Below, one piece after another: positions 1-64,000 of a stretch of 64,000 nt of DNA. The position numbers were made by a program, and so were the translations under genes. The notes below the pieces were generated by a model, which was not told the origin of the DNA, made no database searches, and was given only the letters and a program-made list of their open reading frames with translations. The DNA is from an uncultured Bacteroidia bacterium (GTDB lineage: Bacteria > Bacteroidota > Bacteroidia > Bacteroidales > UBA932), in contig CADANY010000004.1 of NCBI GenBank assembly GCA_902789395.1, forward strand, positions 1 through 64,000, written 5' to 3'. Position 1 is the first letter of the stretch, and each line of letters begins with the position of its first letter.

Positions 1-241
1 CTTCGCGGAATTTACGCAGCCGGGGTTCCCGGCGAGGGCTAGGGATGAGCGTCCGCCGGAGGCGGCTGCTGACTTGACCGAGGGGGTTAGACGGATGCGT
101 AGCGGCCGGCTAAAATACCGAGTTGGCAAGCAGAGCGAAATCCCGACACCCTCGCCCCCGGCGGAGTCATGAAGCGAAGCGCCCACTCCTCCCCGAGAAG
201 GTATTCTTCTCCGGGGAAACGCGAGGAGAGGGGAGGGGGCG
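1..241. other. GC-rich intergenic segment with short hairpins
   Basis: No gene is supported in this stretch downstream of the TonB-like gene. It is very GC-rich and contains short perfect hairpins: GCCGGG/CCCGGC around a 3-base loop at 19-33, CCGCC/GGCGG around GGA at 53-65, and a longer one at 191-216 (CCCCG-AGAAG against CTTCT-CGGGG with one bulged C). None is followed by a U-tract in either direction, so they are not classical terminators. An open frame on the minus strand through here encodes a Pro/Arg-rich sequence with no recognisable features and is probably not a gene. Confidence 0.5.
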
Positions 242-958
242 TTATTGGGCGATGAAGGCGTAGGTGATGGTGCCGAGCTGGCGGGACGGGGCCGTTTGGG
301 AGATATTGAATCGGGAGAGGCGGGCTGCGCGGACAGCAAAACTGCGCAGGCAAGAATCAGAAGACGAAGCCGCATCATCCACCTTCGCATTGATGACTTT
401 CCCGCTGTTGTCCACTGTTATGATAACGGTCACTTGCCCAAAACCCATGCACCGGTACGCCGGAATCGGAAGATGACTAGCTTTGCGTCCTTCCAGTGAC
501 CACGACAGGACAGATGGCCCCGAATAGGTCTTTTTAGGCTCTTTCCGTTCCTCTTTCTGGGCGGGATCAGGCATATCGACGAAATCTTCCGGATTATCCT
601 GCCGGTTCTGTCCGTCCCTGAGATCTTTTGCCAAACGTTCCGCATCACGATAAAGCTGCTCGGCATCGGTATTCCTGTCATCTTTCAGCTGACCGGGGGA
701 GCGGTTGACTGTTACATTCCGGATCGGAATCCCGGATGCCGCTGCGATCAACTCTTCAAGTTTTTCCGCTGCGCTCTCGCGGAGTTCCTCCTGCTGCTCG
801 ATTTTTTCCTTTTCTTCCTGCTTTGTAAAGTCGAGCACAAAGGTATTCTCCTTCCTCACCTGGTAGCCGATCTGTGCGACCAGCAAGACAATAATCACCG
901 CGAGATGGACAATCGCGGTGATATAGAGTCCGGCTTTCTGGTCAGCACTGAGTTTCAT
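242..958 (-). CDS. TonB-like energy transducer protein
   Basis: 238-residue protein with the plan of a small TonB. A short cytoplasmic N-terminus and one membrane helix (about residues 9-31) are followed by a charged, Glu/Lys-rich stretch likely to be coiled coil (45-72), an acidic/basic linker (90-145), and a C-terminal domain (about 150-238). In that last part a strand pattern around QVTVIITVDNSGKVINAKV resembles the TonB C-terminal fold. TonB proteins couple the inner-membrane proton-motive force, through ExbB/ExbD, to outer-membrane transporters. The gene starts 3 bases after the udk stop, so it is probably co-transcribed with asnS and udk. An exb operon lies just upstream under its own promoter. 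The assignment rests on domain plan more than close sequence similarity; the usual Pro-rich spacer is replaced by a charged one. Confidence 0.65.
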   Translation of the reverse strand: MKLSADQKAGLYITAIVHLAVIIVLLVAQIGYQVRKENTFVLDFTKQEEKEKIEQQEELRESAAEKLEELIAAASGIPIRNVTVNRSPGQLKDDRNTDAEQLYRDAERLAKDLRDGQNRQDNPEDFVDMPDPAQKEERKEPKKTYSGPSVLSWSLEGRKASHLPIPAYRCMGFGQVTVIITVDNSGKVINAKVDDAASSSDSCLRSFAVRAARLSRFNISQTAPSRQLGTITYAFIAQ

Positions 959-961
959 GAT

Positions 962-1582
962 TTATTTGCCGTTTTTGTTCATCGCTTTCTCGATGGTCGC
1001 AGAAATGACATCGATCGCCACTTTATTGTGACCGCCTTGCGGAACGATGATATTTGCATAGCGTTTGCTCGGCTCGATGAACTGCAGGTGCATCGGCTTG
1101 ACGGTATCGCAATAGTGTGCGATCGCCGTTTCGATGGAACGCCCCCGCTCCGCGGTGTCACGGATGATAATCCGCATCAGACGGTCATCGTCATCGGCAT
1201 CGACGAATATCTTGATATTCATCTGGTCCCGGAGCTCCTTGCAGGTAAAGATCAGGATGCCTTCAACGATAATGACGTCCGCAGGCTCGACGGTTACGGT
1301 TTCGGTCTTGGAACGGGAGCAGGTGATATAGGAATATACCGGCTGCTCAATTGTTTTGCCCTGACGAAGTTCGCGGATCTGCTGGCACATCAGCTTCCAA
1401 TCGATGGCATCCGGGTGGTCGAAATTGATCTTCTGGCGCTCTTCCATCGGGAGGTGGCTGGAGTCTTTGTAGTAAGAATCCTGCGGGATAACGACAACCT
1501 TTCCCGGGAGCTGGCTTGTAATTGCCTTCACGACGGTTGTCTTTCCTGAGCCGGATCCTCCGGCGATACCGATTACTAACAT
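962..1582 (-). CDS. udk: Uridine kinase
   Basis: 206-residue cytosolic kinase that phosphorylates uridine and cytidine to UMP and CMP in pyrimidine salvage. The Walker A loop GGSGSGKTT is at residues 8-16. The substrate-binding signatures QDSYY (34-38) and NFDHPDA (53-59) are intact, and the EGIL strand (107-110) and the Arg-rich lid RDTAERGRS (141-149) are present. Length matches the family. It sits 19 bases after asnS and 3 bases before the TonB-like gene, so the three form one transcription unit. Confidence 0.95.
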   Translation of the reverse strand: MLVIGIAGGSGSGKTTVVKAITSQLPGKVVVIPQDSYYKDSSHLPMEERQKINFDHPDAIDWKLMCQQIRELRQGKTIEQPVYSYITCSRSKTETVTVEPADVIIVEGILIFTCKELRDQMNIKIFVDADDDDRLMRIIIRDTAERGRSIETAIAHYCDTVKPMHLQFIEPSKRYANIIVPQGGHNKVAIDVISATIEKAMNKNGK

Positions 1583-1601
1583 GTTATGTGGCGGTTATAT
1601 A

Positions 1602-3005
1602 CTAAAATTCAGCGTTTTTCGGAGTGCGCGGGAAGGGAATGACGTCGCGGATATTGGCCATACCCGTCACAAAGAGAAGCAGACGCTCAAACCCGAGTCC
1701 GAAGCCGCTGTGAGGCACGGTTCCGAATCGGCGGGTATCGATATACCACTCCAGATTCTTCCGTGACATTCCGAGTTCATCAATCCTTCTTTCCAGTTTC
1801 TCCAGCGACGCTTCACGTTCGCTGCCGCCGATGATCTCGCCGATCTTCGGGAACAGTACGTCCATACCGCGAACGGTACGTCCGTCTTCGTTCTGTTTCA
1901 TGTAGAAAGCCTTGATATCTTTCGGGAAATCGATCAGGATGACCGGCTTTCCGAAATACTTCTCGACGAGGTAGCGTTCATGCTCGCTCTGGAAGTCCGT
2001 CCCCCAGTGGACCGGATATTCAAACTGCTGCCCGTTCCTGACGGCTTCTTCGAGGATCTCAACGGCACGGGTATATGTGACCCGCTCGAAATCGATTCCC
2101 AGGACGCTGCGGAGGCGTTCTTCAAGCCCCTCGTCGTATTTTGCATTCAGGAACCGGATATCGTCGAGGCAGTTATCCAGTGCATACTGGACGAGATATT
2201 TGACAAACTCTTCGGCCAGTACCATGTTGTCATTGATATCGTAGAAAGCCATTTCCGGTTCGATCATCCAGAACTCTGCCAGGTGGCGCGGCGTGTTGGA
2301 GTTCTCAGCGCGGAAGGTCGGGCCGAAGGTATAAATCTCGCCGACAGCCGTTGCTCCGAGTTCGCCTTCCAACTGCCCACTGACGGTCAGACTGGTTTTC
2401 TTACCGAAAAAGTCCTTTGAGAAATCAACGCGTCCTTTCTTGTCAAAGGGAATATGGGCCATGTCCATCGTCGTGACCTGGAACATGTCGCCGGCTCCTT
2501 CCGCATCGGATTCGGTGATGAGCGGCGTATTGAGGTAGACGAATCCCTTGTCATTAAAGAACTTGTGGATTGCGAAAGCCATCGCGTGGCGGATCCGAAG
2601 GATCGCTCCGAACGTATTGGTGCGGAGTCGCATGTGGGCGACTGTGCGGAGGTACTCCAGGGAGGTGTCTTTCTTCTGGAGCGGATAACGCATCGGATCG
2701 CATTCTCCATAGACCTCGATCTCACGGGCCTGGATTTCAACGGCCTGTCCGCTGCCCATCGAAGCGACGAGTGTGCCGCGGACACCGATCGATGCGCCCG
2801 TCGTAATCTTCTTGAGCAATTCTTCGTCGAAAAGGGTCGCGTCTGCGACGACCTGGATATTGTTGATGGTAGAACCGTCGTTGAGGGCAATGAATTTCAC
2901 CTGTTTGTTGCCTCTTTTGGTCCTTACCCAACCTTTGGCGAGGACCTCTGCGCCCGGCTCAGCCTGCAGCAGATTCTTGATCTTGGTTCTTTTCAATGTT
3001 TCCAT
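1602..3005 (-). CDS. asnS: Asparaginyl-tRNA synthetase
   Basis: 467-residue class IIb aminoacyl-tRNA synthetase charging tRNA-Asn. An N-terminal OB-fold anticodon-binding domain (about 15-105) precedes the catalytic core. Class II motif 1 lies near residues 150-161, motif 2 begins [16 protein letters not shown] at 231 and motif 3 is [12 protein letters not shown] at 434. The short insertion around 180-205 between motifs 1 and 2 is normal for AsnS of this type. A consensus promoter lies 23 bases upstream of the start codon and a terminator separates the gene from the exb operon. Confidence 0.97.
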
Positions 3006-3028
3006 AATATATGTTTCACTAAATCATG

Positions 3029-3036
3029 CAAAGATA
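3029..3036 (-). promoter_or_regulatory. Promoter -7 element of the asnS operon
   Basis: TATCTTTG on the minus strand, an exact match to the Bacteroidota -7 consensus TAnnTTTG, 23 bases before the asnS start codon. Confidence 0.75.
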
Positions 3037-3052
3037 GCGAAAATATATATTA

Positions 3053-3088
3053 AAAGAAAGGCTGATCCGTACGGGTCAGCCTTTCTTT
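3053..3088 (-). terminator. Intrinsic terminator of the exb operon
   Basis: Perfect 13-base inverted repeat (AAAGAAAGGCTGA at 3053-3065, complement at 3076-3088) around a 10-base loop. Read on the minus strand it follows the last exbD gene and runs into a U/A-rich stretch. It ends just before the asnS promoter. Confidence 0.8.
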
Positions 3089-3106
3089 CTATTGGGAATG
3101 GGCGGT

Positions 3107-3583
3107 TTATTTGTCTACGCCCGGTTTTCTTGCCGCATACATGATCTTAAGCGCGGAGCAACGTCTGAGCTCCTGCTTAACATCCGTAACGATACCCATT
3201 CTGACGTCCTCGTCAGCGCGGATGCCGACAGTCATGAAAGATCGGTCAGCCTCACTCATGGCGTCACGCTCGGCTGCGATGAAGTCGCGGATGTCATCAA
3301 CCGTCTTGAAAGAGTCGTTGAGCTGGATACGGGCATCGGTACCGTACATAGCCTGGAGATGTTTCACAGGGGTTCCGATGTTGACGTATGAGGTCAGGTC
3401 CTTTCTTTCAAGCTTGGCAACTTCCGTTGCTTCAGGGAGCTTTACGATAACCTTGTTCTCGGTTTCACGGAGCTGGGTCGTAACCATGAAGAAGAAGAGG
3501 AGCATGAAGACGATATCGGACAAAGAACTGGAAGTTGCCTGAGGCACTTCTTTCTTGTTGTTTGATCCACCGAATTTAGACAT
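3107..3583 (-). CDS. exbD: ExbD/TolR-type biopolymer transport protein (second copy)
   Basis: 158-residue ExbD-family protein. A short N-terminal cytoplasmic tail leads into a single membrane helix (about 21-37) that begins with the family's conserved Asp (LSDIVFML, D23), thought to carry the proton in ExbD. A periplasmic domain of about 110 residues follows and ends in the beta-alpha pattern VGIRADEDVRMG..VTDV typical of ExbD/TolR. It lies 12 bases after the other exbD and is the last gene of the operon. It differs clearly in sequence from its neighbour, so the two are likely to make a hetero-oligomer or to serve different TonB proteins. Confidence 0.9.
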   Translation of the reverse strand: MSKFGGSNNKKEVPQATSSSLSDIVFMLLFFFMVTTQLRETENKVIVKLPEATEVAKLERKDLTSYVNIGTPVKHLQAMYGTDARIQLNDSFKTVDDIRDFIAAERDAMSEADRSFMTVGIRADEDVRMGIVTDVKQELRRCSALKIMYAARKPGVDK

Positions 3584-3595
3584 AGTTAAATCTCC

Positions 3596-4171
3596 TTATC
3601 TTTTTTTGGTTACATCCTTAGGCTCGGCCTCCGAGATGTTCTGAGGAATGACTCTTCTTGCAATCTTCTGCCTGTCCTCATCGAGTTTGGCGTATTTCCT
3701 TCCGTACTCCTTAAGGCACCATTCGTCACGCAGTTCATTGACGGCTTTTACGAGCTCGTTCTGGACGGCGATGTAAGCCTGGTAACTGGTACCACGGTCG
3801 TTCTGAAGGGAAATAACTCCCTTGGAAACCGGATACATCTTCCCTTCGATCTCCTGCATTTCCTTTTCAGGCATATTCGGATCGTCGGTCGGGTTGGCGA
3901 GGAATTCTTTTACTTTGTCTTTGAGGAAGGCGACATCAATGGCTTCGTTACCGGCAAACAGTTTATCGGCAGAGTTGATCTTGACGATAATGATATTACG
4001 ACGGTTGACCTTCACATCCTGCTGATTCTTCGAGTCAGGGATCTGAGGGAGTCGACGCTGCAGACCTGCAGGCTCTCCCATCGTGGTAGTCATGAGGAAG
4101 TAGCAGAGCAGGAGGAATGCAATGTCCGCCGTCGAACTGGTGTTCATTTGCGGTGTTTTCTTGCTAGCCAT
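3596..4171 (-). CDS. exbD: ExbD/TolR-type biopolymer transport protein (first copy)
   Basis: 191-residue ExbD-family protein with one N-terminal membrane helix (about 15-30, TADIAFLLLCYFLMTTT) carrying the conserved Asp at D16. The periplasmic part is longer than in the neighbouring exbD and has a charged, Lys/Arg-rich C-terminal tail. It starts 3 bases after the four-helix protein gene, indicating translational coupling. Together with ExbB it should form the proton-driven motor for TonB. Confidence 0.88.
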   Translation of the reverse strand: MASKKTPQMNTSSTADIAFLLLCYFLMTTTMGEPAGLQRRLPQIPDSKNQQDVKVNRRNIIIVKINSADKLFAGNEAIDVAFLKDKVKEFLANPTDDPNMPEKEMQEIEGKMYPVSKGVISLQNDRGTSYQAYIAVQNELVKAVNELRDEWCLKEYGRKYAKLDEDRQKIARRVIPQNISEAEPKDVTKKR

Positions 4172-4174
4172 GTC

Positions 4175-4627
4175 TTATGCTTTTTTGTTGCGGAGGCTCA
4201 TAACAATCTCGCCGACAACGATGGAGGCGATAGCTGCACCGCCAAGGATGTATGCAAGATTGAGGATAGTGTCAGTCATTTTGAGTTCCGACGCAGTCGG
4301 GACCTTCGATCCGTTGTAACCCATTGCAGGGGCACCGGAAGCGAGAAGGTATGCGATGAATGCCAATACTGCGGCTCCGGCGATGATGATTCCCATCTTG
4401 ACAAGACTCTTGGGATTCGTCCGGATTGCAATATACAGACCTACACAGATTACGGAGACCAGTGCGAGACCGACCATTCCGTAAGCCCAGTAGAGCAGAA
4501 GATCCGTCATCTTGCCGTCGTTGGCCTCAAAACCCTTCATGGTTCCGAGGATGAGCACGCCGACACTGAGGATCATCAGCACCCACAGCAACACCTTAAT
4601 AATTTTGGCGTATTTCTGTTTTTCCAT
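4175..4627 (-). CDS. Four-helix membrane protein of the exb operon
   Basis: 150-residue hydrophobic protein with four predicted membrane helices at about residues 9-29, 42-66, 76-97 and 117-145, and no recognisable catalytic motif. It sits between exbB (28 bases) and exbD (3 bases). Small uncharacterised membrane proteins in this position are a recurring feature of Bacteroidota exb operons. From context it is probably an accessory subunit or assembly factor of the ExbB-ExbD motor. No function can be read from the sequence itself. Confidence 0.75.
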   Translation of the reverse strand: MEKQKYAKIIKVLLWVLMILSVGVLILGTMKGFEANDGKMTDLLLYWAYGMVGLALVSVICVGLYIAIRTNPKSLVKMGIIIAGAAVLAFIAYLLASGAPAMGYNGSKVPTASELKMTDTILNLAYILGGAAIASIVVGEIVMSLRNKKA

Positions 4628-4655
4628 TGTGCAGGGTTAATTTGAAATCCAAAAA

Positions 4656-5459
4656 CTATTTGTTGTATTTGGTAATGGCATCCACGAAACGGATGGAGGA
4701 GTCCTCCATGTCGATGGAAAGGGAATCGATCTTGGCGAGGATATAGTTGTAGAAGACCTGGAGGATCATAGCGACGATAAGACCGCCGACGGTCGTGATA
4801 AGAGCGACCTTCATACCACCAGCGACAACGTTCGGGGAGATATCACCGGCTGCCTGGATAGCATCGAAGGCCTGGATCATACCGATAACGGTACCGAGGA
4901 ATCCGAGGGACGGGGCAATCGCGATGAAGAGGGCGATCCAGCTCAGACCGTTCTCCATAAGGCTCATCTGGACACCGCCGTAGGAAACGATGGTCTTCTC
5001 GACGACATCAACGCCCTGGTCCATACGGAGGAGACCCTGGTAGAAGATGCTGGCGACAGGACCGCGGGTGTTGCGGCAAACTTCCTTTGCTTTCTCAACG
5101 CCACCTTCCTGGAGAGCTTTCTCAACATCCTCGAGGAGCTTGGTCGTGTTGGTCTTGGAGAAGGCCAGATAGAGAATTCTCTCGATAGCGAGAGCGAGAC
5201 CGAGGATCAAGCAGATGACGATCAGGGACATGAAGCCTGCACCACCTTCGATGAATTTGGTCTTGAGGGCCTGGTGGAGAGGAATCTCCTCACCGGAACC
5301 GGCGAAGAGGTCGACAACCTCGTCGTCATTTGCTGCAGCCGGTTCGTCAGCTACCTGTTCCTGAGCGGCAGGAGCGGCGTTCTCGTCCTGAGCGGAAGCG
5401 ATGTTTGCAGTGAAGGTCACAAGACCAGCAACTGCCAAAAACATGAAAAACTTTTTCAT
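4656..5459 (-). CDS. exbB: ExbB/TolQ/MotA-family proton channel protein
   Basis: 267-residue inner-membrane protein. A cleavable-looking signal peptide (1-23, ending SAQ) is followed by an Ala/Glu/Asp-rich segment (24-60), then the channel domain. That domain has a first membrane helix at about 75-98, a cytoplasmic helical loop (100-165), and two long membrane helices with the family signature APSLGFLGTVIGM near residue 188 and TTVGGLIVAMILQVFYNY further on. It forms the pentameric scaffold of the TonB energy-coupling motor. First gene of an exbB / four-helix protein / exbD / exbD operon. Confidence 0.93.
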   Translation of the reverse strand: MKKFFMFLAVAGLVTFTANIASAQDENAAPAAQEQVADEPAAANDDEVVDLFAGSGEEIPLHQALKTKFIEGGAGFMSLIVICLILGLALAIERILYLAFSKTNTTKLLEDVEKALQEGGVEKAKEVCRNTRGPVASIFYQGLLRMDQGVDVVEKTIVSYGGVQMSLMENGLSWIALFIAIAPSLGFLGTVIGMIQAFDAIQAAGDISPNVVAGGMKVALITTVGGLIVAMILQVFYNYILAKIDSLSIDMEDSSIRFVDAITKYNK

Positions 5460-5556
5460 AACGTTTTTGTGAGTTAATTAAATAGTTATTAAATAGTTAA
5501 TAATTTTCTGTCCGGGATCGGAAACACTCCGGTACCCTAAATCCTGTGCAATTTAG

Positions 5557-5564
5557 CAAAATTA
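5557..5564 (-). promoter_or_regulatory. Promoter -7 element of the exb operon
   Basis: TAATTTTG on the minus strand matches TAnnTTTG. It lies 97 bases upstream of exbB, giving a leader of about 90 bases. The leader contains an imperfect hairpin near 5517-5540 (GGGATCGGA against TCCGGTACCC). Confidence 0.65.
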
Positions 5565-5580
5565 TTTCAAAGTACAATAA

Positions 5581-6615
5581 TTATTTTGTGATTTCGCCTT
5601 TCAAGTTCTTCGTCAGCATCTCTTTTACCCATTCGTTGTCACTGCTTTTTCCCATCAGGAAGAAGAGCTTCGCGAGGGTGCTTTCCGTCGTCCCGTCGTA
5701 GCCGTTCACGACGCCGGCACGCGCCATGGCTTTTCCGTTGGCATAAAGGTCCATGTCCACGGACCCCGTCAGGCATTGCGTGACATTGACGAGGATCTTG
5801 CCCATCCCGCCGGCTTCCCTGACGATGTTGAGGAACCAGTCTCCGGTCGGGGCATTGCCGGCGCCGTAGGTCTCCATGATCACGGCGCGGGTCTCGGGCC
5901 CGCACAGGACGGCGCGCATGACTTGCGGGGTCATGCCGGGATGGAGTTTGAGTATCGAGACACGCATGTCCAGTTTCGTGTTGATGGACAGGCTCGAGTA
6001 CCAGTCCAGCGGCCTTCGGATCAGGTCGGTGTTGTACCGGATGTTGATCCCGGCCTCGGCCAGCAGGGGGTAATTCGGCGACTGGAAGGCGCTGAAGTGC
6101 TCAGAACTGACCTTGACGGCCCGGTTGCCGCGGATCAGTTTGGAGTCAAAGTATATCGCGACTTCCGGGACGATGGCGTGGCCCTCAGGGTCTTTGGCGG
6201 CCGCAATCTCCACGGCGGAGATGAGGTTCTCCTTCCCGTCCGTCCTAAGGGTTCCGATCGGCAGCTGGCTGCCGGTAAAGATAACCGGTTTGGTCAGTCC
6301 GTCCAGCATGAAACTAAGGGCTGAGGAAGAATAAGCCATCGTGTCGGTCCCGTGCAAGATGACGAATCCGTCGTAATCGTCGTATTTGTCCTTGATCAGT
6401 TCCGCCAGCCGCTGCCACAGGCCGGGCTCTACGTCGGAGGAGTCGATCAGGGGATCGAAGGTATAGGAATCGATCCGTCCCGCGAACTTGGAGAGTTCGG
6501 GCACTTCGTCTATAATCGCCTCGAAATCAAATGGTTTCAGAGCTTGTTCAATCGGATCCATCTTCATCCCGATGGTCCCTCCCGTATAGATCAGGAGTAT
6601 CGATGCTTTGTTCAT
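5581..6615 (-). CDS. ansA: Type I (cytoplasmic) L-asparaginase
   Basis: 344-residue asparaginase hydrolysing L-asparagine to aspartate and ammonia. The first catalytic Thr lies in TGGTIG (residues 11-16) and the second in HGTDTM (88-93). The downstream signatures TDGKENL and YGAGNAP are also present. There is no signal peptide, so the enzyme is cytosolic, as expected for AnsA rather than the periplasmic type II enzyme. Its ATG overlaps the stop of the upstream TatD gene by four bases (ATGA), so translation is coupled. Confidence 0.93.
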   Translation of the reverse strand: MNKASILLIYTGGTIGMKMDPIEQALKPFDFEAIIDEVPELSKFAGRIDSYTFDPLIDSSDVEPGLWQRLAELIKDKYDDYDGFVILHGTDTMAYSSSALSFMLDGLTKPVIFTGSQLPIGTLRTDGKENLISAVEIAAAKDPEGHAIVPEVAIYFDSKLIRGNRAVKVSSEHFSAFQSPNYPLLAEAGINIRYNTDLIRRPLDWYSSLSINTKLDMRVSILKLHPGMTPQVMRAVLCGPETRAVIMETYGAGNAPTGDWFLNIVREAGGMGKILVNVTQCLTGSVDMDLYANGKAMARAGVVNGYDGTTESTLAKLFFLMGKSSDNEWVKEMLTKNLKGEITK

Positions 6616-7376
6616 ATCCGGAATAGTTTCTGTGCGTTTCGGGTTGTGGTTTCTTCAATCTCTTCCAGGAAAACGCCTTTCAGCTGGGCGACTTTTGCCG
6701 CGATGAGGGGAAGATAGGCGCTTTCGTTCCGGTGTCCGCGGTGGGGAACCGGTGCCAGGTAGGGAGCATCCGTTTCGAGCAGGATATGTTCCATCGGTAT
6801 TTTCCGGACGGCTTCGGCTACGGATGCATTTTTAAAAGTAACGACGCCGCCGATCCCGACGGAAAAGTCCCCGTACTGACGGGCACGCCGATAGATTTCA
6901 TAACTGGAGGTAAAGCAGTGCAGGTTGCCACGAAGACCGAGGTGACGGCAGTCGGAAAGGATGGAAAACAAGTCTTCCCAGGCATCGCGGAGGTGGATGT
7001 TGACGGGGAGATCCCATTCGGCAGCCATCTCGAGCTGAACGCGCAGCGCCTCTTTCTGCTGCTGCTTGAACTCAATCCCTTCGTGGTAGTCCAGTCCGAT
7101 TTCTCCGACGGCAACGATCCCGCGGTCCCGGTAGGCCGGGAGCAGGTCGATCTCCTCCTGCCACCGCGCATCGACCGACCCCGGATAGAGTCCGATCATG
7201 GGGTAGAGCACGCCCGGGTGGGCATCATTGAGGCGGAAAAGGGCGTCGCGCTCCCGGCTGTCGACGTCCGGCTGGATCATCTTCCCGACACCGGCTTCCT
7301 TTGCGCGGGCGATTGCTTCTTCCGCGTCCGGAAGGAGCCACTCGTCGTAGAGGTGCGTATGGGTATCGATGAACAT
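6612..7376 (-). CDS. TatD-family metal-dependent DNase/hydrolase
   Basis: 254-residue TIM-barrel amidohydrolase-like enzyme. Metal ligands are visible: H6 and H8 in FIDTHTH, Glu in GEIGLDYH, His in VNIHLRDA, His in LHCFTSS and Asp in LETDAPYLAP. TatD proteins are 3'-5' exonucleases acting on DNA or RNA. The start was placed at 7376, not at an in-frame ATG 18 bases upstream, because the protein then begins right at the conserved FIDTHTH strand and because a consensus -7 promoter occupies 7382-7389. That leaves almost no untranslated leader. The gene overlaps ansA by four bases. Confidence 0.9.
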   Translation of the reverse strand: MFIDTHTHLYDEWLLPDAEEAIARAKEAGVGKMIQPDVDSRERDALFRLNDAHPGVLYPMIGLYPGSVDARWQEEIDLLPAYRDRGIVAVGEIGLDYHEGIEFKQQQKEALRVQLEMAAEWDLPVNIHLRDAWEDLFSILSDCRHLGLRGNLHCFTSSYEIYRRARQYGDFSVGIGGVVTFKNASVAEAVRKIPMEHILLETDAPYLAPVPHRGHRNESAYLPLIAAKVAQLKGVFLEEIEETTTRNAQKLFRI

Positions 7377-7381
7377 GGATG

Positions 7382-7389
7382 CAAATGTA
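7382..7389 (-). promoter_or_regulatory. Promoter -7 element directly before the TatD gene
   Basis: TACATTTG on the minus strand, exact match to TAnnTTTG. Only 5 bases separate it from the preferred ATG at 7376, so a transcript from here would be leaderless or nearly so. Chance occurrence between two close genes cannot be excluded. Confidence 0.5.
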
Positions 7390-7400
7390 CGCATTTTATT

Positions 7401-8564
7401 TCATAATAAGGAACATCGCCGGAGGATATCCGTCGTGATGATTCCCGCCGAAGAAAGAAGGGAAACCGCTTCTGCTATTTCCCGGTAGGGTCTGCCTGTA
7501 AGGGAGGATAGTCCGTCCGGAGTGATGCCCCTGTTGGCTCCGATCCTGCCGGCTATTTCCGACAGAAACCGACGTTTTTCCGGAGGATATGCAGTGCCGA
7601 AGCGGTTTTCGATCCGCTCTTTCAGGTCGATTTCCTTCCGGCTGCGGGCCGGCCTGATCCCGAGCCGCTCCGCCAGACTGTCCGGATCCGAGATAATATC
7701 TGCCATCCTGTTCATTATAAGGCTGTTACATCCGGCTGATAGCGGGTCGTCAAGCCTTCCGGGAAGCGCGAATACGTCCCGGCTGTATTCGTTTGCGTAC
7801 CGGGCTGTGATCAGGCTTCCCCCCTTTACTCCGGATTCAATGACGATCGTAGCCTGGGAAAGACCGGCGATGATACGGTTCCGGCGCATGAAATTCAGGG
7901 CTACCGGTGCCGTTCCGGTCGGATAGTCCGAAAGGAGAGCGCAACCTTCATCCCGGCTCATCCTTTCCCCGAGCGACCGGTGCTGCCAGGGGTAGATATC
8001 ATCGATTCCCGTCGCCATGACCCCGATGGTCGGTAATCCGCATTGAAGCGCCGTCTCATGGGCGATCCGGTCTGTTCCGAAAGCCAGTCCGCTGATAATG
8101 ACCGGCTTTACGGATGCGGCGGCAAGGGTTTCGACGATCCGCCGGCACCAGGCTTCCCCATAGGGGGTGACTTTCCGCGTCCCGACGATCGCAATGGAAG
8201 GACGGTAGCCGAAAAGAAGGCCTGGGGATGAACGGCTCCGAAGGTAGAGTCCGAGCGGCGGGTCCGGGCATTCCAGAAGATTCTGGGGATATCCCTCGTC
8301 TTCGATGGACAGAAACCTCCCTCCGTACCGGGCAATCGTTTCCAGTTCACGGGCGGCCGCTTCCAGGGCGGCGGGCCGGATTTCCCCGGCCAGGGCGGGA
8401 GCGTCGGCGAGCAGGGCAGAAAGACGGTCTTTCGGAAGAGAGAAAACGGCACGGGCATTGCCGGCGGCGGTACAGAGGTTCCATCCGATGCGGGGGGTAA
8501 ATCCGAAAATCCGGTTGAGGGCGCAGAAGCACGTCCTTTCATCAAAAAATCCTTCCATAGTCAA
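7401..8564 (-). CDS. dprA: DNA-processing protein DprA
   Basis: 387-residue protein of the DprA/Smf family, which binds incoming single-stranded DNA and loads RecA during natural transformation. An N-terminal helical SAM-like region (about 1-70) precedes the Rossmann-like core, with IAIVGTRK at 124-131, SGLAFGTD at 158-165 and GSLITARYA further on. A C-terminal winged-helix region covers about 320-387. Length is standard. The next gene (TatD) starts 24 bases downstream. No other competence genes are nearby. Confidence 0.92.
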   Translation of the reverse strand: MTMEGFFDERTCFCALNRIFGFTPRIGWNLCTAAGNARAVFSLPKDRLSALLADAPALAGEIRPAALEAAARELETIARYGGRFLSIEDEGYPQNLLECPDPPLGLYLRSRSSPGLLFGYRPSIAIVGTRKVTPYGEAWCRRIVETLAAASVKPVIISGLAFGTDRIAHETALQCGLPTIGVMATGIDDIYPWQHRSLGERMSRDEGCALLSDYPTGTAPVALNFMRRNRIIAGLSQATIVIESGVKGGSLITARYANEYSRDVFALPGRLDDPLSAGCNSLIMNRMADIISDPDSLAERLGIRPARSRKEIDLKERIENRFGTAYPPEKRRFLSEIAGRIGANRGITPDGLSSLTGRPYREIAEAVSLLSSAGIITTDILRRCSLL

Positions 8565-8578
8565 AGCACATTAGGCTT

Positions 8579-8586
8579 CGAATATA
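8579..8586 (-). promoter_or_regulatory. Near-consensus promoter upstream of dprA
   Basis: TATATTCG on the minus strand, one mismatch from TAnnTTTG, 14 bases before the dprA start. Weak evidence; dprA may instead be read from the queA operon. Confidence 0.3.
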
Positions 8587-8644
8587 GAAGGAAAAGGCCG
8601 GGGAAAAGTGGTTTTTTACGTTTTCCCCTGTTTTTTTCTGAATT

Positions 8645-9694
8645 TTATACGATCAGCAGCGCGTCTCCGTACGGCCCGAAACGGTAATCCTCGGCGAGGG
8701 CGGTCTCGTAGGCGTTCATGACGGCCTTATAGCCCCCGAAGGAAGCGACAGCCATCAGCATGGTCGATTCCGGAAGATGGAAATTAGAAACGATCGCATC
8801 CGGAACGGCATACTGGTACGGCGGGAAGATGAATTTGTTGGTCCATCCGTCGTAGGCGTTGACCTGCTTGTCCGTGGTAACGTACGTCTCGAGGGCCCGC
8901 ATGACCGTAACGCCGACGGCAAGGACTTTGTGCCCGAGGTGGTGCGCCCGGTTGATATCATCGGCGGCACTCTGGGAAATAATCATCCGTTCGGAATCCA
9001 TCCGGTGCTTGGACAGGTCTTCCACATCGACGCGGCGGAAATGACCAATCCCCATATGGACTGTGATGAAAGTCTTCTCTATATCCTTGAGTATCATTCG
9101 GTTGAAGAGCTCACGGCTAAAGTGCGTCCCGGCTGCGGGGACCGAAACGGCTCCTTCGTTGGCGGCGAAGATCGTCTGGAAGTTCTCGGCATCTTCCGGC
9201 GTGACTTTCGGCTTGACCCAAAACGGCACCGGGGTCTCTCCGAGTGCAAACAAGGCTTGTTTGAATTCTTCGTAAGGGCCGTCATAGAGGAAACGCAGGG
9301 TCCGTCCGCGGGAAGTCGTGTTGTCGATTACCTCTGCGACAAGGCTTTCGTCTTCGCCGAAGTAGAGTTTGTTCCCGATACGGATTTTACGGGCCGGATC
9401 GACGATGACATCCCAGAGGCGCTGCTCCCGGTTCAGTTCCCGGAGCAGGAATACCATGATGTCGGCGCCGGTTTTTTCCTTCTTTCCATAGAGCCGGGCG
9501 GGGAAGACCTTCGTGTCATTGAGGACAAACATATCTCCCTTCCCGAAATAGTCGATGATATTCTTGAAAAGCTTGTGCTCGATTTCTCCCGAATCCTTGT
9601 GAAGGACCATCAGGCGGCATTCATCTCTCCAGCGGGTCGGTTCCGTCGCAATCTTTTCCTGCGGGAGATTGAAATTGAATTGAGAAAGTTTCAT
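8645..9694 (-). CDS. queA: S-adenosylmethionine:tRNA ribosyltransferase-isomerase
   Basis: 349-residue QueA, which transfers and isomerises the ribosyl group of S-adenosylmethionine onto preQ1 at the tRNA wobble position, giving epoxyqueuosine. The N-terminus MKLSQFNFNLPQEKIATEP and the central VPAAGTHF and HMGIGHFRRV segments are characteristic. The frame is open 27 codons further upstream, but the start at 9694 gives the family's usual length and N-terminus. The gene is 52 bases after the Nudix gene. QueF, which makes preQ1, is encoded about 17 kb away at 26.1 kb. Confidence 0.93.
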   Translation of the reverse strand: MKLSQFNFNLPQEKIATEPTRWRDECRLMVLHKDSGEIEHKLFKNIIDYFGKGDMFVLNDTKVFPARLYGKKEKTGADIMVFLLRELNREQRLWDVIVDPARKIRIGNKLYFGEDESLVAEVIDNTTSRGRTLRFLYDGPYEEFKQALFALGETPVPFWVKPKVTPEDAENFQTIFAANEGAVSVPAAGTHFSRELFNRMILKDIEKTFITVHMGIGHFRRVDVEDLSKHRMDSERMIISQSAADDINRAHHLGHKVLAVGVTVMRALETYVTTDKQVNAYDGWTNKFIFPPYQYAVPDAIVSNFHLPESTMLMAVASFGGYKAVMNAYETALAEDYRFGPYGDALLIV

Positions 9695-9746
9695 TCTGTT
9701 TCTTGGATTGATACTTTTATAATACGGACGAAATTGGAAAAAAGTT

Positions 9747-10358
9747 TCAAATCCGTGCTTCGCGGAAAACTTCAAGGATGGAAGGAAAGGTATTTTTCAG
9801 GAAGGGCGGCAAGCTGGATCTGGCAACCCAGGCGGCTTTCGAGATGGCTTCCTCGCGCTGGGGAGTCAGGTCAGTCGGGTCCGTATAAAGCATATCGTAC
9901 CACCAGGTATGTTTGAGGTGCCAGATCCCGTCCCGGAGATAGCAATGGTCGGTAATGCAGATCAGCCGGCGGAGCTGCAGTTTGTCGATGCCCGTTTCTT
10001 CGCAGACTTCCCGCAAGGCGGTTGTTTCGATATCTTCGTTCGCTTCCTGATGGCCCTTCGGAAGGTCCCAGAGGCCGTTTCTGGAGATCAGAAGATAGTC
10101 TCCGCGGCGGTTGCAGACAAGCCCTCCGGCCGCATTGACTTCCTTGAATTCCGCGCAGAGACGGCGGTAGGCCCGCTGGGGGTCGTCAGTCGGAATATAG
10201 ATGCGGGACAACGGGTCCTGGACCTCGAACATCCGGACCAGATTGCCGACATCGACTTTCTCGCCGATATGGAATTCGACCGAATTGGGATCCGAGAGCC
10301 CTTCGTCATCCGGGGTGCAGATGGCGATGCACCGTTTCTCGAAGTATATCTTGTGCAT
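9747..10358 (-). CDS. Nudix hydrolase
   Basis: 203-residue protein with an exact Nudix box at residues 102-124 (G-x5-E-x7-REVCEETGI), which binds metal and cleaves a nucleoside diphosphate linked to another moiety. An N-terminal segment of about 75 residues without a recognised fold precedes the Nudix domain. The substrate cannot be read from the sequence. The start at 10358 (MHKIYFEKR) is preferred over an upstream in-frame ATG because a minus-strand promoter occupies 10382-10389. It heads the likely operon with queA. Confidence 0.85.
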   Translation of the reverse strand: MHKIYFEKRCIAICTPDDEGLSDPNSVEFHIGEKVDVGNLVRMFEVQDPLSRIYIPTDDPQRAYRRLCAEFKEVNAAGGLVCNRRGDYLLISRNGLWDLPKGHQEANEDIETTALREVCEETGIDKLQLRRLICITDHCYLRDGIWHLKHTWWYDMLYTDPTDLTPQREEAISKAAWVARSSLPPFLKNTFPSILEVFREARI

Positions 10359-10366
10359 ATTTTTCT

Positions 10367-10374
10367 TATATTTG
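10367..10374 (+). promoter_or_regulatory. Promoter -7 element of the SRPBCC/methylase operon
   Basis: TATATTTG, exact match to TAnnTTTG, 21 bases before the ATG at 10396. It faces the minus-strand element at 10382-10389. Confidence 0.7.
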
Positions 10375-10381
10375 TAGGTTG

Positions 10382-10389
10382 CAAAGATA
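10382..10389 (-). promoter_or_regulatory. Promoter -7 element of the Nudix/queA operon
   Basis: TATCTTTG on the minus strand, exact match to TAnnTTTG, 23 bases before the Nudix start. It lies 7 bases from the plus-strand element and points towards it, so the two start sites should overlap. Confidence 0.7.
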
Positions 10390-10395
10390 AGCATT

Positions 10396-10848
10396 ATGAC
10401 AGAAATAGAAAGCAAACACGGAATCGTTTCCCGTCAGCCGTACGAGATTTACATGTCGTTTGCCGACCTAAGGAACTTTACCCGCTTCCTTCCGGAGGAC
10501 AAGCGGCAGGACATAACGGCTGATTTCGATACCATCCAGGCCAAGATCCAGGGCTTTGATTTCGGGGTCAAGGTCCATGACCGTGTCCCCTATTCGCGGC
10601 TGGAACTCGTCGATTACGGCGCCCCGTTCGCCTTCCACATTGCCCTCCATTGCGATCCGGTCCCGGATGATCCGGGCAAGACCGATTTCCATATCAATGT
10701 CGAAGCAGACCTGAACTTCATGATGAAGATGCTGCTCGGTAACAAACTCCGGGAGGTGCTGGATAAGGTTGTCGACGGACTCGTGGATGCCTCTAACGGC
10801 AAGATGCCGGAAGGGTTCGATCCGTCTCAATTCAATATGAATGTTTAG
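10396..10848 (+). CDS. SRPBCC/polyketide-cyclase-like protein
   Basis: 150-residue soluble protein. The pattern of an N-terminal strand, two short helices around FADLRNFTRFLP, a run of long strands, and a long C-terminal amphipathic helix (MMKMLLGNKLREVLDKVVDGL) fits the START/SRPBCC fold. That fold makes a deep hydrophobic pocket for a ligand. No ligand or reaction can be deduced. Its stop overlaps the start of the rRNA methylase by 8 bases, so the two are translationally coupled. The fold assignment is by pattern only. Confidence 0.65.
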   Translation: MTEIESKHGIVSRQPYEIYMSFADLRNFTRFLPEDKRQDITADFDTIQAKIQGFDFGVKVHDRVPYSRLELVDYGAPFAFHIALHCDPVPDDPGKTDFHINVEADLNFMMKMLLGNKLREVLDKVVDGLVDASNGKMPEGFDPSQFNMNV

Positions 10849-11989
10849 TCCTGAATTCACGGCGCTCCTCGTCGAAGCCGTCGGGGAAGAACGGGCCCGG
10901 AAGACCCTGGAAGGTCTTTCCGGAGCACCTTCCGTTTCGGTGAGACTGAATCCGTCCAAACTCCGGACCTGCCCTTTCGAGGGCGCTGAGCCGGTTCCAT
11001 GGAGCCCCTGGGGATTCCTGCTGCCGCAGCGGCCGGTCTTTACCCTGGATCCTCTTTTCCATGCCGGTTGCTATTATGTGCAGGATTCTTCCGCGATGAT
11101 GGTCGGTGAGATTTTCCGCCGCTGCCTTGAAACAATGGAGGCGGAGCACCCGTCGGTACTGGACCTCTGCGCTGCGCCCGGGGGCAAGACAACGGATCTG
11201 GCGGCATCCCTCCGCGAACGGTATGGAGACGGTTTTTCGCTGGTTTCCAATGAGGTGATGAAAAAACGGTTCAGCGTCCTTCGGACCAATGTCCGGACCT
11301 GGGGCGATCCCCGGGTCGGCGTCCTTTCGAGGGATCCCGCCGGATTCAAGGCGGGACCGGTTTTTGAACTGATCGTCGCCGATGTGCCCTGTTCGGGGGA
11401 GGGGATGTTCCGGAAGGAGGAAAAGGCGGTCGGGGACTGGTCCCCCGAAACGGTCGCCTTCTGTGCAGCCCGCCAGCGGAGGATCCTTTCCGATATCTGG
11501 GATTCGCTCCGTCCCGGCGGAATTCTCGTCTACTCGACCTGCACCTTCAACCGGGAGGAAAACGACGGGACGGTCGGATGGATCCTGTCTCACTGGGGTG
11601 GGGAAGTGCTGGACTTCGGTCCATTCCCTTCCGTCCTCCGCACGGAATACGGGTATTCCCTTCTGCCCGGATATGTCCCCGGTGAAGGTCAGTACGTGGC
11701 GGCCCTTCGGAAGGATGGAACCCCTTCGGGAAGGCGTCCCGCCAGGGATGTACTCGAACTTTTCGGCTGCGAAATCCCGGTGGAACCCTTCTCCGGCCCG
11801 ATGATTGATGTAGACCGGATGACGGCGTTACGCTATCTCCACGGAGATGCGCTCCGGCTTCCGGATGCTCCGCTCGGGATGGTCACGATTTCCTACCAGG
11901 GTCACCCCCTGGGAACCGCGAAGAATCTGGGCTCCCGTTGCAACAACCTATATCCGAAAGAGAACCGAATCAGAATGAATATACAATGA
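10841..11989 (+). CDS. RsmF-like tRNA/rRNA cytosine-C5 methyltransferase
   Basis: 382-residue NOL1/NOP2/Sun-family enzyme that forms 5-methylcytosine in RNA. The S-adenosylmethionine-binding motif LDLCAAPGGKTT is at 107-118. The two catalytic cysteines are C184 in DVPCSGEGMFRK and C234 in YSTCTF. The GEGMFRK form and the C-terminal extension (about 280-382), ending in a basic segment with GTAKNLGSRCNN, point to the RsmF (16S rRNA) subgroup. The exact RNA target is not established by sequence. It overlaps the genes on both sides (8 bases upstream, 4 downstream). Confidence 0.88.
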   Translation: MFSPEFTALLVEAVGEERARKTLEGLSGAPSVSVRLNPSKLRTCPFEGAEPVPWSPWGFLLPQRPVFTLDPLFHAGCYYVQDSSAMMVGEIFRRCLETMEAEHPSVLDLCAAPGGKTTDLAASLRERYGDGFSLVSNEVMKKRFSVLRTNVRTWGDPRVGVLSRDPAGFKAGPVFELIVADVPCSGEGMFRKEEKAVGDWSPETVAFCAARQRRILSDIWDSLRPGGILVYSTCTFNREENDGTVGWILSHWGGEVLDFGPFPSVLRTEYGYSLLPGYVPGEGQYVAALRKDGTPSGRRPARDVLELFGCEIPVEPFSGPMIDVDRMTALRYLHGDALRLPDAPLGMVTISYQGHPLGTAKNLGSRCNNLYPKENRIRMNIQ

Positions 11990-12921
11990 TGATACGAAAA
12001 ATGCTATGTGCGGGGGCCATGCTCCTTGCAACCCTTTCCCTTGCCGCTCAGACTCCGAAAGAAGAGTATCAGCGCAGGTATAACCAGCTCGTCCAGCGTG
12101 TCGGCCTTTCCGGCCTGGGCGTTGAAACGCTCCTTCAGCATTGGGAAGCGGATTATCCGGACGATACGGACATGCTCGAGGCAAAATTCGGATGCTTTTT
12201 CCAAAAATCCGCCTCTCCGAAAGTAATCCAACTTTCGCAGGACCGGTATCTCGGCCGTGAGCCGCTGATCCCCTATACGGATTCAACGGGAGTCAAGCAG
12301 AACTATTTCGAGGATACGGAGTATGATGATGACCTGTTCTCAACGGCAACCCAGGCCCTCGACAAGGCGATTTCCCTGTCTCCCAAGCGACTGGATTACC
12401 GTCTTGCCAAGGTTTCTGCCCTGACGGCGTATGAGAAGGAAAGCCCGGATATGGCGATGCAGTCTCTCAAGGGGCTCATCGACTATCACTATGCTACCAA
12501 GCCGGAATGGGTTTATCCCGGGATTGAAAAAGTTGACGGGGATACGTTCAATGCGTTGATCCAGGAGCACTGTTTTACCTTTTTCAAGATCGGCAGTCCT
12601 CAAAGCCAGGAGGCATTCCGGGCGCTGTCGGAAACGATGCTGCAGTTCAATCCGGACGAGCCGCTCTTCCTGGATAATATCGGTTCCTATTATCTGGTCT
12701 GCAAAGGAGATTCGAAAAAGGCGCTGAAGTACTATAACAAGGTACTTAAGAAACATCCGGACGACCTGACGGCCATCCAGAATTGCATCATCCTTGCCCG
12801 GAAGGAGAAGAATCTCAAACTGGAGAAGAAGTATCTTCCGATGATGATCAAATACGCTCCGGAAGAGAAAGACAGGACTTCTGCCGAGATGCGGCTCCGC
12901 TCGATCAGCGGGAAGAAGTAG
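11986..12921 (+). CDS. Exported tetratricopeptide-repeat protein
   Basis: 311-residue protein with a signal peptide (about 1-22, ending LSLAAQ) and helical repeats. The clearest TPR-like units are around residues 230-290 (DNIGSYYLVCKGDSKKALKY, then KVLKKHPDDLTAIQN). It probably acts in the periplasm as a scaffold. The start ATGATGA overlaps the methylase stop; either of the two adjacent ATGs could be used. A longer open frame begins at 11938 but would destroy the signal peptide. The 3' end overlaps the convergent transporter gene by 17 bases. Confidence 0.75.
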   Translation: MMIRKMLCAGAMLLATLSLAAQTPKEEYQRRYNQLVQRVGLSGLGVETLLQHWEADYPDDTDMLEAKFGCFFQKSASPKVIQLSQDRYLGREPLIPYTDSTGVKQNYFEDTEYDDDLFSTATQALDKAISLSPKRLDYRLAKVSALTAYEKESPDMAMQSLKGLIDYHYATKPEWVYPGIEKVDGDTFNALIQEHCFTFFKIGSPQSQEAFRALSETMLQFNPDEPLFLDNIGSYYLVCKGDSKKALKYYNKVLKKHPDDLTAIQNCIILARKEKNLKLEKKYLPMMIKYAPEEKDRTSAEMRLRSISGKK

Positions 12922-13879
12922 TGTCCGGGTGGTTTTCCCGGTACAGTTCCCATGAATTGAACAGATTCTGCCAGATGGCATACAGACCCCCGGCCACGGA
13001 TGTGACGGGGGTCATATAGTGATACCCCAGCCAGATCAGGAAACCGGTATTCTTTTGGCCGAGGGCCTGCCCGGCCGTAATCCGTTCGGTACGGCTGCCC
13101 CTGAAATGCCGGCCGGCGAAGAACTGGACGGCGCAGCAGCCCATCGAAACGAGCACGATGCAGAAGATGCTGCCGATTCCGAGGTGGCTCAACAGGAGCG
13201 CACGGGTCGAGAGAACCATTGCCAGCATCAGTCCCGGACCCCAGATATAGAACGTATACCGGCTCAGCCGCATCAGGAGCCGCTGCAGCCGGTGGGTGGT
13301 ATAGCGGATCAGCCAGGCCAGAAGGCAGGGAAGGATCAGCAGGGGGAAGATCCGCTCGCCGATGCGGATGACATACTGCCAGAAACCGTAGGAGTCCGAA
13401 GGTCGGACCATCGGAATGACCGCAGGAATCAGAAATGTCGCGACGGTATTGATCAGGACAAGGTAACTCATTGTTTCTGAAAGGCTTCCTTTCAGCTTCT
13501 CGGTAATGACCCCGGCGGCGGAAGCGGTGGGGCAGATCAGGCAGAGCATGGCGCACTCCAGGAGAATCCGGGTCGTCTCGTCCCGGGTGATGTAGACAAG
13601 GGCGGCGAATCCGATGAACGCGGCTATTTGGAAAAGGAGGGCCATGACATGCCAGCGGCGGAATCTCAGATCATGCGGGGAAACCTTGACGAACTGGAAG
13701 AACATCAGGATCGAGATGATCGTTTTCTGGCCTTCGGCGGCGAGGACATGGAGTACCTTGCCGGCCGGATGGAGAGCCGGGCAGAAATGGTAGATCAGAT
13801 AGATGCTGATGCCGGTCACGATCGCAATCGGAAGCATCCAGTCCCGCAGGATATCGGACAGTTTAGTTGAGGCAGGCAT
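12905..13879 (-). CDS. Bile acid:sodium symporter-like (BASS) membrane transporter
   Basis: 324-residue integral membrane protein with about nine hydrophobic helices, beginning near residues 14-31. The segment CLICPTASAAGVITEKLKGS resembles the first discontinuous helix of BASS-family sodium-coupled transporters. The later GQALGQKNTGFLIWLG resembles the second crossing region, where these carriers bind Na+ and substrate. Bile acid itself is not implied; BASS relatives carry various organic anions. The gene starts inside the 3' end of the upstream DUF6198-like gene (17-base overlap), so both are translated from one message. Confidence 0.7.
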   Translation of the reverse strand: MPASTKLSDILRDWMLPIAIVTGISIYLIYHFCPALHPAGKVLHVLAAEGQKTIISILMFFQFVKVSPHDLRFRRWHVMALLFQIAAFIGFAALVYITRDETTRILLECAMLCLICPTASAAGVITEKLKGSLSETMSYLVLINTVATFLIPAVIPMVRPSDSYGFWQYVIRIGERIFPLLILPCLLAWLIRYTTHRLQRLLMRLSRYTFYIWGPGLMLAMVLSTRALLLSHLGIGSIFCIVLVSMGCCAVQFFAGRHFRGSRTERITAGQALGQKNTGFLIWLGYHYMTPVTSVAGGLYAIWQNLFNSWELYRENHPDTTSSR

Positions 13880-14540
13880 GATTCCCGAATAATCTATCGA
13901 TGAGGGGGTCGGTCAGTTTCATGCAGAGACCGGTCAGAATCGCCAGGATGAGCGTTCCTTCACGGATGATAACCTGGTTGCCGTTGCCGGTGGGATCCTT
14001 GAAGCAGGCCCATGAAAAAGCGGCAGAAAGGGCAACGAGAAAAATATCAAAAAGAATCTTTACCGTGCTGAAAGGAATCCGGGTAACGTCGGAAAGAACG
14101 GCCGTCGTCTTATCTCCGGCAAGCATCCAGGCATTTGCGATGATTTCGATACGGATGCCGATGGCTGTTACCAGGACGGTCAGCAGGCAGAAGACCATTT
14201 TCATTCCGTATCCCGGGATCTGCAGGGGGGAGATGAGCCAAATGGCCGCGTCGCAGAGATAACCGAAAACAAAGGCGGCGGGGATCTGCATCAGGAACCG
14301 GAGTTCGAATTTCTTTCCCAGCAGAATGACCTGCAGCAGGATCATTACCAGGTGCATCATCCAGGTGAAGGTCCCGACCGTGATCCCTGTCCACCGGAGA
14401 TTCAGTACGGCAGGAGGGCAGGAAACGGGAGCGGTACCGAGATTCGATTTCAGCGAGAGTGCGACTCCGATAGCGATGAAGATCAGCCCCAGGGTTGCGA
14501 TTGCATATCTTTTCAGTATATCTTTTGAATTAATCTTCAT
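13863..14540 (-). CDS. YczE/DUF6198-like integral membrane protein
   Basis: 225-residue protein with five to six membrane helices. It starts with the pattern seen in YczE/YitT-type proteins (a first helix followed by SLKSNLGTAPVSCPP). It has no catalytic motif and no C-terminal soluble domain. Function is unknown; family members are often found beside transporters. It overlaps the BASS-like transporter gene by 17 bases, so the two probably work together. The promoter is shared or facing with the M13 peptidase gene on the other strand. Confidence 0.7.
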   Translation of the reverse strand: MKINSKDILKRYAIATLGLIFIAIGVALSLKSNLGTAPVSCPPAVLNLRWTGITVGTFTWMMHLVMILLQVILLGKKFELRFLMQIPAAFVFGYLCDAAIWLISPLQIPGYGMKMVFCLLTVLVTAIGIRIEIIANAWMLAGDKTTAVLSDVTRIPFSTVKILFDIFLVALSAAFSWACFKDPTGNGNQVIIREGTLILAILTGLCMKLTDPLIDRLFGNHACLN

Positions 14541-14547
14541 ATCTTTG
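14540..14547 (+). promoter_or_regulatory. Promoter -7 element of the M13 peptidase gene
   Basis: TATCTTTG, exact match to TAnnTTTG, 45 bases before the start at 14593. Confidence 0.65.
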
Positions 14548-14559
14548 CAGATTGGAACG

Positions 14560-14567
14560 CAAAGATG
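14560..14567 (-). promoter_or_regulatory. Near-consensus promoter of the YczE/BASS operon
   Basis: CATCTTTG on the minus strand, one mismatch from TAnnTTTG, 19 bases before the minus-strand start at 14540. It faces the plus-strand element. Confidence 0.45.
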
Positions 14568-14592
14568 CGAATATTTAAATTAATTACAAAAT

Positions 14593-16605
14593 ATGAAAAA
14601 GTTCCTGATCATGATGATTCCAGTTTTGGGTCTTGCAGCCTGCTCTGCCCCCAAACAGCAGGCTCCTGCCCTTGACTTGACCGACCTTGATACGACGGTC
14701 AGCCCGAAAGTCAATTTCTATCAGTACGCTACCGGCGGCTGGCAGAAGAAAAACCCGCTCAAGCCTGAGTTCTCCCGTTACGGCTCTTTCGATGCCATTG
14801 CTGAAAATACCCAGAAGCAGCTCAATGACCTTTTCTCTGCCATGACGGAGATGAAAACGGAAAAGGGAAGTGTAGAGCAGAAGATTTCCGATCTCTATAA
14901 GATGGGCCTGGATTCCGTTCGGCGCAATAACGACGGCGCCGCTCCGATCCTGGACGGGATCGCCGGAATCCGCGCGATCGATTCCAAGGATGCCCTGGTC
15001 CGCAAACTGGGTGCCCTCTCCAAGTCCGGTGACGGTGGTTTCTATGGAGCCGGGGTCGAGGCTGACCTGACAGACAGCAATACCCAGATCCTCTATATCG
15101 GCCAGGGAGGCCTGGGCATGGGGGACCGCGATTATTATCTGGATCCCGCCAATGCCGAACTCAAGGCCGGCTACCGTGCTTTCCTTGAGAAGGTCTTCTC
15201 GCTTTCCGGTCTGGAAGATGCTGCCGAGCTTGCCGGCAAGGCCCTCTCCGTCGAGGATGCCATGGCTGCCGTTTTCTGGCCGAAAGAGCGTCTCCGCGAT
15301 ATGACGGCGATCTATAATCCGATGTCTTCCGAAGATTTCATCAAGAATTACCCTGCCCTGCGGATGGACCTCTTCTTCAACGAGGCCGGCATCCCGGCCC
15401 AGGAGAAAATCATCGTTGAACAACCCTCTTATTTTGAGGAGCTTTCCAAGATTTTCGAGCATACGGACCTTGAGGATCTGAAGGCCTATCTGCTCGGTCA
15501 GTTTGTCAGCAGCGCCTGCGGTGCGCTCAGCGATGATTTCTATACGGCTTCCTGGGAGTTCTTCAGCCACCAGATGGCCGGAGCCCAGGAGCAGCGCCCG
15601 CGCTGGAAGAGAGCCATGTCCGTTCCGAACAGCTATCTCGGAGAAGCTGTCGGCAAGATGTATGTCGACCGTTACTTCCCGGCCTCTTCCAAAGAGAAGA
15701 TGGTTACCCTTGTCGAGAATCTCCGTACCGCGCTCGGTGAGCACATCGACGGTCTCGACTGGATGAGCGACAGCACCAAGGTGCGTGCCCATGAGAAGCT
15801 CTCCAGCTTTACCGTGAAGATCGGTTATCCGGATAAGTGGAAAGATTACAGTACCCTCGAGATCAATCCGGAACTGACCTATTATCAGAATCTTAAGAAT
15901 GCTTCCGCCTGGTATGTCGCCGACAATATGTCTAAGATCGGAAAGCCGACGGACAGGACCGAGTGGGGTATGACTCCGCAGACGGTCAACGCCTACTATA
16001 ACCCGACGACGAATGAGATCTGCTTCCCGGCCGCTATTCTGCAGAAGCCTTTCTTCGATCCGAATGCGGATGACGCGGTCAACTACGGCGGCATCGGTGT
16101 CGTGATCGGCCATGAGATGAGCCACGGATTCGATGACCAGGGCAGCATGTTCGACAAGGACGGGAACATGGTCAATTGGTGGACGGCTGAAGACAAAGCC
16201 AAGTTCGACGCCAAGGGCGAGGCACTTGCCGCCCAGTTCGACGCCGTCGAGGTCCTTCCGGGCGTTATGGCCAACGGCAAATATACCCTCGGCGAGAACA
16301 TCGGCGATCACGGCGGTCTTTCGATCGCTTTCACGGCGATGGAGAATGCGATCAAGGGAAAGAACGTCGGTCTGATCGACGGCTTTACCCCCCAGCAGCG
16401 TTTCTATCTGTCATACGGCGCAATCTGGGCCCAGAACATTACTGACCAGGAGAAGGCGCGCCTCACGAAGATGGACGTCCATTCCCTCGCCGTCAACCGC
16501 GTGAACGTCTCGCTTCGGAACTTCCAGAGCTTCTTCGATGCGTTTGACATCAAAGAAGGCGATCCGATGTTCCGTCCGGAGCAGGAGCGTGTCCATATCT
16601 GGTAA
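14593..16605 (+). CDS. M13-family zinc metallopeptidase lipoprotein
   Basis: 670-residue lipoprotein (lipobox LAAC, C17) of the neprilysin/PepO family, which cleaves oligopeptides. The zinc site is intact: HEMSH at 507-511 supplies two His and the catalytic Glu, and ENIGD at 568-572 supplies the third ligand. The C-terminus ends in the short aromatic tail VHIW usual for the family. Length is standard. Anchored by lipid, it should act in the periplasm or on the surface on peptides. The last base of its stop codon is the first base of the next gene's ATG. Confidence 0.94.
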   Translation: MKKFLIMMIPVLGLAACSAPKQQAPALDLTDLDTTVSPKVNFYQYATGGWQKKNPLKPEFSRYGSFDAIAENTQKQLNDLFSAMTEMKTEKGSVEQKISDLYKMGLDSVRRNNDGAAPILDGIAGIRAIDSKDALVRKLGALSKSGDGGFYGAGVEADLTDSNTQILYIGQGGLGMGDRDYYLDPANAELKAGYRAFLEKVFSLSGLEDAAELAGKALSVEDAMAAVFWPKERLRDMTAIYNPMSSEDFIKNYPALRMDLFFNEAGIPAQEKIIVEQPSYFEELSKIFEHTDLEDLKAYLLGQFVSSACGALSDDFYTASWEFFSHQMAGAQEQRPRWKRAMSVPNSYLGEAVGKMYVDRYFPASSKEKMVTLVENLRTALGEHIDGLDWMSDSTKVRAHEKLSSFTVKIGYPDKWKDYSTLEINPELTYYQNLKNASAWYVADNMSKIGKPTDRTEWGMTPQTVNAYYNPTTNEICFPAAILQKPFFDPNADDAVNYGGIGVVIGHEMSHGFDDQGSMFDKDGNMVNWWTAEDKAKFDAKGEALAAQFDAVEVLPGVMANGKYTLGENIGDHGGLSIAFTAMENAIKGKNVGLIDGFTPQQRFYLSYGAIWAQNITDQEKARLTKMDVHSLAVNRVNVSLRNFQSFFDAFDIKEGDPMFRPEQERVHIW

Positions 16606-17768
16606 TGGACGTCTCGCGGTTCATATCGCGGAAACTACGTTTTCAGGGAAACATCGCGGCGGTTTCGATCGCCGTGAGTTTCTTTGTCATGATCCTTTCG
16701 GTTACGATCTCGTCCGGATTCCGGCATGCCGTCCGGGATGGGGTCGCCGCCATTACCGGGGATATCCAGATTTCCTCGGTCCATTCTGCCGGCCTGATGG
16801 GAGAGAATCCGATCTCGGCCTCGTTGAGCGAGGGATGCGGGGTCGCTTCTCTTCCCGGTGTGGCAAGCATCTCCCCGGTCGCATTCCGGGCCGGCATTGT
16901 CCGGAGCGGGGATGTGATCCATGGGGTGCTGGTCAAAGGCATTGCCGATTATCCTGATTCGTCCATGACGGTCTCCATCCCGAAGCGCCTTTCCGAACTG
17001 ACGGGTCTCGGAGAGGGAGATTCCATGCTGACGTATTTCGTCGGGGAGAAGGTGAAAGTCCGGAAGTTCCGGATCGCCAGGGTCCATGACGACCTGATCG
17101 AATTCGATGAGAATCTTGTCGTCTATGCCCCGATTGCCGATATCCGCCGGGTCAATGAATGGGATGACGATGAGGCTTCGCTGCTGGAAGTCTCTGTCCT
17201 TCCCGCCATGCGCGGCGACCGGATGGTCAAGGAGCTTTCCGGAAAGGTCGGAACTCTTTTAGCCCTCTCTCCCGAGGCACGGGAGCAGCAGTTGATGACA
17301 ACGGCTGCGCAGGACCGTTATCCACAGCTGTTTTCCTGGCTGACCCTGCTTGATTTCAATGTGCTTTTTATCCTGATCCTGATGACGATCGTCGCAGGAT
17401 TCAATATGATTTCCGGTCTTCTGATCGTCCTTTTCCGGAACATTCCGACCATCGGAACCCTGAAAACACTCGGCATGGGAGACCGGACGATTTCGGCCGT
17501 TTTTCTCCGGGTCGCTTCCGGTGTCGTCCTGAAAGGGATGGCCGTCGGCAATGCTCTGGCCTTTCTGTTCTGCCTGATCCAGGGAACAACGCACCTGATC
17601 CGGCTCAATCCGGAGAACTATTTTGTATCGTATGTGCCTGTCCATGTGGATCTTCCCCTGATTCTCGGGGCGGACCTCGTGTCCCTTCTGGCGATTATGG
17701 CCCTGCTGACCCTGCCGACGCTGTTTATCTCCCGGGTCGATCCGGCGACGACCGTCCGGATGAATTAG
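16605..17768 (+). CDS. FtsX/LolE-family ABC transporter permease
   Basis: 387-residue inner-membrane protein with the MacB/FtsX plan. One N-terminal helix (about 20-43) is followed by a periplasmic domain of about 220 residues and three C-terminal helices (near 262-290, 312-336 and 352-378). The N-terminal pattern MDVSRFISRKL and the segment NMISGLLIVLFRNIPTIGTLKTLGM are typical of LolC/LolE lipoprotein-release permeases, which pull lipoproteins out of the inner membrane with the ATPase LolD. No ATPase gene is adjacent. Start and stop overlap the M13 gene (TAATG). Its stop overlaps the convergent transglycosylase stop (TTAG). Confidence 0.85.
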   Translation: MDVSRFISRKLRFQGNIAAVSIAVSFFVMILSVTISSGFRHAVRDGVAAITGDIQISSVHSAGLMGENPISASLSEGCGVASLPGVASISPVAFRAGIVRSGDVIHGVLVKGIADYPDSSMTVSIPKRLSELTGLGEGDSMLTYFVGEKVKVRKFRIARVHDDLIEFDENLVVYAPIADIRRVNEWDDDEASLLEVSVLPAMRGDRMVKELSGKVGTLLALSPEAREQQLMTTAAQDRYPQLFSWLTLLDFNVLFILILMTIVAGFNMISGLLIVLFRNIPTIGTLKTLGMGDRTISAVFLRVASGVVLKGMAVGNALAFLFCLIQGTTHLIRLNPENYFVSYVPVHVDLPLILGADLVSLLAIMALLTLPTLFISRVDPATTVRMN

Positions 17769-18673
17769 TCCTTGTAGAAGCGGCAGTATTTTCTCCAGGT
17801 CTCGAGGACCCCGCTGACGAAGGCGACGGTTTCTTTTCCGCTGAATCCTTTCATCTCTTCGAAAAGAGGCGTAATGTTATCCCAGTATGAGGCGTCAATC
17901 CCTTGTTTCTGGGCGAGACGGATGCACTGGAGGATCCGCCCGTCTCCTGCGTTGTAGCCTGCCAGGGCCAGCTTGATGCATTCCGTCTCGTTGGCGGCGT
18001 AGGGTACGAAAACCTTTCGGAGTGTTTCCAGGTATTCCGTTCCGATCCGGATATTGGTTGACGGATCACGGAGGCTGTCTGCACTGATTGATACCGGACG
18101 GACCTGCATGAGTCCGACAGCGCCTGCCGCGGATTCTGCTTCTTCGTCGAACTTGGATTCCCTGTAGATAACGGCGGCGATGAGTCTCCAGTCCCATCCG
18201 CAGCGGGACGCTTCCCGGCGGATAATCGGATCATAGGCGCTGATGGCGCTGAAATCTGGAAACATCGTAATGCTGCTGAGCCAGCGGTTGATTGTCTGGA
18301 CCCGGGCCGGCTTGTCCGGGGAGGAGGACCACAGCGTTCCGCCCGGTGCCGGGATGGATGATACAAGACCTTTGTAGGCAGATGTATCCTTGGAGGAGGA
18401 TACGACGATATCCGCTTTGCCGAGTAAAACCGAGTCGGCAACTCCTTCCTTGACGCGGAGGAAAGAAACCGGAACGAGATGGTCTTCCGCATACCGGGAG
18501 ACGAGGATCCGGCTCTGCCGTTCCTGTTTCCGTGAGTCCAGCCTGAGGATGCACGTCAGCAGGGAATCTTCCCCGCGAAGCGGTCCGGAACGCTCCGGCC
18601 TGCGGTGCATGGACGGAATAAAGAGGATACAGAGCAAACCTGCAGCCAGGTATGGGAGAATTCTCCGAAACAT
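17765..18673 (-). CDS. Membrane-anchored lytic transglycosylase (MltF-like)
   Basis: 302-residue protein with an N-terminal membrane anchor (about 6-20) and a C-terminal SLT catalytic domain (about 145-300). The catalytic Glu is E172 in IYRESKF, followed by AAGAVGLMQVRP and the NIRIGTEYL helix. It cleaves peptidoglycan glycan strands to anhydromuropeptides. Residues 38-135 resemble a shortened piece of the solute-binding-like domain that precedes SLT in MltF; there is not room for a complete one. It is the last gene of a pncB-pncA-porin operon, 4 bases after the porin. Confidence 0.85.
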   Translation of the reverse strand: MFRRILPYLAAGLLCILFIPSMHRRPERSGPLRGEDSLLTCILRLDSRKQERQSRILVSRYAEDHLVPVSFLRVKEGVADSVLLGKADIVVSSSKDTSAYKGLVSSIPAPGGTLWSSSPDKPARVQTINRWLSSITMFPDFSAISAYDPIIRREASRCGWDWRLIAAVIYRESKFDEEAESAAGAVGLMQVRPVSISADSLRDPSTNIRIGTEYLETLRKVFVPYAANETECIKLALAGYNAGDGRILQCIRLAQKQGIDASYWDNITPLFEEMKGFSGKETVAFVSGVLETWRKYCRFYKD

Positions 18674-18677
18674 GGGG

Positions 18678-21428
18678 CTAACGCATTGCGTTTCTCAGAC
18701 CGCCCCCACCGCCTCCGACGCCCATTCCGGATCCGGCCCTTTCCGAAAGGGCTTTCTGCTGACCGGAAAGAACATAGAACGGCCAGTAGATTCCGATCTT
18801 GAAGACCCGGTCGGTGATGATATAGCGGTTGGCGCTGAAGTAGTCGTGCTTGTCCATCGGCCAGCCCTGTCCCGCATTCTCCAGTTTGGCGAATATGCAG
18901 GCGCGTTTCCATTGGATATTGACAAACGCGTCGAACTGGGGACCGTTGTGGTAGAGATACTCGTTCTGGGCCATGAAGGTGCCGGTAACGGGATTGAAGG
19001 AGGGTGCATACCAGGGGGTATTCCACCGCATGTCCGCTCCGATCTGCATCTTCATGACATCCTCCCGGACGATGTTGAATTGGATGAAATACCGCAGGTT
19101 CAGCGCTACGAGCGGCAGCGGAAGGACTGCCTGGTCCGTCGAATACTGGAAAAGGATCCGGTTGTCAAGGTGGATGAGGTCTTTGATGACGAATTCCTTG
19201 GAGAGCGAAGCCTTGAACACATTGACCGGAGATGCGGCCTGGCGGACAACGCCGAGGGTATCATAGAAGATATGGCCTGTCGTCAGCCCGTAGCCTGCGG
19301 ATGCTGCAAGGCGCCATCTCGGTACCGAAATGCTGCCTTCAGCATTCATCGTATAGATCTTCCCGAAGTCGTTATCCCATTTGAAATGGTTTGAGTAGAA
19401 ATGCTGCTGGAAATAATCCGGTTCTCTCAGCCCCATATCGAACGAGCCCTTGATCGTGACCGGAGAGTCTTTGTGCCGGCGGAAGGGGAAGAGATTGAGG
19501 GCGACATTGGCGTCCAGTGAGAAATCGTTGGCTCCGTATCCGAGGAAACTGTACTGCCCGAGGGCATTCCAGTCCATGTACCTGCTCAGTTTACCTTCGG
19601 CGCCGGCATAGGCATAGACCGTGTTCCAAAGCGTATTCGGGGTCCGGCTGATATAGTCGGTATACCGGCCGATATGGTGGGAGCGCAGCCTGTCTCCGAT
19701 TCCGCCCTCGATCTTCGAGATGACGAAATCGTCCGCCCAGGGCTGGACCCTCAGGAAAACCCGGTTGTCCAGCTGCATCATCCGGATGGAGTCGATGCTC
19801 GAGGACGGGTTATAGTAGAATGTATTGTTGAAGAAAGAACGTCCGTTCCTGTCGGCACTCAAATCGTCGGTATAGATTTTCGTGTAGACGGTATAGTCGG
19901 TCGATGAGCCGACGAAGACCGTCGTGAGACCCTTCAGGGTATCGAGCGTCGCGTAGTAAGCCTGCCGTTCTTCCTCTTTCTTTTTCAGATTCTCCTCCAT
20001 CCGGTTGATCCTCAGCGTGTCGCCCGTCGCGGTAATGCTGTCCCGGAGGTGCTGCTCCGCCTTGATCTCCTTGCGGTCCTTCCATTTCATGATGAAGGTA
20101 AACGGAATGCGGTAGGACTGGTCGAAGAAAAGGGTATTCTTCTTATATGTATTCGAGGCGGAGGCGAGATTGACGCTGATCTCACGTACGTCGACCGTGG
20201 TATCCCGGATCCATGAGATGTCCTGGAGACCGCCGTTTTCCGTGCGGGTCACTTTGTTGTGGATGAGTCCGGCATGGGCGAGGTATTTCTTCCCGAGCCA
20301 GTTGGCGGAGATGACCGAGGTCTTGTTGGTCGTTTCTTCGTTTTGCAGGATTCCCTTCCCGCCGTAGCGCTTGAATTCCAGGGTGACGTTCAGCTGCGGG
20401 AAGATATTCTGTGTCGTGAATAGCCGGAGATTGTCGGATTCCTTGGCGGAAGGAGCCAGGAGGGTCCCGTAGTATTCCAGTTCCGTGTACGGAGTCTTGG
20501 TATTGTACATGGGAAGTTTGTCCGGCGTATAGGTCCATGATTCATAGGGCCGGTAGAAACTGACGCTGCTTCCCGGGTCGCGCTTGAACCAGTCATAGGT
20601 CTCAACGGCGGAGCCTGCGACGCCGAGCCAGGTCGCATTGACGTCCTCCCGGAGGAAGGGATAGTCGTGGAAATGATAGTCGAAGGTCGTGTCGATGGGG
20701 TCGAGGGTGACGCGGTTGAAATACGAGTCGTGTTTCCAGGAAATGATCCGCTTGTAGTGCATCGAATCCGGGACGAACATGGTCTCCAGGATACGCGGCG
20801 TATTTTCAATGACGCTGTCGCGGTGTTTTTTGAGGCTGTCCTTGAGATGGAGGATGCTGTCCTGACGGTGCATGATGGCCGGCAGTTTCTGTTCATATTC
20901 CCAGCGTTTCCTTTCCGCCTTGGACATGGACGCCCATTTCTTTTCGAAGGCGGCTACGGCCGCATCCGTCGAGTCTTTCAGGTACAGGGAGTCGATCAGG
21001 GGCCATTCGAGGGAATCGCCGGCCTCGATTAGGGAATCGACGACGATCCGGTGGGTCAGGGAGTCTTTGATGGCGACGTACCATTTGTAGCGGAACGGGT
21101 CTGTCTCCCGAAGTTCTTCGGGGACCTTCATGGTATCCCGTGCCGTGATTTGCGGAACCGTATCAGCGGGAGATCCATCTCCGAAAAAGAGGGAATCGAG
21201 GGCTTCTTCCAGCGTAGAATCGGCTTTCTGCAGCAGACTGTCGGCCTGGGTCCGGGTCGTGTCCGCCTGACGGGTCGTATCGATCTGGATGGTTGCGATG
21301 TCGATATCCCGCAGCCCGGGGAATCCCTCCCCGTCCTGCGTCCGGCGGATATCCATCCCGACGGTCTGGGCGAGCGCGTAACCTGCCAGGGCGGCAGGGA
21401 GGAGCATCTTCGAAAACAGATTCTTCAT
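18678..21428 (-). CDS. Putative outer-membrane porin (Porin_10 type)
   Basis: 916-residue protein with an N-terminal signal peptide (about 1-21). It has a Thr/Asp/Gln-rich region of low complexity (50-110), a charged helical segment (150-215), and a long C-terminal part (about 280-900) of alternating short strands with aromatic girdles such as FFQFNIVRED. This plan fits the large Bacteroidota putative porins with a beta-barrel C-terminus. The last residues are an unusual Gly-rich tail (GMGVGGGGGGLRNAMR) after the last strand. The gene lies 12 bases after pncA and 4 bases before the transglycosylase, so it should be co-transcribed with NAD salvage genes. Confidence 0.75.
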   Translation of the reverse strand: MKNLFSKMLLPAALAGYALAQTVGMDIRRTQDGEGFPGLRDIDIATIQIDTTRQADTTRTQADSLLQKADSTLEEALDSLFFGDGSPADTVPQITARDTMKVPEELRETDPFRYKWYVAIKDSLTHRIVVDSLIEAGDSLEWPLIDSLYLKDSTDAAVAAFEKKWASMSKAERKRWEYEQKLPAIMHRQDSILHLKDSLKKHRDSVIENTPRILETMFVPDSMHYKRIISWKHDSYFNRVTLDPIDTTFDYHFHDYPFLREDVNATWLGVAGSAVETYDWFKRDPGSSVSFYRPYESWTYTPDKLPMYNTKTPYTELEYYGTLLAPSAKESDNLRLFTTQNIFPQLNVTLEFKRYGGKGILQNEETTNKTSVISANWLGKKYLAHAGLIHNKVTRTENGGLQDISWIRDTTVDVREISVNLASASNTYKKNTLFFDQSYRIPFTFIMKWKDRKEIKAEQHLRDSITATGDTLRINRMEENLKKKEEERQAYYATLDTLKGLTTVFVGSSTDYTVYTKIYTDDLSADRNGRSFFNNTFYYNPSSSIDSIRMMQLDNRVFLRVQPWADDFVISKIEGGIGDRLRSHHIGRYTDYISRTPNTLWNTVYAYAGAEGKLSRYMDWNALGQYSFLGYGANDFSLDANVALNLFPFRRHKDSPVTIKGSFDMGLREPDYFQQHFYSNHFKWDNDFGKIYTMNAEGSISVPRWRLAASAGYGLTTGHIFYDTLGVVRQAASPVNVFKASLSKEFVIKDLIHLDNRILFQYSTDQAVLPLPLVALNLRYFIQFNIVREDVMKMQIGADMRWNTPWYAPSFNPVTGTFMAQNEYLYHNGPQFDAFVNIQWKRACIFAKLENAGQGWPMDKHDYFSANRYIITDRVFKIGIYWPFYVLSGQQKALSERAGSGMGVGGGGGGLRNAMR

Positions 21429-21440
21429 TCAATCGTACTG

Positions 21441-22031
21441 TTACCTGAAACGGATGCCTTCCGCCTCCATCTCGGCAATGGCTTTCTCATGGCCTTCGCG
21501 GTCGACATAAGCGATGCAGTCTTTGAGGATGCAGACATCGAATCCGTCTTTCTGCAAATCTTCTGCCGTATTGCGTACACAATACTCCGTAGCGATGCCG
21601 CAGACAAGCACTTTTTTGATGTCCAGGAGGCGGAGCACCTCGGAAAGGGTCTGTCCGGCCGGGTTCACGCCTTCAAAACCACTGTATTGTTCCTTATTTT
21701 TGTCTTCCCCTTTATAGAAGGTACATTCTTCGCGGGCGTGCGGGGCGAGCGCTTCATGGATCCGGGCGCCGCGGGTTCCCTGGACACAGTGGGGGGGCCA
21801 GGGACCGCCCTGCTGGGTGAAGGAGCAGTGGTCGGCAGGATGATGGTCACAGACGAACAGGATCGGGAAGGTATCATGGATCCCGATCTCATCCCCGACG
21901 ACCGCATCCCGGGTTGCCCGGTCGATGAACCGCAGCGTGGCGGCGACGGCGTTGTCGGCTTCCTGGCAGGCCATGCTGCCGTCGATGAAATCGTAGAGCA
22001 TGTCTACGACGATAAGGGCGCTGTCTTTCAT
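21441..22031 (-). CDS. pncA: Nicotinamidase
   Basis: 196-residue isochorismatase-fold hydrolase that deamidates nicotinamide to nicotinate in NAD salvage. The catalytic triad is visible: D10 in LIVVDMLYDF, K107 in FYKGED and C151 in ATEYCV. The metal site DHHP (62-65) and the WPPHCVQGT loop (78-86) are intact. It starts 3 bases after the pncB stop; its product is the substrate of pncB. Confidence 0.95.
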   Translation of the reverse strand: MKDSALIVVDMLYDFIDGSMACQEADNAVAATLRFIDRATRDAVVGDEIGIHDTFPILFVCDHHPADHCSFTQQGGPWPPHCVQGTRGARIHEALAPHAREECTFYKGEDKNKEQYSGFEGVNPAGQTLSEVLRLLDIKKVLVCGIATEYCVRNTAEDLQKDGFDVCILKDCIAYVDREGHEKAIAEMEAEGIRFR

Positions 22032-22034
22032 GTC

Positions 22035-23537
22035 TCAGTCGATCTTAAAATTATCAATCTGACGGACGAGTTCGTTGATGATGCCCATCTTGCAGTCATA
22101 CAGGTCGTCGGAAATGTCGACCTTGTAGAAATGCGGGTTGATCAGACGGCGTTCCGCCGGTGAGAAATGGGCCAGGTTGTCCTTGTAGAAGGCCTTCTTT
22201 TCCGCCAGGGTGTGACGGATGTGGCAGGGGACGCCTTCCCTGATGACGGGAATCTGGAGGGGACGGGCCGTATAGGATCCGGCCTCGAAGGTCTTGTATT
22301 TGTAGCTGTCGTATTCGTCCCGGAGGGTGATCTCTTCTCCGGCGAGGATTTTCTTCTCGAGGGAATCGCCCCGAAGGCAGGTGACATCGACCTTGAATAC
22401 CATTCCGTCCGGTGCCGTCGCTTTTTCGCTCTTGATACTGATGCGGTAGGTAATCTGGAAGCCCGGGTTGATCAGCTTGATCTTGTCTTCGGACCGCTTC
22501 AGGACCGGAGTTCCGTCGATCTGGACCAGTTTGTAGACATTTCCGAAGCAAGGCGCCGCCTTGGAAGTCGCGATGGCATCGCCGACGCCGTAGCTGTCGA
22601 TGCGTGCGCCCTGGCGCTCGAGGTCAGTGATCAGATACTCGTCCAGTCCGTTGGTTGCGAATATCTTGCAGTTTTTCATGCCATGTTCGTCGAGGATCCG
22701 GCGGACTTCGACGGACAGGTAGGCGAGGTCGCCGCTGTCGAGACGGATGCCGTATCCGCCCGGGTAGGAGTCATCGATTCCGTTCTCCCGGAAAGCGCGG
22801 ATGGCATTGAGAATGCCGCAGCGGAGGGTATCGTAGGTGTCGATCAGGAGGATGAGGTTCTCTCCGCGGTGTGTCTTGATATAGTCGGAAAAGGCCTTGT
22901 GCTCGCTTTCGACGGAGTTTCCGTAGGAGGTGACATAGCTGTGGGCCATCGTCCCGGTTGAGGGGACGCCGTTCATGACGCCCGTCAGGATATTCGAGGA
23001 ACTGGCGCATCCGGCGATCTGGGCGGCTTTCCCGCCGAAAATGGCAGCCCAGGGTCCATGGGCCCTACGGGAGCCGAACTCGCTGACGGGATGCTCCGTC
23101 GCGCGGCAGACGCGGGATGCTTTCGTAGCGACGGCCATCTGATGGTTCAGGATCGTCAGCATCGGAGTTTCGAGGACCTGGGCCTCGATCAGGGGGCCGA
23201 CAACCGTGACGAGAGGCTGGTTGGGGAATGCGATTTCGCCTTCCCGCATCGCATATACCTCTCCGGTGAAACGCATGGTGCTCAGGTACTTTCTGAATTC
23301 CAGATACTCCTCTCCCGGGAGGAATTTCTCGTAAAACTCTTCAGGCTGGTTCCCGAGTTCCGTGACCATCTCGATAATCTCCTCGGTGCCGCTGACGACT
23401 GCCCAGTTGTTGTTCTCCGGCGCCTTCCGGTAGAAGAGATTGAAGACAGCGATTTCGTCTTTGCGTCCGGTGTCGAAGAAGGATTTTCCCATCGTATACT
23501 GGTACTTGTCCGAGCAGTAAGCGTAATTCAGTTCCAT
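22035..23537 (-). CDS. pncB: Nicotinate phosphoribosyltransferase
   Basis: 500-residue enzyme joining nicotinate and PRPP to give nicotinate mononucleotide, the committed step of the Preiss-Handler salvage route. Conserved features include DKYQYTMG near the start, EFGSRRAHG (the nicotinate/PRPP site) near residue 155 and IRLDSGDLAYL in the barrel. Length fits the longer form of the family. It heads the pncB-pncA-porin-transglycosylase operon and has an exact promoter 26 bases upstream. Confidence 0.94.
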   Translation of the reverse strand: MELNYAYCSDKYQYTMGKSFFDTGRKDEIAVFNLFYRKAPENNNWAVVSGTEEIIEMVTELGNQPEEFYEKFLPGEEYLEFRKYLSTMRFTGEVYAMREGEIAFPNQPLVTVVGPLIEAQVLETPMLTILNHQMAVATKASRVCRATEHPVSEFGSRRAHGPWAAIFGGKAAQIAGCASSSNILTGVMNGVPSTGTMAHSYVTSYGNSVESEHKAFSDYIKTHRGENLILLIDTYDTLRCGILNAIRAFRENGIDDSYPGGYGIRLDSGDLAYLSVEVRRILDEHGMKNCKIFATNGLDEYLITDLERQGARIDSYGVGDAIATSKAAPCFGNVYKLVQIDGTPVLKRSEDKIKLINPGFQITYRISIKSEKATAPDGMVFKVDVTCLRGDSLEKKILAGEEITLRDEYDSYKYKTFEAGSYTARPLQIPVIREGVPCHIRHTLAEKKAFYKDNLAHFSPAERRLINPHFYKVDISDDLYDCKMGIINELVRQIDNFKID

Positions 23538-23563
23538 ACTGTTAATATTCTGTTATCAAACTG

Positions 23564-23571
23564 CAAATATA
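23564..23571 (-). promoter_or_regulatory. Promoter -7 element of the pncB operon
   Basis: TATATTTG on the minus strand, exact match to TAnnTTTG, 26 bases before pncB. It is back to back with the purT promoter. Confidence 0.7.
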
Positions 23572-23585
23572 ATCATTTTTATTGT

Positions 23586-23593
23586 TACCTTTG
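23586..23593 (+). promoter_or_regulatory. Promoter -7 element of purT
   Basis: TACCTTTG, exact match to TAnnTTTG, 20 bases before the purT start. Confidence 0.7.
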
Positions 23594-23613
23594 TATAATT
23601 AATCTTTCTGGAT

Positions 23614-24810
23614 ATGCTTCAACTTGGATCCCCCCTTACCCCACATGCCTTCAAGGCCCTTCTCTGCGGCTCAGGCGAACTCGGAAAAGAAATCGTTATG
23701 GAACTTCAGCGTCTCGGTGTCGAGGTCATCGCCGTCGATCGCTATGCCAACGCTCCTGCAATGCAGGTGGCGCACCGCAGCCATGTCATCAACATGCTAG
23801 ACGGGGCAGCTCTCCGCCGCGTAATAGAAGAAGAAAAACCGGATGTGATCATCCCGGAGGTCGAAGCGATCGCCACCCCTGAACTGGTCCGTCTCGAACA
23901 GGAAGGATACCACGTCATCCCTACCGCAAAAGCAGCGCTCCTGACGATGAACCGGGAGGGCATCCGCCGGCTTGCGGCAGAAGAATTGGGGCTTCCGACG
24001 GCTCCGTACCGTTTCGCCGATACCTATGAGGAGTTCCGTGCAGCCATATCCGAAATCGGCATTCCCTGTGTTGTCAAACCGATCATGAGCTCTTCCGGTC
24101 ACGGGCAGAGCGTCGTCCGTTCCGAAGCGGATATCGATACCTCCTGGCATATCGCCCAGGAAGGCGGGCGTGCCGGCGCCGGCCGGGTTATCGTCGAAGG
24201 TTTCATCGATTTCGATTATGAAATTACCATGCTGACGGTCCGGCATATCGGCGGAACGACTCCTCTTTCTCCGATCGGCCATCATCAGGTCGACGGGGAT
24301 TACCGGGAGTCCTGGCAGCCGCAGGCAATGAGTCCGGAAACCCTTGCTAAGGCAAGGGACATCGCCGTGCGAATTACCGGTGCGCTTGGCGGAAGGGGCA
24401 TTTTCGGCGTGGAAATGTTTGTCAAGGGTGACGATGTGATTTTCAGTGAGGTCTCTCCTCGTCCGCACGATACCGGTATGGTTACAATGGTATCGCAGGA
24501 TCTGAGCGAATTCGCCCTTCATGCGCGTGCCATCCTGGGTCTCCCGATCCCTACGGTCCGCTTTTTCGGACCGAGCGCTTCGAAGGCCATTGTCGTAGAG
24601 GGAGACACGGACCAGGTCGTCTTCTCCAATCTCGAGGAGGTCCTCTCGGAGGAGGATGTCCATATCCGCCTCTTCGGGAAACCGGAAGTAAAAGGACACA
24701 GACGGTATGGCGTCCTGCTGGCACGTGCCGCGACGGTAGAGGAAGCGCTGGCAAAGGTTGAACGCGCCTACGCCAAACTCAAAGTCGACGTCCTGCCCCG
24801 CTCCAAATAA
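23614..24810 (+). CDS. purT: Formate-dependent phosphoribosylglycinamide formyltransferase
   Basis: 398-residue ATP-grasp enzyme that uses formate and ATP to formylate GAR in de novo purine synthesis, in place of the folate-dependent PurN. The N-terminal nucleotide-like fold has GSGELGKE at 19-26 and the PEVEAIAT motif near 82. The ATP-grasp core has [10 protein letters not shown], and GIFGVEMFV followed by [14 protein letters not shown] carries the metal-binding Glu and Asn/Asp positions. Standard length, single-gene unit with its own promoter and terminator. Confidence 0.95.
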
Positions 24811-24832
24811 CGTTTTCCCCCGATTCATACTT

Positions 24833-24866
24833 TGTTCCGCATTTATTTTTGCGGAACATTTTTTTT
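24833..24866 (+). terminator. Intrinsic terminator of purT
   Basis: 9-base perfect stem TGTTCCGCA/TGCGGAACA (24833-24841 and 24850-24858) with an 8-base loop, followed by eight T. It lies 22 bases after the purT stop. Confidence 0.85.
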
Positions 24867-24868
24867 AT

Positions 24869-24876
24869 TATCTTTG
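24869..24876 (+). promoter_or_regulatory. Promoter -7 element of tRNA-Val
   Basis: TATCTTTG, exact match to TAnnTTTG, 12 bases before the mature 5' end of the tRNA. Confidence 0.75.
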
Positions 24877-24888
24877 CAGTCCCGTTAC

Positions 24889-24963
24889 GGGACTTTAGCT
24901 CAGTCGGTTTAGAGCGCTTGCTTCACACGCAAGAGGTCGGCAGTTCGAATCTGCCAAGTCCCA
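24889..24963 (+). tRNA. tRNA-Val (anticodon CAC)
   Basis: 75-base cloverleaf folded by hand. The acceptor stem GGGACTT/AAGTCCC has discriminator A. The D stem is GCTC/GAGC and the anticodon stem is CTTGC/GCAAG around loop TTCACAC, giving anticodon CAC for GUG codons. The T stem is GGCAG/CTGCC around TTCGAAT. All stems pair perfectly. The 3' CCA is not encoded and must be added after transcription. Confidence 0.95.
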
Positions 24964-25001
24964 CTACCTTTTCCCATTTTTCAAATTACTACTTTTTTCC
25001 G

Positions 25002-25009
25002 TAACTTTG
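25002..25009 (+). promoter_or_regulatory. Promoter -7 element of prfA/queF
   Basis: TAACTTTG, exact match to TAnnTTTG, 20 bases before prfA. Confidence 0.7.
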
Positions 25010-25029
25010 CGGACTGTAATTTAATTGAT

Positions 25030-26121
25030 ATGGCAGAGAATACGTTATTGGACAAGGTCTTGAGCCTTCAGGACAAGTACAGGCAGCTGGAAGGACAGCT
25101 GTCTGATCCTGAGGTTATCGCAGACATGAAGAAGTTTGTCCAGCTGAATAAAGATTACAAAGAACTGCAGCCGATCATCCAGGCCGGCCTTGAATACAAG
25201 CGTCTCGTCGATGAGCTCGCGCAGGCGAAGGACATCCTGATGAACGAGAAAGATGATGACCTGAAGGAAATGGCCCGGGACGAAATCGCTGAGATCGAAC
25301 CGAAGATTCCCGAAATCGAGCAGAATATCAAGCTTCTGCTGATTCCGGCCGATCCGGATGACGGGAAGAACGCCATGGTCGAAATTCGGGGCGGTACCGG
25401 CGGTGACGAGGCGGCGATTTTCGCCGGCGACCTGTTCCGCATGTACTCCAAATTTGCGGAGAAACGGGGATGGAAACTGGAAATTTCGGATCAGGCTCCG
25501 GGGACTTCCGGAGGGTATAAGCAGATCGTCTTCAAGCTTTCGAGCAACACGGACGGCGTCTATGGCGTCATGAAATATGAGTCCGGCGTCCACCGTGTCC
25601 AGCGGGTTCCCCAGACGGAGACGCAGGGGCGGATCCAGACTTCGGCCGCATCGGTGGCGGTTTTCCCCGAAGCGGGCGAGTTCGATATCGAGATCAATCC
25701 GGCCGATATCCGGAAGGACCTTTTCTGTGCTTCCGGCCCGGGCGGACAAGGCGTCAACACGACCTATTCGGCCGTTCGTCTGACCCATATCCCGACCGGA
25801 ATTGTCGTTCAGTGCCAGGAAGAGCGTTCCCAGCTGAAGAACCTGGACCGTGCGATGGAGGAACTCCGTACGCGTATCTATAATATGGAGCACCAGAAAT
25901 ATCTGGACGGGATCGCGGCCAAACGCAAGACCATGGTATCGACCGGGGACCGCTCGGCCAAGATCCGGACATATAACTATCCCCAGTCCCGGGTAACGGA
26001 TCACCGGATCAATTGGACCATGTATAATCTGCCCGTTTTTATGGACGGTGACATCCAGGAGTGCATCGACCAGCTGCAGATCGCCGAGAATGCGGAGCGG
26101 CTTAAGGAAGCGGGCGAATAA
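25030..26121 (+). CDS. prfA: Peptide chain release factor 1
   Basis: 363-residue class I release factor recognising UAA and UAG. The GGQ motif that triggers peptidyl-tRNA hydrolysis is at 238-240 ([10 protein letters not shown]). The stop-codon-reading tripeptide position is PQT at 194-196 ([10 protein letters not shown]), the PxT form of RF1 rather than the SPF of RF2. The N-terminal helical domain (1-110) is complete and there is no internal frameshift. queF follows after 8 bases. Confidence 0.95.
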
Positions 26122-26129
26122 GTCTATCT

Positions 26130-26585
26130 ATGGAACGTAAGGAAGAAGGGCTGCAGGCACTGGGCTCCCAGTCCGAATACAGGAAAGATTATGCCCCCGA
26201 GGTGCTCGAATCTTTTGAGAACAAGCATCCGGATAACGATTATTGGGTCCGTTTCAACTGCCCGGAGTTCACGACGCTCTGCCCGATTACAGGGCAGCCT
26301 GATTTCGCTGAGATCCGGATCAGTTACGTGCCGGACCGCCGGATGGTCGAGTCAAAAAGCTTGAAACTGTATCTTTTCAGTTTCAGAAACCACGGCGGCT
26401 TCCATGAGGACTGTGTCAACATGATCATGAAAGACCTGATCGCCCTGATGGATCCTAAATATATCGAGGTGACCGGTTTCTTTACGCCGCGGGGAGGTAT
26501 CTCTATTTTCCCTTACGCGAATTACGGCCGTCCCGGAACGAAATGGGAAAAACTGGCGGAACAGCGTTTCGCCGCCCATGAATAA
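26130..26585 (+). CDS. queF: NADPH-dependent 7-cyano-7-deazaguanine reductase
   Basis: 151-residue QueF of the short (YkvM-like) type, reducing preQ0 to preQ1 in queuosine synthesis. The catalytic Cys is C51 in [13 protein letters not shown], with the acid D58 seven residues on. The NADPH-binding motif ESKSLKLY and the substrate-binding segment [13 protein letters not shown] are intact. It is translated with prfA from one message. queA at 8.6-9.7 kb uses its product after insertion into tRNA. Confidence 0.95.
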
Positions 26586-26620
26586 AAAACAACCGCAGGT
26601 TATTCCTGCGGTTGTTTTTT
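26584..26620. terminator. Bidirectional intrinsic terminator between queF and fabZ
   Basis: 16-base perfect stem (AAAAAACAACCGCAGG at 26584-26599, complement at 26605-26620) around a 5-base loop, with T-runs on both strands. It serves the two converging genes and contains the fabZ stop codon within its loop and arm. Confidence 0.9.
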
Positions 26621-27031
26621 GGGAACCAGTGCGAAGGTCAGTTTCCCCTTGCAGCACATTTTTCCGCCGACCTCCAGTTTGGCTTCAGCGAAATAAAGAC
26701 CGGCTTTTTTATCCGTGATGCGGGCTGTGATTTCGCAGAGATCGCCAGGCCTGACGATATTCTTGAACTTCACATCTTCGATTGCCCTGTACAGGGTATC
26801 GTTTCCAGGAATGTCATCGAGCATGAGCATGGTGCAGCTCTGCGCCATGATTTCGCACAGGATGACACCGGGAACAACCGGGTTCCCCGGGAAATGGCCC
26901 TGGGTAAAGAATTCGTTATCACGGATGCGATACTTTCCGTGTGCAACGCCGGCCTCGTCAAGGTATACTTCGTCGACGAGGAGCATCGGCGGACGGTGGG
27001 GAATGTGTTTTTGAATTTCTTCGCGGTCCAT
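26600..27031 (-). CDS. fabZ: 3-hydroxyacyl-ACP dehydratase (FabZ-like)
   Basis: 143-residue hot-dog-fold dehydratase that removes water from 3-hydroxyacyl-ACP in fatty acid elongation. The active-site His is H46 in GHFPGNPVVPGV and the catalytic Glu is E60 in LCEIMAQ. The N-terminus IPHRPPMLLVD is typical. It is a stand-alone protein, 28 bases after fabF. Bacteroidota commonly also have a LpxC-FabZ fusion elsewhere, so this may be an additional or specialised copy. Confidence 0.88.
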   Translation of the reverse strand: MDREEIQKHIPHRPPMLLVDEVYLDEAGVAHGKYRIRDNEFFTQGHFPGNPVVPGVILCEIMAQSCTMLMLDDIPGNDTLYRAIEDVKFKNIVRPGDLCEITARITDKKAGLYFAEAKLEVGGKMCCKGKLTFALVPKKQPQE

Positions 27032-27059
27032 TTGGAGAAGGTTTTAGTTACAGTTCATT

Positions 27060-28319
27060 CTATTCTTCGTAGCGCCGGAAGGCGAGGCAGGCATCGTGTC
27101 CGCCGAAACCGAGGGAATCGGAAATACCAAGGGTGATATCGCTCCGGACTGCGTTGTTGGGCGTATAGTCGAGGTCGCATTCCGGATCGGGCGTATCGAG
27201 ATTGATCGTCGGCGGAATGATTCGGTCGCGGAGGGCGAGGATGGTCGCGATCGCTTCGGCCGCGCCGGCCGCTCCGAACATGTGACCCGTCATGGATTTG
27301 ATTGAACTGATGTGGGCCTTGTAAGCGTAATCACCGAGGGCGACCTTGTAGGCGATGGTCTCAGCGATGTCGTTGAGGTGCGTTCCGGTGCCGTGGGCGT
27401 TGATATAGAGGTTGTCTTTCTCCTTGTCGAACCCGGCTTCTTCGAGGGCGAGGGTGATGGCTTTCGCCTGGGTGCTTCCGTCCGGACGGGGGGCCGTTGC
27501 ATGATAGGCGTCGCAGGTATTTCCATAACCGACGATTTCACCATAGATCTTTGCTCCGCGGGCCTTGGCGTGCTCCAGTTCCTCAAGAATGATGATGGCG
27601 GCTCCGTCGCCCATGACAAATCCCTGCCGGTTCAGGTTGAAGGGGAGGGAGGCATATTTCGGATTCTCTGCGCGGGAAAGGGCCTTCGCATTGGCGAATC
27701 CGGCAATGCCGATCGGAATGGTCGCATGCTCGCTTCCGCCGGCGATGATCGCATCGGCATACCCGTGCCGGATCGCACGGAAGGCCTCTCCGATACAATG
27801 GGAAGAAGTTGCGCATGCCGTCACGATATCAAGGCAGGGGCCTTCTGCATGATGCTTGATGGCAATATGTCCTGCTGCGATATTGGAAATCATGGTCGGG
27901 ATAAAAAGCGGGGAAATCCATTTTCCGGAGGGATCCTCGATCATCTTGGCTGTTTCACGGAACTGAACCTCGAAACCGCCGATCCCGGATCCGACGTAGA
28001 CGCCGAGCCGGAACGGATCGATATTCGCCTCTTCGCCTTCCGAGCAGAGTCCGGAATCATTCATGGCCTGGTATGCGGCCGCCATGCCGAACTGGGTGAA
28101 CTTATCCTGCTTGCGGATGAAACTCTTGTCCATCCCGAAGTCTTCTGCGTTGAAATTCTTAACGTTTCCGGCAATCTTGACCGGGAGGTCATTCCCGAAG
28201 AAGTCTTCGACGAAATCGATACCGCAGTATCCGTCCAGCAAGTTTCTCCAGAACGTCGGGACGTCATTACCCACCGAGGAAACGACGCCCATGCCGGTTA
28301 TAACAACTCTTTTAGTCAT
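27060..28319 (-). CDS. fabF: 3-oxoacyl-ACP synthase II (KAS II)
   Basis: 419-residue thiolase-fold condensing enzyme that extends acyl-ACP with malonyl-ACP. The catalytic Cys is C169 in VTACATSSHCIGEAF. The two active-site His lie in NAHGTGTHLND and KSMTGHMFGAAGA. Length is standard. It has its own promoter in the 40 bases separating it from fabH and is followed closely by fabZ. Confidence 0.95.
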   Translation of the reverse strand: MTKRVVITGMGVVSSVGNDVPTFWRNLLDGYCGIDFVEDFFGNDLPVKIAGNVKNFNAEDFGMDKSFIRKQDKFTQFGMAAAYQAMNDSGLCSEGEEANIDPFRLGVYVGSGIGGFEVQFRETAKMIEDPSGKWISPLFIPTMISNIAAGHIAIKHHAEGPCLDIVTACATSSHCIGEAFRAIRHGYADAIIAGGSEHATIPIGIAGFANAKALSRAENPKYASLPFNLNRQGFVMGDGAAIIILEELEHAKARGAKIYGEIVGYGNTCDAYHATAPRPDGSTQAKAITLALEEAGFDKEKDNLYINAHGTGTHLNDIAETIAYKVALGDYAYKAHISSIKSMTGHMFGAAGAAEAIATILALRDRIIPPTINLDTPDPECDLDYTPNNAVRSDITLGISDSLGFGGHDACLAFRRYEE

Positions 28320-28339
28320 GTTTATCTATTTACAAAGCG

Positions 28340-28347
28340 CAAATATA
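28340..28347 (-). promoter_or_regulatory. Promoter -7 element of fabF-fabZ
   Basis: TATATTTG on the minus strand, exact match to TAnnTTTG, 20 bases before fabF. Confidence 0.65.
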
Positions 28348-28359
28348 CAAAAATTATTC

Positions 28360-29307
28360 CTACCATTCAAGATATGCAACGGCGGAGAGCAGGCCGGCTC
28401 CGAAGGCGCTGAAAACAATCTTGTCGCCAGGCTTAAACATTCCCTTCCTGTTGCACTCATCCAGCAGGATCGGGCAGGAAGCGGAAGAAGAATTGCCGTG
28501 GTCATAGATGTTTGAAGGGAACTTTTCGGCCGGAGCGCCGAGCCCGCGGCGGATTCCATCGATGATCCGCATATTGGCCTGGTGGATCATAAAATAGTCT
28601 ATCCCGTCAATCGGGGTCCCGGTCTTGCTGAGAATCTCTTCGATGTCGCGGATCGAGGTCGTAACCGCAAATTTGAAGACCTCGCGTCCGTCCATATGGA
28701 GCGGCTGTTCCGTCTCGTGTTTGGTTATGAAAGGAGTCGGGAGGAGCGTGCGGGTCTGGTATAGATGTTCGATGGACGGCTGGGCGTTCAGTTTGATGGC
28801 CTTGAGGTTGTCGCCTTTGGTGAATACGGCGGCTCCGGCGCCGTCACCGAAGAGGACGCATGTGCTCCGGTCGGTCCACGACGTCATGCGGGTCGGTTCT
28901 TCCGCGCAGACGATCAGGACATTGTTGACTTTTCCGGCCAGGAAGTAGTTCTCGGCGATGTCCATGGCGTAGATGAACCCCGGGCAGGCACAATTGATGT
29001 CCATGGCGGGGCATTCCAGGCCGAGGGCCGCTGCGATGATGCAGCTGAGTCCCGGTGTCATATACTCATTGACAACGTTTGAGCAGAGGATCAGGTCGAT
29101 GTCTTTGGGGGTAAGCCCGGCATCGGATAGGGCTTTGCGTGCGGCTTCCTCCGCGAGGTCTTCCAGCCTCTCGTCGGAGATGACATGGCGGGAACGGATG
29201 CCGGTGCGGGGCAGGATCCATTCGTCTGATGTGTCCAGGAATTGGGCGAGGTCATCGTTCGTTACGATTTTTTTCGGAAGGGCGCTGCCGGTACCAATGA
29301 TTTTCAT
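28360..29307 (-). CDS. fabH: 3-oxoacyl-ACP synthase III (KAS III)
   Basis: 315-residue condensing enzyme that starts fatty acid chains from acyl-CoA and malonyl-ACP. The catalytic Cys is C108 in DINCACPGF, followed by His in MIHQANMRI and Asn in YDHGNSSSAS, the complete Cys-His-Asn triad. It lies upstream of fabF and fabZ on the same strand, giving three successive steps of fatty acid synthesis. No acyl carrier protein gene is in the cluster. Confidence 0.93.
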   Translation of the reverse strand: MKIIGTGSALPKKIVTNDDLAQFLDTSDEWILPRTGIRSRHVISDERLEDLAEEAARKALSDAGLTPKDIDLILCSNVVNEYMTPGLSCIIAAALGLECPAMDINCACPGFIYAMDIAENYFLAGKVNNVLIVCAEEPTRMTSWTDRSTCVLFGDGAGAAVFTKGDNLKAIKLNAQPSIEHLYQTRTLLPTPFITKHETEQPLHMDGREVFKFAVTTSIRDIEEILSKTGTPIDGIDYFMIHQANMRIIDGIRRGLGAPAEKFPSNIYDHGNSSSASCPILLDECNRKGMFKPGDKIVFSAFGAGLLSAVAYLEW

Positions 29308-29342
29308 ATGTATTAAAAATGATTGATTGTCTGATTTTGGTG

Positions 29343-29350
29343 CAAATTTA
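29343..29350 (-). promoter_or_regulatory. Promoter -7 element of fabH
   Basis: TAAATTTG on the minus strand, exact match to TAnnTTTG, 35 bases before fabH. Confidence 0.65.
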
Positions 29351-29472
29351 TCCTGATTTTTCTGGATTGGGAAATTTTTGTGGCGAATCTCTGAACGGTG
29401 TCCGAATTCGGCTCGAATTGGGGCGATTTGTCTTTATTTGGGGTGAAAATTGGCCGGAATCCGAAAAATTAT

Positions 29473-29480
29473 TACTTTTG
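29473..29480 (+). promoter_or_regulatory. Promoter -7 element of the LytTR regulator gene
   Basis: TACTTTTG, exact match to TAnnTTTG. ATG codons follow at 29482 and 29485, so the transcript would be leaderless unless the ATG at 29500 is used. Confidence 0.55.
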
Positions 29481-29484
29481 TATG

Positions 29485-30384
29485 ATGACTGCATGGATCA
29501 TGGAGGAGAAGAAAAAGAAATACGTCCCTGAATTTCTCAGGGCCCGGTTCGAGATCCTCGGTACGGTGACATTCGCCGCACTCTTTTCCGTTGTCGTCCT
29601 TCTTGTCAGCATTCCGTTCACGAACAACGCCTGGTTCCGTCTCGGCAACAGCGTGTTCTTCGGTTTTACGATTCTATTCGTATCCCTGAGCCTGTTGCTC
29701 CTCATCCTGAGCCGGTATATCATGTACCGGACCCGGAACAGTTTCCAGATGACCTGGGGAGAGTATGTCGGCTGGTGTCTCGGGGAATTATTCCTGATCA
29801 GTATCCTCTACACGGTTTTTACCGTCACAATCGCCCGGCCTGAAGACAAGACCGCCGTAGGAATCTTTATCAACAGTTTCGAGTACGTACTTGTCTGTCT
29901 CGGTTTTCCGTATATCATTGCCGCGATGTTCTTTACGATTGTCCATCAGGAGAAGACAATCCGGCTGATCAATATGAAAGAAGACCTGCCGGATGATGTG
30001 GAAGCGCAGAAAGGGAACCGCCTGGAGAAAATCACGCTGTTCGACAACAGTGGCGTCCTTAAGCTTTCCGTCAGCAGTTCTCAACTCTATTATATCGAAT
30101 CCGACGACAATTATATCAAGGTCTGGTATCTAGACGGGAAGGGCAACCTGAAGACCTATATGCTCCGTTGCCGGTTGAAGACGGTTGAGGAAAGTTTTGC
30201 AGGGACCGATCTCGTCCGGTGCCACCGGAAATTTATCGTCAATATGGCAAAGGTCAAGGTCCTCCGGAAAGAGAAGGACGGCTATGAGCTTGAATTGGAC
30301 GATGACCGGATCGAGCCGATTCCTGTCACAAAAACCTATACCGAAAGCGTCCTTTCGGTTTTTTCGGAAGGGAAGACGGCGTAG
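29485..30384 (+). CDS. Membrane-bound LytTR-family transcriptional regulator
   Basis: About 299 residues. Four hydrophobic helices occupy roughly residues 24-45, 54-75, 92-115 and 130-152. A C-terminal LytTR DNA-binding domain follows (about 175-292), with the strand ITLFDNSGVLKLSVSSSQLYYIESDDNYI and the core RCRLKTVEE, FVRCHRKFIVN-like and VPVTKTY-like segments. It is a one-component regulator tethered to the membrane, with no receiver domain. The frame is open further upstream to 29398, but that part precedes the promoter; 29482, 29485 and 29500 are all possible starts. A terminator-like hairpin lies inside the last codons. Confidence 0.8.
   Translation: MTAWIMEEKKKKYVPEFLRARFEILGTVTFAALFSVVVLLVSIPFTNNAWFRLGNSVFFGFTILFVSLSLLLLILSRYIMYRTRNSFQMTWGEYVGWCLGELFLISILYTVFTVTIARPEDKTAVGIFINSFEYVLVCLGFPYIIAAMFFTIVHQEKTIRLINMKEDLPDDVEAQKGNRLEKITLFDNSGVLKLSVSSSQLYYIESDDNYIKVWYLDGKGNLKTYMLRCRLKTVEESFAGTDLVRCHRKFIVNMAKVKVLRKEKDGYELELDDDRIEPIPVTKTYTESVLSVFSEGKTA
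30341..30364 (+). terminator. Terminator-like hairpin inside the LytTR gene end
   Basis: 7-base perfect stem CCGAAAG/CTTTCGG around CGTC, followed by six T (30359-30364). It looks like an intrinsic terminator but ends 17 bases before the stop codon at 30382-30384. Confidence 0.55.
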
Positions 30385-30392
30385 TCCCGTTT

Positions 30393-30833
30393 TTATTTCT
30401 TCCCTCTTTTTCTGCGGGATTCCCGGATTCTGTAGGCGCTCTCAACCATCAGCTGGTCCTGATAGCATCCGCGGGCTGCCAGCATGTTCAGGATCGTAAC
30501 GGCGATGGGAAAAACGGCGGTCCACCGGAAGACGATCCCATCCGGAGCCTGGAAATAGAGGACGACCAGCCAGATCTGCATTCCAAGGGCAACCATGGCC
30601 GATAGGACGGAGAGACGCATTTGGAGAATGCGGACCTTGAATGTGACCAGTGCAAGCAGGACGATCGCTGCGAGAATGCCGAGCAGAATGGCGAAATAGG
30701 GCTTTTGCAGTTGGAGATAAGATACTTCCTGCAAGCCGTCGGCTCCGTTATATGTAAAGGCCGTGCTAAAGAAAAGTACGGCGACGAGGACCGTCGAGAT
30801 GGCGAGGTATAAAGTCTGGATTCTTTGCCACAT
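30393..30833 (-). CDS. DUF4293-type small membrane protein
   Basis: 146-residue protein with four membrane helices (about 8-26, 45-65, 74-95, 102-121) and a very basic C-terminal tail (RIRESRRKRGKK). The start MWQRIQTLYL is the pattern of the Bacteroidota-specific DUF4293 family, whose function is unknown. It is convergent with the LytTR gene (8 bases between stops) and has its own promoter. Confidence 0.8.
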   Translation of the reverse strand: MWQRIQTLYLAISTVLVAVLFFSTAFTYNGADGLQEVSYLQLQKPYFAILLGILAAIVLLALVTFKVRILQMRLSVLSAMVALGMQIWLVVLYFQAPDGIVFRWTAVFPIAVTILNMLAARGCYQDQLMVESAYRIRESRRKRGKK

Positions 30834-30850
30834 AAGTATTAATTTTTATG

Positions 30851-30858
30851 CAAAAATA
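30851..30858 (-). promoter_or_regulatory. Promoter -7 element of the DUF4293 gene
   Basis: TATTTTTG on the minus strand, exact match to TAnnTTTG, 17 bases before the start; back to back with the next promoter. Confidence 0.6.
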
Positions 30859-30879
30859 GGAAAAATACTTACAAAATCC

Positions 30880-30887
30880 TATATTTG
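30880..30887 (+). promoter_or_regulatory. Promoter -7 element of the nucleoside phosphorylase gene
   Basis: TATATTTG, exact match to TAnnTTTG, 36 bases before the ATG at 30924. Confidence 0.7.
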
Positions 30888-30923
30888 CTTTTTGACTTTG
30901 TTATTAATAAAAATTTTCGTTTC

Positions 30924-31799
30924 ATGAGAATACCAGAATCAGAATTGATCATAAACTCGGACGGATCCGTTTTCCATCTTCATGTCAGGCCGGAGGAACT
31001 GGCCGACAATGTCATCCTTGTCGGGGATCCGGGGCGTGTGGACATGGTCTCCTATTATTTGGATGACATTGAGTTCCGTCATGCATCCCGAGAGTTTGTC
31101 TCCGTTACCGGGCGCCGCAACGGGAAACGCATCACCGTCATCTCCCACGGTATCGGTCCTGACAATATCGATATCGTCATGACTGAACTCGACGCGCTGG
31201 CGAATGTCAACTTTGAAACCCGCGAGGTCAATAAGGTTCACAAGTCCCTGAATATCATCCGGATCGGTACTTCCGGAGCCCTTCATGCAGATATTCCGCT
31301 CGGTTCTTTTATCCTCTCCCAGGTCTCAATCGGTTTTGACGGGGTCCTGAATTGGTATGAAGGACGCGATTCCGTCTCCATGCTGGATGTCGAGCGTGAT
31401 TTCAAAAAACATATGGGATGGAGCGAGGCCCTTCCTTCTCCGTATTTCGTCAAGGCCAGCCCGAAGATTATCGGTCTCCTGGAAGATTGCACGGTGAAGG
31501 GTGCAACGATTTCCGCTCCGGGTTTCTACGGGCCCCAGGGACGGATCGTCCGGCTCGGGCTTGCCATGCCGGATATGCTTGAGAAGATCGAGAGTTTCCG
31601 TTTCGGGGAGGATTGCCGGATTACGAATTTCGAGATGGAGGGCGCCCCTCTTGCCGGTTTCGCTGCCTTGCTCGGTCATAATGCCGGTACGGTATGCTGT
31701 GCGATCGCAAACCGGTACCTGCAGAACTCAAATCCAGACTATAAACCTCAGGTCCAGCAACTAATAGAACTTGTCGTAGAAAGAATGTCCAGACTCTGA
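30924..31799 (+). CDS. Nucleoside phosphorylase (uridine phosphorylase-like)
   Basis: 291-residue enzyme of the PNP/UDP family, which cleaves nucleosides with phosphate to ribose 1-phosphate and base. The phosphate-binding loop VGDPGRV is at 33-39. SHGIGPDN (74-81), IRIGTSGAL and the ribose-binding FEMEGAPLAGF are present. Which base is preferred is uncertain. The start at 30924 was chosen because the frame's upstream ATG at 30885 lies inside the promoter. It is followed after 14 bases by a secreted esterase gene. Confidence 0.87.
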   Translation: MRIPESELIINSDGSVFHLHVRPEELADNVILVGDPGRVDMVSYYLDDIEFRHASREFVSVTGRRNGKRITVISHGIGPDNIDIVMTELDALANVNFETREVNKVHKSLNIIRIGTSGALHADIPLGSFILSQVSIGFDGVLNWYEGRDSVSMLDVERDFKKHMGWSEALPSPYFVKASPKIIGLLEDCTVKGATISAPGFYGPQGRIVRLGLAMPDMLEKIESFRFGEDCRITNFEMEGAPLAGFAALLGHNAGTVCCAIANRYLQNSNPDYKPQVQQLIELVVERMSRL

Positions 31800-31813
31800 T
31801 AACCAAATAAAAT

Positions 31814-32761
31814 ATGAACAAAAAATTCTTCATCGCCGCCCTTGCGGCCTTCCTTTTTGCGGCCTCCGGCCTCTCCGCTCAAAACCTGGCCGGTACGTAC
31901 ATGTATGCACAGCGTGATACCTGTGACCTCTTTTTTGATGTCTATGACCCGGCCCCGGGTGCCGAGACGACCTTCGAAGGCGTTCAGAAACCGACCCTAC
32001 TCTTCGTTTACGGCGGCGGATTCGTCGGCGGTTTCCGCTCCAACGAACGCTATTTCCCCTGGTTCAAGATTCTCAATGAGAACGGGTACAAGATTATCAC
32101 GATCGATTACCGTCTCGGACTGAAGGGCATTCCGATGAATTTCGGCCCGATCGGTCAGATCCAGACGGCCAAGAATACGATCAAAGCTGAGTATATGGGT
32201 GTTGAAGATCTCTTCTCCGCCGTCAATTATATCATCGCCAATGCGGCGACGCTCGGGGTAGATCCCGCGAATATCGTCCTTGTCGGCAATTCTTCGGGTG
32301 CAATTATCTCCCTTGCCGCCGAGCAGGCAATCTGCAACGGGATGGAAATCGCATCGGTCCTTCCGGAAGGGTTTAATTTCAAGGGACTCATTTCTTTTGC
32401 CGGCGCCATCGTCGGTGATCAGGGAACGCCTTCCTATAAAAAAGCTCCCTGTCCGACCCTCTTTTTCCATGGAACGGCCGACGGTACCGTCCAGTATAAG
32501 AAGACCCAGGTTCTGAAGCTGGGTATGTGGGGAACGGATGTCCTTGACGATATCTACAGGAAGAACGGCTATCAGTTCTGCGTCTACCGTTTCCACGAGC
32601 ATGCGCATGACATTGCAGATAACTATGCCGCCCTCTGGCCTTTCCAGATGTATTTCCTCGAGCAGAATATCATGCTCGGAAAGAATGTCTATATCGACGC
32701 CTATATCGACGATCCCAATATCCCCAAGTGGGAAGCTGCTACGCTTGACAGTCTTTATTGA
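31814..32761 (+). CDS. Secreted alpha/beta-hydrolase (carboxylesterase-like)
   Basis: 315-residue protein with a signal peptide (1-22, ending LSAQ) and an alpha/beta-hydrolase fold. The nucleophile elbow is GNSSG (158-162, likely S160). The acid is probably the Asp in HGTADGTVQ and the His lies in FHEHAHDIADN. The oxyanion-hole motif reads YGGGF (66-70), with Tyr where HGGGF is more usual. It resembles the BD-FAE/feruloyl-esterase-like group, acting on ester bonds in the periplasm. It ends at a cluster of hairpins. Confidence 0.82.
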   Translation: MNKKFFIAALAAFLFAASGLSAQNLAGTYMYAQRDTCDLFFDVYDPAPGAETTFEGVQKPTLLFVYGGGFVGGFRSNERYFPWFKILNENGYKIITIDYRLGLKGIPMNFGPIGQIQTAKNTIKAEYMGVEDLFSAVNYIIANAATLGVDPANIVLVGNSSGAIISLAAEQAICNGMEIASVLPEGFNFKGLISFAGAIVGDQGTPSYKKAPCPTLFFHGTADGTVQYKKTQVLKLGMWGTDVLDDIYRKNGYQFCVYRFHEHAHDIADNYAALWPFQMYFLEQNIMLGKNVYIDAYIDDPNIPKWEAATLDSLY

Positions 32762-32762
32762 C

Positions 32763-32858
32763 GGGGGAATAGGATTCCCCCGAACCCCCTGCGGCCATAA
32801 CCCCCTTCCCGACTTTCGTGCCGAAAGTCCCGGGGTCGGCCGGTCGGCTGATGCCGAC
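32763..32858. repeat. Cluster of perfect short hairpins
   Basis: Three perfect inverted repeats with tiny loops occur in under 100 bases: GGGGGAAT/ATTCCCCC (32763-32781, loop AGG), GACTTTCG/CGAAAGTC (32811-32829, loop TGC) and GTCGGC/GCCGAC (32843-32858, loop TGAT). Between the first two lies a direct repeat AACCCCCT (32783-32790 and 32799-32806). No U-tract follows. It lies between the convergent esterase and HAD genes and probably stabilises or ends both messages. Confidence 0.65.
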
Positions 32859-32873
32859 TGTGAATGAACGGGA

Positions 32874-33527
32874 TCAGTGGAGGAGAATCGGTAGAAGGGC
32901 CGAGGGGGAATCTGCCATGACATCGGGAGAGAAGGACGACAGTTCTTCCCGGCTCCGGAATCCCCACGTTACCCCGACGGTCATTACCCCGGCATTTTTT
33001 CCCGTCATCATATCTACATCGGAGTCGCCTGCATAGGCGACTTCTTTTTTATCGGTGATCCCGGTCATTTCCATCGCCTTGAAGACGATGTCCGGATCCG
33101 GTTTGATCGGGAACCCTTCCTGCTGGCCGAGGATAACGGAGAAGCTGTCTTTGAAGAAGTACCGGATGAGGCGCTCCGCCCCTTTCTGGTATTTATTCGA
33201 TGCGACGGCGAGCCGGACTCCGGCTTCATGCAGCGCACGGATCAGCTCCGGTATTCCCTCGTAAGGTCGGGAATAATCATGGATGTGTCCTTCATAGTAA
33301 GACAGGAATTGCTCCCGCATCTTGGCGATGTTCGCCGGCGAATCTTCTCCACGGGGAACCGCTCCCCTGAAAAGGTTCGTGATCCCCCGGCCGACGAGAA
33401 GATTGTATTCATTCAGCGCCCGTTCCGGGAATCCGCAGCCGGCAAGCGCATGGTTGGTAGCGGCGGCCAGATCTTCCAGGGTATTGATCAACGTCCCGTC
33501 CAGGTCAAAAATCACAAGTTTTTTCAT
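32874..33527 (-). CDS. HAD-superfamily phosphatase (phosphoglycolate phosphatase-like)
   Basis: 217-residue HAD hydrolase. Motif I is FDLDGTLIN (nucleophile D8, acid D10), motif II lies in AVASNK, motif III is the Lys in IKPDPDI and motif IV is GDSDVDMM. The cap is the helical type inserted after motif I, as in Gph/PGP and pyrophosphatase PpaX. The substrate is not certain. The start at 33527 (MKKLVIFDLDGT) is preferred; the frame is open to 33605, but that part overlaps promoter sequences. Confidence 0.87.
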   Translation of the reverse strand: MKKLVIFDLDGTLINTLEDLAAATNHALAGCGFPERALNEYNLLVGRGITNLFRGAVPRGEDSPANIAKMREQFLSYYEGHIHDYSRPYEGIPELIRALHEAGVRLAVASNKYQKGAERLIRYFFKDSFSVILGQQEGFPIKPDPDIVFKAMEMTGITDKKEVAYAGDSDVDMMTGKNAGVMTVGVTWGFRSREELSSFSPDVMADSPSALLPILLH

Positions 33528-33578
33528 TTTTTTTTGAAAAAATTTTTCATTGTGCAGTACTTTGGCACAAGCTCGTCT

Positions 33579-33586
33579 TATCTTTG
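33579..33586 (+). promoter_or_regulatory. Promoter -7 element of the small ORF
   Basis: TATCTTTG, exact match to TAnnTTTG, 37 bases before the ATG of the 42-codon ORF at 33624. Confidence 0.6.
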
Positions 33587-33602
33587 CATCGTGAAACAAA
33601 AA

Positions 33603-33610
33603 CAAAGTTA
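33603..33610 (-). promoter_or_regulatory. Promoter -7 element of the HAD gene
   Basis: TAACTTTG on the minus strand, exact match to TAnnTTTG, 75 bases before the HAD start. It faces the plus-strand promoter at 33579-33586, so each transcript runs through the other's promoter. Confidence 0.55.
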
Positions 33611-33623
33611 AAAGACAAATGCC

Positions 33624-33752
33624 ATGAGAAACACAGAATACAACATCAGCGCCCTTTCTTCTTTCCTCTCCGCCGACGCTTCGCTCCAGGCTCTCAAGGA
33701 CATGATTGAGGATTTCGAACTTGAGATCGAATCGGTCAGCAGTTCGTGTTAG
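33624..33752 (+). CDS. Small acidic peptide of 42 residues, unknown
   Basis: Short ORF with its own exact -7 promoter 37 bases upstream. It starts MRNTEYNISALSSF, continues with a probably helical acidic stretch (eight Asp/Glu against one Arg and one Lys overall), and ends SVSSSC with Cys as the last residue. There is no signal peptide, membrane helix or double-Gly site. Its TAG overlaps the convergent Clp ATPase stop in the sequence TTAG, the same tight arrangement seen between two secure genes at 17765-17768. Codons match the rest of the window. The Ser/Cys tail recalls ribosomal peptide precursors, but no modification enzyme is nearby. It could also be a chance ORF. Confidence 0.5.
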   Translation: MRNTEYNISALSSFLSADASLQALKDMIEDFELEIESVSSSC

Positions 33753-36079
33753 TCCTCTTTCAGGGATACGGCGATATGCTCTTTATCGGCGGATAGGCCG
33801 ATCTTGAGCGTTCGGACGGTTTCCGGAGATTTCTTTCCGCTGCGGAGCATCCGGTCCGAGAGGATGAACTCCGAGACCGGATCTTCGATCAGACGGGTAA
33901 CGGCCCGTTTGAGCGGACGCGCTCCATAAGCCGGATCATATCCGGACTCGGCGACAAGCCGCTTGGCTGCCGGCGTCACATGCAGTCTGTATCCGGATTC
34001 GAGCGCCCGTGAGCGGAGTCCTTTCAGTTCGATATCTACGATTTCTTCAAGATTCTCTTTCGTCAAGGCATTGAAGAATACCTGCTCATCGACCCGGTTG
34101 ATGAATTCAGGGGGGAAGGCTTTCCGGACGGCCTTGGAGAGGACGTTCTTTTTGTCGGCCTCCAGGTTCCTTCCTGCGGTCGTGAAGCCGATCCCATTCC
34201 CGTATTCATCCAGTTCGCGGCTGCCGACATTGGAAGTCATGATGACAATGGTATTCTTGAAATCGACCTTCCGCCCATTGCTGTCCGTCAGGCGTCCTTC
34301 GTCCATCACCTGCAGGAGGAGATTGAAAATATCCGGGTGGGCTTTCTCGATCTCATCCAGGAGAACGACGCAATAGGGCTTCCGGCGGACTTGTTCGCTG
34401 AGTTGCCCGCCCTCTTCATAACCGACATAGCCCGGAGGCGCGCCGATCAGCCGGGAGACGGAGAATTTCTCCATATACTCGCTCATGTCGATCCGGACCA
34501 TATTCTCTTCACTGTCAAACAGATACTCTGCCAGGGAGCGGGCCAGCTGGGTCTTTCCCACACCGGTCGGACCGAAGAAGAGGAAGGTTCCGATGGGGCG
34601 GGAAGGATCTTTCAGTCCGGCCCGGCCACGCCGGATAGCGCGGACGACCGTGTCGATAGCCTCGTCCTGGCCGATAATCCGCTCTTTCAACTTTTTCTGC
34701 ATGTTCATGAGGCGGTTTCCTTCCGATTCGGCGACCTTCGTCAGGGGAATGCCCGTCATTTTCGAAACGACGGCGGCGATGTCTTCATCCGTAACGAGGG
34801 TATCCGCACTCCGTTTTTTGTTCAGGTGGAGACGGACCATCGATCCGGCCTCGTCCATGGCGTCAATCGCCTTATCGGGGAGGGTCCGGTCGGTAAGATA
34901 CCGGTCTGTCAGCCGTACGGCCGCTTCAATCGCAGCATCGGTATAGGTCACTTTATGGAAGGCCTCATAGTGCGGTTTCAGGTGCATCAGGATATTGATG
35001 GATTCTTTCGTGTCGGCCGGCTCCACGACGATTTTCTGGAACCGCCGGTCCAGAGCCCCGTCCTTTTCGACGATTTTCGTGAACTCGTCCATCGTCGTTG
35101 CTCCGATACATTGGATTTCACCCCGGGCAAGGGCGGGCTTGAGCATATTGGCGGCATCCAGGCTGCCCTGGGCCCCGCCGGCACCGATAATGGTATGGAA
35201 CTCATCAATGAAGAGAATAAGGTCCGGGTTCGCAGCGGCCTCGGCGAGAATGGCTTTGAGCCTTTTTTCAAAGTCTCCCCGGAACTTCGTCCCGGCAACG
35301 ACAGACGCGATATCCAGGGACAGGACCTGCTTTTTGGCCAGGGCGGGGGATATTTCCCCGGAGGCGATCCGAAGGGCGAGCCCTTCCACGATCGCGGATT
35401 TTCCGACGCCCGGTTCTCCGATCAGCATCGGATTGTTCTTTTTCCTCCTTCCGAGAATCTCGATCAGGCGGGCAATCTCCATATCCCGTCCGACAACCGG
35501 GTCCAGTTTCCCTTCCCGGGCGGCCCGGGTCAGGTCGTATCCGTATTCTCCGATATCGAATTTCTCTTTTTTCCCTCCGGCTTCCTCGCTCCCTTCCTGA
35601 GCCGGTTCCGCCTTTTCATCGTGCTCCGCAGAATTCAGCAGCAGGCCTTCGTCCTCGAGGTATGAGAGGATCCGTCCATAGTCGATCCCGTGGTTTCGGA
35701 GGCAGACCTGTCCATAGCTCTCGCCCGAACGGCAGAGGGCCAGGAGCAGATGGTGGGCGCCGGCCTCGCGGCTTTTCAGCCGGGTCGCTTCCATGATCGT
35801 GATGCTCAGGACGTTCTGGGCCATCCTGGAGAAGTTGATGTTGTCGATTTCGGAGTAGGGTATCGTTTCGTTCGTGAAAATTTTCCCGTCGATGAACTGT
35901 TTGAGTTCTTCCGGATCGAGTCCGAGGTCGCGAAGGGTCCGGAAAGCGGTATTGTCCTCATGACGGATCAAGCCGAGGAAGAGGTGGTCCGGGCCGATGC
36001 CGTAACTGCCCGTACGCATGGCTTCTTCCCGTGCGTATTTGATGATTCCGTTGAGCTGGTCAGATATCTTGATTTCCAT
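33749..36079 (-). CDS. ATP-dependent Clp protease ATP-binding subunit (ClpA/ClpC type)
   Basis: 776-residue AAA+ unfoldase. The Clp N-domain repeats cover about 1-148, with an acidic linker at 150-175. The first AAA module has Walker A GEPGVGKS (221-228) and Walker B LILFIDEFH (287-295). The second module has Walker A GPTGVGKT (503-510) and Walker B VVLLDEIEKAH. The ClpP-docking tripeptide IGF lies at 630-632, showing that it feeds a ClpP protease, unlike ClpB. The region between the two modules is short, with no full UVR/M-domain, so it is intermediate between ClpA and ClpC. No clpS or clpP is adjacent. Confidence 0.93.
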   Translation of the reverse strand: MEIKISDQLNGIIKYAREEAMRTGSYGIGPDHLFLGLIRHEDNTAFRTLRDLGLDPEELKQFIDGKIFTNETIPYSEIDNINFSRMAQNVLSITIMEATRLKSREAGAHHLLLALCRSGESYGQVCLRNHGIDYGRILSYLEDEGLLLNSAEHDEKAEPAQEGSEEAGGKKEKFDIGEYGYDLTRAAREGKLDPVVGRDMEIARLIEILGRRKKNNPMLIGEPGVGKSAIVEGLALRIASGEISPALAKKQVLSLDIASVVAGTKFRGDFEKRLKAILAEAAANPDLILFIDEFHTIIGAGGAQGSLDAANMLKPALARGEIQCIGATTMDEFTKIVEKDGALDRRFQKIVVEPADTKESINILMHLKPHYEAFHKVTYTDAAIEAAVRLTDRYLTDRTLPDKAIDAMDEAGSMVRLHLNKKRSADTLVTDEDIAAVVSKMTGIPLTKVAESEGNRLMNMQKKLKERIIGQDEAIDTVVRAIRRGRAGLKDPSRPIGTFLFFGPTGVGKTQLARSLAEYLFDSEENMVRIDMSEYMEKFSVSRLIGAPPGYVGYEEGGQLSEQVRRKPYCVVLLDEIEKAHPDIFNLLLQVMDEGRLTDSNGRKVDFKNTIVIMTSNVGSRELDEYGNGIGFTTAGRNLEADKKNVLSKAVRKAFPPEFINRVDEQVFFNALTKENLEEIVDIELKGLRSRALESGYRLHVTPAAKRLVAESGYDPAYGARPLKRAVTRLIEDPVSEFILSDRMLRSGKKSPETVRTLKIGLSADKEHIAVSLKED

Positions 36080-36097
36080 AATTCAATTATTACCATA

Positions 36098-36105
36098 CAA
36101 AAGTA
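36098..36105 (-). promoter_or_regulatory. Promoter -7 element of the Clp ATPase gene
   Basis: TACTTTTG on the minus strand, exact match to TAnnTTTG, 18 bases before the start; back to back with the gyrA promoter. Confidence 0.65.
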
Positions 36106-36127
36106 AGTATTTTCCAAAAAAAATCAC

Positions 36128-36135
36128 TAAATTTG
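36128..36135 (+). promoter_or_regulatory. Promoter -7 element of gyrA
   Basis: TAAATTTG, exact match to TAnnTTTG, 35 bases before gyrA. Confidence 0.7.
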
Positions 36136-36170
36136 CGTGTTTATAGATTAAAGATTATAAAAAGGCTTTT

Positions 36171-38741
36171 ATGGATAATTTCGAAGAGAAGAATGACATG
36201 TTGGAAGAGCAGTCGACCGGAACCATTGACAAGGTGGAAATCGACCATGAGATGCGGACGGCCTATATCGATTATTCGATGTCCGTCATCGTCTCACGTG
36301 CTCTGCCGGATGTCCGTGACGGTCTGAAACCGGTGCAGCGGAGGGTCCTTTTCGGTATGGATGCGATGGGCCTGAGTTTCTCCGGTCAGACAAAGAAATC
36401 CGCCAGAATCGTGGGTGAGGTCATGGGTAAGTTCCATCCCCACGGCGACTCCAGCGTCTACGATGCGATGGTCCGCCTCGGCCAGGAATGGAACCAGCGC
36501 TACCCGCTCGTCAAGGGACAGGGCAACTTCGGCTCCGTGGACGGAGACTCCCCGGCAGCCATGCGTTATACGGAGGCTAAGCTGCAGAAGATGGCTGAGG
36601 ACGTCCTCGGTGACATGGACAAGGATACGGTCGACATGACCCTGAACTTCGATGATACCCTCGAAGAACCGACGGTCGTTCCGACAAAGGCCCCGCTCCT
36701 GCTGCTGAACGGTGCTTCCGGTATCGCGGTCGGTATGGCCACGAACATGGCCCCGCACAACCTGGGCGAGTGCTGCGATGCGATCTGCGCCTATATTGAC
36801 AACCCCGAGATAACGACCGATGAACTGATGCAGTATATCAAGGGTCCGGATTTCCCGACCGGCGGCATCGTCATGGGGCGTTCGGGCATCAAGGAAGCCT
36901 ATGAGACCGGCCGCGGCCGCATAGTCGTCCGCTCCAAGACGGAAATCGAGGTCGATGAAAAGGGTCGGGAGACGATCGTCGTGACCGAAATCCCGTATAT
37001 GGTCAATAAGCGGGAAATGATCGAGAAGATTGCCCAGATGGTCGAAGACAAGCGGATCGAGGGCATCTCCTATATCAATGACGAATCTTCCCGCGGTGAA
37101 ACCCGCGTGATTATCCGCCTCAAGCAGGGCGTGAATTCCAATGTCCTGCTGAATATGCTTTATAAGTATACGCCGCTCCAGTCCAGTTTCTCCTTCAATA
37201 ACGTCGCCCTCGTCAAGGGACGTCCGCGCACCCTCAGCCTGAAGGAAATCCTCCAGAATTTCGTGGAATTCCGTCATGAAGTAGTCGTCCGCCGGACGAA
37301 ATTCGAACTGGAAAAAGCGAAAAAGCGCGCCCATATCCTCGAAGGTCTCCTCAAGGCGATGGATATCATCGACGAGATCGTCCATATCATCCGGTATGAA
37401 TCGCGGAGCATCGAGGAGGCGAAGCAGATGCTGGTCGAGCGGTATGATTTTACCGACATCCAGGCTACGGAAATCGTCAATATGCGTCTGCGCCAGCTCG
37501 TCGGACTCGAGCGCGAGCGCCTGCAGAACGAGTATGACGAACTGATGAAGTTCATCGCCCGCTGCAACGAAATCCTCGCCAGCGTCGACGAGCAGCTCGG
37601 CATCGTCAAGGAAGAGACCCGTCAGTTGAAAGAGAAATACGGGGATCCGCGCCGGACGGAAATCACGCTGTCCGAAGACGAATTCAATCCGGAAGATTTC
37701 TATGCCGATGAGGACCAGGTCATTACGATTTCCCATCTGGGCTATATCAAGCGTACTCCGCTGACGGAATTCCGTACGCAGAACCGGGGTGGGGTAGGCC
37801 TGAAGGGCAGTGCGACCCGCGATGCTGACTTTATTGAGCATATCTATATCGCCAATACCCACTCGACCCTCCTTCTCTTTACCCAGAAGGGCCGCTGCTA
37901 CTGGCTGAAAGTCTATGAGATTCCGGAAGGAAACCGGACCTCGAAAGGCCGCGCGATCCAGAATATCATCATGATCGATCCGGACGATACCGTCAAGGCA
38001 TATATCAATGTGCGGACGCTCAAGGATGAAGAATATATCAACGGCAATTATATCATGCTCGTGACCCGGAAGGGTATCGTCAAGAAGACGACCCTCGAAG
38101 CGTATTCCCGCCCGAGGACCAACGGCGTCAATGCCGTTACGGTGCGTGAGGGCGATGAATTGCTCGAAGCTGTCCTGACGAACGGGCGTTGCAATATCAT
38201 GATTGCGGCCCATAACGGACGCTGTGTCCGCTTCGATGAATCGGAGGCCCGGCCGCTCGGAAGAACGGCGAGCGGTGTCCGTGGCATCAATCTTGATGAA
38301 GGGGATTATGTAGTCGGTGTCGTATGCCAGGACCCGGCCGCAGAGGACGTCGCGCAGCACCAGGTGCTGGTAGTCAGTGAGAATGGCTACGGGAAGCGCT
38401 CCGATCCGATGGAATACCGTCAGACTTCGCGTGGAGCGAAGGGCGTAAGAACCCTGAACATCACCGAAAAGACCGGTTCGCTCGTTGCAATAAAGAATGT
38501 GACCGATGAGGATGACCTTATGATTATCAACCGTTCCGGAATGACCATCCGGATGCCGGTATCCACGATCCGAGTGGCCGGCCGGGCGACCCAGGGAGTC
38601 AAACTCATCAATATCAAGACAGGGGACTCTATCGCTGCCGTTTCGGTCGTGGCCCATGCGGAGGATGAACCGGTCCAGCCGGCGGAAAACATCGAGCAGC
38701 CTGCGGAAGAGGCTGGAAATGAAGCCAATACAAACAATTAA
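36171..38741 (+). CDS. gyrA: DNA gyrase subunit A
   Basis: 856-residue type II topoisomerase subunit that cuts and rejoins DNA while GyrB hydrolyses ATP, introducing negative supercoils. The active-site Tyr is Y133 in AMRYTEAKL. The quinolone-determining region [12 protein letters not shown] has the susceptible residues Ser94 and Asp98 (E. coli S83 and D87). The C-terminal wrapping domain starts with the GyrA box QNRGGVG at 537-543, which identifies gyrase rather than ParC. The tail is acidic ([17 protein letters not shown]). A TPR protein gene follows after 11 bases. Confidence 0.96.
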
Positions 38742-38752
38742 TTTTATAGATC

Positions 38753-40075
38753 ATGAAAAGAATTTTATTCGCACTCGCACTGATCGCTTCTGTTTCGATC
38801 GCACAGGCACAGGTTAAGTCCGCTGCCGATATCCAGAAAGCTATCGACAAGGCCGAGGCTGTCGCGCAGAATGCCAAGAAGGCGTCCAATCCTGAAACTT
38901 GGATCAAGATCGGTCAGGCTTATCAGAATGCCTATACCAATCCTACTGCCAATGTGGTAGGTGGAAGCAAGACCGAGCTCCAGCTCGTCATGGGTAATGA
39001 CAAGCCGCTCTCTTCCGAAACTGTCGAACTGGGCGGACAGACCTATGAGAAAGTCGTTTACAAGGACAAGAACCTGTATTTCGACATGAACGGCGGTCTC
39101 GTCATCACCGAGGTTACCAATCCTTCCTATCAGGGAGATGCCCTGGGCAAGGCGCTTGAGGCTTACAAGAAGGCCGCATCCCTCGATGCTTCCGGTAAGA
39201 AGACCAAGGCGATCGCCGACGCGCTTACGAGCATTGCACAGAACTACAATCAGGATGCATACAACGCATACTATCTCGGCAATCCGTCCAAGGCCAGCGA
39301 ACTCTTCGCCAAGAGCGCAGAAGCCGCTGCCCAGGCTCCGCTTTCCAAGCTGGATACTGCCTCCGTCTATTTCGCCGGTATCACCGCTTTGGAAGCCAAG
39401 GAGTTTGAAAGAGCCAAGGGTTTCTTCGAGAAAGCTATGGCCAACAACTATTTCTCCGATGGCGGCGTCTATGCGAACCTTTATGACTGCTCGATCAATC
39501 AGAAAGATACCCTGACTGCTCGCGCTTATCTCGAGGAAGGTTTCCAGAAGTATCCTGAGAATCCGCAGATCCTTACCAACCTGATCAATCTCTATATCAC
39601 GACCAACGAGGATCCTAACAAGCTGATCGGTCTTCTCAACAAGGCAAAGGCTGAACTTCCCGACAATCCGTCCCTGTACTATGTCGAAGGTGATATCTAC
39701 GGCCGTCTGAAAGATTACGACAATGCCGTCAAGGCTTACCGCAAGGCCGCCGAAATCGATCCGAACTATGAGATGGGTCACTATGGCGAAGGCGTTATGT
39801 GGTTCAACCGTGCACTCGAGATCCAGGAAGAGGCAGCTGCCCTCCCGTATAGCGAGTACAAGAAATACGATGAACTTCAGGAAGAACTGAAGGTTGCGCT
39901 GAAGAATGCGATCGAGCCTTTCGAGAAGTGCTTCGCCATTACCAAGAATGATGCTGTCAAGACCAATGTCGCAGACTACCTCAAGCGCCTGTACTTCGTC
40001 TTCCGTAACGAGAGCGCCGATTACCAGGCCGCGTATGAGAAATACAATTCGTATCTCGAGAACGCTACCAAATAG
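38753..40075 (+). CDS. Exported tetratricopeptide-repeat protein after gyrA
   Basis: 440-residue protein with a signal peptide (about 1-20, ending IAQAQ) and several TPR units. Visible units include the stretch around ALEYKKAASLDA-like residues 130-160, AKGFFEKAMANNYFSDGGVYANLYD near 222-246, and KDYDNAVKAYRKAAEIDPNYEMGHY near 320-345. It is rich in Ala/Lys and ends with a helical repeat. Likely a periplasmic scaffold. It has no promoter of its own and is co-transcribed with gyrA up to a strong terminator. Confidence 0.82.
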   Translation: MKRILFALALIASVSIAQAQVKSAADIQKAIDKAEAVAQNAKKASNPETWIKIGQAYQNAYTNPTANVVGGSKTELQLVMGNDKPLSSETVELGGQTYEKVVYKDKNLYFDMNGGLVITEVTNPSYQGDALGKALEAYKKAASLDASGKKTKAIADALTSIAQNYNQDAYNAYYLGNPSKASELFAKSAEAAAQAPLSKLDTASVYFAGITALEAKEFERAKGFFEKAMANNYFSDGGVYANLYDCSINQKDTLTARAYLEEGFQKYPENPQILTNLINLYITTNEDPNKLIGLLNKAKAELPDNPSLYYVEGDIYGRLKDYDNAVKAYRKAAEIDPNYEMGHYGEGVMWFNRALEIQEEAAALPYSEYKKYDELQEELKVALKNAIEPFEKCFAITKNDAVKTNVADYLKRLYFVFRNESADYQAAYEKYNSYLENATK

Positions 40076-40098
40076 ACGTCAGTAAGATTGAGATTTCA

Positions 40099-40126
40099 GC
40101 CTCCGGTCTCCCCGGAGGCTTTTTTT
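40099..40126 (+). terminator. Intrinsic terminator of gyrA-TPR
   Basis: 8-base perfect stem GCCTCCGG/CCGGAGGC around a 5-base loop, followed by seven T, 24 bases after the TPR gene stop. Confidence 0.9.
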
Positions 40127-40132
40127 GTGCGA

Positions 40133-41104
40133 TTATTCATTGTCGGCCGGGCCGAGGCTGGAGGGATTCTCAAGGTCCTCAAAGGCACGGACGATTTTGG
40201 TGACGAGGGGGTGGCGGACGATATCTTCCGTTGAAAAGCGGATGGTTGTGATGCCCTTGATACCGGAGAGTAGGCGGATGCCGGTCAGCAGGCCGGAATC
40301 GGAGCGGCGGGGCAGGTCGACCTGGGTCGCATCGCCGGTTACGAGGAACTTTGCGTTGCTCCCCATACGGGTCAGGAACATTTTAAGTTGTCCGATGTTG
40401 GTATTCTGCGCTTCGTCCAGGATGACGCACGCCCGGTCCAGCGTCCGGCCCCTCATGTAGGCGAGGGGAGCGATCTGGATCGTTCCTTCCGCCATGAATT
40501 CCTGCAGTTTCCGGGAGGGAATCATATCCGAAAGGGCATCGTAGAGAGGCTGGAGATAGGGGTCCAGTTTGTCTTTCAGGTCGCCGGGAAGGAAACCAAG
40601 CCGCTCGCCCGCTTCGACGGCAGGACGGGTAAGGATAATCCGTTTGATTTCCCGGTTTTTGAGTGCCCGTACGGCCAGTGCGATGGCGATATATGTTTTC
40701 CCGGTACCGGCCGGACCGACCGCAAAGATCAGGTCATTGTCGAAATAGGCTTTGACCATATCCTGCTGGGTCTTGTTGCGGGCTTTGATCGGCTTCCCGT
40801 CCGTTCCGTGGACGATGACGGCATTCCCATCCAGCCGGAAGCGGTCCGGTGAGGTCTCCCCGTCGAAAATGTCGTCAACGTCATACGGCGTCAGGTTCAT
40901 CTTGTGGTGCCGCCGCTCGATGAGCTCTTCCAGTTTGGTACTGAAGGAGGCGATATCTTCTTCGTGTCCCTCCAGTATCAGTTCATGCCCCCTGGCTGTT
41001 ACCTTCAGTTTCGGAAAGTAGGAGCAGAATTCGAGAAGGATGCGGTTGCCGGCCCCATAGATTTCGATCGGGTCAATGGCTTCCAGATGGATTGTTTTCT
41101 TCAT
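40133..41104 (-). CDS. phoH: PhoH-family ATPase
   Basis: 323-residue cytosolic PhoH/YbeZ-type protein. An N-terminal KH-like RNA-binding region (about 1-105) precedes the ATPase domain with Walker A GPAGTGKT at 130-137 and Walker B VILDEAQN near 218. The conserved TRPAVEAGERLGFLPGDL and VTGDATQVDLP segments are also present. YbeZ-type PhoH works with the endonuclease YbeY in rRNA maturation and stress. The start at 41104 was chosen because the protein then begins at the first conserved strand. The start lies inside the 3' end of the CapA-like gene. Confidence 0.92.
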   Translation of the reverse strand: MKKTIHLEAIDPIEIYGAGNRILLEFCSYFPKLKVTARGHELILEGHEEDIASFSTKLEELIERRHHKMNLTPYDVDDIFDGETSPDRFRLDGNAVIVHGTDGKPIKARNKTQQDMVKAYFDNDLIFAVGPAGTGKTYIAIALAVRALKNREIKRIILTRPAVEAGERLGFLPGDLKDKLDPYLQPLYDALSDMIPSRKLQEFMAEGTIQIAPLAYMRGRTLDRACVILDEAQNTNIGQLKMFLTRMGSNAKFLVTGDATQVDLPRRSDSGLLTGIRLLSGIKGITTIRFSTEDIVRHPLVTKIVRAFEDLENPSSLGPADNE

Positions 41105-42296
41105 ATACGTGGTTTTCTTTCTGTACTTTGTGATAGGTGCTGACCATATTGTCATAATCATCCCGCTGCTTCCATGCCTCGGGCCTATCGATGAAGGAGG
41201 CGACCGGAACGACAGTATAGGAATCGTCGATCATTCCCGGTTTGGTGCACCAGAGATAATGGACGCAGGGTGTTTCGATGACGGTCTGGCCGTTTTTCCG
41301 GACCCTCACACGGATATCGGCGCACAGTTCCAGCCTGGCGATCAGGTCGTTCTGGTTCGAGACGGCGTTCCCAAGTGAGTAGATGACCGTCTTCCCGTCG
41401 ATAACCTGGATGTCCTGGACGACATGGGGGTGTGAGCCGATGATCAGATCGACTCCCTGTCCGATCATCCACCGTGCCAGTTCTTCCTGGGCTGGAGCGT
41501 GTTGCATCTGGTACTCGATCCCCCAGTGGGGAAGGGCGATAATGACATCGGCCTCGGCCTCTTTTGCCCGTTCAATGGCTTTCCCGATCTCGGCCCGGCT
41601 GATCCGTTGGACCCGGGGCCATGGAATCTGGGAGCCGGTGTTGGTTCCATAGGTGAAATTGATCAGGGCAATGAGCACACCGTTTTTCTCGATCAGTAGA
41701 GGATACCGCTCCCTGAGATCTTTTTCGGAGGATGCGGTTCCGGTATGGCGGACGCCCCGTTCCTTTTCAATCCGGTTGCAGACATCGACGGTCCGCCGGA
41801 GTCCGGCGTCTCCCTTGTCCAGGATATGGTTATTGGCCGTCAGAAGGACGTCAAAACCCGTATCGGCCAGATAATCCGGGTAAGAATCCGGTCCCGAGAA
41901 ATTCGGATAGCCTGAAAAGGGAGGTCCTCCGAGCGGAAATTCCATATTGCAGACAGCCAGGTCGGCCGAAGCGATCCATTGGGCGATGGGACGGAAGAAG
42001 GAAGAAAAGTCGTAACACTCGTGCCGGTCGCGGGTGGCTTCCGGATGGGCTTTCCGGTACATTTCGAAGGCACTTTTCATCATAGCTCCGTGGCTCATGA
42101 CATCGCCGATGAAAAAGAGGGAGACCGTTTTGTCACGCCGGGTGAAGAAGTTCAGGTCGAGCTCGGAGGATGGCATTTTCAACAGGGATTCCCGCGCGAG
42201 GGAATCGCGCCGGGTCGGCAGCCGCTGGGCATGGGAAATGCCCGGAAGCAACAGGACTGCGATCGCAGCCATCCATATGAATCTTCCGTTTCTCAC
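41073..42296 (-). CDS. CapA-family protein (polyglutamate capsule/metallophosphatase-like fold)
   Basis: 407-residue protein with a signal peptide (about 1-23, ending SHAQ). The CapA/PgsA domain (about 53-300) has FIGDVMSHGAMM at its start, then LLTANNHILDKGDAGL, IIALPHWGIEYQ and IGSHPHVVQDIQ, a set of Asp/Asn/His residues laid out as in metallophosphatase-like enzymes. CapA proteins are linked to poly-gamma-glutamate capsule in Bacillus; here no capB or capC is nearby, so the role is probably another envelope or phosphatase function. Its 3' end overlaps phoH by 32 bases. Confidence 0.85.
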   Translation of the reverse strand: MRNGRFIWMAAIAVLLLPGISHAQRLPTRRDSLARESLLKMPSSELDLNFFTRRDKTVSLFFIGDVMSHGAMMKSAFEMYRKAHPEATRDRHECYDFSSFFRPIAQWIASADLAVCNMEFPLGGPPFSGYPNFSGPDSYPDYLADTGFDVLLTANNHILDKGDAGLRRTVDVCNRIEKERGVRHTGTASSEKDLRERYPLLIEKNGVLIALINFTYGTNTGSQIPWPRVQRISRAEIGKAIERAKEAEADVIIALPHWGIEYQMQHAPAQEELARWMIGQGVDLIIGSHPHVVQDIQVIDGKTVIYSLGNAVSNQNDLIARLELCADIRVRVRKNGQTVIETPCVHYLWCTKPGMIDDSYTVVPVASFIDRPEAWKQRDDYDNMVSTYHKVQKENHVYEENNPSGSH

Positions 42297-42304
42297 TTTA
42301 CTTG

Positions 42305-42312
42305 CAAATATA
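42305..42312 (-). promoter_or_regulatory. Promoter -7 element of the CapA-phoH operon
   Basis: TATATTTG on the minus strand, exact match to TAnnTTTG, 8 bases before the start codon, so the leader is very short. Confidence 0.65.
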
Positions 42313-42348
42313 CATACAATTTTATTTTGTCGAGGAATGATATTTCGC

Positions 42349-42356
42349 TAAATTTG
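42349..42356 (+). promoter_or_regulatory. Promoter -7 element of the SPOR/M28/leuS operon
   Basis: TAAATTTG, exact match to TAnnTTTG, 20 bases before the SPOR gene. Confidence 0.7.
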
Positions 42357-42376
42357 CACGTTTAGGACCTTATATA

Positions 42377-42931
42377 ATGAAAAAGTATCAACTCCTTCTT
42401 TTTCTCGTCCCGATTCTGATCCTGGTGAGCGGGTGTGATTTCTTCCGGTCGGTGGCCGGAAGGCCGACCTCTGCCGTGCTGGATAAGAAGCGGGAGGAGG
42501 TTCTTGCCCGGCAGCAGTTCCTTCGGGAGCAGGCTGTACGGGATTCCCTTGAGAAGATTGCTGCGAAGCGGAGAGCCGATTCCCTGGCAGCGCTTGACTC
42601 CCTTGACGCGCGGTTGCTCGATTCATTGAGCCGGAAGAAAGGATCCTTCCTGCGCCCTGCCCGTCTCGGCGGTCTCGGGAAGACTGTCCTTGAAAAGAAA
42701 TACTATGTTGTCGTAGGTTCGTTCAAGAGTGAGGAAAATGCGCAGAAAAAGGTCTCAAAATGCGGGCAGGATGGATTTCCGGCCGTCGTCATTCCTTTCC
42801 GAAACGGAATGAATGCCGTCGGCGTCTGCCCGTCAGACCGGATATCCGAGTCTCTCCGGGCGATGGACGAACTGAAACAGAAGGGCATCTGTCCGAAAGA
42901 AGGATGGATCCTCGTTAATGATGCGTTATGA
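42377..42931 (+). CDS. SPOR-domain lipoprotein
   Basis: 184-residue lipoprotein (lipobox LVSGC, C20). A charged helical segment rich in Arg/Glu/Asp/Leu (about 35-78), likely coiled coil, is followed by a SPOR domain (about 107-180) with YYVVVGSFKSEENAQ and ending ILVNDAL. SPOR domains bind glycan strands stripped of stem peptides, as found at division sites. Its stop overlaps the next ATG (ATGA), coupling it to the M28/TonB fusion. First gene of a five-gene unit with leuS. Confidence 0.87.
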   Translation: MKKYQLLLFLVPILILVSGCDFFRSVAGRPTSAVLDKKREEVLARQQFLREQAVRDSLEKIAAKRRADSLAALDSLDARLLDSLSRKKGSFLRPARLGGLGKTVLEKKYYVVVGSFKSEENAQKKVSKCGQDGFPAVVIPFRNGMNAVGVCPSDRISESLRAMDELKQKGICPKEGWILVNDAL

Positions 42932-44289
42932 TGAAGAAGTTCCTTGTTTGCCTGTCGGCTTTCACCCTGGCGGTTTCCGCCCTGGCCCAGTTCCGGACGC
43001 CGGATTATTCGGATCTGTATGATTCCGAAACCGTCCGCGCCCTGAAGGAGCACGTGGCCTATATCGCCTCCGCCCAGATGGAGGGGCGTCTCGCCGGTTC
43101 GGAGGGAGAAGCCATGACGGCCGAATATATCGGTAAGACCCTGCAATCCTATGGACTTGAGCTCATTACCCCGGTTTCAGGGGAGTCATTCGGTCTCGTC
43201 GGCGAGGCCGGAGATACCCTGTATTCCCGTAATGTGGCCGCTTTTATCCAGGGGACGGACGGCGCCCTGAATGACCGGTATATCCTCATCGGCGCCCGCA
43301 TGGACAACCTCGGAATGGATACCTATACCGTCGACGGAGAGCCCCGGCGGCGGATCTATTATGGCGCCAATGGCAATGCGTCCGGTCTTGCCCTGTTCCT
43401 GGAATTGTCCCGGATGCTGAAAACGAACCGTCTGAATCTGAGACGCTCAGTCCTTCTGGTGGCTTTCGGAGCGTCTTCGCGGACCCTCGCCGGTTCCTGG
43501 TATTTCCTGAACCGATCCTTCTCCGATACGGACCGCATCGATGCCATGGTCAATCTCGATATGCTCGGAACCCCGAGTCACGGGTTTTACGCCTATACGA
43601 GCTCGAATGCCGATATGAACATGATCCTCTCCGCCCTGCAGGGAGAACTCCTTCCGGTGCTTCCCGAACTGACGACAACAGAGCCCTATCCTTCCGATCA
43701 CAGGGCCTTTTATGACCGGGAAATCCCTTCTGTCATGTTTACGACCGGACGCTATCCCGAGCATGGCACGGAAAAAGATACCCCTTCCATTCTGGATTAT
43801 TCCGGGATGGAAAAGGAATTGGAATATCTTTATGCCGCTTCGGTTGCGCTGACCGGTGCGCCCAGGCCGTCCTTCAGTCCTGACGCTGCGGCACGTTCGT
43901 CTGTCCCGGAAGATGCGGTCGCTTTCCATGATTGCGATTACAAACCGTCCTTCCTCGGCAGCCAGGACCCTTCCACCTTCATGCAAAAGTGGGTCTATGC
44001 CTATCTGAAATACCCGAAAGAGGCCCTCGAAGCGGGGAATCAAGGCCGTGTCGTCGTTGATTTCATCATTGACGAAGAGGGCAATGTGAAAGATGTCAAG
44101 GTCGCCCGCGGTGCCAGTCCCGCTTTGGACGAGGAAGCCGTCCGGGTCATCAGTGCCTCTCCGAAATGGAAGCCGGGCCGCGTCCGGGGTAAGAAGGTCC
44201 GTACGGCCATGACCCTGACCGTCGAATTCCGCCTGGAGAAAAAGAATAAGGGGGGCGGATTCGGCATCAATGGAAAAAGAATCAAATAA
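42928..44289 (+). CDS. Degenerate M28 peptidase-like protein fused to a TonB C-terminal domain
   Basis: 453-residue exported protein (signal peptide 1-20). Residues about 35-310 have the M28 aminopeptidase fold, with the order of motifs preserved. Against M28 zinc ligands and catalytic base, however, the positions read R124 (GARMDNLG, His expected), G149 (GANGNASG, Asp expected) and S183-S184 ([11 protein letters not shown], Glu-Glu expected); only D211 and H258 remain. It is therefore probably inactive as a peptidase. Residues about 352-436 form a TonB C-terminal domain ([20 protein letters not shown]), followed by a basic Gly-rich tail. Its role may be peptide or peptidoglycan binding. Coupled to the SPOR gene. 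Confidence 0.82.
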
Positions 44290-44297
44290 AGTTACCT

Positions 44298-47057
44298 ATG
44301 GATTATAATTTCATCGAAATCGAAAAGAAATGGCAGGCTTACTGGGCGCAGCACAAGACATTCAAGGCTGAGCCGGACTCCTCCAAACCGAAATACTATG
44401 TACTCGATATGTTCCCGTACCCCTCCGGGGCGGGTCTCCACGTCGGCCATCCGCTGGGATATATTGCGAGTGACATTTTCTCCCGCTACAAGAGGCTGAA
44501 GGGCTTCAATGTCCTGCACCCGATGGGGTACGACGCCTTCGGCCTTCCGGCAGAGCAATACGCCATCCAGACCGGTCAGCATCCGGAAAAGACGACCCAT
44601 CAGAATGTCGCCCGCTATCGCCAGCAGCTCGACCGGATCGGTTTTTCCTATGATTGGGACCGGGAATTCCGTACCTGCGATCCGGAGTATTATAAGTGGA
44701 CCCAGTGGGCTTTCCTGCAGATGTTCGGCTCCTGGTATGACAATTCCCTGCAGAAGGCGCGTCCGATTGAAGACTTGGTGGCGGCATTCGAAAAGGGTGG
44801 ATCGGCAGCCGTTGATGCGGCGAACAATGACGCTCCGGTCTTTACGGCCGAAGAGTGGAAGGCCTTTTCAGAGAAAGAGAAATCCGATGTCCTGATGCAC
44901 TACCGGATTGCCTATCAGGGCGAGTCGACGGTCAACTGGTGCCCGGCACTCGGGACCGTTCTGGCCAATGACGAGGTCAAGGACGGGTATTCCGAGCGCG
45001 GCGGCCATCCGGTTTTCCAGAAAAAGATGGTCCAGTGGCAGCTTCGCGTTTCCGCCTATGCGGGGCGTCTGCTGGAAGGACTCGACCGGATAGACTGGAC
45101 GGATTCCCTGAAGGAGATGCAGAAAAACTGGATCGGAAAGTCCCAGGGTGCAGAAATGGTCTTCAAGGTCCGTAATGGGGAGCAGGAGTATGACATGACG
45201 ATCTTTACGACCCGTGCCGATACGGTCTATGGAGTCACCTTCATGGTCCTGGCGCCGGAGAGCGAGTGGGTCCCTAAACTGACCTCACCGGAGCAAAAAG
45301 AGGCGGTTGATGCCTATCTGGACCAGGTGAAGAAGAAAACCGAGCGCGAGCGGATTGCCGGAAAGGCCGTTACGGGCGTTTTTTCCGGATCCTATGCCGT
45401 GAATCCCCTGACGGGAGAGTCCGTCCCTGTCTGGATCGCCGAATATGTCCTGGCCGGTTATGGAACGGGTGCCATCATGGCGGTTCCGGCCCATGACAGC
45501 CGCGACTATGCTTTCGCCAGGAAGTTCAATCTTCCGATCATCCCCCTGATCGAAGGAGCCGACGTCAGCGAGGAAAGCTATGATGCGAAGGAGGGAATCA
45601 TGACGAACAGCGGTTTCCTCAACGGGATGGATGTCAAAGAGGCCATTCCGGCTGCCATCGATTATGTCGAGGCCCATGGAATCGGCCGTCGGAAAATCAA
45701 TTACCGGATCCGTGACGCGATCTTCTCCCGCCAGCGCTACTGGGGCGAACCGTTCCCGATCTACTACAAAGACGGGATTGCGACCCCTGTACCCGAGGAC
45801 AAACTTCCCCTTACCCTTCCGGAAATCGATGAATACAAACCCACCGAAACCGGAGAACCGCCGTTGGCCCGGGCGAAGGACTGGACCTATGAGGGATATC
45901 CGCTCGAAAAGAGCACCATGCCGGGATTCGCCGGCTCCAGCGCCTATTATCTGAGGTATATGGACCCCCGCAACGACAAGGCCCTTGTCAGCCGCGAAGC
46001 GGATGAGTACTGGCGGAGCGTCGACCTTTATATCGGCGGGACCGAGCATGCGACCGGTCACCTGATCTACTCCCGTTTCTGGAACAAGTTCCTCTATGAT
46101 CTCGGGTATGTCTGCGAGGATGAGCCGTTCCGGAAACTGATCAACCAGGGAATGATCCAGGGACGTTCGAACTTTGTCTACCGGATCGTCAATACCAACA
46201 CCTTCGTTTCTGCGGGCCTGAAAGACCGGTATGAAACGACCGAGATCCATGTCGATATCAACATCGTCCGCAACGACCGGCTCGATATCGAAGCTTTCAA
46301 GGCCTGGAGACCGGAATTCGCAACGGCGGAGTTCATTCTCGAAAATGGTGAGTATATCTGTGGATGGGCCGTCGAAAAGATGTCCAAGTCCATGTACAAC
46401 GTGGTCAATCCGGATCAGGTCTGCGACAACTACGGGGCGGACACCCTGCGTCTGTATGAGATGTTCCTCGGCCCTGTCGAACAGTCCAAACCGTGGGATA
46501 CCAAGGGTATAGACGGCGTCAACCGCTTCCTGCGTAAGGTCTGGCGCATGTTCTGGGACCGGGATACCTTCCTTGTCAATGACGAAGCGCCGACCCCTGA
46601 AGAGTTGAAATCCCTCCATAAATTGATCGCGAAAGAACAGGAAGATATCGAGCATTTCTCGTACAACACGACGGTAAGTGCCTTTATGATTGCCGTCAGT
46701 GAGTTGCAGGGCTGCTCCAAACGGGCGATTTTGGAACCGCTCCTGATCCTTCTTTCTCCCTTTGCCCCCCATATCGCGGAGGAACTCTGGCAGCAGCTCG
46801 GCCATGCCGAATCGATTACCTATGCTTCTTTCCCGGAATACAACCCGGCTTATACGGCCGAAGACAATGTGAAATACCCGGTATCCTTCAATGGAAAGAC
46901 CCGTTTCATGGTCGATCTTCCCAAGAGCATGGGCCCCGCAGAGGTTGAGGCGGCTGTCCGATCCCATGAAATGACGGCGAAGTATGTCGGCGACATGTCA
47001 ATCGCCAAGGTAATTGTCGTCCCGGGCCGTATCGTCAATGTCGTACTGAAAAAATAA
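44298..47057 (+). CDS. leuS: Leucyl-tRNA synthetase
   Basis: 919-residue class Ia synthetase. The HIGH signature is HVGH at 48-51 and the KMSKS loop is exact at 694-698. The CP1 editing domain (about 220-430) includes [21 protein letters not shown], with the Thr-rich and Asp residues that hydrolyse mischarged tRNA. The anticodon-binding and C-terminal domains are complete. It follows the M28/TonB gene by 8 bases and precedes the YitT genes by 4, so it is in one unit with envelope genes. Confidence 0.97.
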
Positions 47058-47061
47058 GGAC

Positions 47062-48000
47062 ATGAAGGAGAAGACAAGGAAAATCCTGTTTCTTATCTGG
47101 GAGTATCTGGTCATTTCGATCGGATGTGCCATCTTTGTAATGGGCTGGACCTCGTTCATGCTTCCGAACGGGATCATCGACGGAGGACTGACAGGCGTCT
47201 GTGCCGTTCTTTCCATGGCAACCGGCATCCCGGTCGACGTCTATTATATCAGCCTTCAGGCGGTCCTGATCATTCTCGCCGTCTGGATCATGGGAACGAG
47301 TTTCGGAGCGAAGACCCTCTATGCAATCCTTCTGACGACCGTCCTTTTCCGGGTATTGGGGAGCGAGTCCTTCCATTTCCTGCAGGCCGTTCCGGGAGAA
47401 TTCCTGTACGTTGACCAGCGGATCCTGATCGCGATGATCGGCGGTCTGATGGAGGCGATCGGCATCGGATTGATTTTCCAGCGGGGCGGCAGCACGGGCG
47501 GAACCGATATTTTCGTACTGCTGGTCAATAAGTTCTGGCCGATCTCGCCGGGGCGGGTCTATATCTATATCGACCTTGTCGTCATCGCGTCCATCCTGCT
47601 GATCCCGGGTCATACGTTCTCGGATGTTATCCTCGGATATGTGACCATGTTCACCTTCTCATTCGGTCTCGATTTCTTCCTGATGGGCCGGAAGTCATCG
47701 GTTCAGCTGCTGATTTTCTCGTCCAGACATGCCGAAATCGCTGATTATATCAATCAGCGGATGGACCGGGGTGTCACCGTTCTGAAAGCTGTCGGCTGGT
47801 ATTCCAAGGAGGAGAAAGACGTCCTCCTCGTACTCGTGCGCAAGTTCCAGCTCGGCGAGGTTACCAAGGCCGTCAAGGCGATCGATCCGAAAGCTTTCGT
47901 CTCCGTCGTGACGGCCAATGACGTCTACGGAGAGGGATTTGATGAAATCAAGGCAGGAATTGAGAGTGCCAGAAAGAAAAAGATTGAAACGAAATCATAA
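47062..48000 (+). CDS. YitT-family membrane protein (first of two)
   Basis: 312-residue protein with five or six membrane helices in the first 210 residues and a soluble C-terminal DUF2179-type domain (about 215-300, with DYINQRMDRGVTVLKAVGWYS and VSVVTANDVYGEGFD). The repeat-like NGIIDGGLTGV and GGSTGGTDIF motifs are the family signature. YitT proteins are of unknown function; the C-terminal domain resembles small-ligand-binding modules. A closely related gene follows after 5 bases. Confidence 0.85.
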   Translation: MKEKTRKILFLIWEYLVISIGCAIFVMGWTSFMLPNGIIDGGLTGVCAVLSMATGIPVDVYYISLQAVLIILAVWIMGTSFGAKTLYAILLTTVLFRVLGSESFHFLQAVPGEFLYVDQRILIAMIGGLMEAIGIGLIFQRGGSTGGTDIFVLLVNKFWPISPGRVYIYIDLVVIASILLIPGHTFSDVILGYVTMFTFSFGLDFFLMGRKSSVQLLIFSSRHAEIADYINQRMDRGVTVLKAVGWYSKEEKDVLLVLVRKFQLGEVTKAVKAIDPKAFVSVVTANDVYGEGFDEIKAGIESARKKKIETKS

Positions 48001-48005
48001 TATAT

Positions 48006-49016
48006 ATGCCAAAGCATAAGAAAAGCTCGTGGACCCTTGTCAAAGAATGGCTGCTGGTCTCTCTCGGAATCCTGATTTATGTAGCCGGCTGGTCCATCTT
48101 CCTCATTCCGAATAACCTTGTCGGCGGGGGAGTCTCCGGTATCAGTTCCATCATCCAGTACGCAACGGCGGGCAAGATCCAGATGGGATATACTTATTTT
48201 GTACTCAATGCAATCCTGCTGGTTGCCGCCGTTGTCATCATCGGGATGGGATTCGGTGCCAAAACCATCTTCGCCATCGTCCTCGCCTCCATCGGACTCC
48301 GCGTCCTGCCGGAACTCATCCCGTCTGAAATCATTCAGGCGCTGGCCCTCCAAAACGGGAAGCTGATGTCGACGATCATGGGCGGCATCATGGCCGGCAT
48401 CGGCATCGGCATGTCGATTTCCAACGGAGGCAGTACGGGCGGAACGGATATCATCGCCATTATCTATACCCGTTACCGCAACGTTTCCCCGGGAAAAGTG
48501 ATCCTGTTTCTGGATTTTATCATTATCCTCTCCTCTCTCTTCGTCCCCTCGGTGGTCCAGAATTACGATCCCGAGACAGGTAAGGTCCTCCTCGGACCCG
48601 ACGGAGAGCCGCTCACGCACCTGATGCCCTGGGCGGAAAAGGTGACGACAGTCGTGTACGGCCTGATTCTCGTAACGGTCAATAGCCAGGTTATCGATAT
48701 GTACCTTTCCGGATCCCAGCAGAGCGTGCAGCTTTTCATCCTCTCCAAGCATTCCGACAAGATCGCTGAAATGATCACCCATGAGCTCCATCGGGGCGTG
48801 ACCGTGCTGGACGGAAAAGGATGGTACAGCCAGAAGAAAACGGAGGTCCTGATGGTACTGACCCGGAAGACCGATCTCAACCTTCTCCTTCGTCATATCA
48901 AGTCTATTGACAAGGAGGCCTTCCTGTCCGTTTCCTCCGTCTCCGGGGTCTATGGAAAGGGATTCGACCGGATCAAGGGTAATGTTCCGGCGGAAAATAA
49001 CAGCGAAAAAGCATAA
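48006..49016 (+). CDS. YitT-family membrane protein (second of two)
   Basis: 336-residue relative of the preceding protein with the same plan and signatures (NNLVGGGVSGISS, GGSTGGTDIIAI, RGVTVLDGKGWYSQ, VSSVSGVYGKGFD). It carries an extra loop of about 25 residues near 180-205 (DPETGKVLLGPDGEP). The two genes look like an old tandem duplication and may form a heterodimer. It is the last gene of the SPOR-M28/TonB-leuS-yitT-yitT unit, ended by a strong terminator. Confidence 0.85.
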   Translation: MPKHKKSSWTLVKEWLLVSLGILIYVAGWSIFLIPNNLVGGGVSGISSIIQYATAGKIQMGYTYFVLNAILLVAAVVIIGMGFGAKTIFAIVLASIGLRVLPELIPSEIIQALALQNGKLMSTIMGGIMAGIGIGMSISNGGSTGGTDIIAIIYTRYRNVSPGKVILFLDFIIILSSLFVPSVVQNYDPETGKVLLGPDGEPLTHLMPWAEKVTTVVYGLILVTVNSQVIDMYLSGSQQSVQLFILSKHSDKIAEMITHELHRGVTVLDGKGWYSQKKTEVLMVLTRKTDLNLLLRHIKSIDKEAFLSVSSVSGVYGKGFDRIKGNVPAENNSEKA

Positions 49017-49039
49017 TAAAAGCGAAAATTTCATTTTTG

Positions 49040-49073
49040 GACTTCTAAAACCAATTTTTAGAAGTCTTTTTTT
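49040..49073 (+). terminator. Intrinsic terminator after the second YitT gene
   Basis: 11-base perfect stem GACTTCTAAAA/TTTTAGAAGTC (49040-49050 and 49056-49066) around CCAAT, followed by seven T. Confidence 0.88.
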
Positions 49074-49074
49074 G

Positions 49075-49082
49075 TATTTTCG
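49075..49082 (+). promoter_or_regulatory. Near-consensus promoter of the AraC-type regulator
   Basis: TATTTTCG, one mismatch from TAnnTTTG, 28 bases before the ATG at 49111 and just after the terminator. Confidence 0.45.
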
Positions 49083-49110
49083 CAGAACTATAAAACTAAA
49101 CATTAAAACC

Positions 49111-50070
49111 ATGAAACCTTTTATGACCCCGAGAAGGCCGGGCGTTGTTTCCTCTCTCCTTCTCACCAGCATTCTTCCTCTTTCCCAACTTGTTTTCCGG
49201 ATGGTCCGGGGCGATTCCCTTTCCGGCACGGACGTTTCCCTGCCGCTATGTGCCTCCCTGCTTGTCCTGCTTTTGATTCCTGTCCCGTATAACCGTCGTT
49301 ATCACCTCCGTTTTCTCGAGCCCGCCATCCTGTCTGTCGGACTCCTGCCCCTTTTCGGGTGTCCGGCGGAGGCGACGGTGATGGCTCTACTGCTCCTTTC
49401 ACTGGCGGCGCGGCATGTCCTTTCCAGAAGAAAGACTTCTTCCCTGCATGCCAGCCTTCAGTCTTTCCGCTACCGGGACAGCGTCTGTGACCGTTATTCC
49501 GACTCGCTCCTGATCGTCTGGGCCGGTGTTCTCGCCCTGTCGCTCTGCGGTCCCGTCCCGGCCATCCTTTCTTCCGCACTCGGAGTGATTCTTGGGACCG
49601 GGCTTATTTACCGGATCTGCTGCGGTAATCCGTTGGCGACCCTCCCTTCTTTCGATGTGAAACTGAAAACGGCTGTCCGGAATGCCGAAGAATCGGCCCT
49701 CTCTCCTGAGAACATGGAATCCGAACGGGTACTCTACGACCGCTGCTGCCGCTATATGAACGAGAAGAAGCCCTATCTAGTCGAGTCCTTTTCCATCGGC
49801 GATCTGGCTAATGCCGTCTATACCAATAAATCCTATTTGTCACGGACAATCAACCGGCTGGCCGGAAAAAACTTCAGATCTTTCCTGAACGAGTACCGGA
49901 TTTCCTACTCGAAAGAATTGTTTATGCGAAATATGAGTTTGAAAGTCAATGACTTGGCCGAACTTTCCGGCTTCCATACAATTACGACCTATACGATGGC
50001 CTTCAAGTCGATCATGGACGAGTCACCCAGCACCTGGTGTCGGAAGATGCGGATCGAGTCGCTAAAATAA
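49111..50070 (+). CDS. Membrane-embedded AraC-family transcriptional regulator
   Basis: 319-residue protein with five or six hydrophobic helices in the first 170 residues. A short linker leads to a C-terminal AraC/XylS DNA-binding domain (about 215-315). The first helix-turn-helix is in FSIGDLANAVYTNKSYLSRTINRLAG, here described by its ends, and the second is around VNDLAELSGFHTITTYTMAFKSIMD. It ends in the usual PSTW..RKMRIESL. The start at 49111 was chosen because upstream in-frame codons overlap the yitT gene and terminator. It lies just upstream of susC on the same strand and is the obvious candidate regulator of that locus. Confidence 0.85.
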   Translation: MKPFMTPRRPGVVSSLLLTSILPLSQLVFRMVRGDSLSGTDVSLPLCASLLVLLLIPVPYNRRYHLRFLEPAILSVGLLPLFGCPAEATVMALLLLSLAARHVLSRRKTSSLHASLQSFRYRDSVCDRYSDSLLIVWAGVLALSLCGPVPAILSSALGVILGTGLIYRICCGNPLATLPSFDVKLKTAVRNAEESALSPENMESERVLYDRCCRYMNEKKPYLVESFSIGDLANAVYTNKSYLSRTINRLAGKNFRSFLNEYRISYSKELFMRNMSLKVNDLAELSGFHTITTYTMAFKSIMDESPSTWCRKMRIESLK

Positions 50071-50133
50071 AACAAACTGGCATGATGAGTTTTTAAAAAT
50101 TTTATATTAATGAAATCATCGCAGAAAAATTGT

Positions 50134-50141
50134 TATATTTG
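50134..50141 (+). promoter_or_regulatory. Promoter -7 element of the susC-susD locus
   Basis: TATATTTG, exact match to TAnnTTTG. It is followed by an AT-rich leader of about 150 bases (50142-50298) in which I see no strong hairpin or ORF. Confidence 0.7.
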
Positions 50142-50298
50142 CAGATAATTATAAGTAAAACCAAAATAGTAAATAAAAATATTTAAAAACAATTATTTAA
50201 TCCAACCTTAAAACATTCATTGATTTTGTTTCTGTCCTGACCTGCAAGCTAAGTTTAATTAAGAGCATTTAAAACTCTCTAACACAACTAGGGACATT

Positions 50299-53200
50299 AT
50301 GAAATCAAAAATGTTGCATTGCGTTGTAACACTGCTGGCGCTTTTTGTGTCGGTAGGTGCTTTTGCGCAGAATATGACTGTTTCCGGTGTTGTATTGGAT
50401 GCGTCGAACAATGAGCCTGTCGTCGGAGCCGCCCTTATGGTGAAGAATACGACAAGAGGAACCTCTTCGAATGCAGACGGATCCTATACGCTCCGAGCCG
50501 CCAAAGGTGATGTGATCGTGTGCCAGTTCTTCGGGTACAAGACGCAGGAAGTCACCGTCGGTGAGAGTACGAAGATCGACTTCTACCTCCAGGATGATAC
50601 CCAGACCCTCGAGCAGTCTGTCGTCGTCGGTTACGGTACCCTGAAGAAGACGCAGCTCGTCGGCTCTGTAGAAAACCTTGACGGTGAGCAGATTGCAGAC
50701 CGTCCTAACCTGAATATCGCTCGTTCCCTCCAGGGACAGGTCGCCGGTCTGAACATCATCCAGAACGATGGTAAGGCAAGCCATACGGGTAATGTCTATG
50801 TCCGTACGAATGCCCATACGTATGTCCAGCGTGCTTCCATGACCAGTGGCTCCGGTGGATCTTATTCCATCGGCTCCGGTGACGGTGGCGCACTCGTCCT
50901 GATCGACGGTGTCGAAGGTTCTCTCTCTACGGTCAACCCGAACGATGTCGAGACGGTTGCCGTTCTGAAGGATGCTTCTTCCGCTTCCATCTATGGTGCC
51001 AAGGCATACAACGGCGTTATCCTCGTTACGACGAAGGAAGCCAAGGGCGAGGACCGTTTCACGGTTACCTACAACGGTGCCTTCTCCTATAACGACCGTT
51101 CCATCAAGTGGGAAGACCACCTCGTTACCGACGGTCTCCAGTGGACCGAAGCCTTCTACGATTTCTTCGCCGGTGATTCTGTCACCCCGACCTCTGCCGG
51201 TAAGATTCCTTCCACGGCCAATACGCTCTCCATCGGTGCCGACTACCTGACCCGTCTGCGCCAGCGCCGTGAGGAAGGGAATATGGAAGACTTTGCCATG
51301 AGCAGCTCCGGCGTTTATGAGTATTACGGAAACACCAACTGGCTCTCCCTCTTCTACAAGCGCCACACGACTTCCCAGACCCACGATATCAGCGTCCGCG
51401 GTTCTTCCAAGAAGCTGACCTATTCCCTGACCGGCCGTTTCTATACACAGGATGGCCTCTACAAGATCGGTGATGATATCTATGATCAGTTCAACCTCCG
51501 TTCCAAGGCCAACTTGAAAGTGACGAACTGGCTCTCTATTGATAACAATACGTCCCTGTTCCGTACGAACCAGCAGCAGTCCATGTTTACGACCGGCTCC
51601 ATCCTTGGTAAGCAGATCGACCAGCACGGACAGCCTATCGCAATCCCTCTCAACCCGAACGGAACCTATACCCTGAATGCTGTCAAGACCGCATATGCTT
51701 CCTTCCTCGAAGGAAATACCGGTCAGGCTGACGGAAAACTGACCCTCGTCAATACGACGGGTATCAATCTTACCTTCATCAAAGACGTCCTCAAATTCCG
51801 CGGCGACTTCTCTTACAAGGCGATCCGCAACTGGCGGGAACGCTACCGTTCTCCGTTGACGTTCTACACCTCGGATACGGCTTTTGTCGAATATGTCCCT
51901 CAGGCTTCTTCCTATAAGTCCCGCTGGACATACGATACCAACTACATCACGGCCAATGCCTATCTGACTTTCACCCCGAAACTCGGTGAGAATCATGACC
52001 TGAACGTCGTTGCCGGTTGGAACCTCGAAAACTATAACTACGATCGTTTCTATATCCAGAGGAAGGGCATGCTGGTTCCCGAGAAGTGGATGTCCTATGA
52101 GCTTTACGACGGAGCTGACATGCTGCTGGAGCAGAACCGCAACTCTTATGGTACCGTCGGTTTCTTCGGCCGTGCCAACTATACCCTCCTGAAGAGATAT
52201 ATCATTGAGGGTGCGGTCCGTTATGACGGATCCTCCAAGTTCCCGGCCGTTTCCCGCTGGGGTCTCTTCCCGTCCGTTTCCGTAGGTTGGAGACTCTCCG
52301 AGGAGCCTTGGATGAAATGGTCCAAGAGCTGGCTTGACAATTTCAAGATCCGTGCGAATGCCGGTTCCCTCGGCAACGGTGCAATCGGAGCTTACGCTTT
52401 CCTCCAGACGATGGGTGTCGACAAGACCGATGTCTATTTCGACGGTGCGCGCGTCAACTATACTTCCATTCCTTCTCCGATTCCGGCCAGCCTGACCTGG
52501 GAGACGGTTACTACCTATGACGTGGGTTTGGATGCTGACTTCCTCAAGAGCCGTCTCTCTTTCTCCGGTGATATCTATCTGAAAGATACCCACGATGTTA
52601 TCACGACCGGTCCGGAGCTTCCGGATGTCTTCGGTGCAAGCGCTCCGAGAGGCAACTATGCTCGTTTCAAGGATAAGGGTTGGGAACTTACCGTTTCCTG
52701 GAGAGATGCCTTCAAACTCGGAAACAAAGACTTCACCTATAGTATCAAGGGAAGCGTCTGGGATACCCGCACCTGGGTAACCGATTATACCACGGTCGGC
52801 GATATCAATGTCCTCTCGCTTTATCCTGGCAAGGAACTCGGTGAAATGTGGGGATTCCGTACCGACGGTCTTTTCCGCGACAACGTCGAAGCCAACAACT
52901 GGGCTACCGATACGTTCCATAAGAACGGTTCCAACTTCCGCGAGTATGCGGGTGACCTCAAGTTCATCGATATGGACGGCGACGGCGACATCAACTACGG
53001 AAAGGGTACGCTCTCCGATTACGGCGACCTCGACCGAATCGGCAATGTCGTTCCCCGTTATCAGTTCGGTCTCAATCTTGACTTCGGCTGGAACGGTTTC
53101 GGACTCAGCATGTTCTTCCAGGGTGTCGGCCACCGCGACTGGTATCCGGATACGGAGACCGCATTCTTCTGGGGACCTTACAACCGTCCTTATTCCCCGT

Positions 53201-53664
53201 ACCTGAATGTCAACCAGACCGGTGACAACTATGCCCAGGTCGACTTCTCTACTACCAACTGGGTCGTTACCAACTACGACAAGAACCCGTACTGGAGCCG
53301 CCGTGTCGCTTATGCTGCCAACCGTAACGTAGGTCCGCTTTCCTGGAACAATGATCACTATCTCCAGAATGCCGCCTATATCCGTCTGAAGAACCTCACG
53401 TTCGATTATACCATTCCTTCCAAGATCACGAAGAAGGTCAACATCGAGAAACTCAAACTCTATGTCTCCTGCGAGAATCTTTGGACGTGGTCTCCTATGC
53501 TCAAGTATACCGATATGTTCGATCCTGAAATCATCGGCCTCGGCGATACCGACTTCGACAGCGGTTCTGTCAAGGCTGCCAACGCCGGTCTCTCCGGTGT
53601 CGGTGAGGGTTATGCCTATCCTATCTTCAAGACCATCACATTCGGTGTCAACGTAACCTTATAA
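50299..53664 (+). CDS. SusC/RagA-family TonB-dependent outer-membrane transporter
   Basis: 1121-residue protein with a signal peptide (1-23, ending GAFAQ). The N-terminal carboxypeptidase-regulatory-like domain (about 25-112, starting MTVSGVVLDASNNEPVVGA) precedes a TonB-box/plug region (VVVGYGTLKKTQLVGSV near 113, LQGQVAGLNI near 148, VLKDASSASIYGAKAYNGVI near 222) and a 22-strand barrel to the C-terminus (ITFGVNVTL). A Ser/Gly-rich insertion lies near 190-208 in the plug. There is no N-terminal STN domain, so no anti-sigma partner is implied. It forms the transport half of a SusCD pair with the next gene, 13 bases downstream. Confidence 0.96.
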   Translation: MKSKMLHCVVTLLALFVSVGAFAQNMTVSGVVLDASNNEPVVGAALMVKNTTRGTSSNADGSYTLRAAKGDVIVCQFFGYKTQEVTVGESTKIDFYLQDDTQTLEQSVVVGYGTLKKTQLVGSVENLDGEQIADRPNLNIARSLQGQVAGLNIIQNDGKASHTGNVYVRTNAHTYVQRASMTSGSGGSYSIGSGDGGALVLIDGVEGSLSTVNPNDVETVAVLKDASSASIYGAKAYNGVILVTTKEAKGEDRFTVTYNGAFSYNDRSIKWEDHLVTDGLQWTEAFYDFFAGDSVTPTSAGKIPSTANTLSIGADYLTRLRQRREEGNMEDFAMSSSGVYEYYGNTNWLSLFYKRHTTSQTHDISVRGSSKKLTYSLTGRFYTQDGLYKIGDDIYDQFNLRSKANLKVTNWLSIDNNTSLFRTNQQQSMFTTGSILGKQIDQHGQPIAIPLNPNGTYTLNAVKTAYASFLEGNTGQADGKLTLVNTTGINLTFIKDVLKFRGDFSYKAIRNWRERYRSPLTFYTSDTAFVEYVPQASSYKSRWTYDTNYITANAYLTFTPKLGENHDLNVVAGWNLENYNYDRFYIQRKGMLVPEKWMSYELYDGADMLLEQNRNSYGTVGFFGRANYTLLKRYIIEGAVRYDGSSKFPAVSRWGLFPSVSVGWRLSEEPWMKWSKSWLDNFKIRANAGSLGNGAIGAYAFLQTMGVDKTDVYFDGARVNYTSIPSPIPASLTWETVTTYDVGLDADFLKSRLSFSGDIYLKDTHDVITTGPELPDVFGASAPRGNYARFKDKGWELTVSWRDAFKLGNKDFTYSIKGSVWDTRTWVTDYTTVGDINVLSLYPGKELGEMWGFRTDGLFRDNVEANNWATDTFHKNGSNFREYAGDLKFIDMDGDGDINYGKGTLSDYGDLDRIGNVVPRYQFGLNLDFGWNGFGLSMFFQGVGHRDWYPDTETAFFWGPYNRPYSPYLNVNQTGDNYAQVDFSTTNWVVTNYDKNPYWSRRVAYAANRNVGPLSWNNDHYLQNAAYIRLKNLTFDYTIPSKITKKVNIEKLKLYVSCENLWTWSPMLKYTDMFDPEIIGLGDTDFDSGSVKAANAGLSGVGEGYAYPIFKTITFGVNVTL

Positions 53665-53677
53665 TCCTGTAGAGATC

Positions 53678-55501
53678 ATGAAAAATATCAATAAAATACT
53701 CATCGGCGCCGCCGCTTTGCTTTGTGTAACGGCTTGCGAGGATTTCTTTACGAGGGAACCGATCAACGAGTTCAGCTCTGATACGTATTTCTCCAACGAA
53801 AGCCAGATGAAGATGTATGCAGACGGCATGATCAATTCCTGGATGCCTTCGATGGACGATATCGGTTATGCCGGTTACAGTGTCTACAATGACATCATTG
53901 CGACAAGAACCTCGACCGACTTCTATGCCCCCGGAATCTGGAATTATTCCCGTCAGGGCAGCTGGTCATGGACCTTTGCCCGCCGCGTCAATTACATGCT
54001 GGAAGGTATGGAGAAGAACGGCAAGGGTAAAGTCAGTGATGAAATCTATAACCATTATGAAGGTATCGCCCGTTTCTGGAGGGCATATCACTATGTGTCC
54101 CGTGTCAATACATTCTCCAATGTCCCCTGGCTCGATAAGGTTCTTGATCCGACGGATACGCTCGTTCTGTTCGGCGGACGCGATGACCGTGAAGAGGTCT
54201 TCCATCATATTGTCGAGGATCTGACTTTCGCGTGCGACAACTGTCTGGGATCGTCCCAGTACAATACCGCCAGCCGCGTGTATATCAACAAATGGGTCGT
54301 ATGTACCTATGCTTCCCGGTTCTTCCTCTATGAGGGAACCTACCGTAAGAACCATACGGTCAATCCGGCGACCAACCAGCCTTGGAACAATAAGTACGAG
54401 TCTGCAGACGATCTGCTCCGCCTTGCCGCGAAGTATGCCGAAGAGGTGATCAATTCCGGTGTGTTCTCTCTCCATAAGAACTATGCGGATCTTTTCCTCA
54501 GTGCTAATCTCTGCACGGATGAAGTAATCTGGGGCCGTTCTTACAGCGATGAACTCGGTGTCCGCCACAACCTGACCCGTTACTTCAATTCTTCGACCCT
54601 CGGCCAGCAGTATTCCGGAACCAAGTTCCTGGTCCGCCAGTACCTCAAGACCGACGGTACTCCTGTCCTGACGAATGCCCAGGATATCAACGAGGAGTTT
54701 GTCGGACGCGACGCCCGTCTCTCCGCCACTGTTCTCGGTCCTGGACATATCATCAAGGATGAAACCGGAAACAACAGCGAGCAGAGCATCAACTTCACCT
54801 GGTGCCAGACCGGTTACCAGCTGATCAAGTGGGTCGTTCCGGATGCTACGCATTTCCAGAACGCCATCGATGCCAACTCCCTGCCGATTCTCCGTTATGC
54901 GGAAGTCCTTCTCAACTATGCTGAGGCAAAGAAGGAACTGGGTGAATTCAATGAGGATATCTGGAACAAGACCATCGGTGCCCTCCGTGCCCGTGCCGGA
55001 GTCAAGAGCATTTACCCGCTCAGCGCCGACTATGTCAAGGATCCGATCCTCCGCGATTACTATACTGCTTCCGATCTGGCTTATCAGCCGAATCTGGATG
55101 ATATCGATCTGGAAATCCGCCGTGAAAGGGTTACGGAACTGACCCTCGAACAGGGCCTTCGTACCAGCGACCTTTACCGTTGGAACCAGGCTGACCTGAT
55201 CGAAAAGCGGTATAACCATCAGGGATGGCCCGGCCTTTGGATCTCCGAGGACGAACTCAAGAATGGTTTCCAGTTCGCCGGAAAGACCTATACTTTCCCC
55301 ACCGGAGGTGAGATCGGCGAGACCCGTTATCCGATTACGACCCAGAACGACCGTAACTGGACCCTCGCAAAAGAGGGCGACGGTTATCTCCTGATCTACA
55401 ATTACACCCTTGAGTGGAAAGAGCGGATGTATGTCCGTCCGGTTCCGCTTACCGCGTTGAACAAGAATGCCAATCTCGGCCAGAACTTCGGCTGGGACTA
55501 A
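53678..55501 (+). CDS. SusD/RagB-family surface nutrient-binding lipoprotein
   Basis: 607-residue lipoprotein (lipobox VTAC, C20) with the SusD start EDFFTREPINEFSSDTYFSN, the TPR-like N-terminal half (GIARFWRAYHYVSRVNTF) and the C-terminal signature PILRYAEVLLNYAEAKKELGE near 402. It acts as a lid on SusC and captures ligand at the cell surface. The ligand is not evident; the gene next in line encodes a phosphoesterase rather than a glycoside hydrolase. Confidence 0.95.
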   Translation: MKNINKILIGAAALLCVTACEDFFTREPINEFSSDTYFSNESQMKMYADGMINSWMPSMDDIGYAGYSVYNDIIATRTSTDFYAPGIWNYSRQGSWSWTFARRVNYMLEGMEKNGKGKVSDEIYNHYEGIARFWRAYHYVSRVNTFSNVPWLDKVLDPTDTLVLFGGRDDREEVFHHIVEDLTFACDNCLGSSQYNTASRVYINKWVVCTYASRFFLYEGTYRKNHTVNPATNQPWNNKYESADDLLRLAAKYAEEVINSGVFSLHKNYADLFLSANLCTDEVIWGRSYSDELGVRHNLTRYFNSSTLGQQYSGTKFLVRQYLKTDGTPVLTNAQDINEEFVGRDARLSATVLGPGHIIKDETGNNSEQSINFTWCQTGYQLIKWVVPDATHFQNAIDANSLPILRYAEVLLNYAEAKKELGEFNEDIWNKTIGALRARAGVKSIYPLSADYVKDPILRDYYTASDLAYQPNLDDIDLEIRRERVTELTLEQGLRTSDLYRWNQADLIEKRYNHQGWPGLWISEDELKNGFQFAGKTYTFPTGGEIGETRYPITTQNDRNWTLAKEGDGYLLIYNYTLEWKERMYVRPVPLTALNKNANLGQNFGWD

Positions 55502-55512
55502 TCTCTTGAATA

Positions 55513-57273
55513 ATGAAGTGTAATAATCTTTTATACAGTGTCTTTTTTGCAGCAACCCTCTTAATGGGGGTTGCTTGCAATGAAGATAAACCCATCAATT
55601 CCGGAGGAGACAGCGGGAAGGAGAATCCGACCCCCGAGACCGTTACCGAAATCAACGGGACCAAGATCGATGCCACGATGAATGCCGTCGGTCTGGTCGC
55701 TGATGCCACGACGGGAAAGGGAATTCCCGGTGTCCCGGTTACGGATGGATATAATTACGTCGTTACCGATGCGAATGGCGTCTACCAGATGAAGGCGAAC
55801 ATGTATACCCGGAAGATATACCTTTCCCTTCCTGCCGGATATCAGGTCCCGCTTGACGGTCAGACCCACCGTCCGACCTTTTTCTCTACGACAGCCTTCG
55901 ATTACAAGAACATGAACCGGAATGATTTCACGCTGGTCAAGGATGCTACCCTCAGCGATGACTTCACGCTGGTTATGATCGGCGATCCGCAGTGCCAGTA
56001 CCAGAAGTACGTCGACCGCTATGTCCAGGAAACCGTTCCGGATATCGCAAAGTATGTCGCCAATGAGAAGGATGTCTATTGCGTTACGCTGGGAGACATT
56101 ATTTTCGACAGCTCGGACCTTTGGGATGAGATGGCGGCCTCGATGTCCAACGTCAAGTTGGCCAGCGGGCGTTATCTGCCCTTCTTCCAGTGCATCGGCA
56201 ACCATGATCACGATGCCAAGCAGAGCAACGACTACAAGGCAACCGCGAATTACGTCAATCATTTCGGTCCGACGGATTATTCCTTCAACCGGGGCAAGGC
56301 CCATATCATTGTCATGGATGATGTGGTCTGTACGGCCTCGAAGTCCAATTCGTCCCCGAACGGATGTACCTGGAACTACAATGCCGGTTTCTCGGAGGCC
56401 CAATACAAGTGGCTCAAGCAGGATATCGAGAATGTGAAGGACAGGGAGAACATGGTCGTCATGCTCTGCTGCCACATCCCGTTCCGTGCCGGGGCTTCTA
56501 CAGGCGGTTCTTCCGTCAATTCAGACAAGAAATATGACGAGGTCCTGTCACTGCTGACGCAGTTCAAAGAGGCCCATCTGATGATCGGGCATACCCACTA
56601 CAATCAGAATTATATCCATAAGGGATATGTCTGCAAAGGCGGCCAGCCGATCTATGAACATGTCCATGGCGCCGCTTGCGGAGCATGGTGGAGCTGTAAT
56701 TCCAATGTTTACGGTGCTCCGAACGGGTATTCCGTTTATAAGGTTGAAGGCGCGGGCATCACCGACTGGAAGCTGAAAGGAACCGGCCGTGACGAGGCGT
56801 ACCAGATGCGCGTTTACGACGGAAACCAGACTTATTCCGGGACAAAGGGCTATGTCTATAACTGGTATAATGCCTCCAACTATGGCGGTTCATCTTCAAT
56901 CAAAGCGATCGGAAACGCCAGTTTCAAGGGTGCATTCGTAGCGGATATCTTTGGAGATGATGACTCGAACTGGAAGGTCGAGATGTATCAGAATGGTGTC
57001 AAGATCGGTGATTTCCAGAGAATCCCGAACGGCGGTTCCTGCAACGTCATGGCCGCGGCCTATTTCTTCAATGAATTGGGCAAGAATACCGATACATGGA
57101 CCAACAAGACGGCCAGCCATTACTGGTATTACCGGCCGGCATCCGGCATGCCTGCTACAGAAACGAACTGGGAAGTCAGGGCGACTCACCTGATCCCTTA
57201 TCCGTCTCCGGAGGCGGGCGTGACGCATACGTACAGCTGTTCTTCCCTTACAACCGATTATAGCGTTTTCTAG
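55513..57273 (+). CDS. Calcineurin-like phosphoesterase lipoprotein of the SusCD locus
   Basis: 586-residue lipoprotein (lipobox GVAC, C22). An N-terminal beta-sandwich (about 55-135, GLVADATTGKGIPGVPVTDGY) precedes the metallophosphoesterase core. There GDPQ (157-160, with Gln in place of the usual His of D-x-H), TLGDIIFDSSD (192-202) and GNHDHD (229-234) are visible, with CCHIPF and GHTH further on. A C-terminal beta-rich domain covers about 420-586. It should hydrolyse a phosphate ester at the surface or in the periplasm. It lies 11 bases after susD and ends the operon. Confidence 0.92.
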   Translation: MKCNNLLYSVFFAATLLMGVACNEDKPINSGGDSGKENPTPETVTEINGTKIDATMNAVGLVADATTGKGIPGVPVTDGYNYVVTDANGVYQMKANMYTRKIYLSLPAGYQVPLDGQTHRPTFFSTTAFDYKNMNRNDFTLVKDATLSDDFTLVMIGDPQCQYQKYVDRYVQETVPDIAKYVANEKDVYCVTLGDIIFDSSDLWDEMAASMSNVKLASGRYLPFFQCIGNHDHDAKQSNDYKATANYVNHFGPTDYSFNRGKAHIIVMDDVVCTASKSNSSPNGCTWNYNAGFSEAQYKWLKQDIENVKDRENMVVMLCCHIPFRAGASTGGSSVNSDKKYDEVLSLLTQFKEAHLMIGHTHYNQNYIHKGYVCKGGQPIYEHVHGAACGAWWSCNSNVYGAPNGYSVYKVEGAGITDWKLKGTGRDEAYQMRVYDGNQTYSGTKGYVYNWYNASNYGGSSSIKAIGNASFKGAFVADIFGDDDSNWKVEMYQNGVKIGDFQRIPNGGSCNVMAAAYFFNELGKNTDTWTNKTASHYWYYRPASGMPATETNWEVRATHLIPYPSPEAGVTHTYSCSSLTTDYSVF

Positions 57274-57294
57274 CGGGAGAATGTTTTATTTTCA

Positions 57295-57323
57295 GCGGGA
57301 CCGGGGCGGTCCCGCTTTTTTTT
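57295..57323 (+). terminator. Intrinsic terminator of the susC-susD-phosphoesterase operon
   Basis: 8-base perfect stem GCGGGACC/GGTCCCGC (57295-57302 and 57308-57315) around GGGGC, followed by eight T. Confidence 0.9.
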
Positions 57324-57358
57324 ATTCCATTTCTCCTTGCAGTTCGACGAAAAATGAC

Positions 57359-57366
57359 TACATTTG
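57359..57366 (+). promoter_or_regulatory. Promoter -7 element of the Fn3/beta-helix lipoprotein gene
   Basis: TACATTTG, exact match to TAnnTTTG, 117 bases before the start. The leader holds two perfect hairpins, CCTGCC/GGCAGG (57384-57398) and CGTC-GAAA-GACG (57427-57438). Confidence 0.65.
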
Positions 57367-57483
57367 TGGTTGCAGGTCAGGTTCCTGCCGTCGGCAGGAC
57401 AAAATACGATGATTGTTGTTAAGGTGCGTCGAAAGACGTGACCCAGTTATTTTATTGTATTAACAACATTCAAACGAATCAGT

Positions 57484-60400
57484 ATGAAATCATTAAGAAT
57501 CATGCTCGCTTCAGTTGCCTTGATTCTCATCGGACTTTCCTCCTGTCAGGAAAAGGAAGTCTTTACCGGTGAGGATTCTTCCAAGCCTGGAGTAACTGAA
57601 CTCGCTTATGATGAGATCAACTCTTCTGATGACGTCATCGCGTTTACATACAATAACGATGCCGCTTTGAAGCAGGGTGCGACCTCGTTTACGGTGCAGC
57701 TTCTGAAGAAGACCGACGGGTCGGACGGCGACAATTATGATCCCGCCCTAACCGCTGTCGTCATGGCAGAAGACACGCCGAATAGCGGCGCGATTATCGC
57801 TGGCAAGAAGAAAGGCCAGAAATATCTCGTCCGCGCACGGGCTAACTACGCTAAGTCCGTTTATTCTCCCTGGACCTGGCTTATGGACGGTGCGGACACC
57901 GCAGTCGTCAAAGTCGGTACCGGTGTTGTCAAGGAGGATCTCGATATCCTGACCGCCGCCAGCGCTCAGCTCGTCTATGCGACCTCCAAGGCTCTCAATG
58001 TGCAGTTCTCTGCAACGGCCTTCATCGATGTCAATACGGACATCACCTATTCTTACGACCTTTACCTCTATAAGGATGCGGCCTGCTCCAACCTGGTCGT
58101 TTCCTATACGGTAACTCCGGCTTGCTTCGGAACTTCCGCCGAGAAGAAGACCGTCGAACCGGCATTTATCTTTACCTGCCTTGAACCGGCTACGGATTAT
58201 TATCTCGTAACGGAGTATACCGATGCAGTCAAGGGAAAGATGCGCTGCGATGCTCCGCAGAAATTCTCGACGCTTCCGAATACGAACGTCCTGATGAACA
58301 GCCGTGCTGCCGGATCCGCCCAGCCGGGTGACGTTATCCTTCAGGAAGACTTCAGTGACCTCGCATGGGGTGGTGATTATATTGAGTCCGCAACAGGTAT
58401 TTCTTCCGCGGACCGCGCTTCCCTGCCTAGTTTCTATACTCCGACGGGCGACCATGTCTCCAGCGCACAGCTTGAGTACTTTGCTTCAGCTCCTGCAAAG
58501 GGGTCCCTTCCGGAAACCGAGGGCTTCTATTTCTGCCCCTACAGCACGGAAATGGGCCTTTTCAATACGATCGGAACTGCATCGCTTTCTTCTGAGAGTA
58601 TCGCTCAGTTCTATCAGATCGCCGAGAACGGTTCGACCTGGGGAACGATCTGTGCAAAGCCTGGTTACCTTAAGCTGGGTGCTTCTTCCTATATGGGTAT
58701 GATCGTAACTCCGAAGATGACCGCCCTTTCCGGACCGGCTAAGGTTAAGGTCAGCTTCCGCGCCTGCCCTTACGGCGGTTCGTCCCTGGATCCTACCCGT
58801 GCCGCCGTTGTCGTTTTCGAGGGGCTCAAGGCCAATGAGAATCATTATGTAACCGGTTCGCTCGATTCTCAGGGCGGCGCCTATACCGAGTTTGACCTCA
58901 CGGCGAAGTATCAGTGGGCCGACTACTCCTTCGAGATCAGCAATGTCCTTCCGGACAGCCAGATCGGTATCGGCAATGTCCGCCGTGACGGATCCGCCCC
59001 GGGCGGCAAGCAGATGCGTATGTTCATCGATGATATCAAGATCGAAGTTCTCGAGTATGGCTCGATCTCTCTCGAAGCACCTGTAGCTACGGCTACGGCT
59101 ACCGATAAGGCTATCACCGTTACCTGGGAGCCTGTCGCTATGGCCACGGGTTATGTCGTTGAGTACAAGAAGGCAGCCGATGCTGAGTGGACCGTTCTCG
59201 ATAAGACTGAAAATACGACCGTAACGATTCCTGACCTCCCGTTTGAAACGGCATTCCAGGTCCGCGTTAAAGCTGTCCGCGACGATATCTCCTCCGAATA
59301 TGGAATGGTAGAGATCTCTACTCTCCCTGAAGCGAAGATCGCTACGGAAGTTGCAACCGGAGCCGAGTTCGTAGAGTGGCTGAAGAAGGCCAATGTAACG
59401 GCCGACGGAGAGTATAAGATCACGGCTGATCTCGATATGGCCGGATTGACTGTCCCTACGGTTGAAGAATTCCCCGGAACGCTTGACGGACAGGGCCATA
59501 CGATTAAGAATCTCACGGCCTCCGCTCCTTTGTTCCAGAAACTTACCGGAACGGTCAAGAACCTGACCATCGAAGGAAATGTCTCTGTTACCCTTGCCGA
59601 AGAGACTGCAGAAGGCCATCCGCTGGCTGTACTCGCTAATATCTCGAAGGGAACGATTGAGAATGTTACGAACAAGGCGAATGTTACCATGTCCTCTTCC
59701 GGCATTCTCGGCAGCCCGGTTGTCGCCGGTATCGTCGCTTATCAGGAAGGCGGTGCGCTTAAGAATCTGTCTAATTTCGGTAAGGTATCACTTACCCACG
59801 CCGGTAGCGCGAATGCAGCTATCCCCGGATTCAACCGCAAGCCTTTCGTCGCTGTCGGCGGCATTGTCGGTGTCCTTGTTAAATCTTCTATTGAGAATTC
59901 TCAGAATGAGGGTGTTATCTCCGTTGTCGGAACCAATCCTGCACAAGTTTCCGCACGTCATTACGTCGGTGGTCTTGTCGGTACTCCCGAAGGCGCCGTT
60001 GTCAAGGGCTGTGTGAACAAGGGTGCGGTTTCCGCTGATTTTACTGATCCTGCCAAGAGCGCTGCCAAGCAGGTTTGGGTCGGTGGCATCATCGGCGGAC
60101 GAAACGGTGACGGAAAAGACTTCGACGGAGCCCAGGTTGAAAACTGCGACAACTATGGTGAGTGTACTCTTATTGCGGAAAATTCTGTCAATAACTATCT
60201 TGCAGGTATCGCAGGCCAGTCCAATGTCGAGGCGACTTCCGGTGTTTCCACCGGCGAAGAAGGTCTGTTGAAGATCGTCAATTGCCACAACTACGGTAAA
60301 CTGGTCAAGAAGGGTGCCGGTGGTTGCCGCCTCGGTGGTATCCACGGTGGTGCTGCTACACTTGAGAACTGTGTCAACGAAGGCGAAATCGTTGTCGAAG

Positions 60401-60822
60401 GCATCTCTACAGCCGGTGCTGTCGGCGGCCTTGTCGGCTATCCTACACAGGCTTACCATCCGGTTACGAACTGCAAGAATATCGGTAATATTACCGTTAC
60501 CTGTGACGTTGCCTTTGCTGTCGGTGGTCTTTTCGGCCAAGGCGGTAATACCAACCAGAACTATAGTGGCTGCTCTGTCAAGACTGTGATTTCTGCTCCT
60601 GCTTCTGTCAATGCCGGTCTCATCCTGGGTACGGCGAAGACGCTTGCAGCCGGAAAATCTATTGTTTATGGAACGGCTGAGGCTCCGATCAAGGTAATGG
60701 GTACCGTGAAGGGAGTTGCTGCTACGGCAGACAATTATAAGACCCTCCTTATTGGAGACGGTGGTGTAACGGCAGCTGAAACGGCCGTGATCGATACGAC
60801 CAATGTCCAGTATGGCGAGTAA
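57484..60822 (+). CDS. Giant surface lipoprotein with Fn3 and GLUG-like beta-helix repeats
   Basis: 1112-residue lipoprotein (lipobox LSSC, C21). Residues 22-290 contain two beta-sandwich-like domains, 310-545 a jelly-roll-like domain, and 550-642 a fibronectin type III domain (KAITVTWEPVAMATGYVVEY). From about 643 onwards runs a right-handed beta-helix built of repeats with GG-[IL]-[VI]-G and NxGxV patterns (VGGIVG, VGGLVG, VGGIIGG, AVGGLVG, AVGGLFG). No catalytic residues are apparent. Probably an adhesin or surface glycan-binding protein. It is transcribed alone, just downstream of the SusCD-phosphoesterase operon. Confidence 0.85.
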   Translation: MKSLRIMLASVALILIGLSSCQEKEVFTGEDSSKPGVTELAYDEINSSDDVIAFTYNNDAALKQGATSFTVQLLKKTDGSDGDNYDPALTAVVMAEDTPNSGAIIAGKKKGQKYLVRARANYAKSVYSPWTWLMDGADTAVVKVGTGVVKEDLDILTAASAQLVYATSKALNVQFSATAFIDVNTDITYSYDLYLYKDAACSNLVVSYTVTPACFGTSAEKKTVEPAFIFTCLEPATDYYLVTEYTDAVKGKMRCDAPQKFSTLPNTNVLMNSRAAGSAQPGDVILQEDFSDLAWGGDYIESATGISSADRASLPSFYTPTGDHVSSAQLEYFASAPAKGSLPETEGFYFCPYSTEMGLFNTIGTASLSSESIAQFYQIAENGSTWGTICAKPGYLKLGASSYMGMIVTPKMTALSGPAKVKVSFRACPYGGSSLDPTRAAVVVFEGLKANENHYVTGSLDSQGGAYTEFDLTAKYQWADYSFEISNVLPDSQIGIGNVRRDGSAPGGKQMRMFIDDIKIEVLEYGSISLEAPVATATATDKAITVTWEPVAMATGYVVEYKKAADAEWTVLDKTENTTVTIPDLPFETAFQVRVKAVRDDISSEYGMVEISTLPEAKIATEVATGAEFVEWLKKANVTADGEYKITADLDMAGLTVPTVEEFPGTLDGQGHTIKNLTASAPLFQKLTGTVKNLTIEGNVSVTLAEETAEGHPLAVLANISKGTIENVTNKANVTMSSSGILGSPVVAGIVAYQEGGALKNLSNFGKVSLTHAGSANAAIPGFNRKPFVAVGGIVGVLVKSSIENSQNEGVISVVGTNPAQVSARHYVGGLVGTPEGAVVKGCVNKGAVSADFTDPAKSAAKQVWVGGIIGGRNGDGKDFDGAQVENCDNYGECTLIAENSVNNYLAGIAGQSNVEATSGVSTGEEGLLKIVNCHNYGKLVKKGAGGCRLGGIHGGAATLENCVNEGEIVVEGISTAGAVGGLVGYPTQAYHPVTNCKNIGNITVTCDVAFAVGGLFGQGGNTNQNYSGCSVKTVISAPASVNAGLILGTAKTLAAGKSIVYGTAEAPIKVMGTVKGVAATADNYKTLLIGDGGVTAAETAVIDTTNVQYGE

Positions 60823-60844
60823 TCACCGATAAATGTTTTCTTCA

Positions 60845-60873
60845 GGCGTCCGGGTCTCCCGGACGCCTTTTTT
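60845..60873 (+). terminator. Intrinsic terminator of the Fn3/beta-helix gene
   Basis: 10-base perfect stem GGCGTCCGGG/CCCGGACGCC around TCT, followed by six T, 22 bases after the stop codon. Confidence 0.92.
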
Positions 60874-60885
60874 ATCTAAAATGAC

Positions 60886-60893
60886 TAAATTTG
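60886..60893 (+). promoter_or_regulatory. Promoter -7 element directly before the YD-like lipoprotein gene
   Basis: TAAATTTG, exact match to TAnnTTTG, with only 5 bases to the ATG at 60899: a candidate leaderless transcript. Confidence 0.6.
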
Positions 60894-60898
60894 CAGCT

Positions 60899-61699
60899 AT
60901 GAAAAAGAGTCTCATTCTTCCTTTGGCCGTGGCGTTATCAGCCGCCTGCCATCCTGTCAGCAAGGATCTTCGTACCTATGCCTTGAACTGCAAGGCCATA
61001 GAGATATCTGTACAATCGGATACCTTGGAATTTCCGTATACGGTCTGCTTTGATCCGAAGGGCAGGGTAGAGACGGTAACGACCTCGGATTTTGACGGCA
61101 GTTTCCGTTTCGGAGAAACGTACCGGTATGATTCCCATGGACAGTTGATGGAAATCTCCGGGGTCAATGATGAAAATGAGCTGGAAATCCGCTATGAGTA
61201 CGATTATGCGGGCAAATTCATCCGCGAATGCCGCGCCTATGGTATGAATAACCAGGAAATGCATCGCTGGGTCCATGAAAATGACGGCCGTCACATCGTT
61301 AAGACCGATTATTACAGTGAGGGAGAACTTGCCTTTACGACGACCAAATCTTTTGCCGGACATCATTATGAGGAGGAGACCTGTCAATCCGACGGACAAG
61401 TCATGGGCCGTGCTTCCGTCGATTATTTCGAGACGGAGGAAAAACCGATGCGCATTGTCGGTGACGATCTGGACATTGAGATCACTTATAATGAAAAGGG
61501 TCTTCCGGTCATGAGCCGGGATGCCGTCCTGAACTCACGGGGAGAACTCCAGTGGGCACCGGATCTGGAGGAGCATCCGCTCCGGTACTACCGGTATGAA
61601 TATGACAAGCGCGGGAACTGGATTTCCCGCGCCGACAGTGTCCATCCTGACAGTACCGCCTATGCTGTTCTGAAAAGGACGATTACGTATCAGAAATAG
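60899..61699 (+). CDS. Lipoprotein with YD-repeat-like strands
   Basis: 266-residue protein with a lipobox-like LSAAC (C17). The rest is a succession of short strands with the pattern YxYDxxGxxxE (YRYDSHGQLME, YEYDYAGKFIRE, YEYDKRGNWISR), similar to the YD repeats of RHS proteins but with no toxin domain. It ends in a last strand (RTITYQK). Function unknown, perhaps surface binding. The start at 60899 fits the signal sequence; the longer open frame from 60833 overlaps the terminator and promoter. It is convergent with the next gene and overlaps it by 10 bases. Confidence 0.75.
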   Translation: MKKSLILPLAVALSAACHPVSKDLRTYALNCKAIEISVQSDTLEFPYTVCFDPKGRVETVTTSDFDGSFRFGETYRYDSHGQLMEISGVNDENELEIRYEYDYAGKFIRECRAYGMNNQEMHRWVHENDGRHIVKTDYYSEGELAFTTTKSFAGHHYEEETCQSDGQVMGRASVDYFETEEKPMRIVGDDLDIEITYNEKGLPVMSRDAVLNSRGELQWAPDLEEHPLRYYRYEYDKRGNWISRADSVHPDSTAYAVLKRTITYQK

Positions 61700-63792
61700 A
61701 ATTCTTCCTCAAAATCTGCTTCCTTTGTCATGGTGGAGCAGGAGTACGAGTGTGAAACGTTACCGCTGCCCGGCAGACGATGGGTTGCGACAACTTCCCA
61801 GTCAATTTCTCCGGCAGGGTCTCCGGAGGCCGGCTTAAAGTACCAGTAATGACTGGCCGTCCAGGAGCGGTAGCTGTCGGATGTCTTGTTCTTTTTGTTG
61901 TAATAGTAGGCTGACATGGCGATATTCGAGCATGTCCCGTTAGCGAGACGCTTGAAATCTCCTATCTTCGCCCCTGTGCTCTTTCTACGCAGCTCGACAC
62001 TCCAGTACGTGTCGTCATCGTTGAATACCTGGGCGACGAAACAATTCTTCAGCGTCGCATTTCCCTTGACCGTGAAAGTCAATGATCCGACATGCTGAGT
62101 CGCCGTGTACCAGTTGAGAGGATAGTTGGTCTTGTAGTAGATATCATTGCCGTCGAATACGCGAAGTTGGAAATCAGATTCTTTCCGGGTTCCTTTGAAC
62201 TGCCAGTCTTTGATGTGTGCCCCTTCGATCTGGTATACCGTATAGCCGGACGGCTCGCCGCTGACGGTGGAACTGCTATTGCTGGTCCACCAGGCTCCGC
62301 AGGCCGAACCATGGATATGCTCATAGATGGGGAGACCGCCTTTCGCCTTGTGTGAGGACGTATAAATATAGTTCTGCGTATAGTGGGTGTGGCCGATCAT
62401 CAGGTGGGCTTCCTTGAAATCTTCCATCAGTTTGAGCACATCCTGATAATGGTTGGCCGTGGAATTGCGGAAAGGAATATGGCAGCAGATGAAGATCATC
62501 TTCTCTCCCTTGTCCGGGACGAGGGAAAGGTCTTTTTTCAGCCATTCGACCTGGGCGTTTGTGAATCCGCCGCTGTAGCTCCAGGTCTTTTTATTGCTTT
62601 TGGACGATGACTTCTGACTGGTCGCAATGATATCGTCCATCGATACGATATGGACGTCTCCCCGGTTGAAGGAGTAATTGACTGGACCGAAATAGTCCTC
62701 GAAGGTCGAAGTCGCGAGATAATCATCCATGGCATCGTCCGAGGTGTCCGGCTTGAGGGAGTCGTGGTCATGGTTTCCGATCGTCTGGAAAAACGGAATA
62801 TACCAGCTGCCGGTCGAAACGGATGACATGCTCGACTTCATGGACGGCCACATGTCCGTACTGTCGAAAACGATATCGCCCAGGGTCATGGCATAGACAT
62901 TTTTTTTGCTGGAGACGCACTGCCTGATATCGGGGATGGTTTCGGATCCGTACCGGCCGACATTGCTTGTGGTCGCACACTGGGGATCGCCGATCCCGAT
63001 AAAAGTCCAGGATGTCTCTTTCCCGCCCTCGAGCGGTTCAATGGAGAAATCTGTCCGGACCCGCCCTCCTTTTGGTGAAACGGCTTTGTAGAATAGAGGA
63101 ACGCTCGGGCCGGATCCGGTTGCAATCTTGTATTCTGAGGGAGTGGAATAAAAGACCATGCGGGTCAGGCTGTTGGACTTGAACTGGTAGACCCCGTTTT
63201 CGTCCGTCGTTACGCAATCGTAACCATCAGAAACGGTTACTCCCGGAATTCCTTTCCCTGTTTTCTTGTCCGTAATCAGGCCGACAAGGTCATTCCCTTC
63301 TTTTATCGCCGTCCCGTTGATCGTCTGCTCACCGCCGGAAGCCGGGCCGGAGGCGTTGAACCGTTCGACCCGTGAGAAACGGTATCCTTTGGCATTCGAG
63401 GTGCCTTTGTAATCGAACGTCATCTGGCCGGATTGGGATGAGACGAGCGTAAACGTACCGGGAATGGATTCAAACAGGTATTCCTTGTCCGTATATTTGG
63501 CAAAGTAGACCTTGTCATCCTGGCGGGAGAAAGAACTTTCCCCCGCATTGACCTGCCCGTTTTGGAATGAAGGAGCAGTGCCGGTGCACCTTCGGATCGT
63601 ATAATGGCCTTTCCCGTCGAAATCATAGATTAAGTCGGCGGTCCTTTCTTCCCATTCATTCCCGTTATTCTCTGCGGAAATGACCCAGGATCCATTGATC
63701 GAGACAGGAGAATAGGCATTCTCTATTTTTTTGCAAGAGAAAAAAGCCGCGAAGCACAATAGAGCGGCTATAAGTCGTGTTAAAGTCTTCAT
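61690..63792 (-). CDS. Second calcineurin-like phosphoesterase lipoprotein, with an extra N-terminal domain
   Basis: 700-residue lipoprotein (lipobox FFSC, C20). It carries an additional N-terminal beta-rich domain resembling a lipocalin-like fold (about 28-150, SPVSINGSWVISAENNG), absent from the phosphoesterase at 55.5 kb. Then follow the same three parts: the beta-sandwich (GLITDKKTGKGIPGVTVSDGY), the core (IGDPQCAT, TLGDIVFDSTD, GNHDHDSLK, CCHIPF, IGHTHYTQN) and the C-terminal domain. The sequence similarity over these parts is obvious, so the two are paralogues. The start at 63792 was chosen for its signal peptide. Promoter at 63797-63804. Confidence 0.9.
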   Translation of the reverse strand: MKTLTRLIAALLCFAAFFSCKKIENAYSPVSINGSWVISAENNGNEWEERTADLIYDFDGKGHYTIRRCTGTAPSFQNGQVNAGESSFSRQDDKVYFAKYTDKEYLFESIPGTFTLVSSQSGQMTFDYKGTSNAKGYRFSRVERFNASGPASGGEQTINGTAIKEGNDLVGLITDKKTGKGIPGVTVSDGYDCVTTDENGVYQFKSNSLTRMVFYSTPSEYKIATGSGPSVPLFYKAVSPKGGRVRTDFSIEPLEGGKETSWTFIGIGDPQCATTSNVGRYGSETIPDIRQCVSSKKNVYAMTLGDIVFDSTDMWPSMKSSMSSVSTGSWYIPFFQTIGNHDHDSLKPDTSDDAMDDYLATSTFEDYFGPVNYSFNRGDVHIVSMDDIIATSQKSSSKSNKKTWSYSGGFTNAQVEWLKKDLSLVPDKGEKMIFICCHIPFRNSTANHYQDVLKLMEDFKEAHLMIGHTHYTQNYIYTSSHKAKGGLPIYEHIHGSACGAWWTSNSSSTVSGEPSGYTVYQIEGAHIKDWQFKGTRKESDFQLRVFDGNDIYYKTNYPLNWYTATQHVGSLTFTVKGNATLKNCFVAQVFNDDDTYWSVELRRKSTGAKIGDFKRLANGTCSNIAMSAYYYNKKNKTSDSYRSWTASHYWYFKPASGDPAGEIDWEVVATHRLPGSGNVSHSYSCSTMTKEADFEEEFYF

Positions 63793-63796
63793 ATTA

Positions 63797-63804
63797 CAAA
63801 AATA
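63797..63804 (-). promoter_or_regulatory. Promoter -7 element directly before the second phosphoesterase gene
   Basis: TATTTTTG on the minus strand, exact match to TAnnTTTG, with 4 bases to the ATG at 63792: a candidate leaderless transcript. Confidence 0.55.
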
Positions 63805-63861
63805 GTGTTTTTTTTCGGTCTCCTGAACCATTCCGAGGCAGATTCTTTCGTGAAAATAATG

Positions 63862-63869
63862 TATCTTTG
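63862..63869 (+). promoter_or_regulatory. Promoter -7 element of the pseudouridine synthase gene
   Basis: TATCTTTG, exact match to TAnnTTTG, 7 bases before the ATG at 63877. Confidence 0.65.
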
Positions 63870-63876
63870 TTGTACG

Positions 63877-64000
63877 ATGATTTACAGAACGCTTTCGCCG
63901 GCGGAGTACGCCGATATTTCTTCCCGGATCCTCTATGAGGACAACCATCTTCTCGTTTTCAACAAGCGGGCGGGCGAGATTGTTCAGGGTGACAAGACCG
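63877..64000 (+). CDS. RluA-family pseudouridine synthase (5' part only)
   Basis: The first 41 codons are in the window; the gene runs off the end. The segment ILYEDNHLLVFNKRAGEIVQ is the conserved start of the RluA/RluD catalytic domain, in which the enzyme converts uridine to pseudouridine in rRNA or tRNA. There is no N-terminal S4 domain, as in RluA and unlike RluD. The catalytic Asp (in RLDxxTSG) lies beyond the window. Confidence 0.8.
   Translation, partial: MIYRTLSPAEYADISSRILYEDNHLLVFNKRAGEIVQGDKT

Follow-up and report, generated by a model that had tools for sequence, protein, structure and literature searches.

What does a peptidase domain do when most of its catalytic residues have been replaced and a TonB C-terminal domain (TonB_C) follows in the same chain? 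A gene in the window (the 64,000 nucleotides of DNA that we analyzed, from an uncultured Bacteroidia bacterium) raises this question. The original prediction was that its product binds rather than cuts. We propose that the protein is probably a soluble pseudopeptidase of the periplasm, which would bind a ligand and dock through TonB_C, and that catalysis was lost repeatedly from a probably active ancestor. The gene and its parts are:

42928..44289, + strand: M28-TonB_C fusion gene (453 amino acids, ATG start)
42928..42987, + strand: putative signal peptide, residues 1–20
43024..43860, + strand: M28 fold, residues 33–311
44002..44235, + strand: TonB_C domain, residues 359–436

The gene is an open frame with a full translation, Pfam domains, and orthologues in 16 of the 26 genera of its family. 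Both of its Pfam matches are far above the curated cut-offs: Peptidase_M28 (PF04389) at residues 102–296 (E = 3.9e-23; 82.6 bits versus a cut-off of 21.3) and TonB_C (E = 1.7e-19; also NCBIfam tonB_Cterm, 49.8 bits). An AlphaFold2 model of the protein, from a 35-row alignment, has a mean pLDDT of 89.4 and a pTM of 0.68, so each domain is well modelled and their mutual placement is less certain. The M28 part of the model matches the Bacillus subtilis aminopeptidase BSAP (6HC7; VIA-align Z = 31.6, rmsd 2.4 over 252 residues) and transferrin receptor 1 (3kas; Z = 29.6). By homology, then, the protein belongs to peptidase family M28, and the motif order of that family and a TonB_C domain do occur in one chain, as had been read from the sequence (Pfam, phmmer alignment, and superposition of the model all agree). 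The linker between the two domains is short and variable. The N terminus looks, by eye, like a cleavable type I signal peptide that ends at ALA|Q and has no lipobox, and the model has a hydrophobic helix at residues 3–21. This signal peptide would export the protein.

M28 enzymes require His, Asp, Glu (the base), Glu, Asp, and His, and the roles of the ligands are established for the family of the Aeromonas/Vibrio aminopeptidase (AAP). We mapped these residues by a phmmer alignment to AAP (1AMP and variants), and we counted their states in about 146 loci from the genus, some of which are the same locus fetched twice:

43297..43299, + strand: R124, at the position of metal ligand H97 (R in 145/146 genus loci)
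43372..43374, + strand: G149, at the position of the bridging ligand D117, the second Asp of GADD (G in 144/146)
43474..43479, + strand: S183-S184, at the positions of the base E151 and the ligand E152 (S183 in 145/146; 184 variable)
43558..43560, + strand: D211, ligand D179 kept (142/146)
43699..43701, + strand: H258, ligand H256 kept (129/146)

Four of the six catalytic residues are replaced, just as originally proposed (Arg for His, Gly for Asp, and Ser-Ser for Glu-Glu). Among the five metal ligands of an active M28 metallopeptidase (H, D, E, D, H), D211 and H258 alone are present, and the general base is a serine. The other three ligands and the base are missing both from the window protein and from the genus as a whole. 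(Lap, a homologue of AAP, has the five zinc-binding residues H, D, E, D, H; PMC10709122.) Because the substitutions are fixed across the genus, they are not sequencing noise; only position 184 varies freely. We also considered that the ligands might have moved to shifted positions. This is ruled out: the alignment has no gaps in the motifs, and the model superposes on M28 structures over residues 33–311.

The loss of a single residue does not prove inactivity, since the E147A mutant of AaaA keeps 46% of its activity (PMC3426542) and the PDB entry for E151H of AAP (2anp) carries the word "functional" in its title. Much stronger evidence comes from the absence of the base and three ligands at once. 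We therefore expect that the domain, which folds normally in the model, would not be able to assemble the two-zinc centre, although one weakly bound metal may persist at D211 and H258. R124 might conceivably take the place of zinc through a salt bridge with D211 or D257.

The fusion is present in 233 of 300 genomes from the family; the genomes in our comparison are mostly metagenome-assembled. The close relatives come from the guts of ruminants and other animals, in records under the names Candidatus Cryptobacteroides and uncultured Bacteroidales. Outside the family, we found no full-length match in 393 genomes from the order (at E = 1e-50) or in 395 genomes from the phylum (at E = 1e-75). In the genomes sampled and at these thresholds, the fused family is restricted to one family of Bacteroidales. 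A search of a literature library found no paper on M28 with "TonB C-terminal" in Bacteroidetes, nor on fused TonB_C in Bacteroidetes, and a review of pseudopeptidases (PMC11266112) does not mention M28.

In other genera, fused and mostly syntenic orthologues have the full six-residue set, HDEEDH (L069, L070, L083, L084, L229, and others). If position 149 is taken as the equivalent of Asp117, the set is kept by most of the sampled members of g29 and g36, by g38 and g43, and by one member of g41. This is one of the findings that the original prediction had named as refuting it. It rules out an inherently non-catalytic fusion and limits the original prediction: with three of the five ligands and the base gone across the genus, binding rather than cutting is the best reading for this protein and its genus, but it does not hold as a general rule for the architecture. 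It also implies an order of events. Since fused orthologues keep all six residues, the fusion probably arose in a likely active enzyme, before the repeated losses of catalysis. The last His is the least diagnostic of the six positions: in M28 relatives from the order that lack the fusion, the first five residues are kept but the sixth is often Thr or Ser.

To count the losses we used a tree of 106 rows with the catalytic columns left out, again with position 149 as the Asp117 equivalent. All of the fused rows group together (support 100), and intact rows are among the early branches. By parsimony, the full catalytic set changes state 8 times. If loss is irreversible, there are 14 losses on the resolved tree, 13 with forks below 80 collapsed, and 8 with forks below 95 collapsed. 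A single origin of inactivity is rejected: forcing all of the inactive rows into one clade gives a p-AU of 5e-34 (AU test). Full catalytic sets were thus lost at least 8 times, and up to 14 times, in one syntenic gene. That there were multiple losses is not in doubt; the exact count is uncertain because this is a quick tree with two long end branches and because some states come from single metagenome-assembled genomes. Where just one residue was lost, it was the base Glu in seven of eight rows (HDSEDH in L059, L219, and L080; HDQEDH in L231 and L226; HDNEDH in L238; and HDGEDH in L228). The sole other single-loss row is HNEEDH (L079). So loss would usually have begun at the base, whatever selected for it.

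(The change from His to Arg at the H97 position also arose in g41, in L221–L224, where the bridging Asp and the base were lost as well. At the H256 position, His has changed to Tyr in several lineages.)

Could the inactive gene simply be under relaxed selection and heading for loss, persisting beside leuS in a likely operon? Catalytic residues were lost repeatedly, with later erosion of further ligands, in many lineages, and two genomes from the genus (G287 and G331) have no full-length match, although the gene could just have been left out of a draft assembly. But the frames are intact in nearly all loci, and no part of the M28 domain is more conserved in the inactive genus than the former active-site loops, whose mean entropy is 0.51 bits versus 1.16 for the whole domain; just 1 of 284 circular shifts of the active-site mask had entropy as low. 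Furthermore, the median pairwise dN/dS of the M28 domain is 0.11 in the inactive genus (153 pairs), close to the values for pairs with the active set (0.07; 4 pairs) and for other inactive pairs (0.07; 26 pairs), and for TonB_C the values are 0.09, 0.06, and 0.05, respectively. (These values are rough, because the pairs are not independent in their history and many synonymous distances are large.) The fixed changes, the conserved loops, and the dN/dS of about 0.11 indicate that the fusion gene is under purifying selection and is maintained rather than decaying. Relaxed selection is disfavoured, and we consider it the least probable of the explanations. Together, the tree, the loss counts, and dN/dS show an ancestor with the full set, later loss, and continued purifying selection, as expected for a pseudoenzyme whose inactivity is itself predicted from sequence.

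In TonB_C, W355, Y362-P363, G373, W414, and F434 are invariant in all 35 aligned rows, whatever their catalytic state. The genome encodes four TonB_C proteins: the fusion, a small protein (L287), an M56-like protein (L286), and the real TonB (L284), which has a membrane anchor and a Pro-rich stretch. L284 is 47% identical to the fusion protein over the TonB_C region, and the C-terminal domains of both are homologous to that of E. coli TonB, with the YP, WxPG, and terminal strand motifs. Unlike the TonB energy transducer, the fusion protein has a signal peptide, the M28 domain, and the short linker in place of an N-terminal anchor and a periplasmic Pro-rich spacer. Hence it cannot be an ordinary energised TonB or transmit proton-motive force, and coupling to ExbB/ExbD is not expected. 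The C-terminal domain of TonB binds TonB boxes (PMC11658791), and passive docking through TonB_C is the simplest inference.

The gene has two conserved neighbours:

42377..42931, + strand: SPOR-domain lipoprotein gene, directly upstream, with an overlap of 4 bases into the fusion gene (Pfam E = 1.8e-8)
44298..47057, + strand: leucyl-tRNA synthetase gene (leuS), a downstream neighbour conserved by synteny

SPOR domains bind denuded glycan strands. The lipoprotein has a lipobox, by eye, that ends in LVSGC, and its SPOR domain is at residues 107–171. The fusion and its SPOR neighbour, whose conservation the original prediction proposed to check, are both conserved: the SPOR gene is upstream in 136 of 137 loci from the genus, mostly within a few bases of the start of the fusion gene (we recognised a lipobox in 113). 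The order SPOR, (gcvT), fusion, leuS is kept in most loci. In other genera, gcvT usually separates the SPOR and fusion genes, and downstream of the fusion there are usually leuS and two YitT-type genes. The SPOR neighbour fits an envelope setting without proving a joint function with the fusion. The adjacency may reflect operon layout alone, because leuS is a neighbour too, as is gcvT in other genera, and both are unrelated to the fusion gene; the link between leuS and the fusion gene is probably co-transcription only.

In this genus gcvT is absent from the junction of the SPOR and fusion genes (at 42931), and the genome's sole gcvT match is on another contig (C6:117703-118785; 45% identity). 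Two tandem genes for YitT-type membrane proteins lie downstream of leuS, at 47062-49016 of the window, in an order that is conserved in most other genera. In three genomes, M28 and leucyl-tRNA synthetase appeared to be joined in one frame, but a TGA separates the genes.

We propose that, once exported, the protein would hold a ligand uncut in its conserved cleft, most likely a peptide or a protein N terminus. TonB_C would dock it passively on an envelope partner, either an outer-membrane protein with a TonB box or the cell wall, perhaps near the co-encoded SPOR lipoprotein. The gene would have begun as a probably active M28-TonB_C enzyme, and the binding and docking role would have been kept while catalysis was repeatedly lost. 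A more specific proposal is that peptidase activity was abandoned at least 8 times because the M28 cleft and TonB_C together make a periplasmic adaptor, TonB-like but soluble and non-energised, that senses peptides and docks on TonB-dependent transporters. This we regard as speculative and on balance doubtful; if true, it would add a new type to the TonB-domain proteins and provide a natural, replicated experiment in how pseudoenzymes evolve.

The protein might instead still be an enzyme, with one metal on D211 and H258 or with a new non-metal site formed from R124 and S183, such as that of a transferase or cyclase. Across the genus, R124, N148-G149-N150, and S183 hardly vary, as expected of a new catalytic site; glutaminyl cyclases, one-zinc relatives with the M28 fold, are among the best fold matches; and GPAA1, another relative with that fold, was modelled with an altered zinc site (PMC7522609). 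But glutaminyl cyclases retain a set of Asp, Glu, and His ligands, while this protein has two single ligands left, H258 itself varies, and so does position 184, a zinc ligand in the active enzymes. Continued catalysis seems unlikely to us. We give still less credence to the inactive forms being inhibitors or decoys that shield substrates from active M28 enzymes in the same cell or regulate those enzymes. The genome does encode at least one intact M28 paralogue (L279, with GSHLDS, VDDGQGT, TGEEYG, and GSDH), but it lacks TonB_C and looks like a member of a different M28 subfamily.

We also noticed that another M28 paralogue in this genome, the unfused L281/L298 (C21:13435-14091; 339 amino acids), has lost catalytic residues: it has Ser at the bridging Asp (GADSN) and KG for Glu-Glu, and it lacks the His of the SDH motif. 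In other genera, Lys often occupies the position of the base in related short M28 proteins (AFDAKE).

As a predicted M28-fold pseudopeptidase with a TonB_C domain, the protein would be of a known kind. With the M28 aminopeptidases AAP (1AMP), SGAP (1CP7), and BSAP (6HC7) it has in common the fold, the motif order, D211, H258, and the second-shell D126; it differs from them in the replacement of three of the five metal ligands and the base and in the appended TonB_C. Transferrin receptor 1 is a non-peptidase homologue of M28, and its ectodomain uses the fold for binding, as we predict here, but it is eukaryotic, much larger, and membrane anchored, and its domain partners are unrelated. What is new is the fused family, its limit to one Bacteroidales family in our samples, the fixed substitutions in a conserved pocket, and the multiple losses of catalytic residues within a single gene. 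In most known pseudopeptidases the loss is old and complete. The gene studied here, an orthologue with the same fusion and mostly at a single locus, shows every stage in parallel lineages, from HDEEDH through forms that lack the base alone to others with nearly all six residues replaced, so the order and the cause of catalytic loss are directly testable. The results also point to a class of soluble TonB_C proteins in Bacteroidales, for which annotation as "peptidase" or as "energy transducer TonB" is probably wrong.

The same genome has a second peptidase-type protein that ends in TonB_C, L286 (C19:3880-4206). It is encoded elsewhere in the genome and, unlike the fusion protein, is an integral membrane protein that is M56/BlaR1-like rather than M28.
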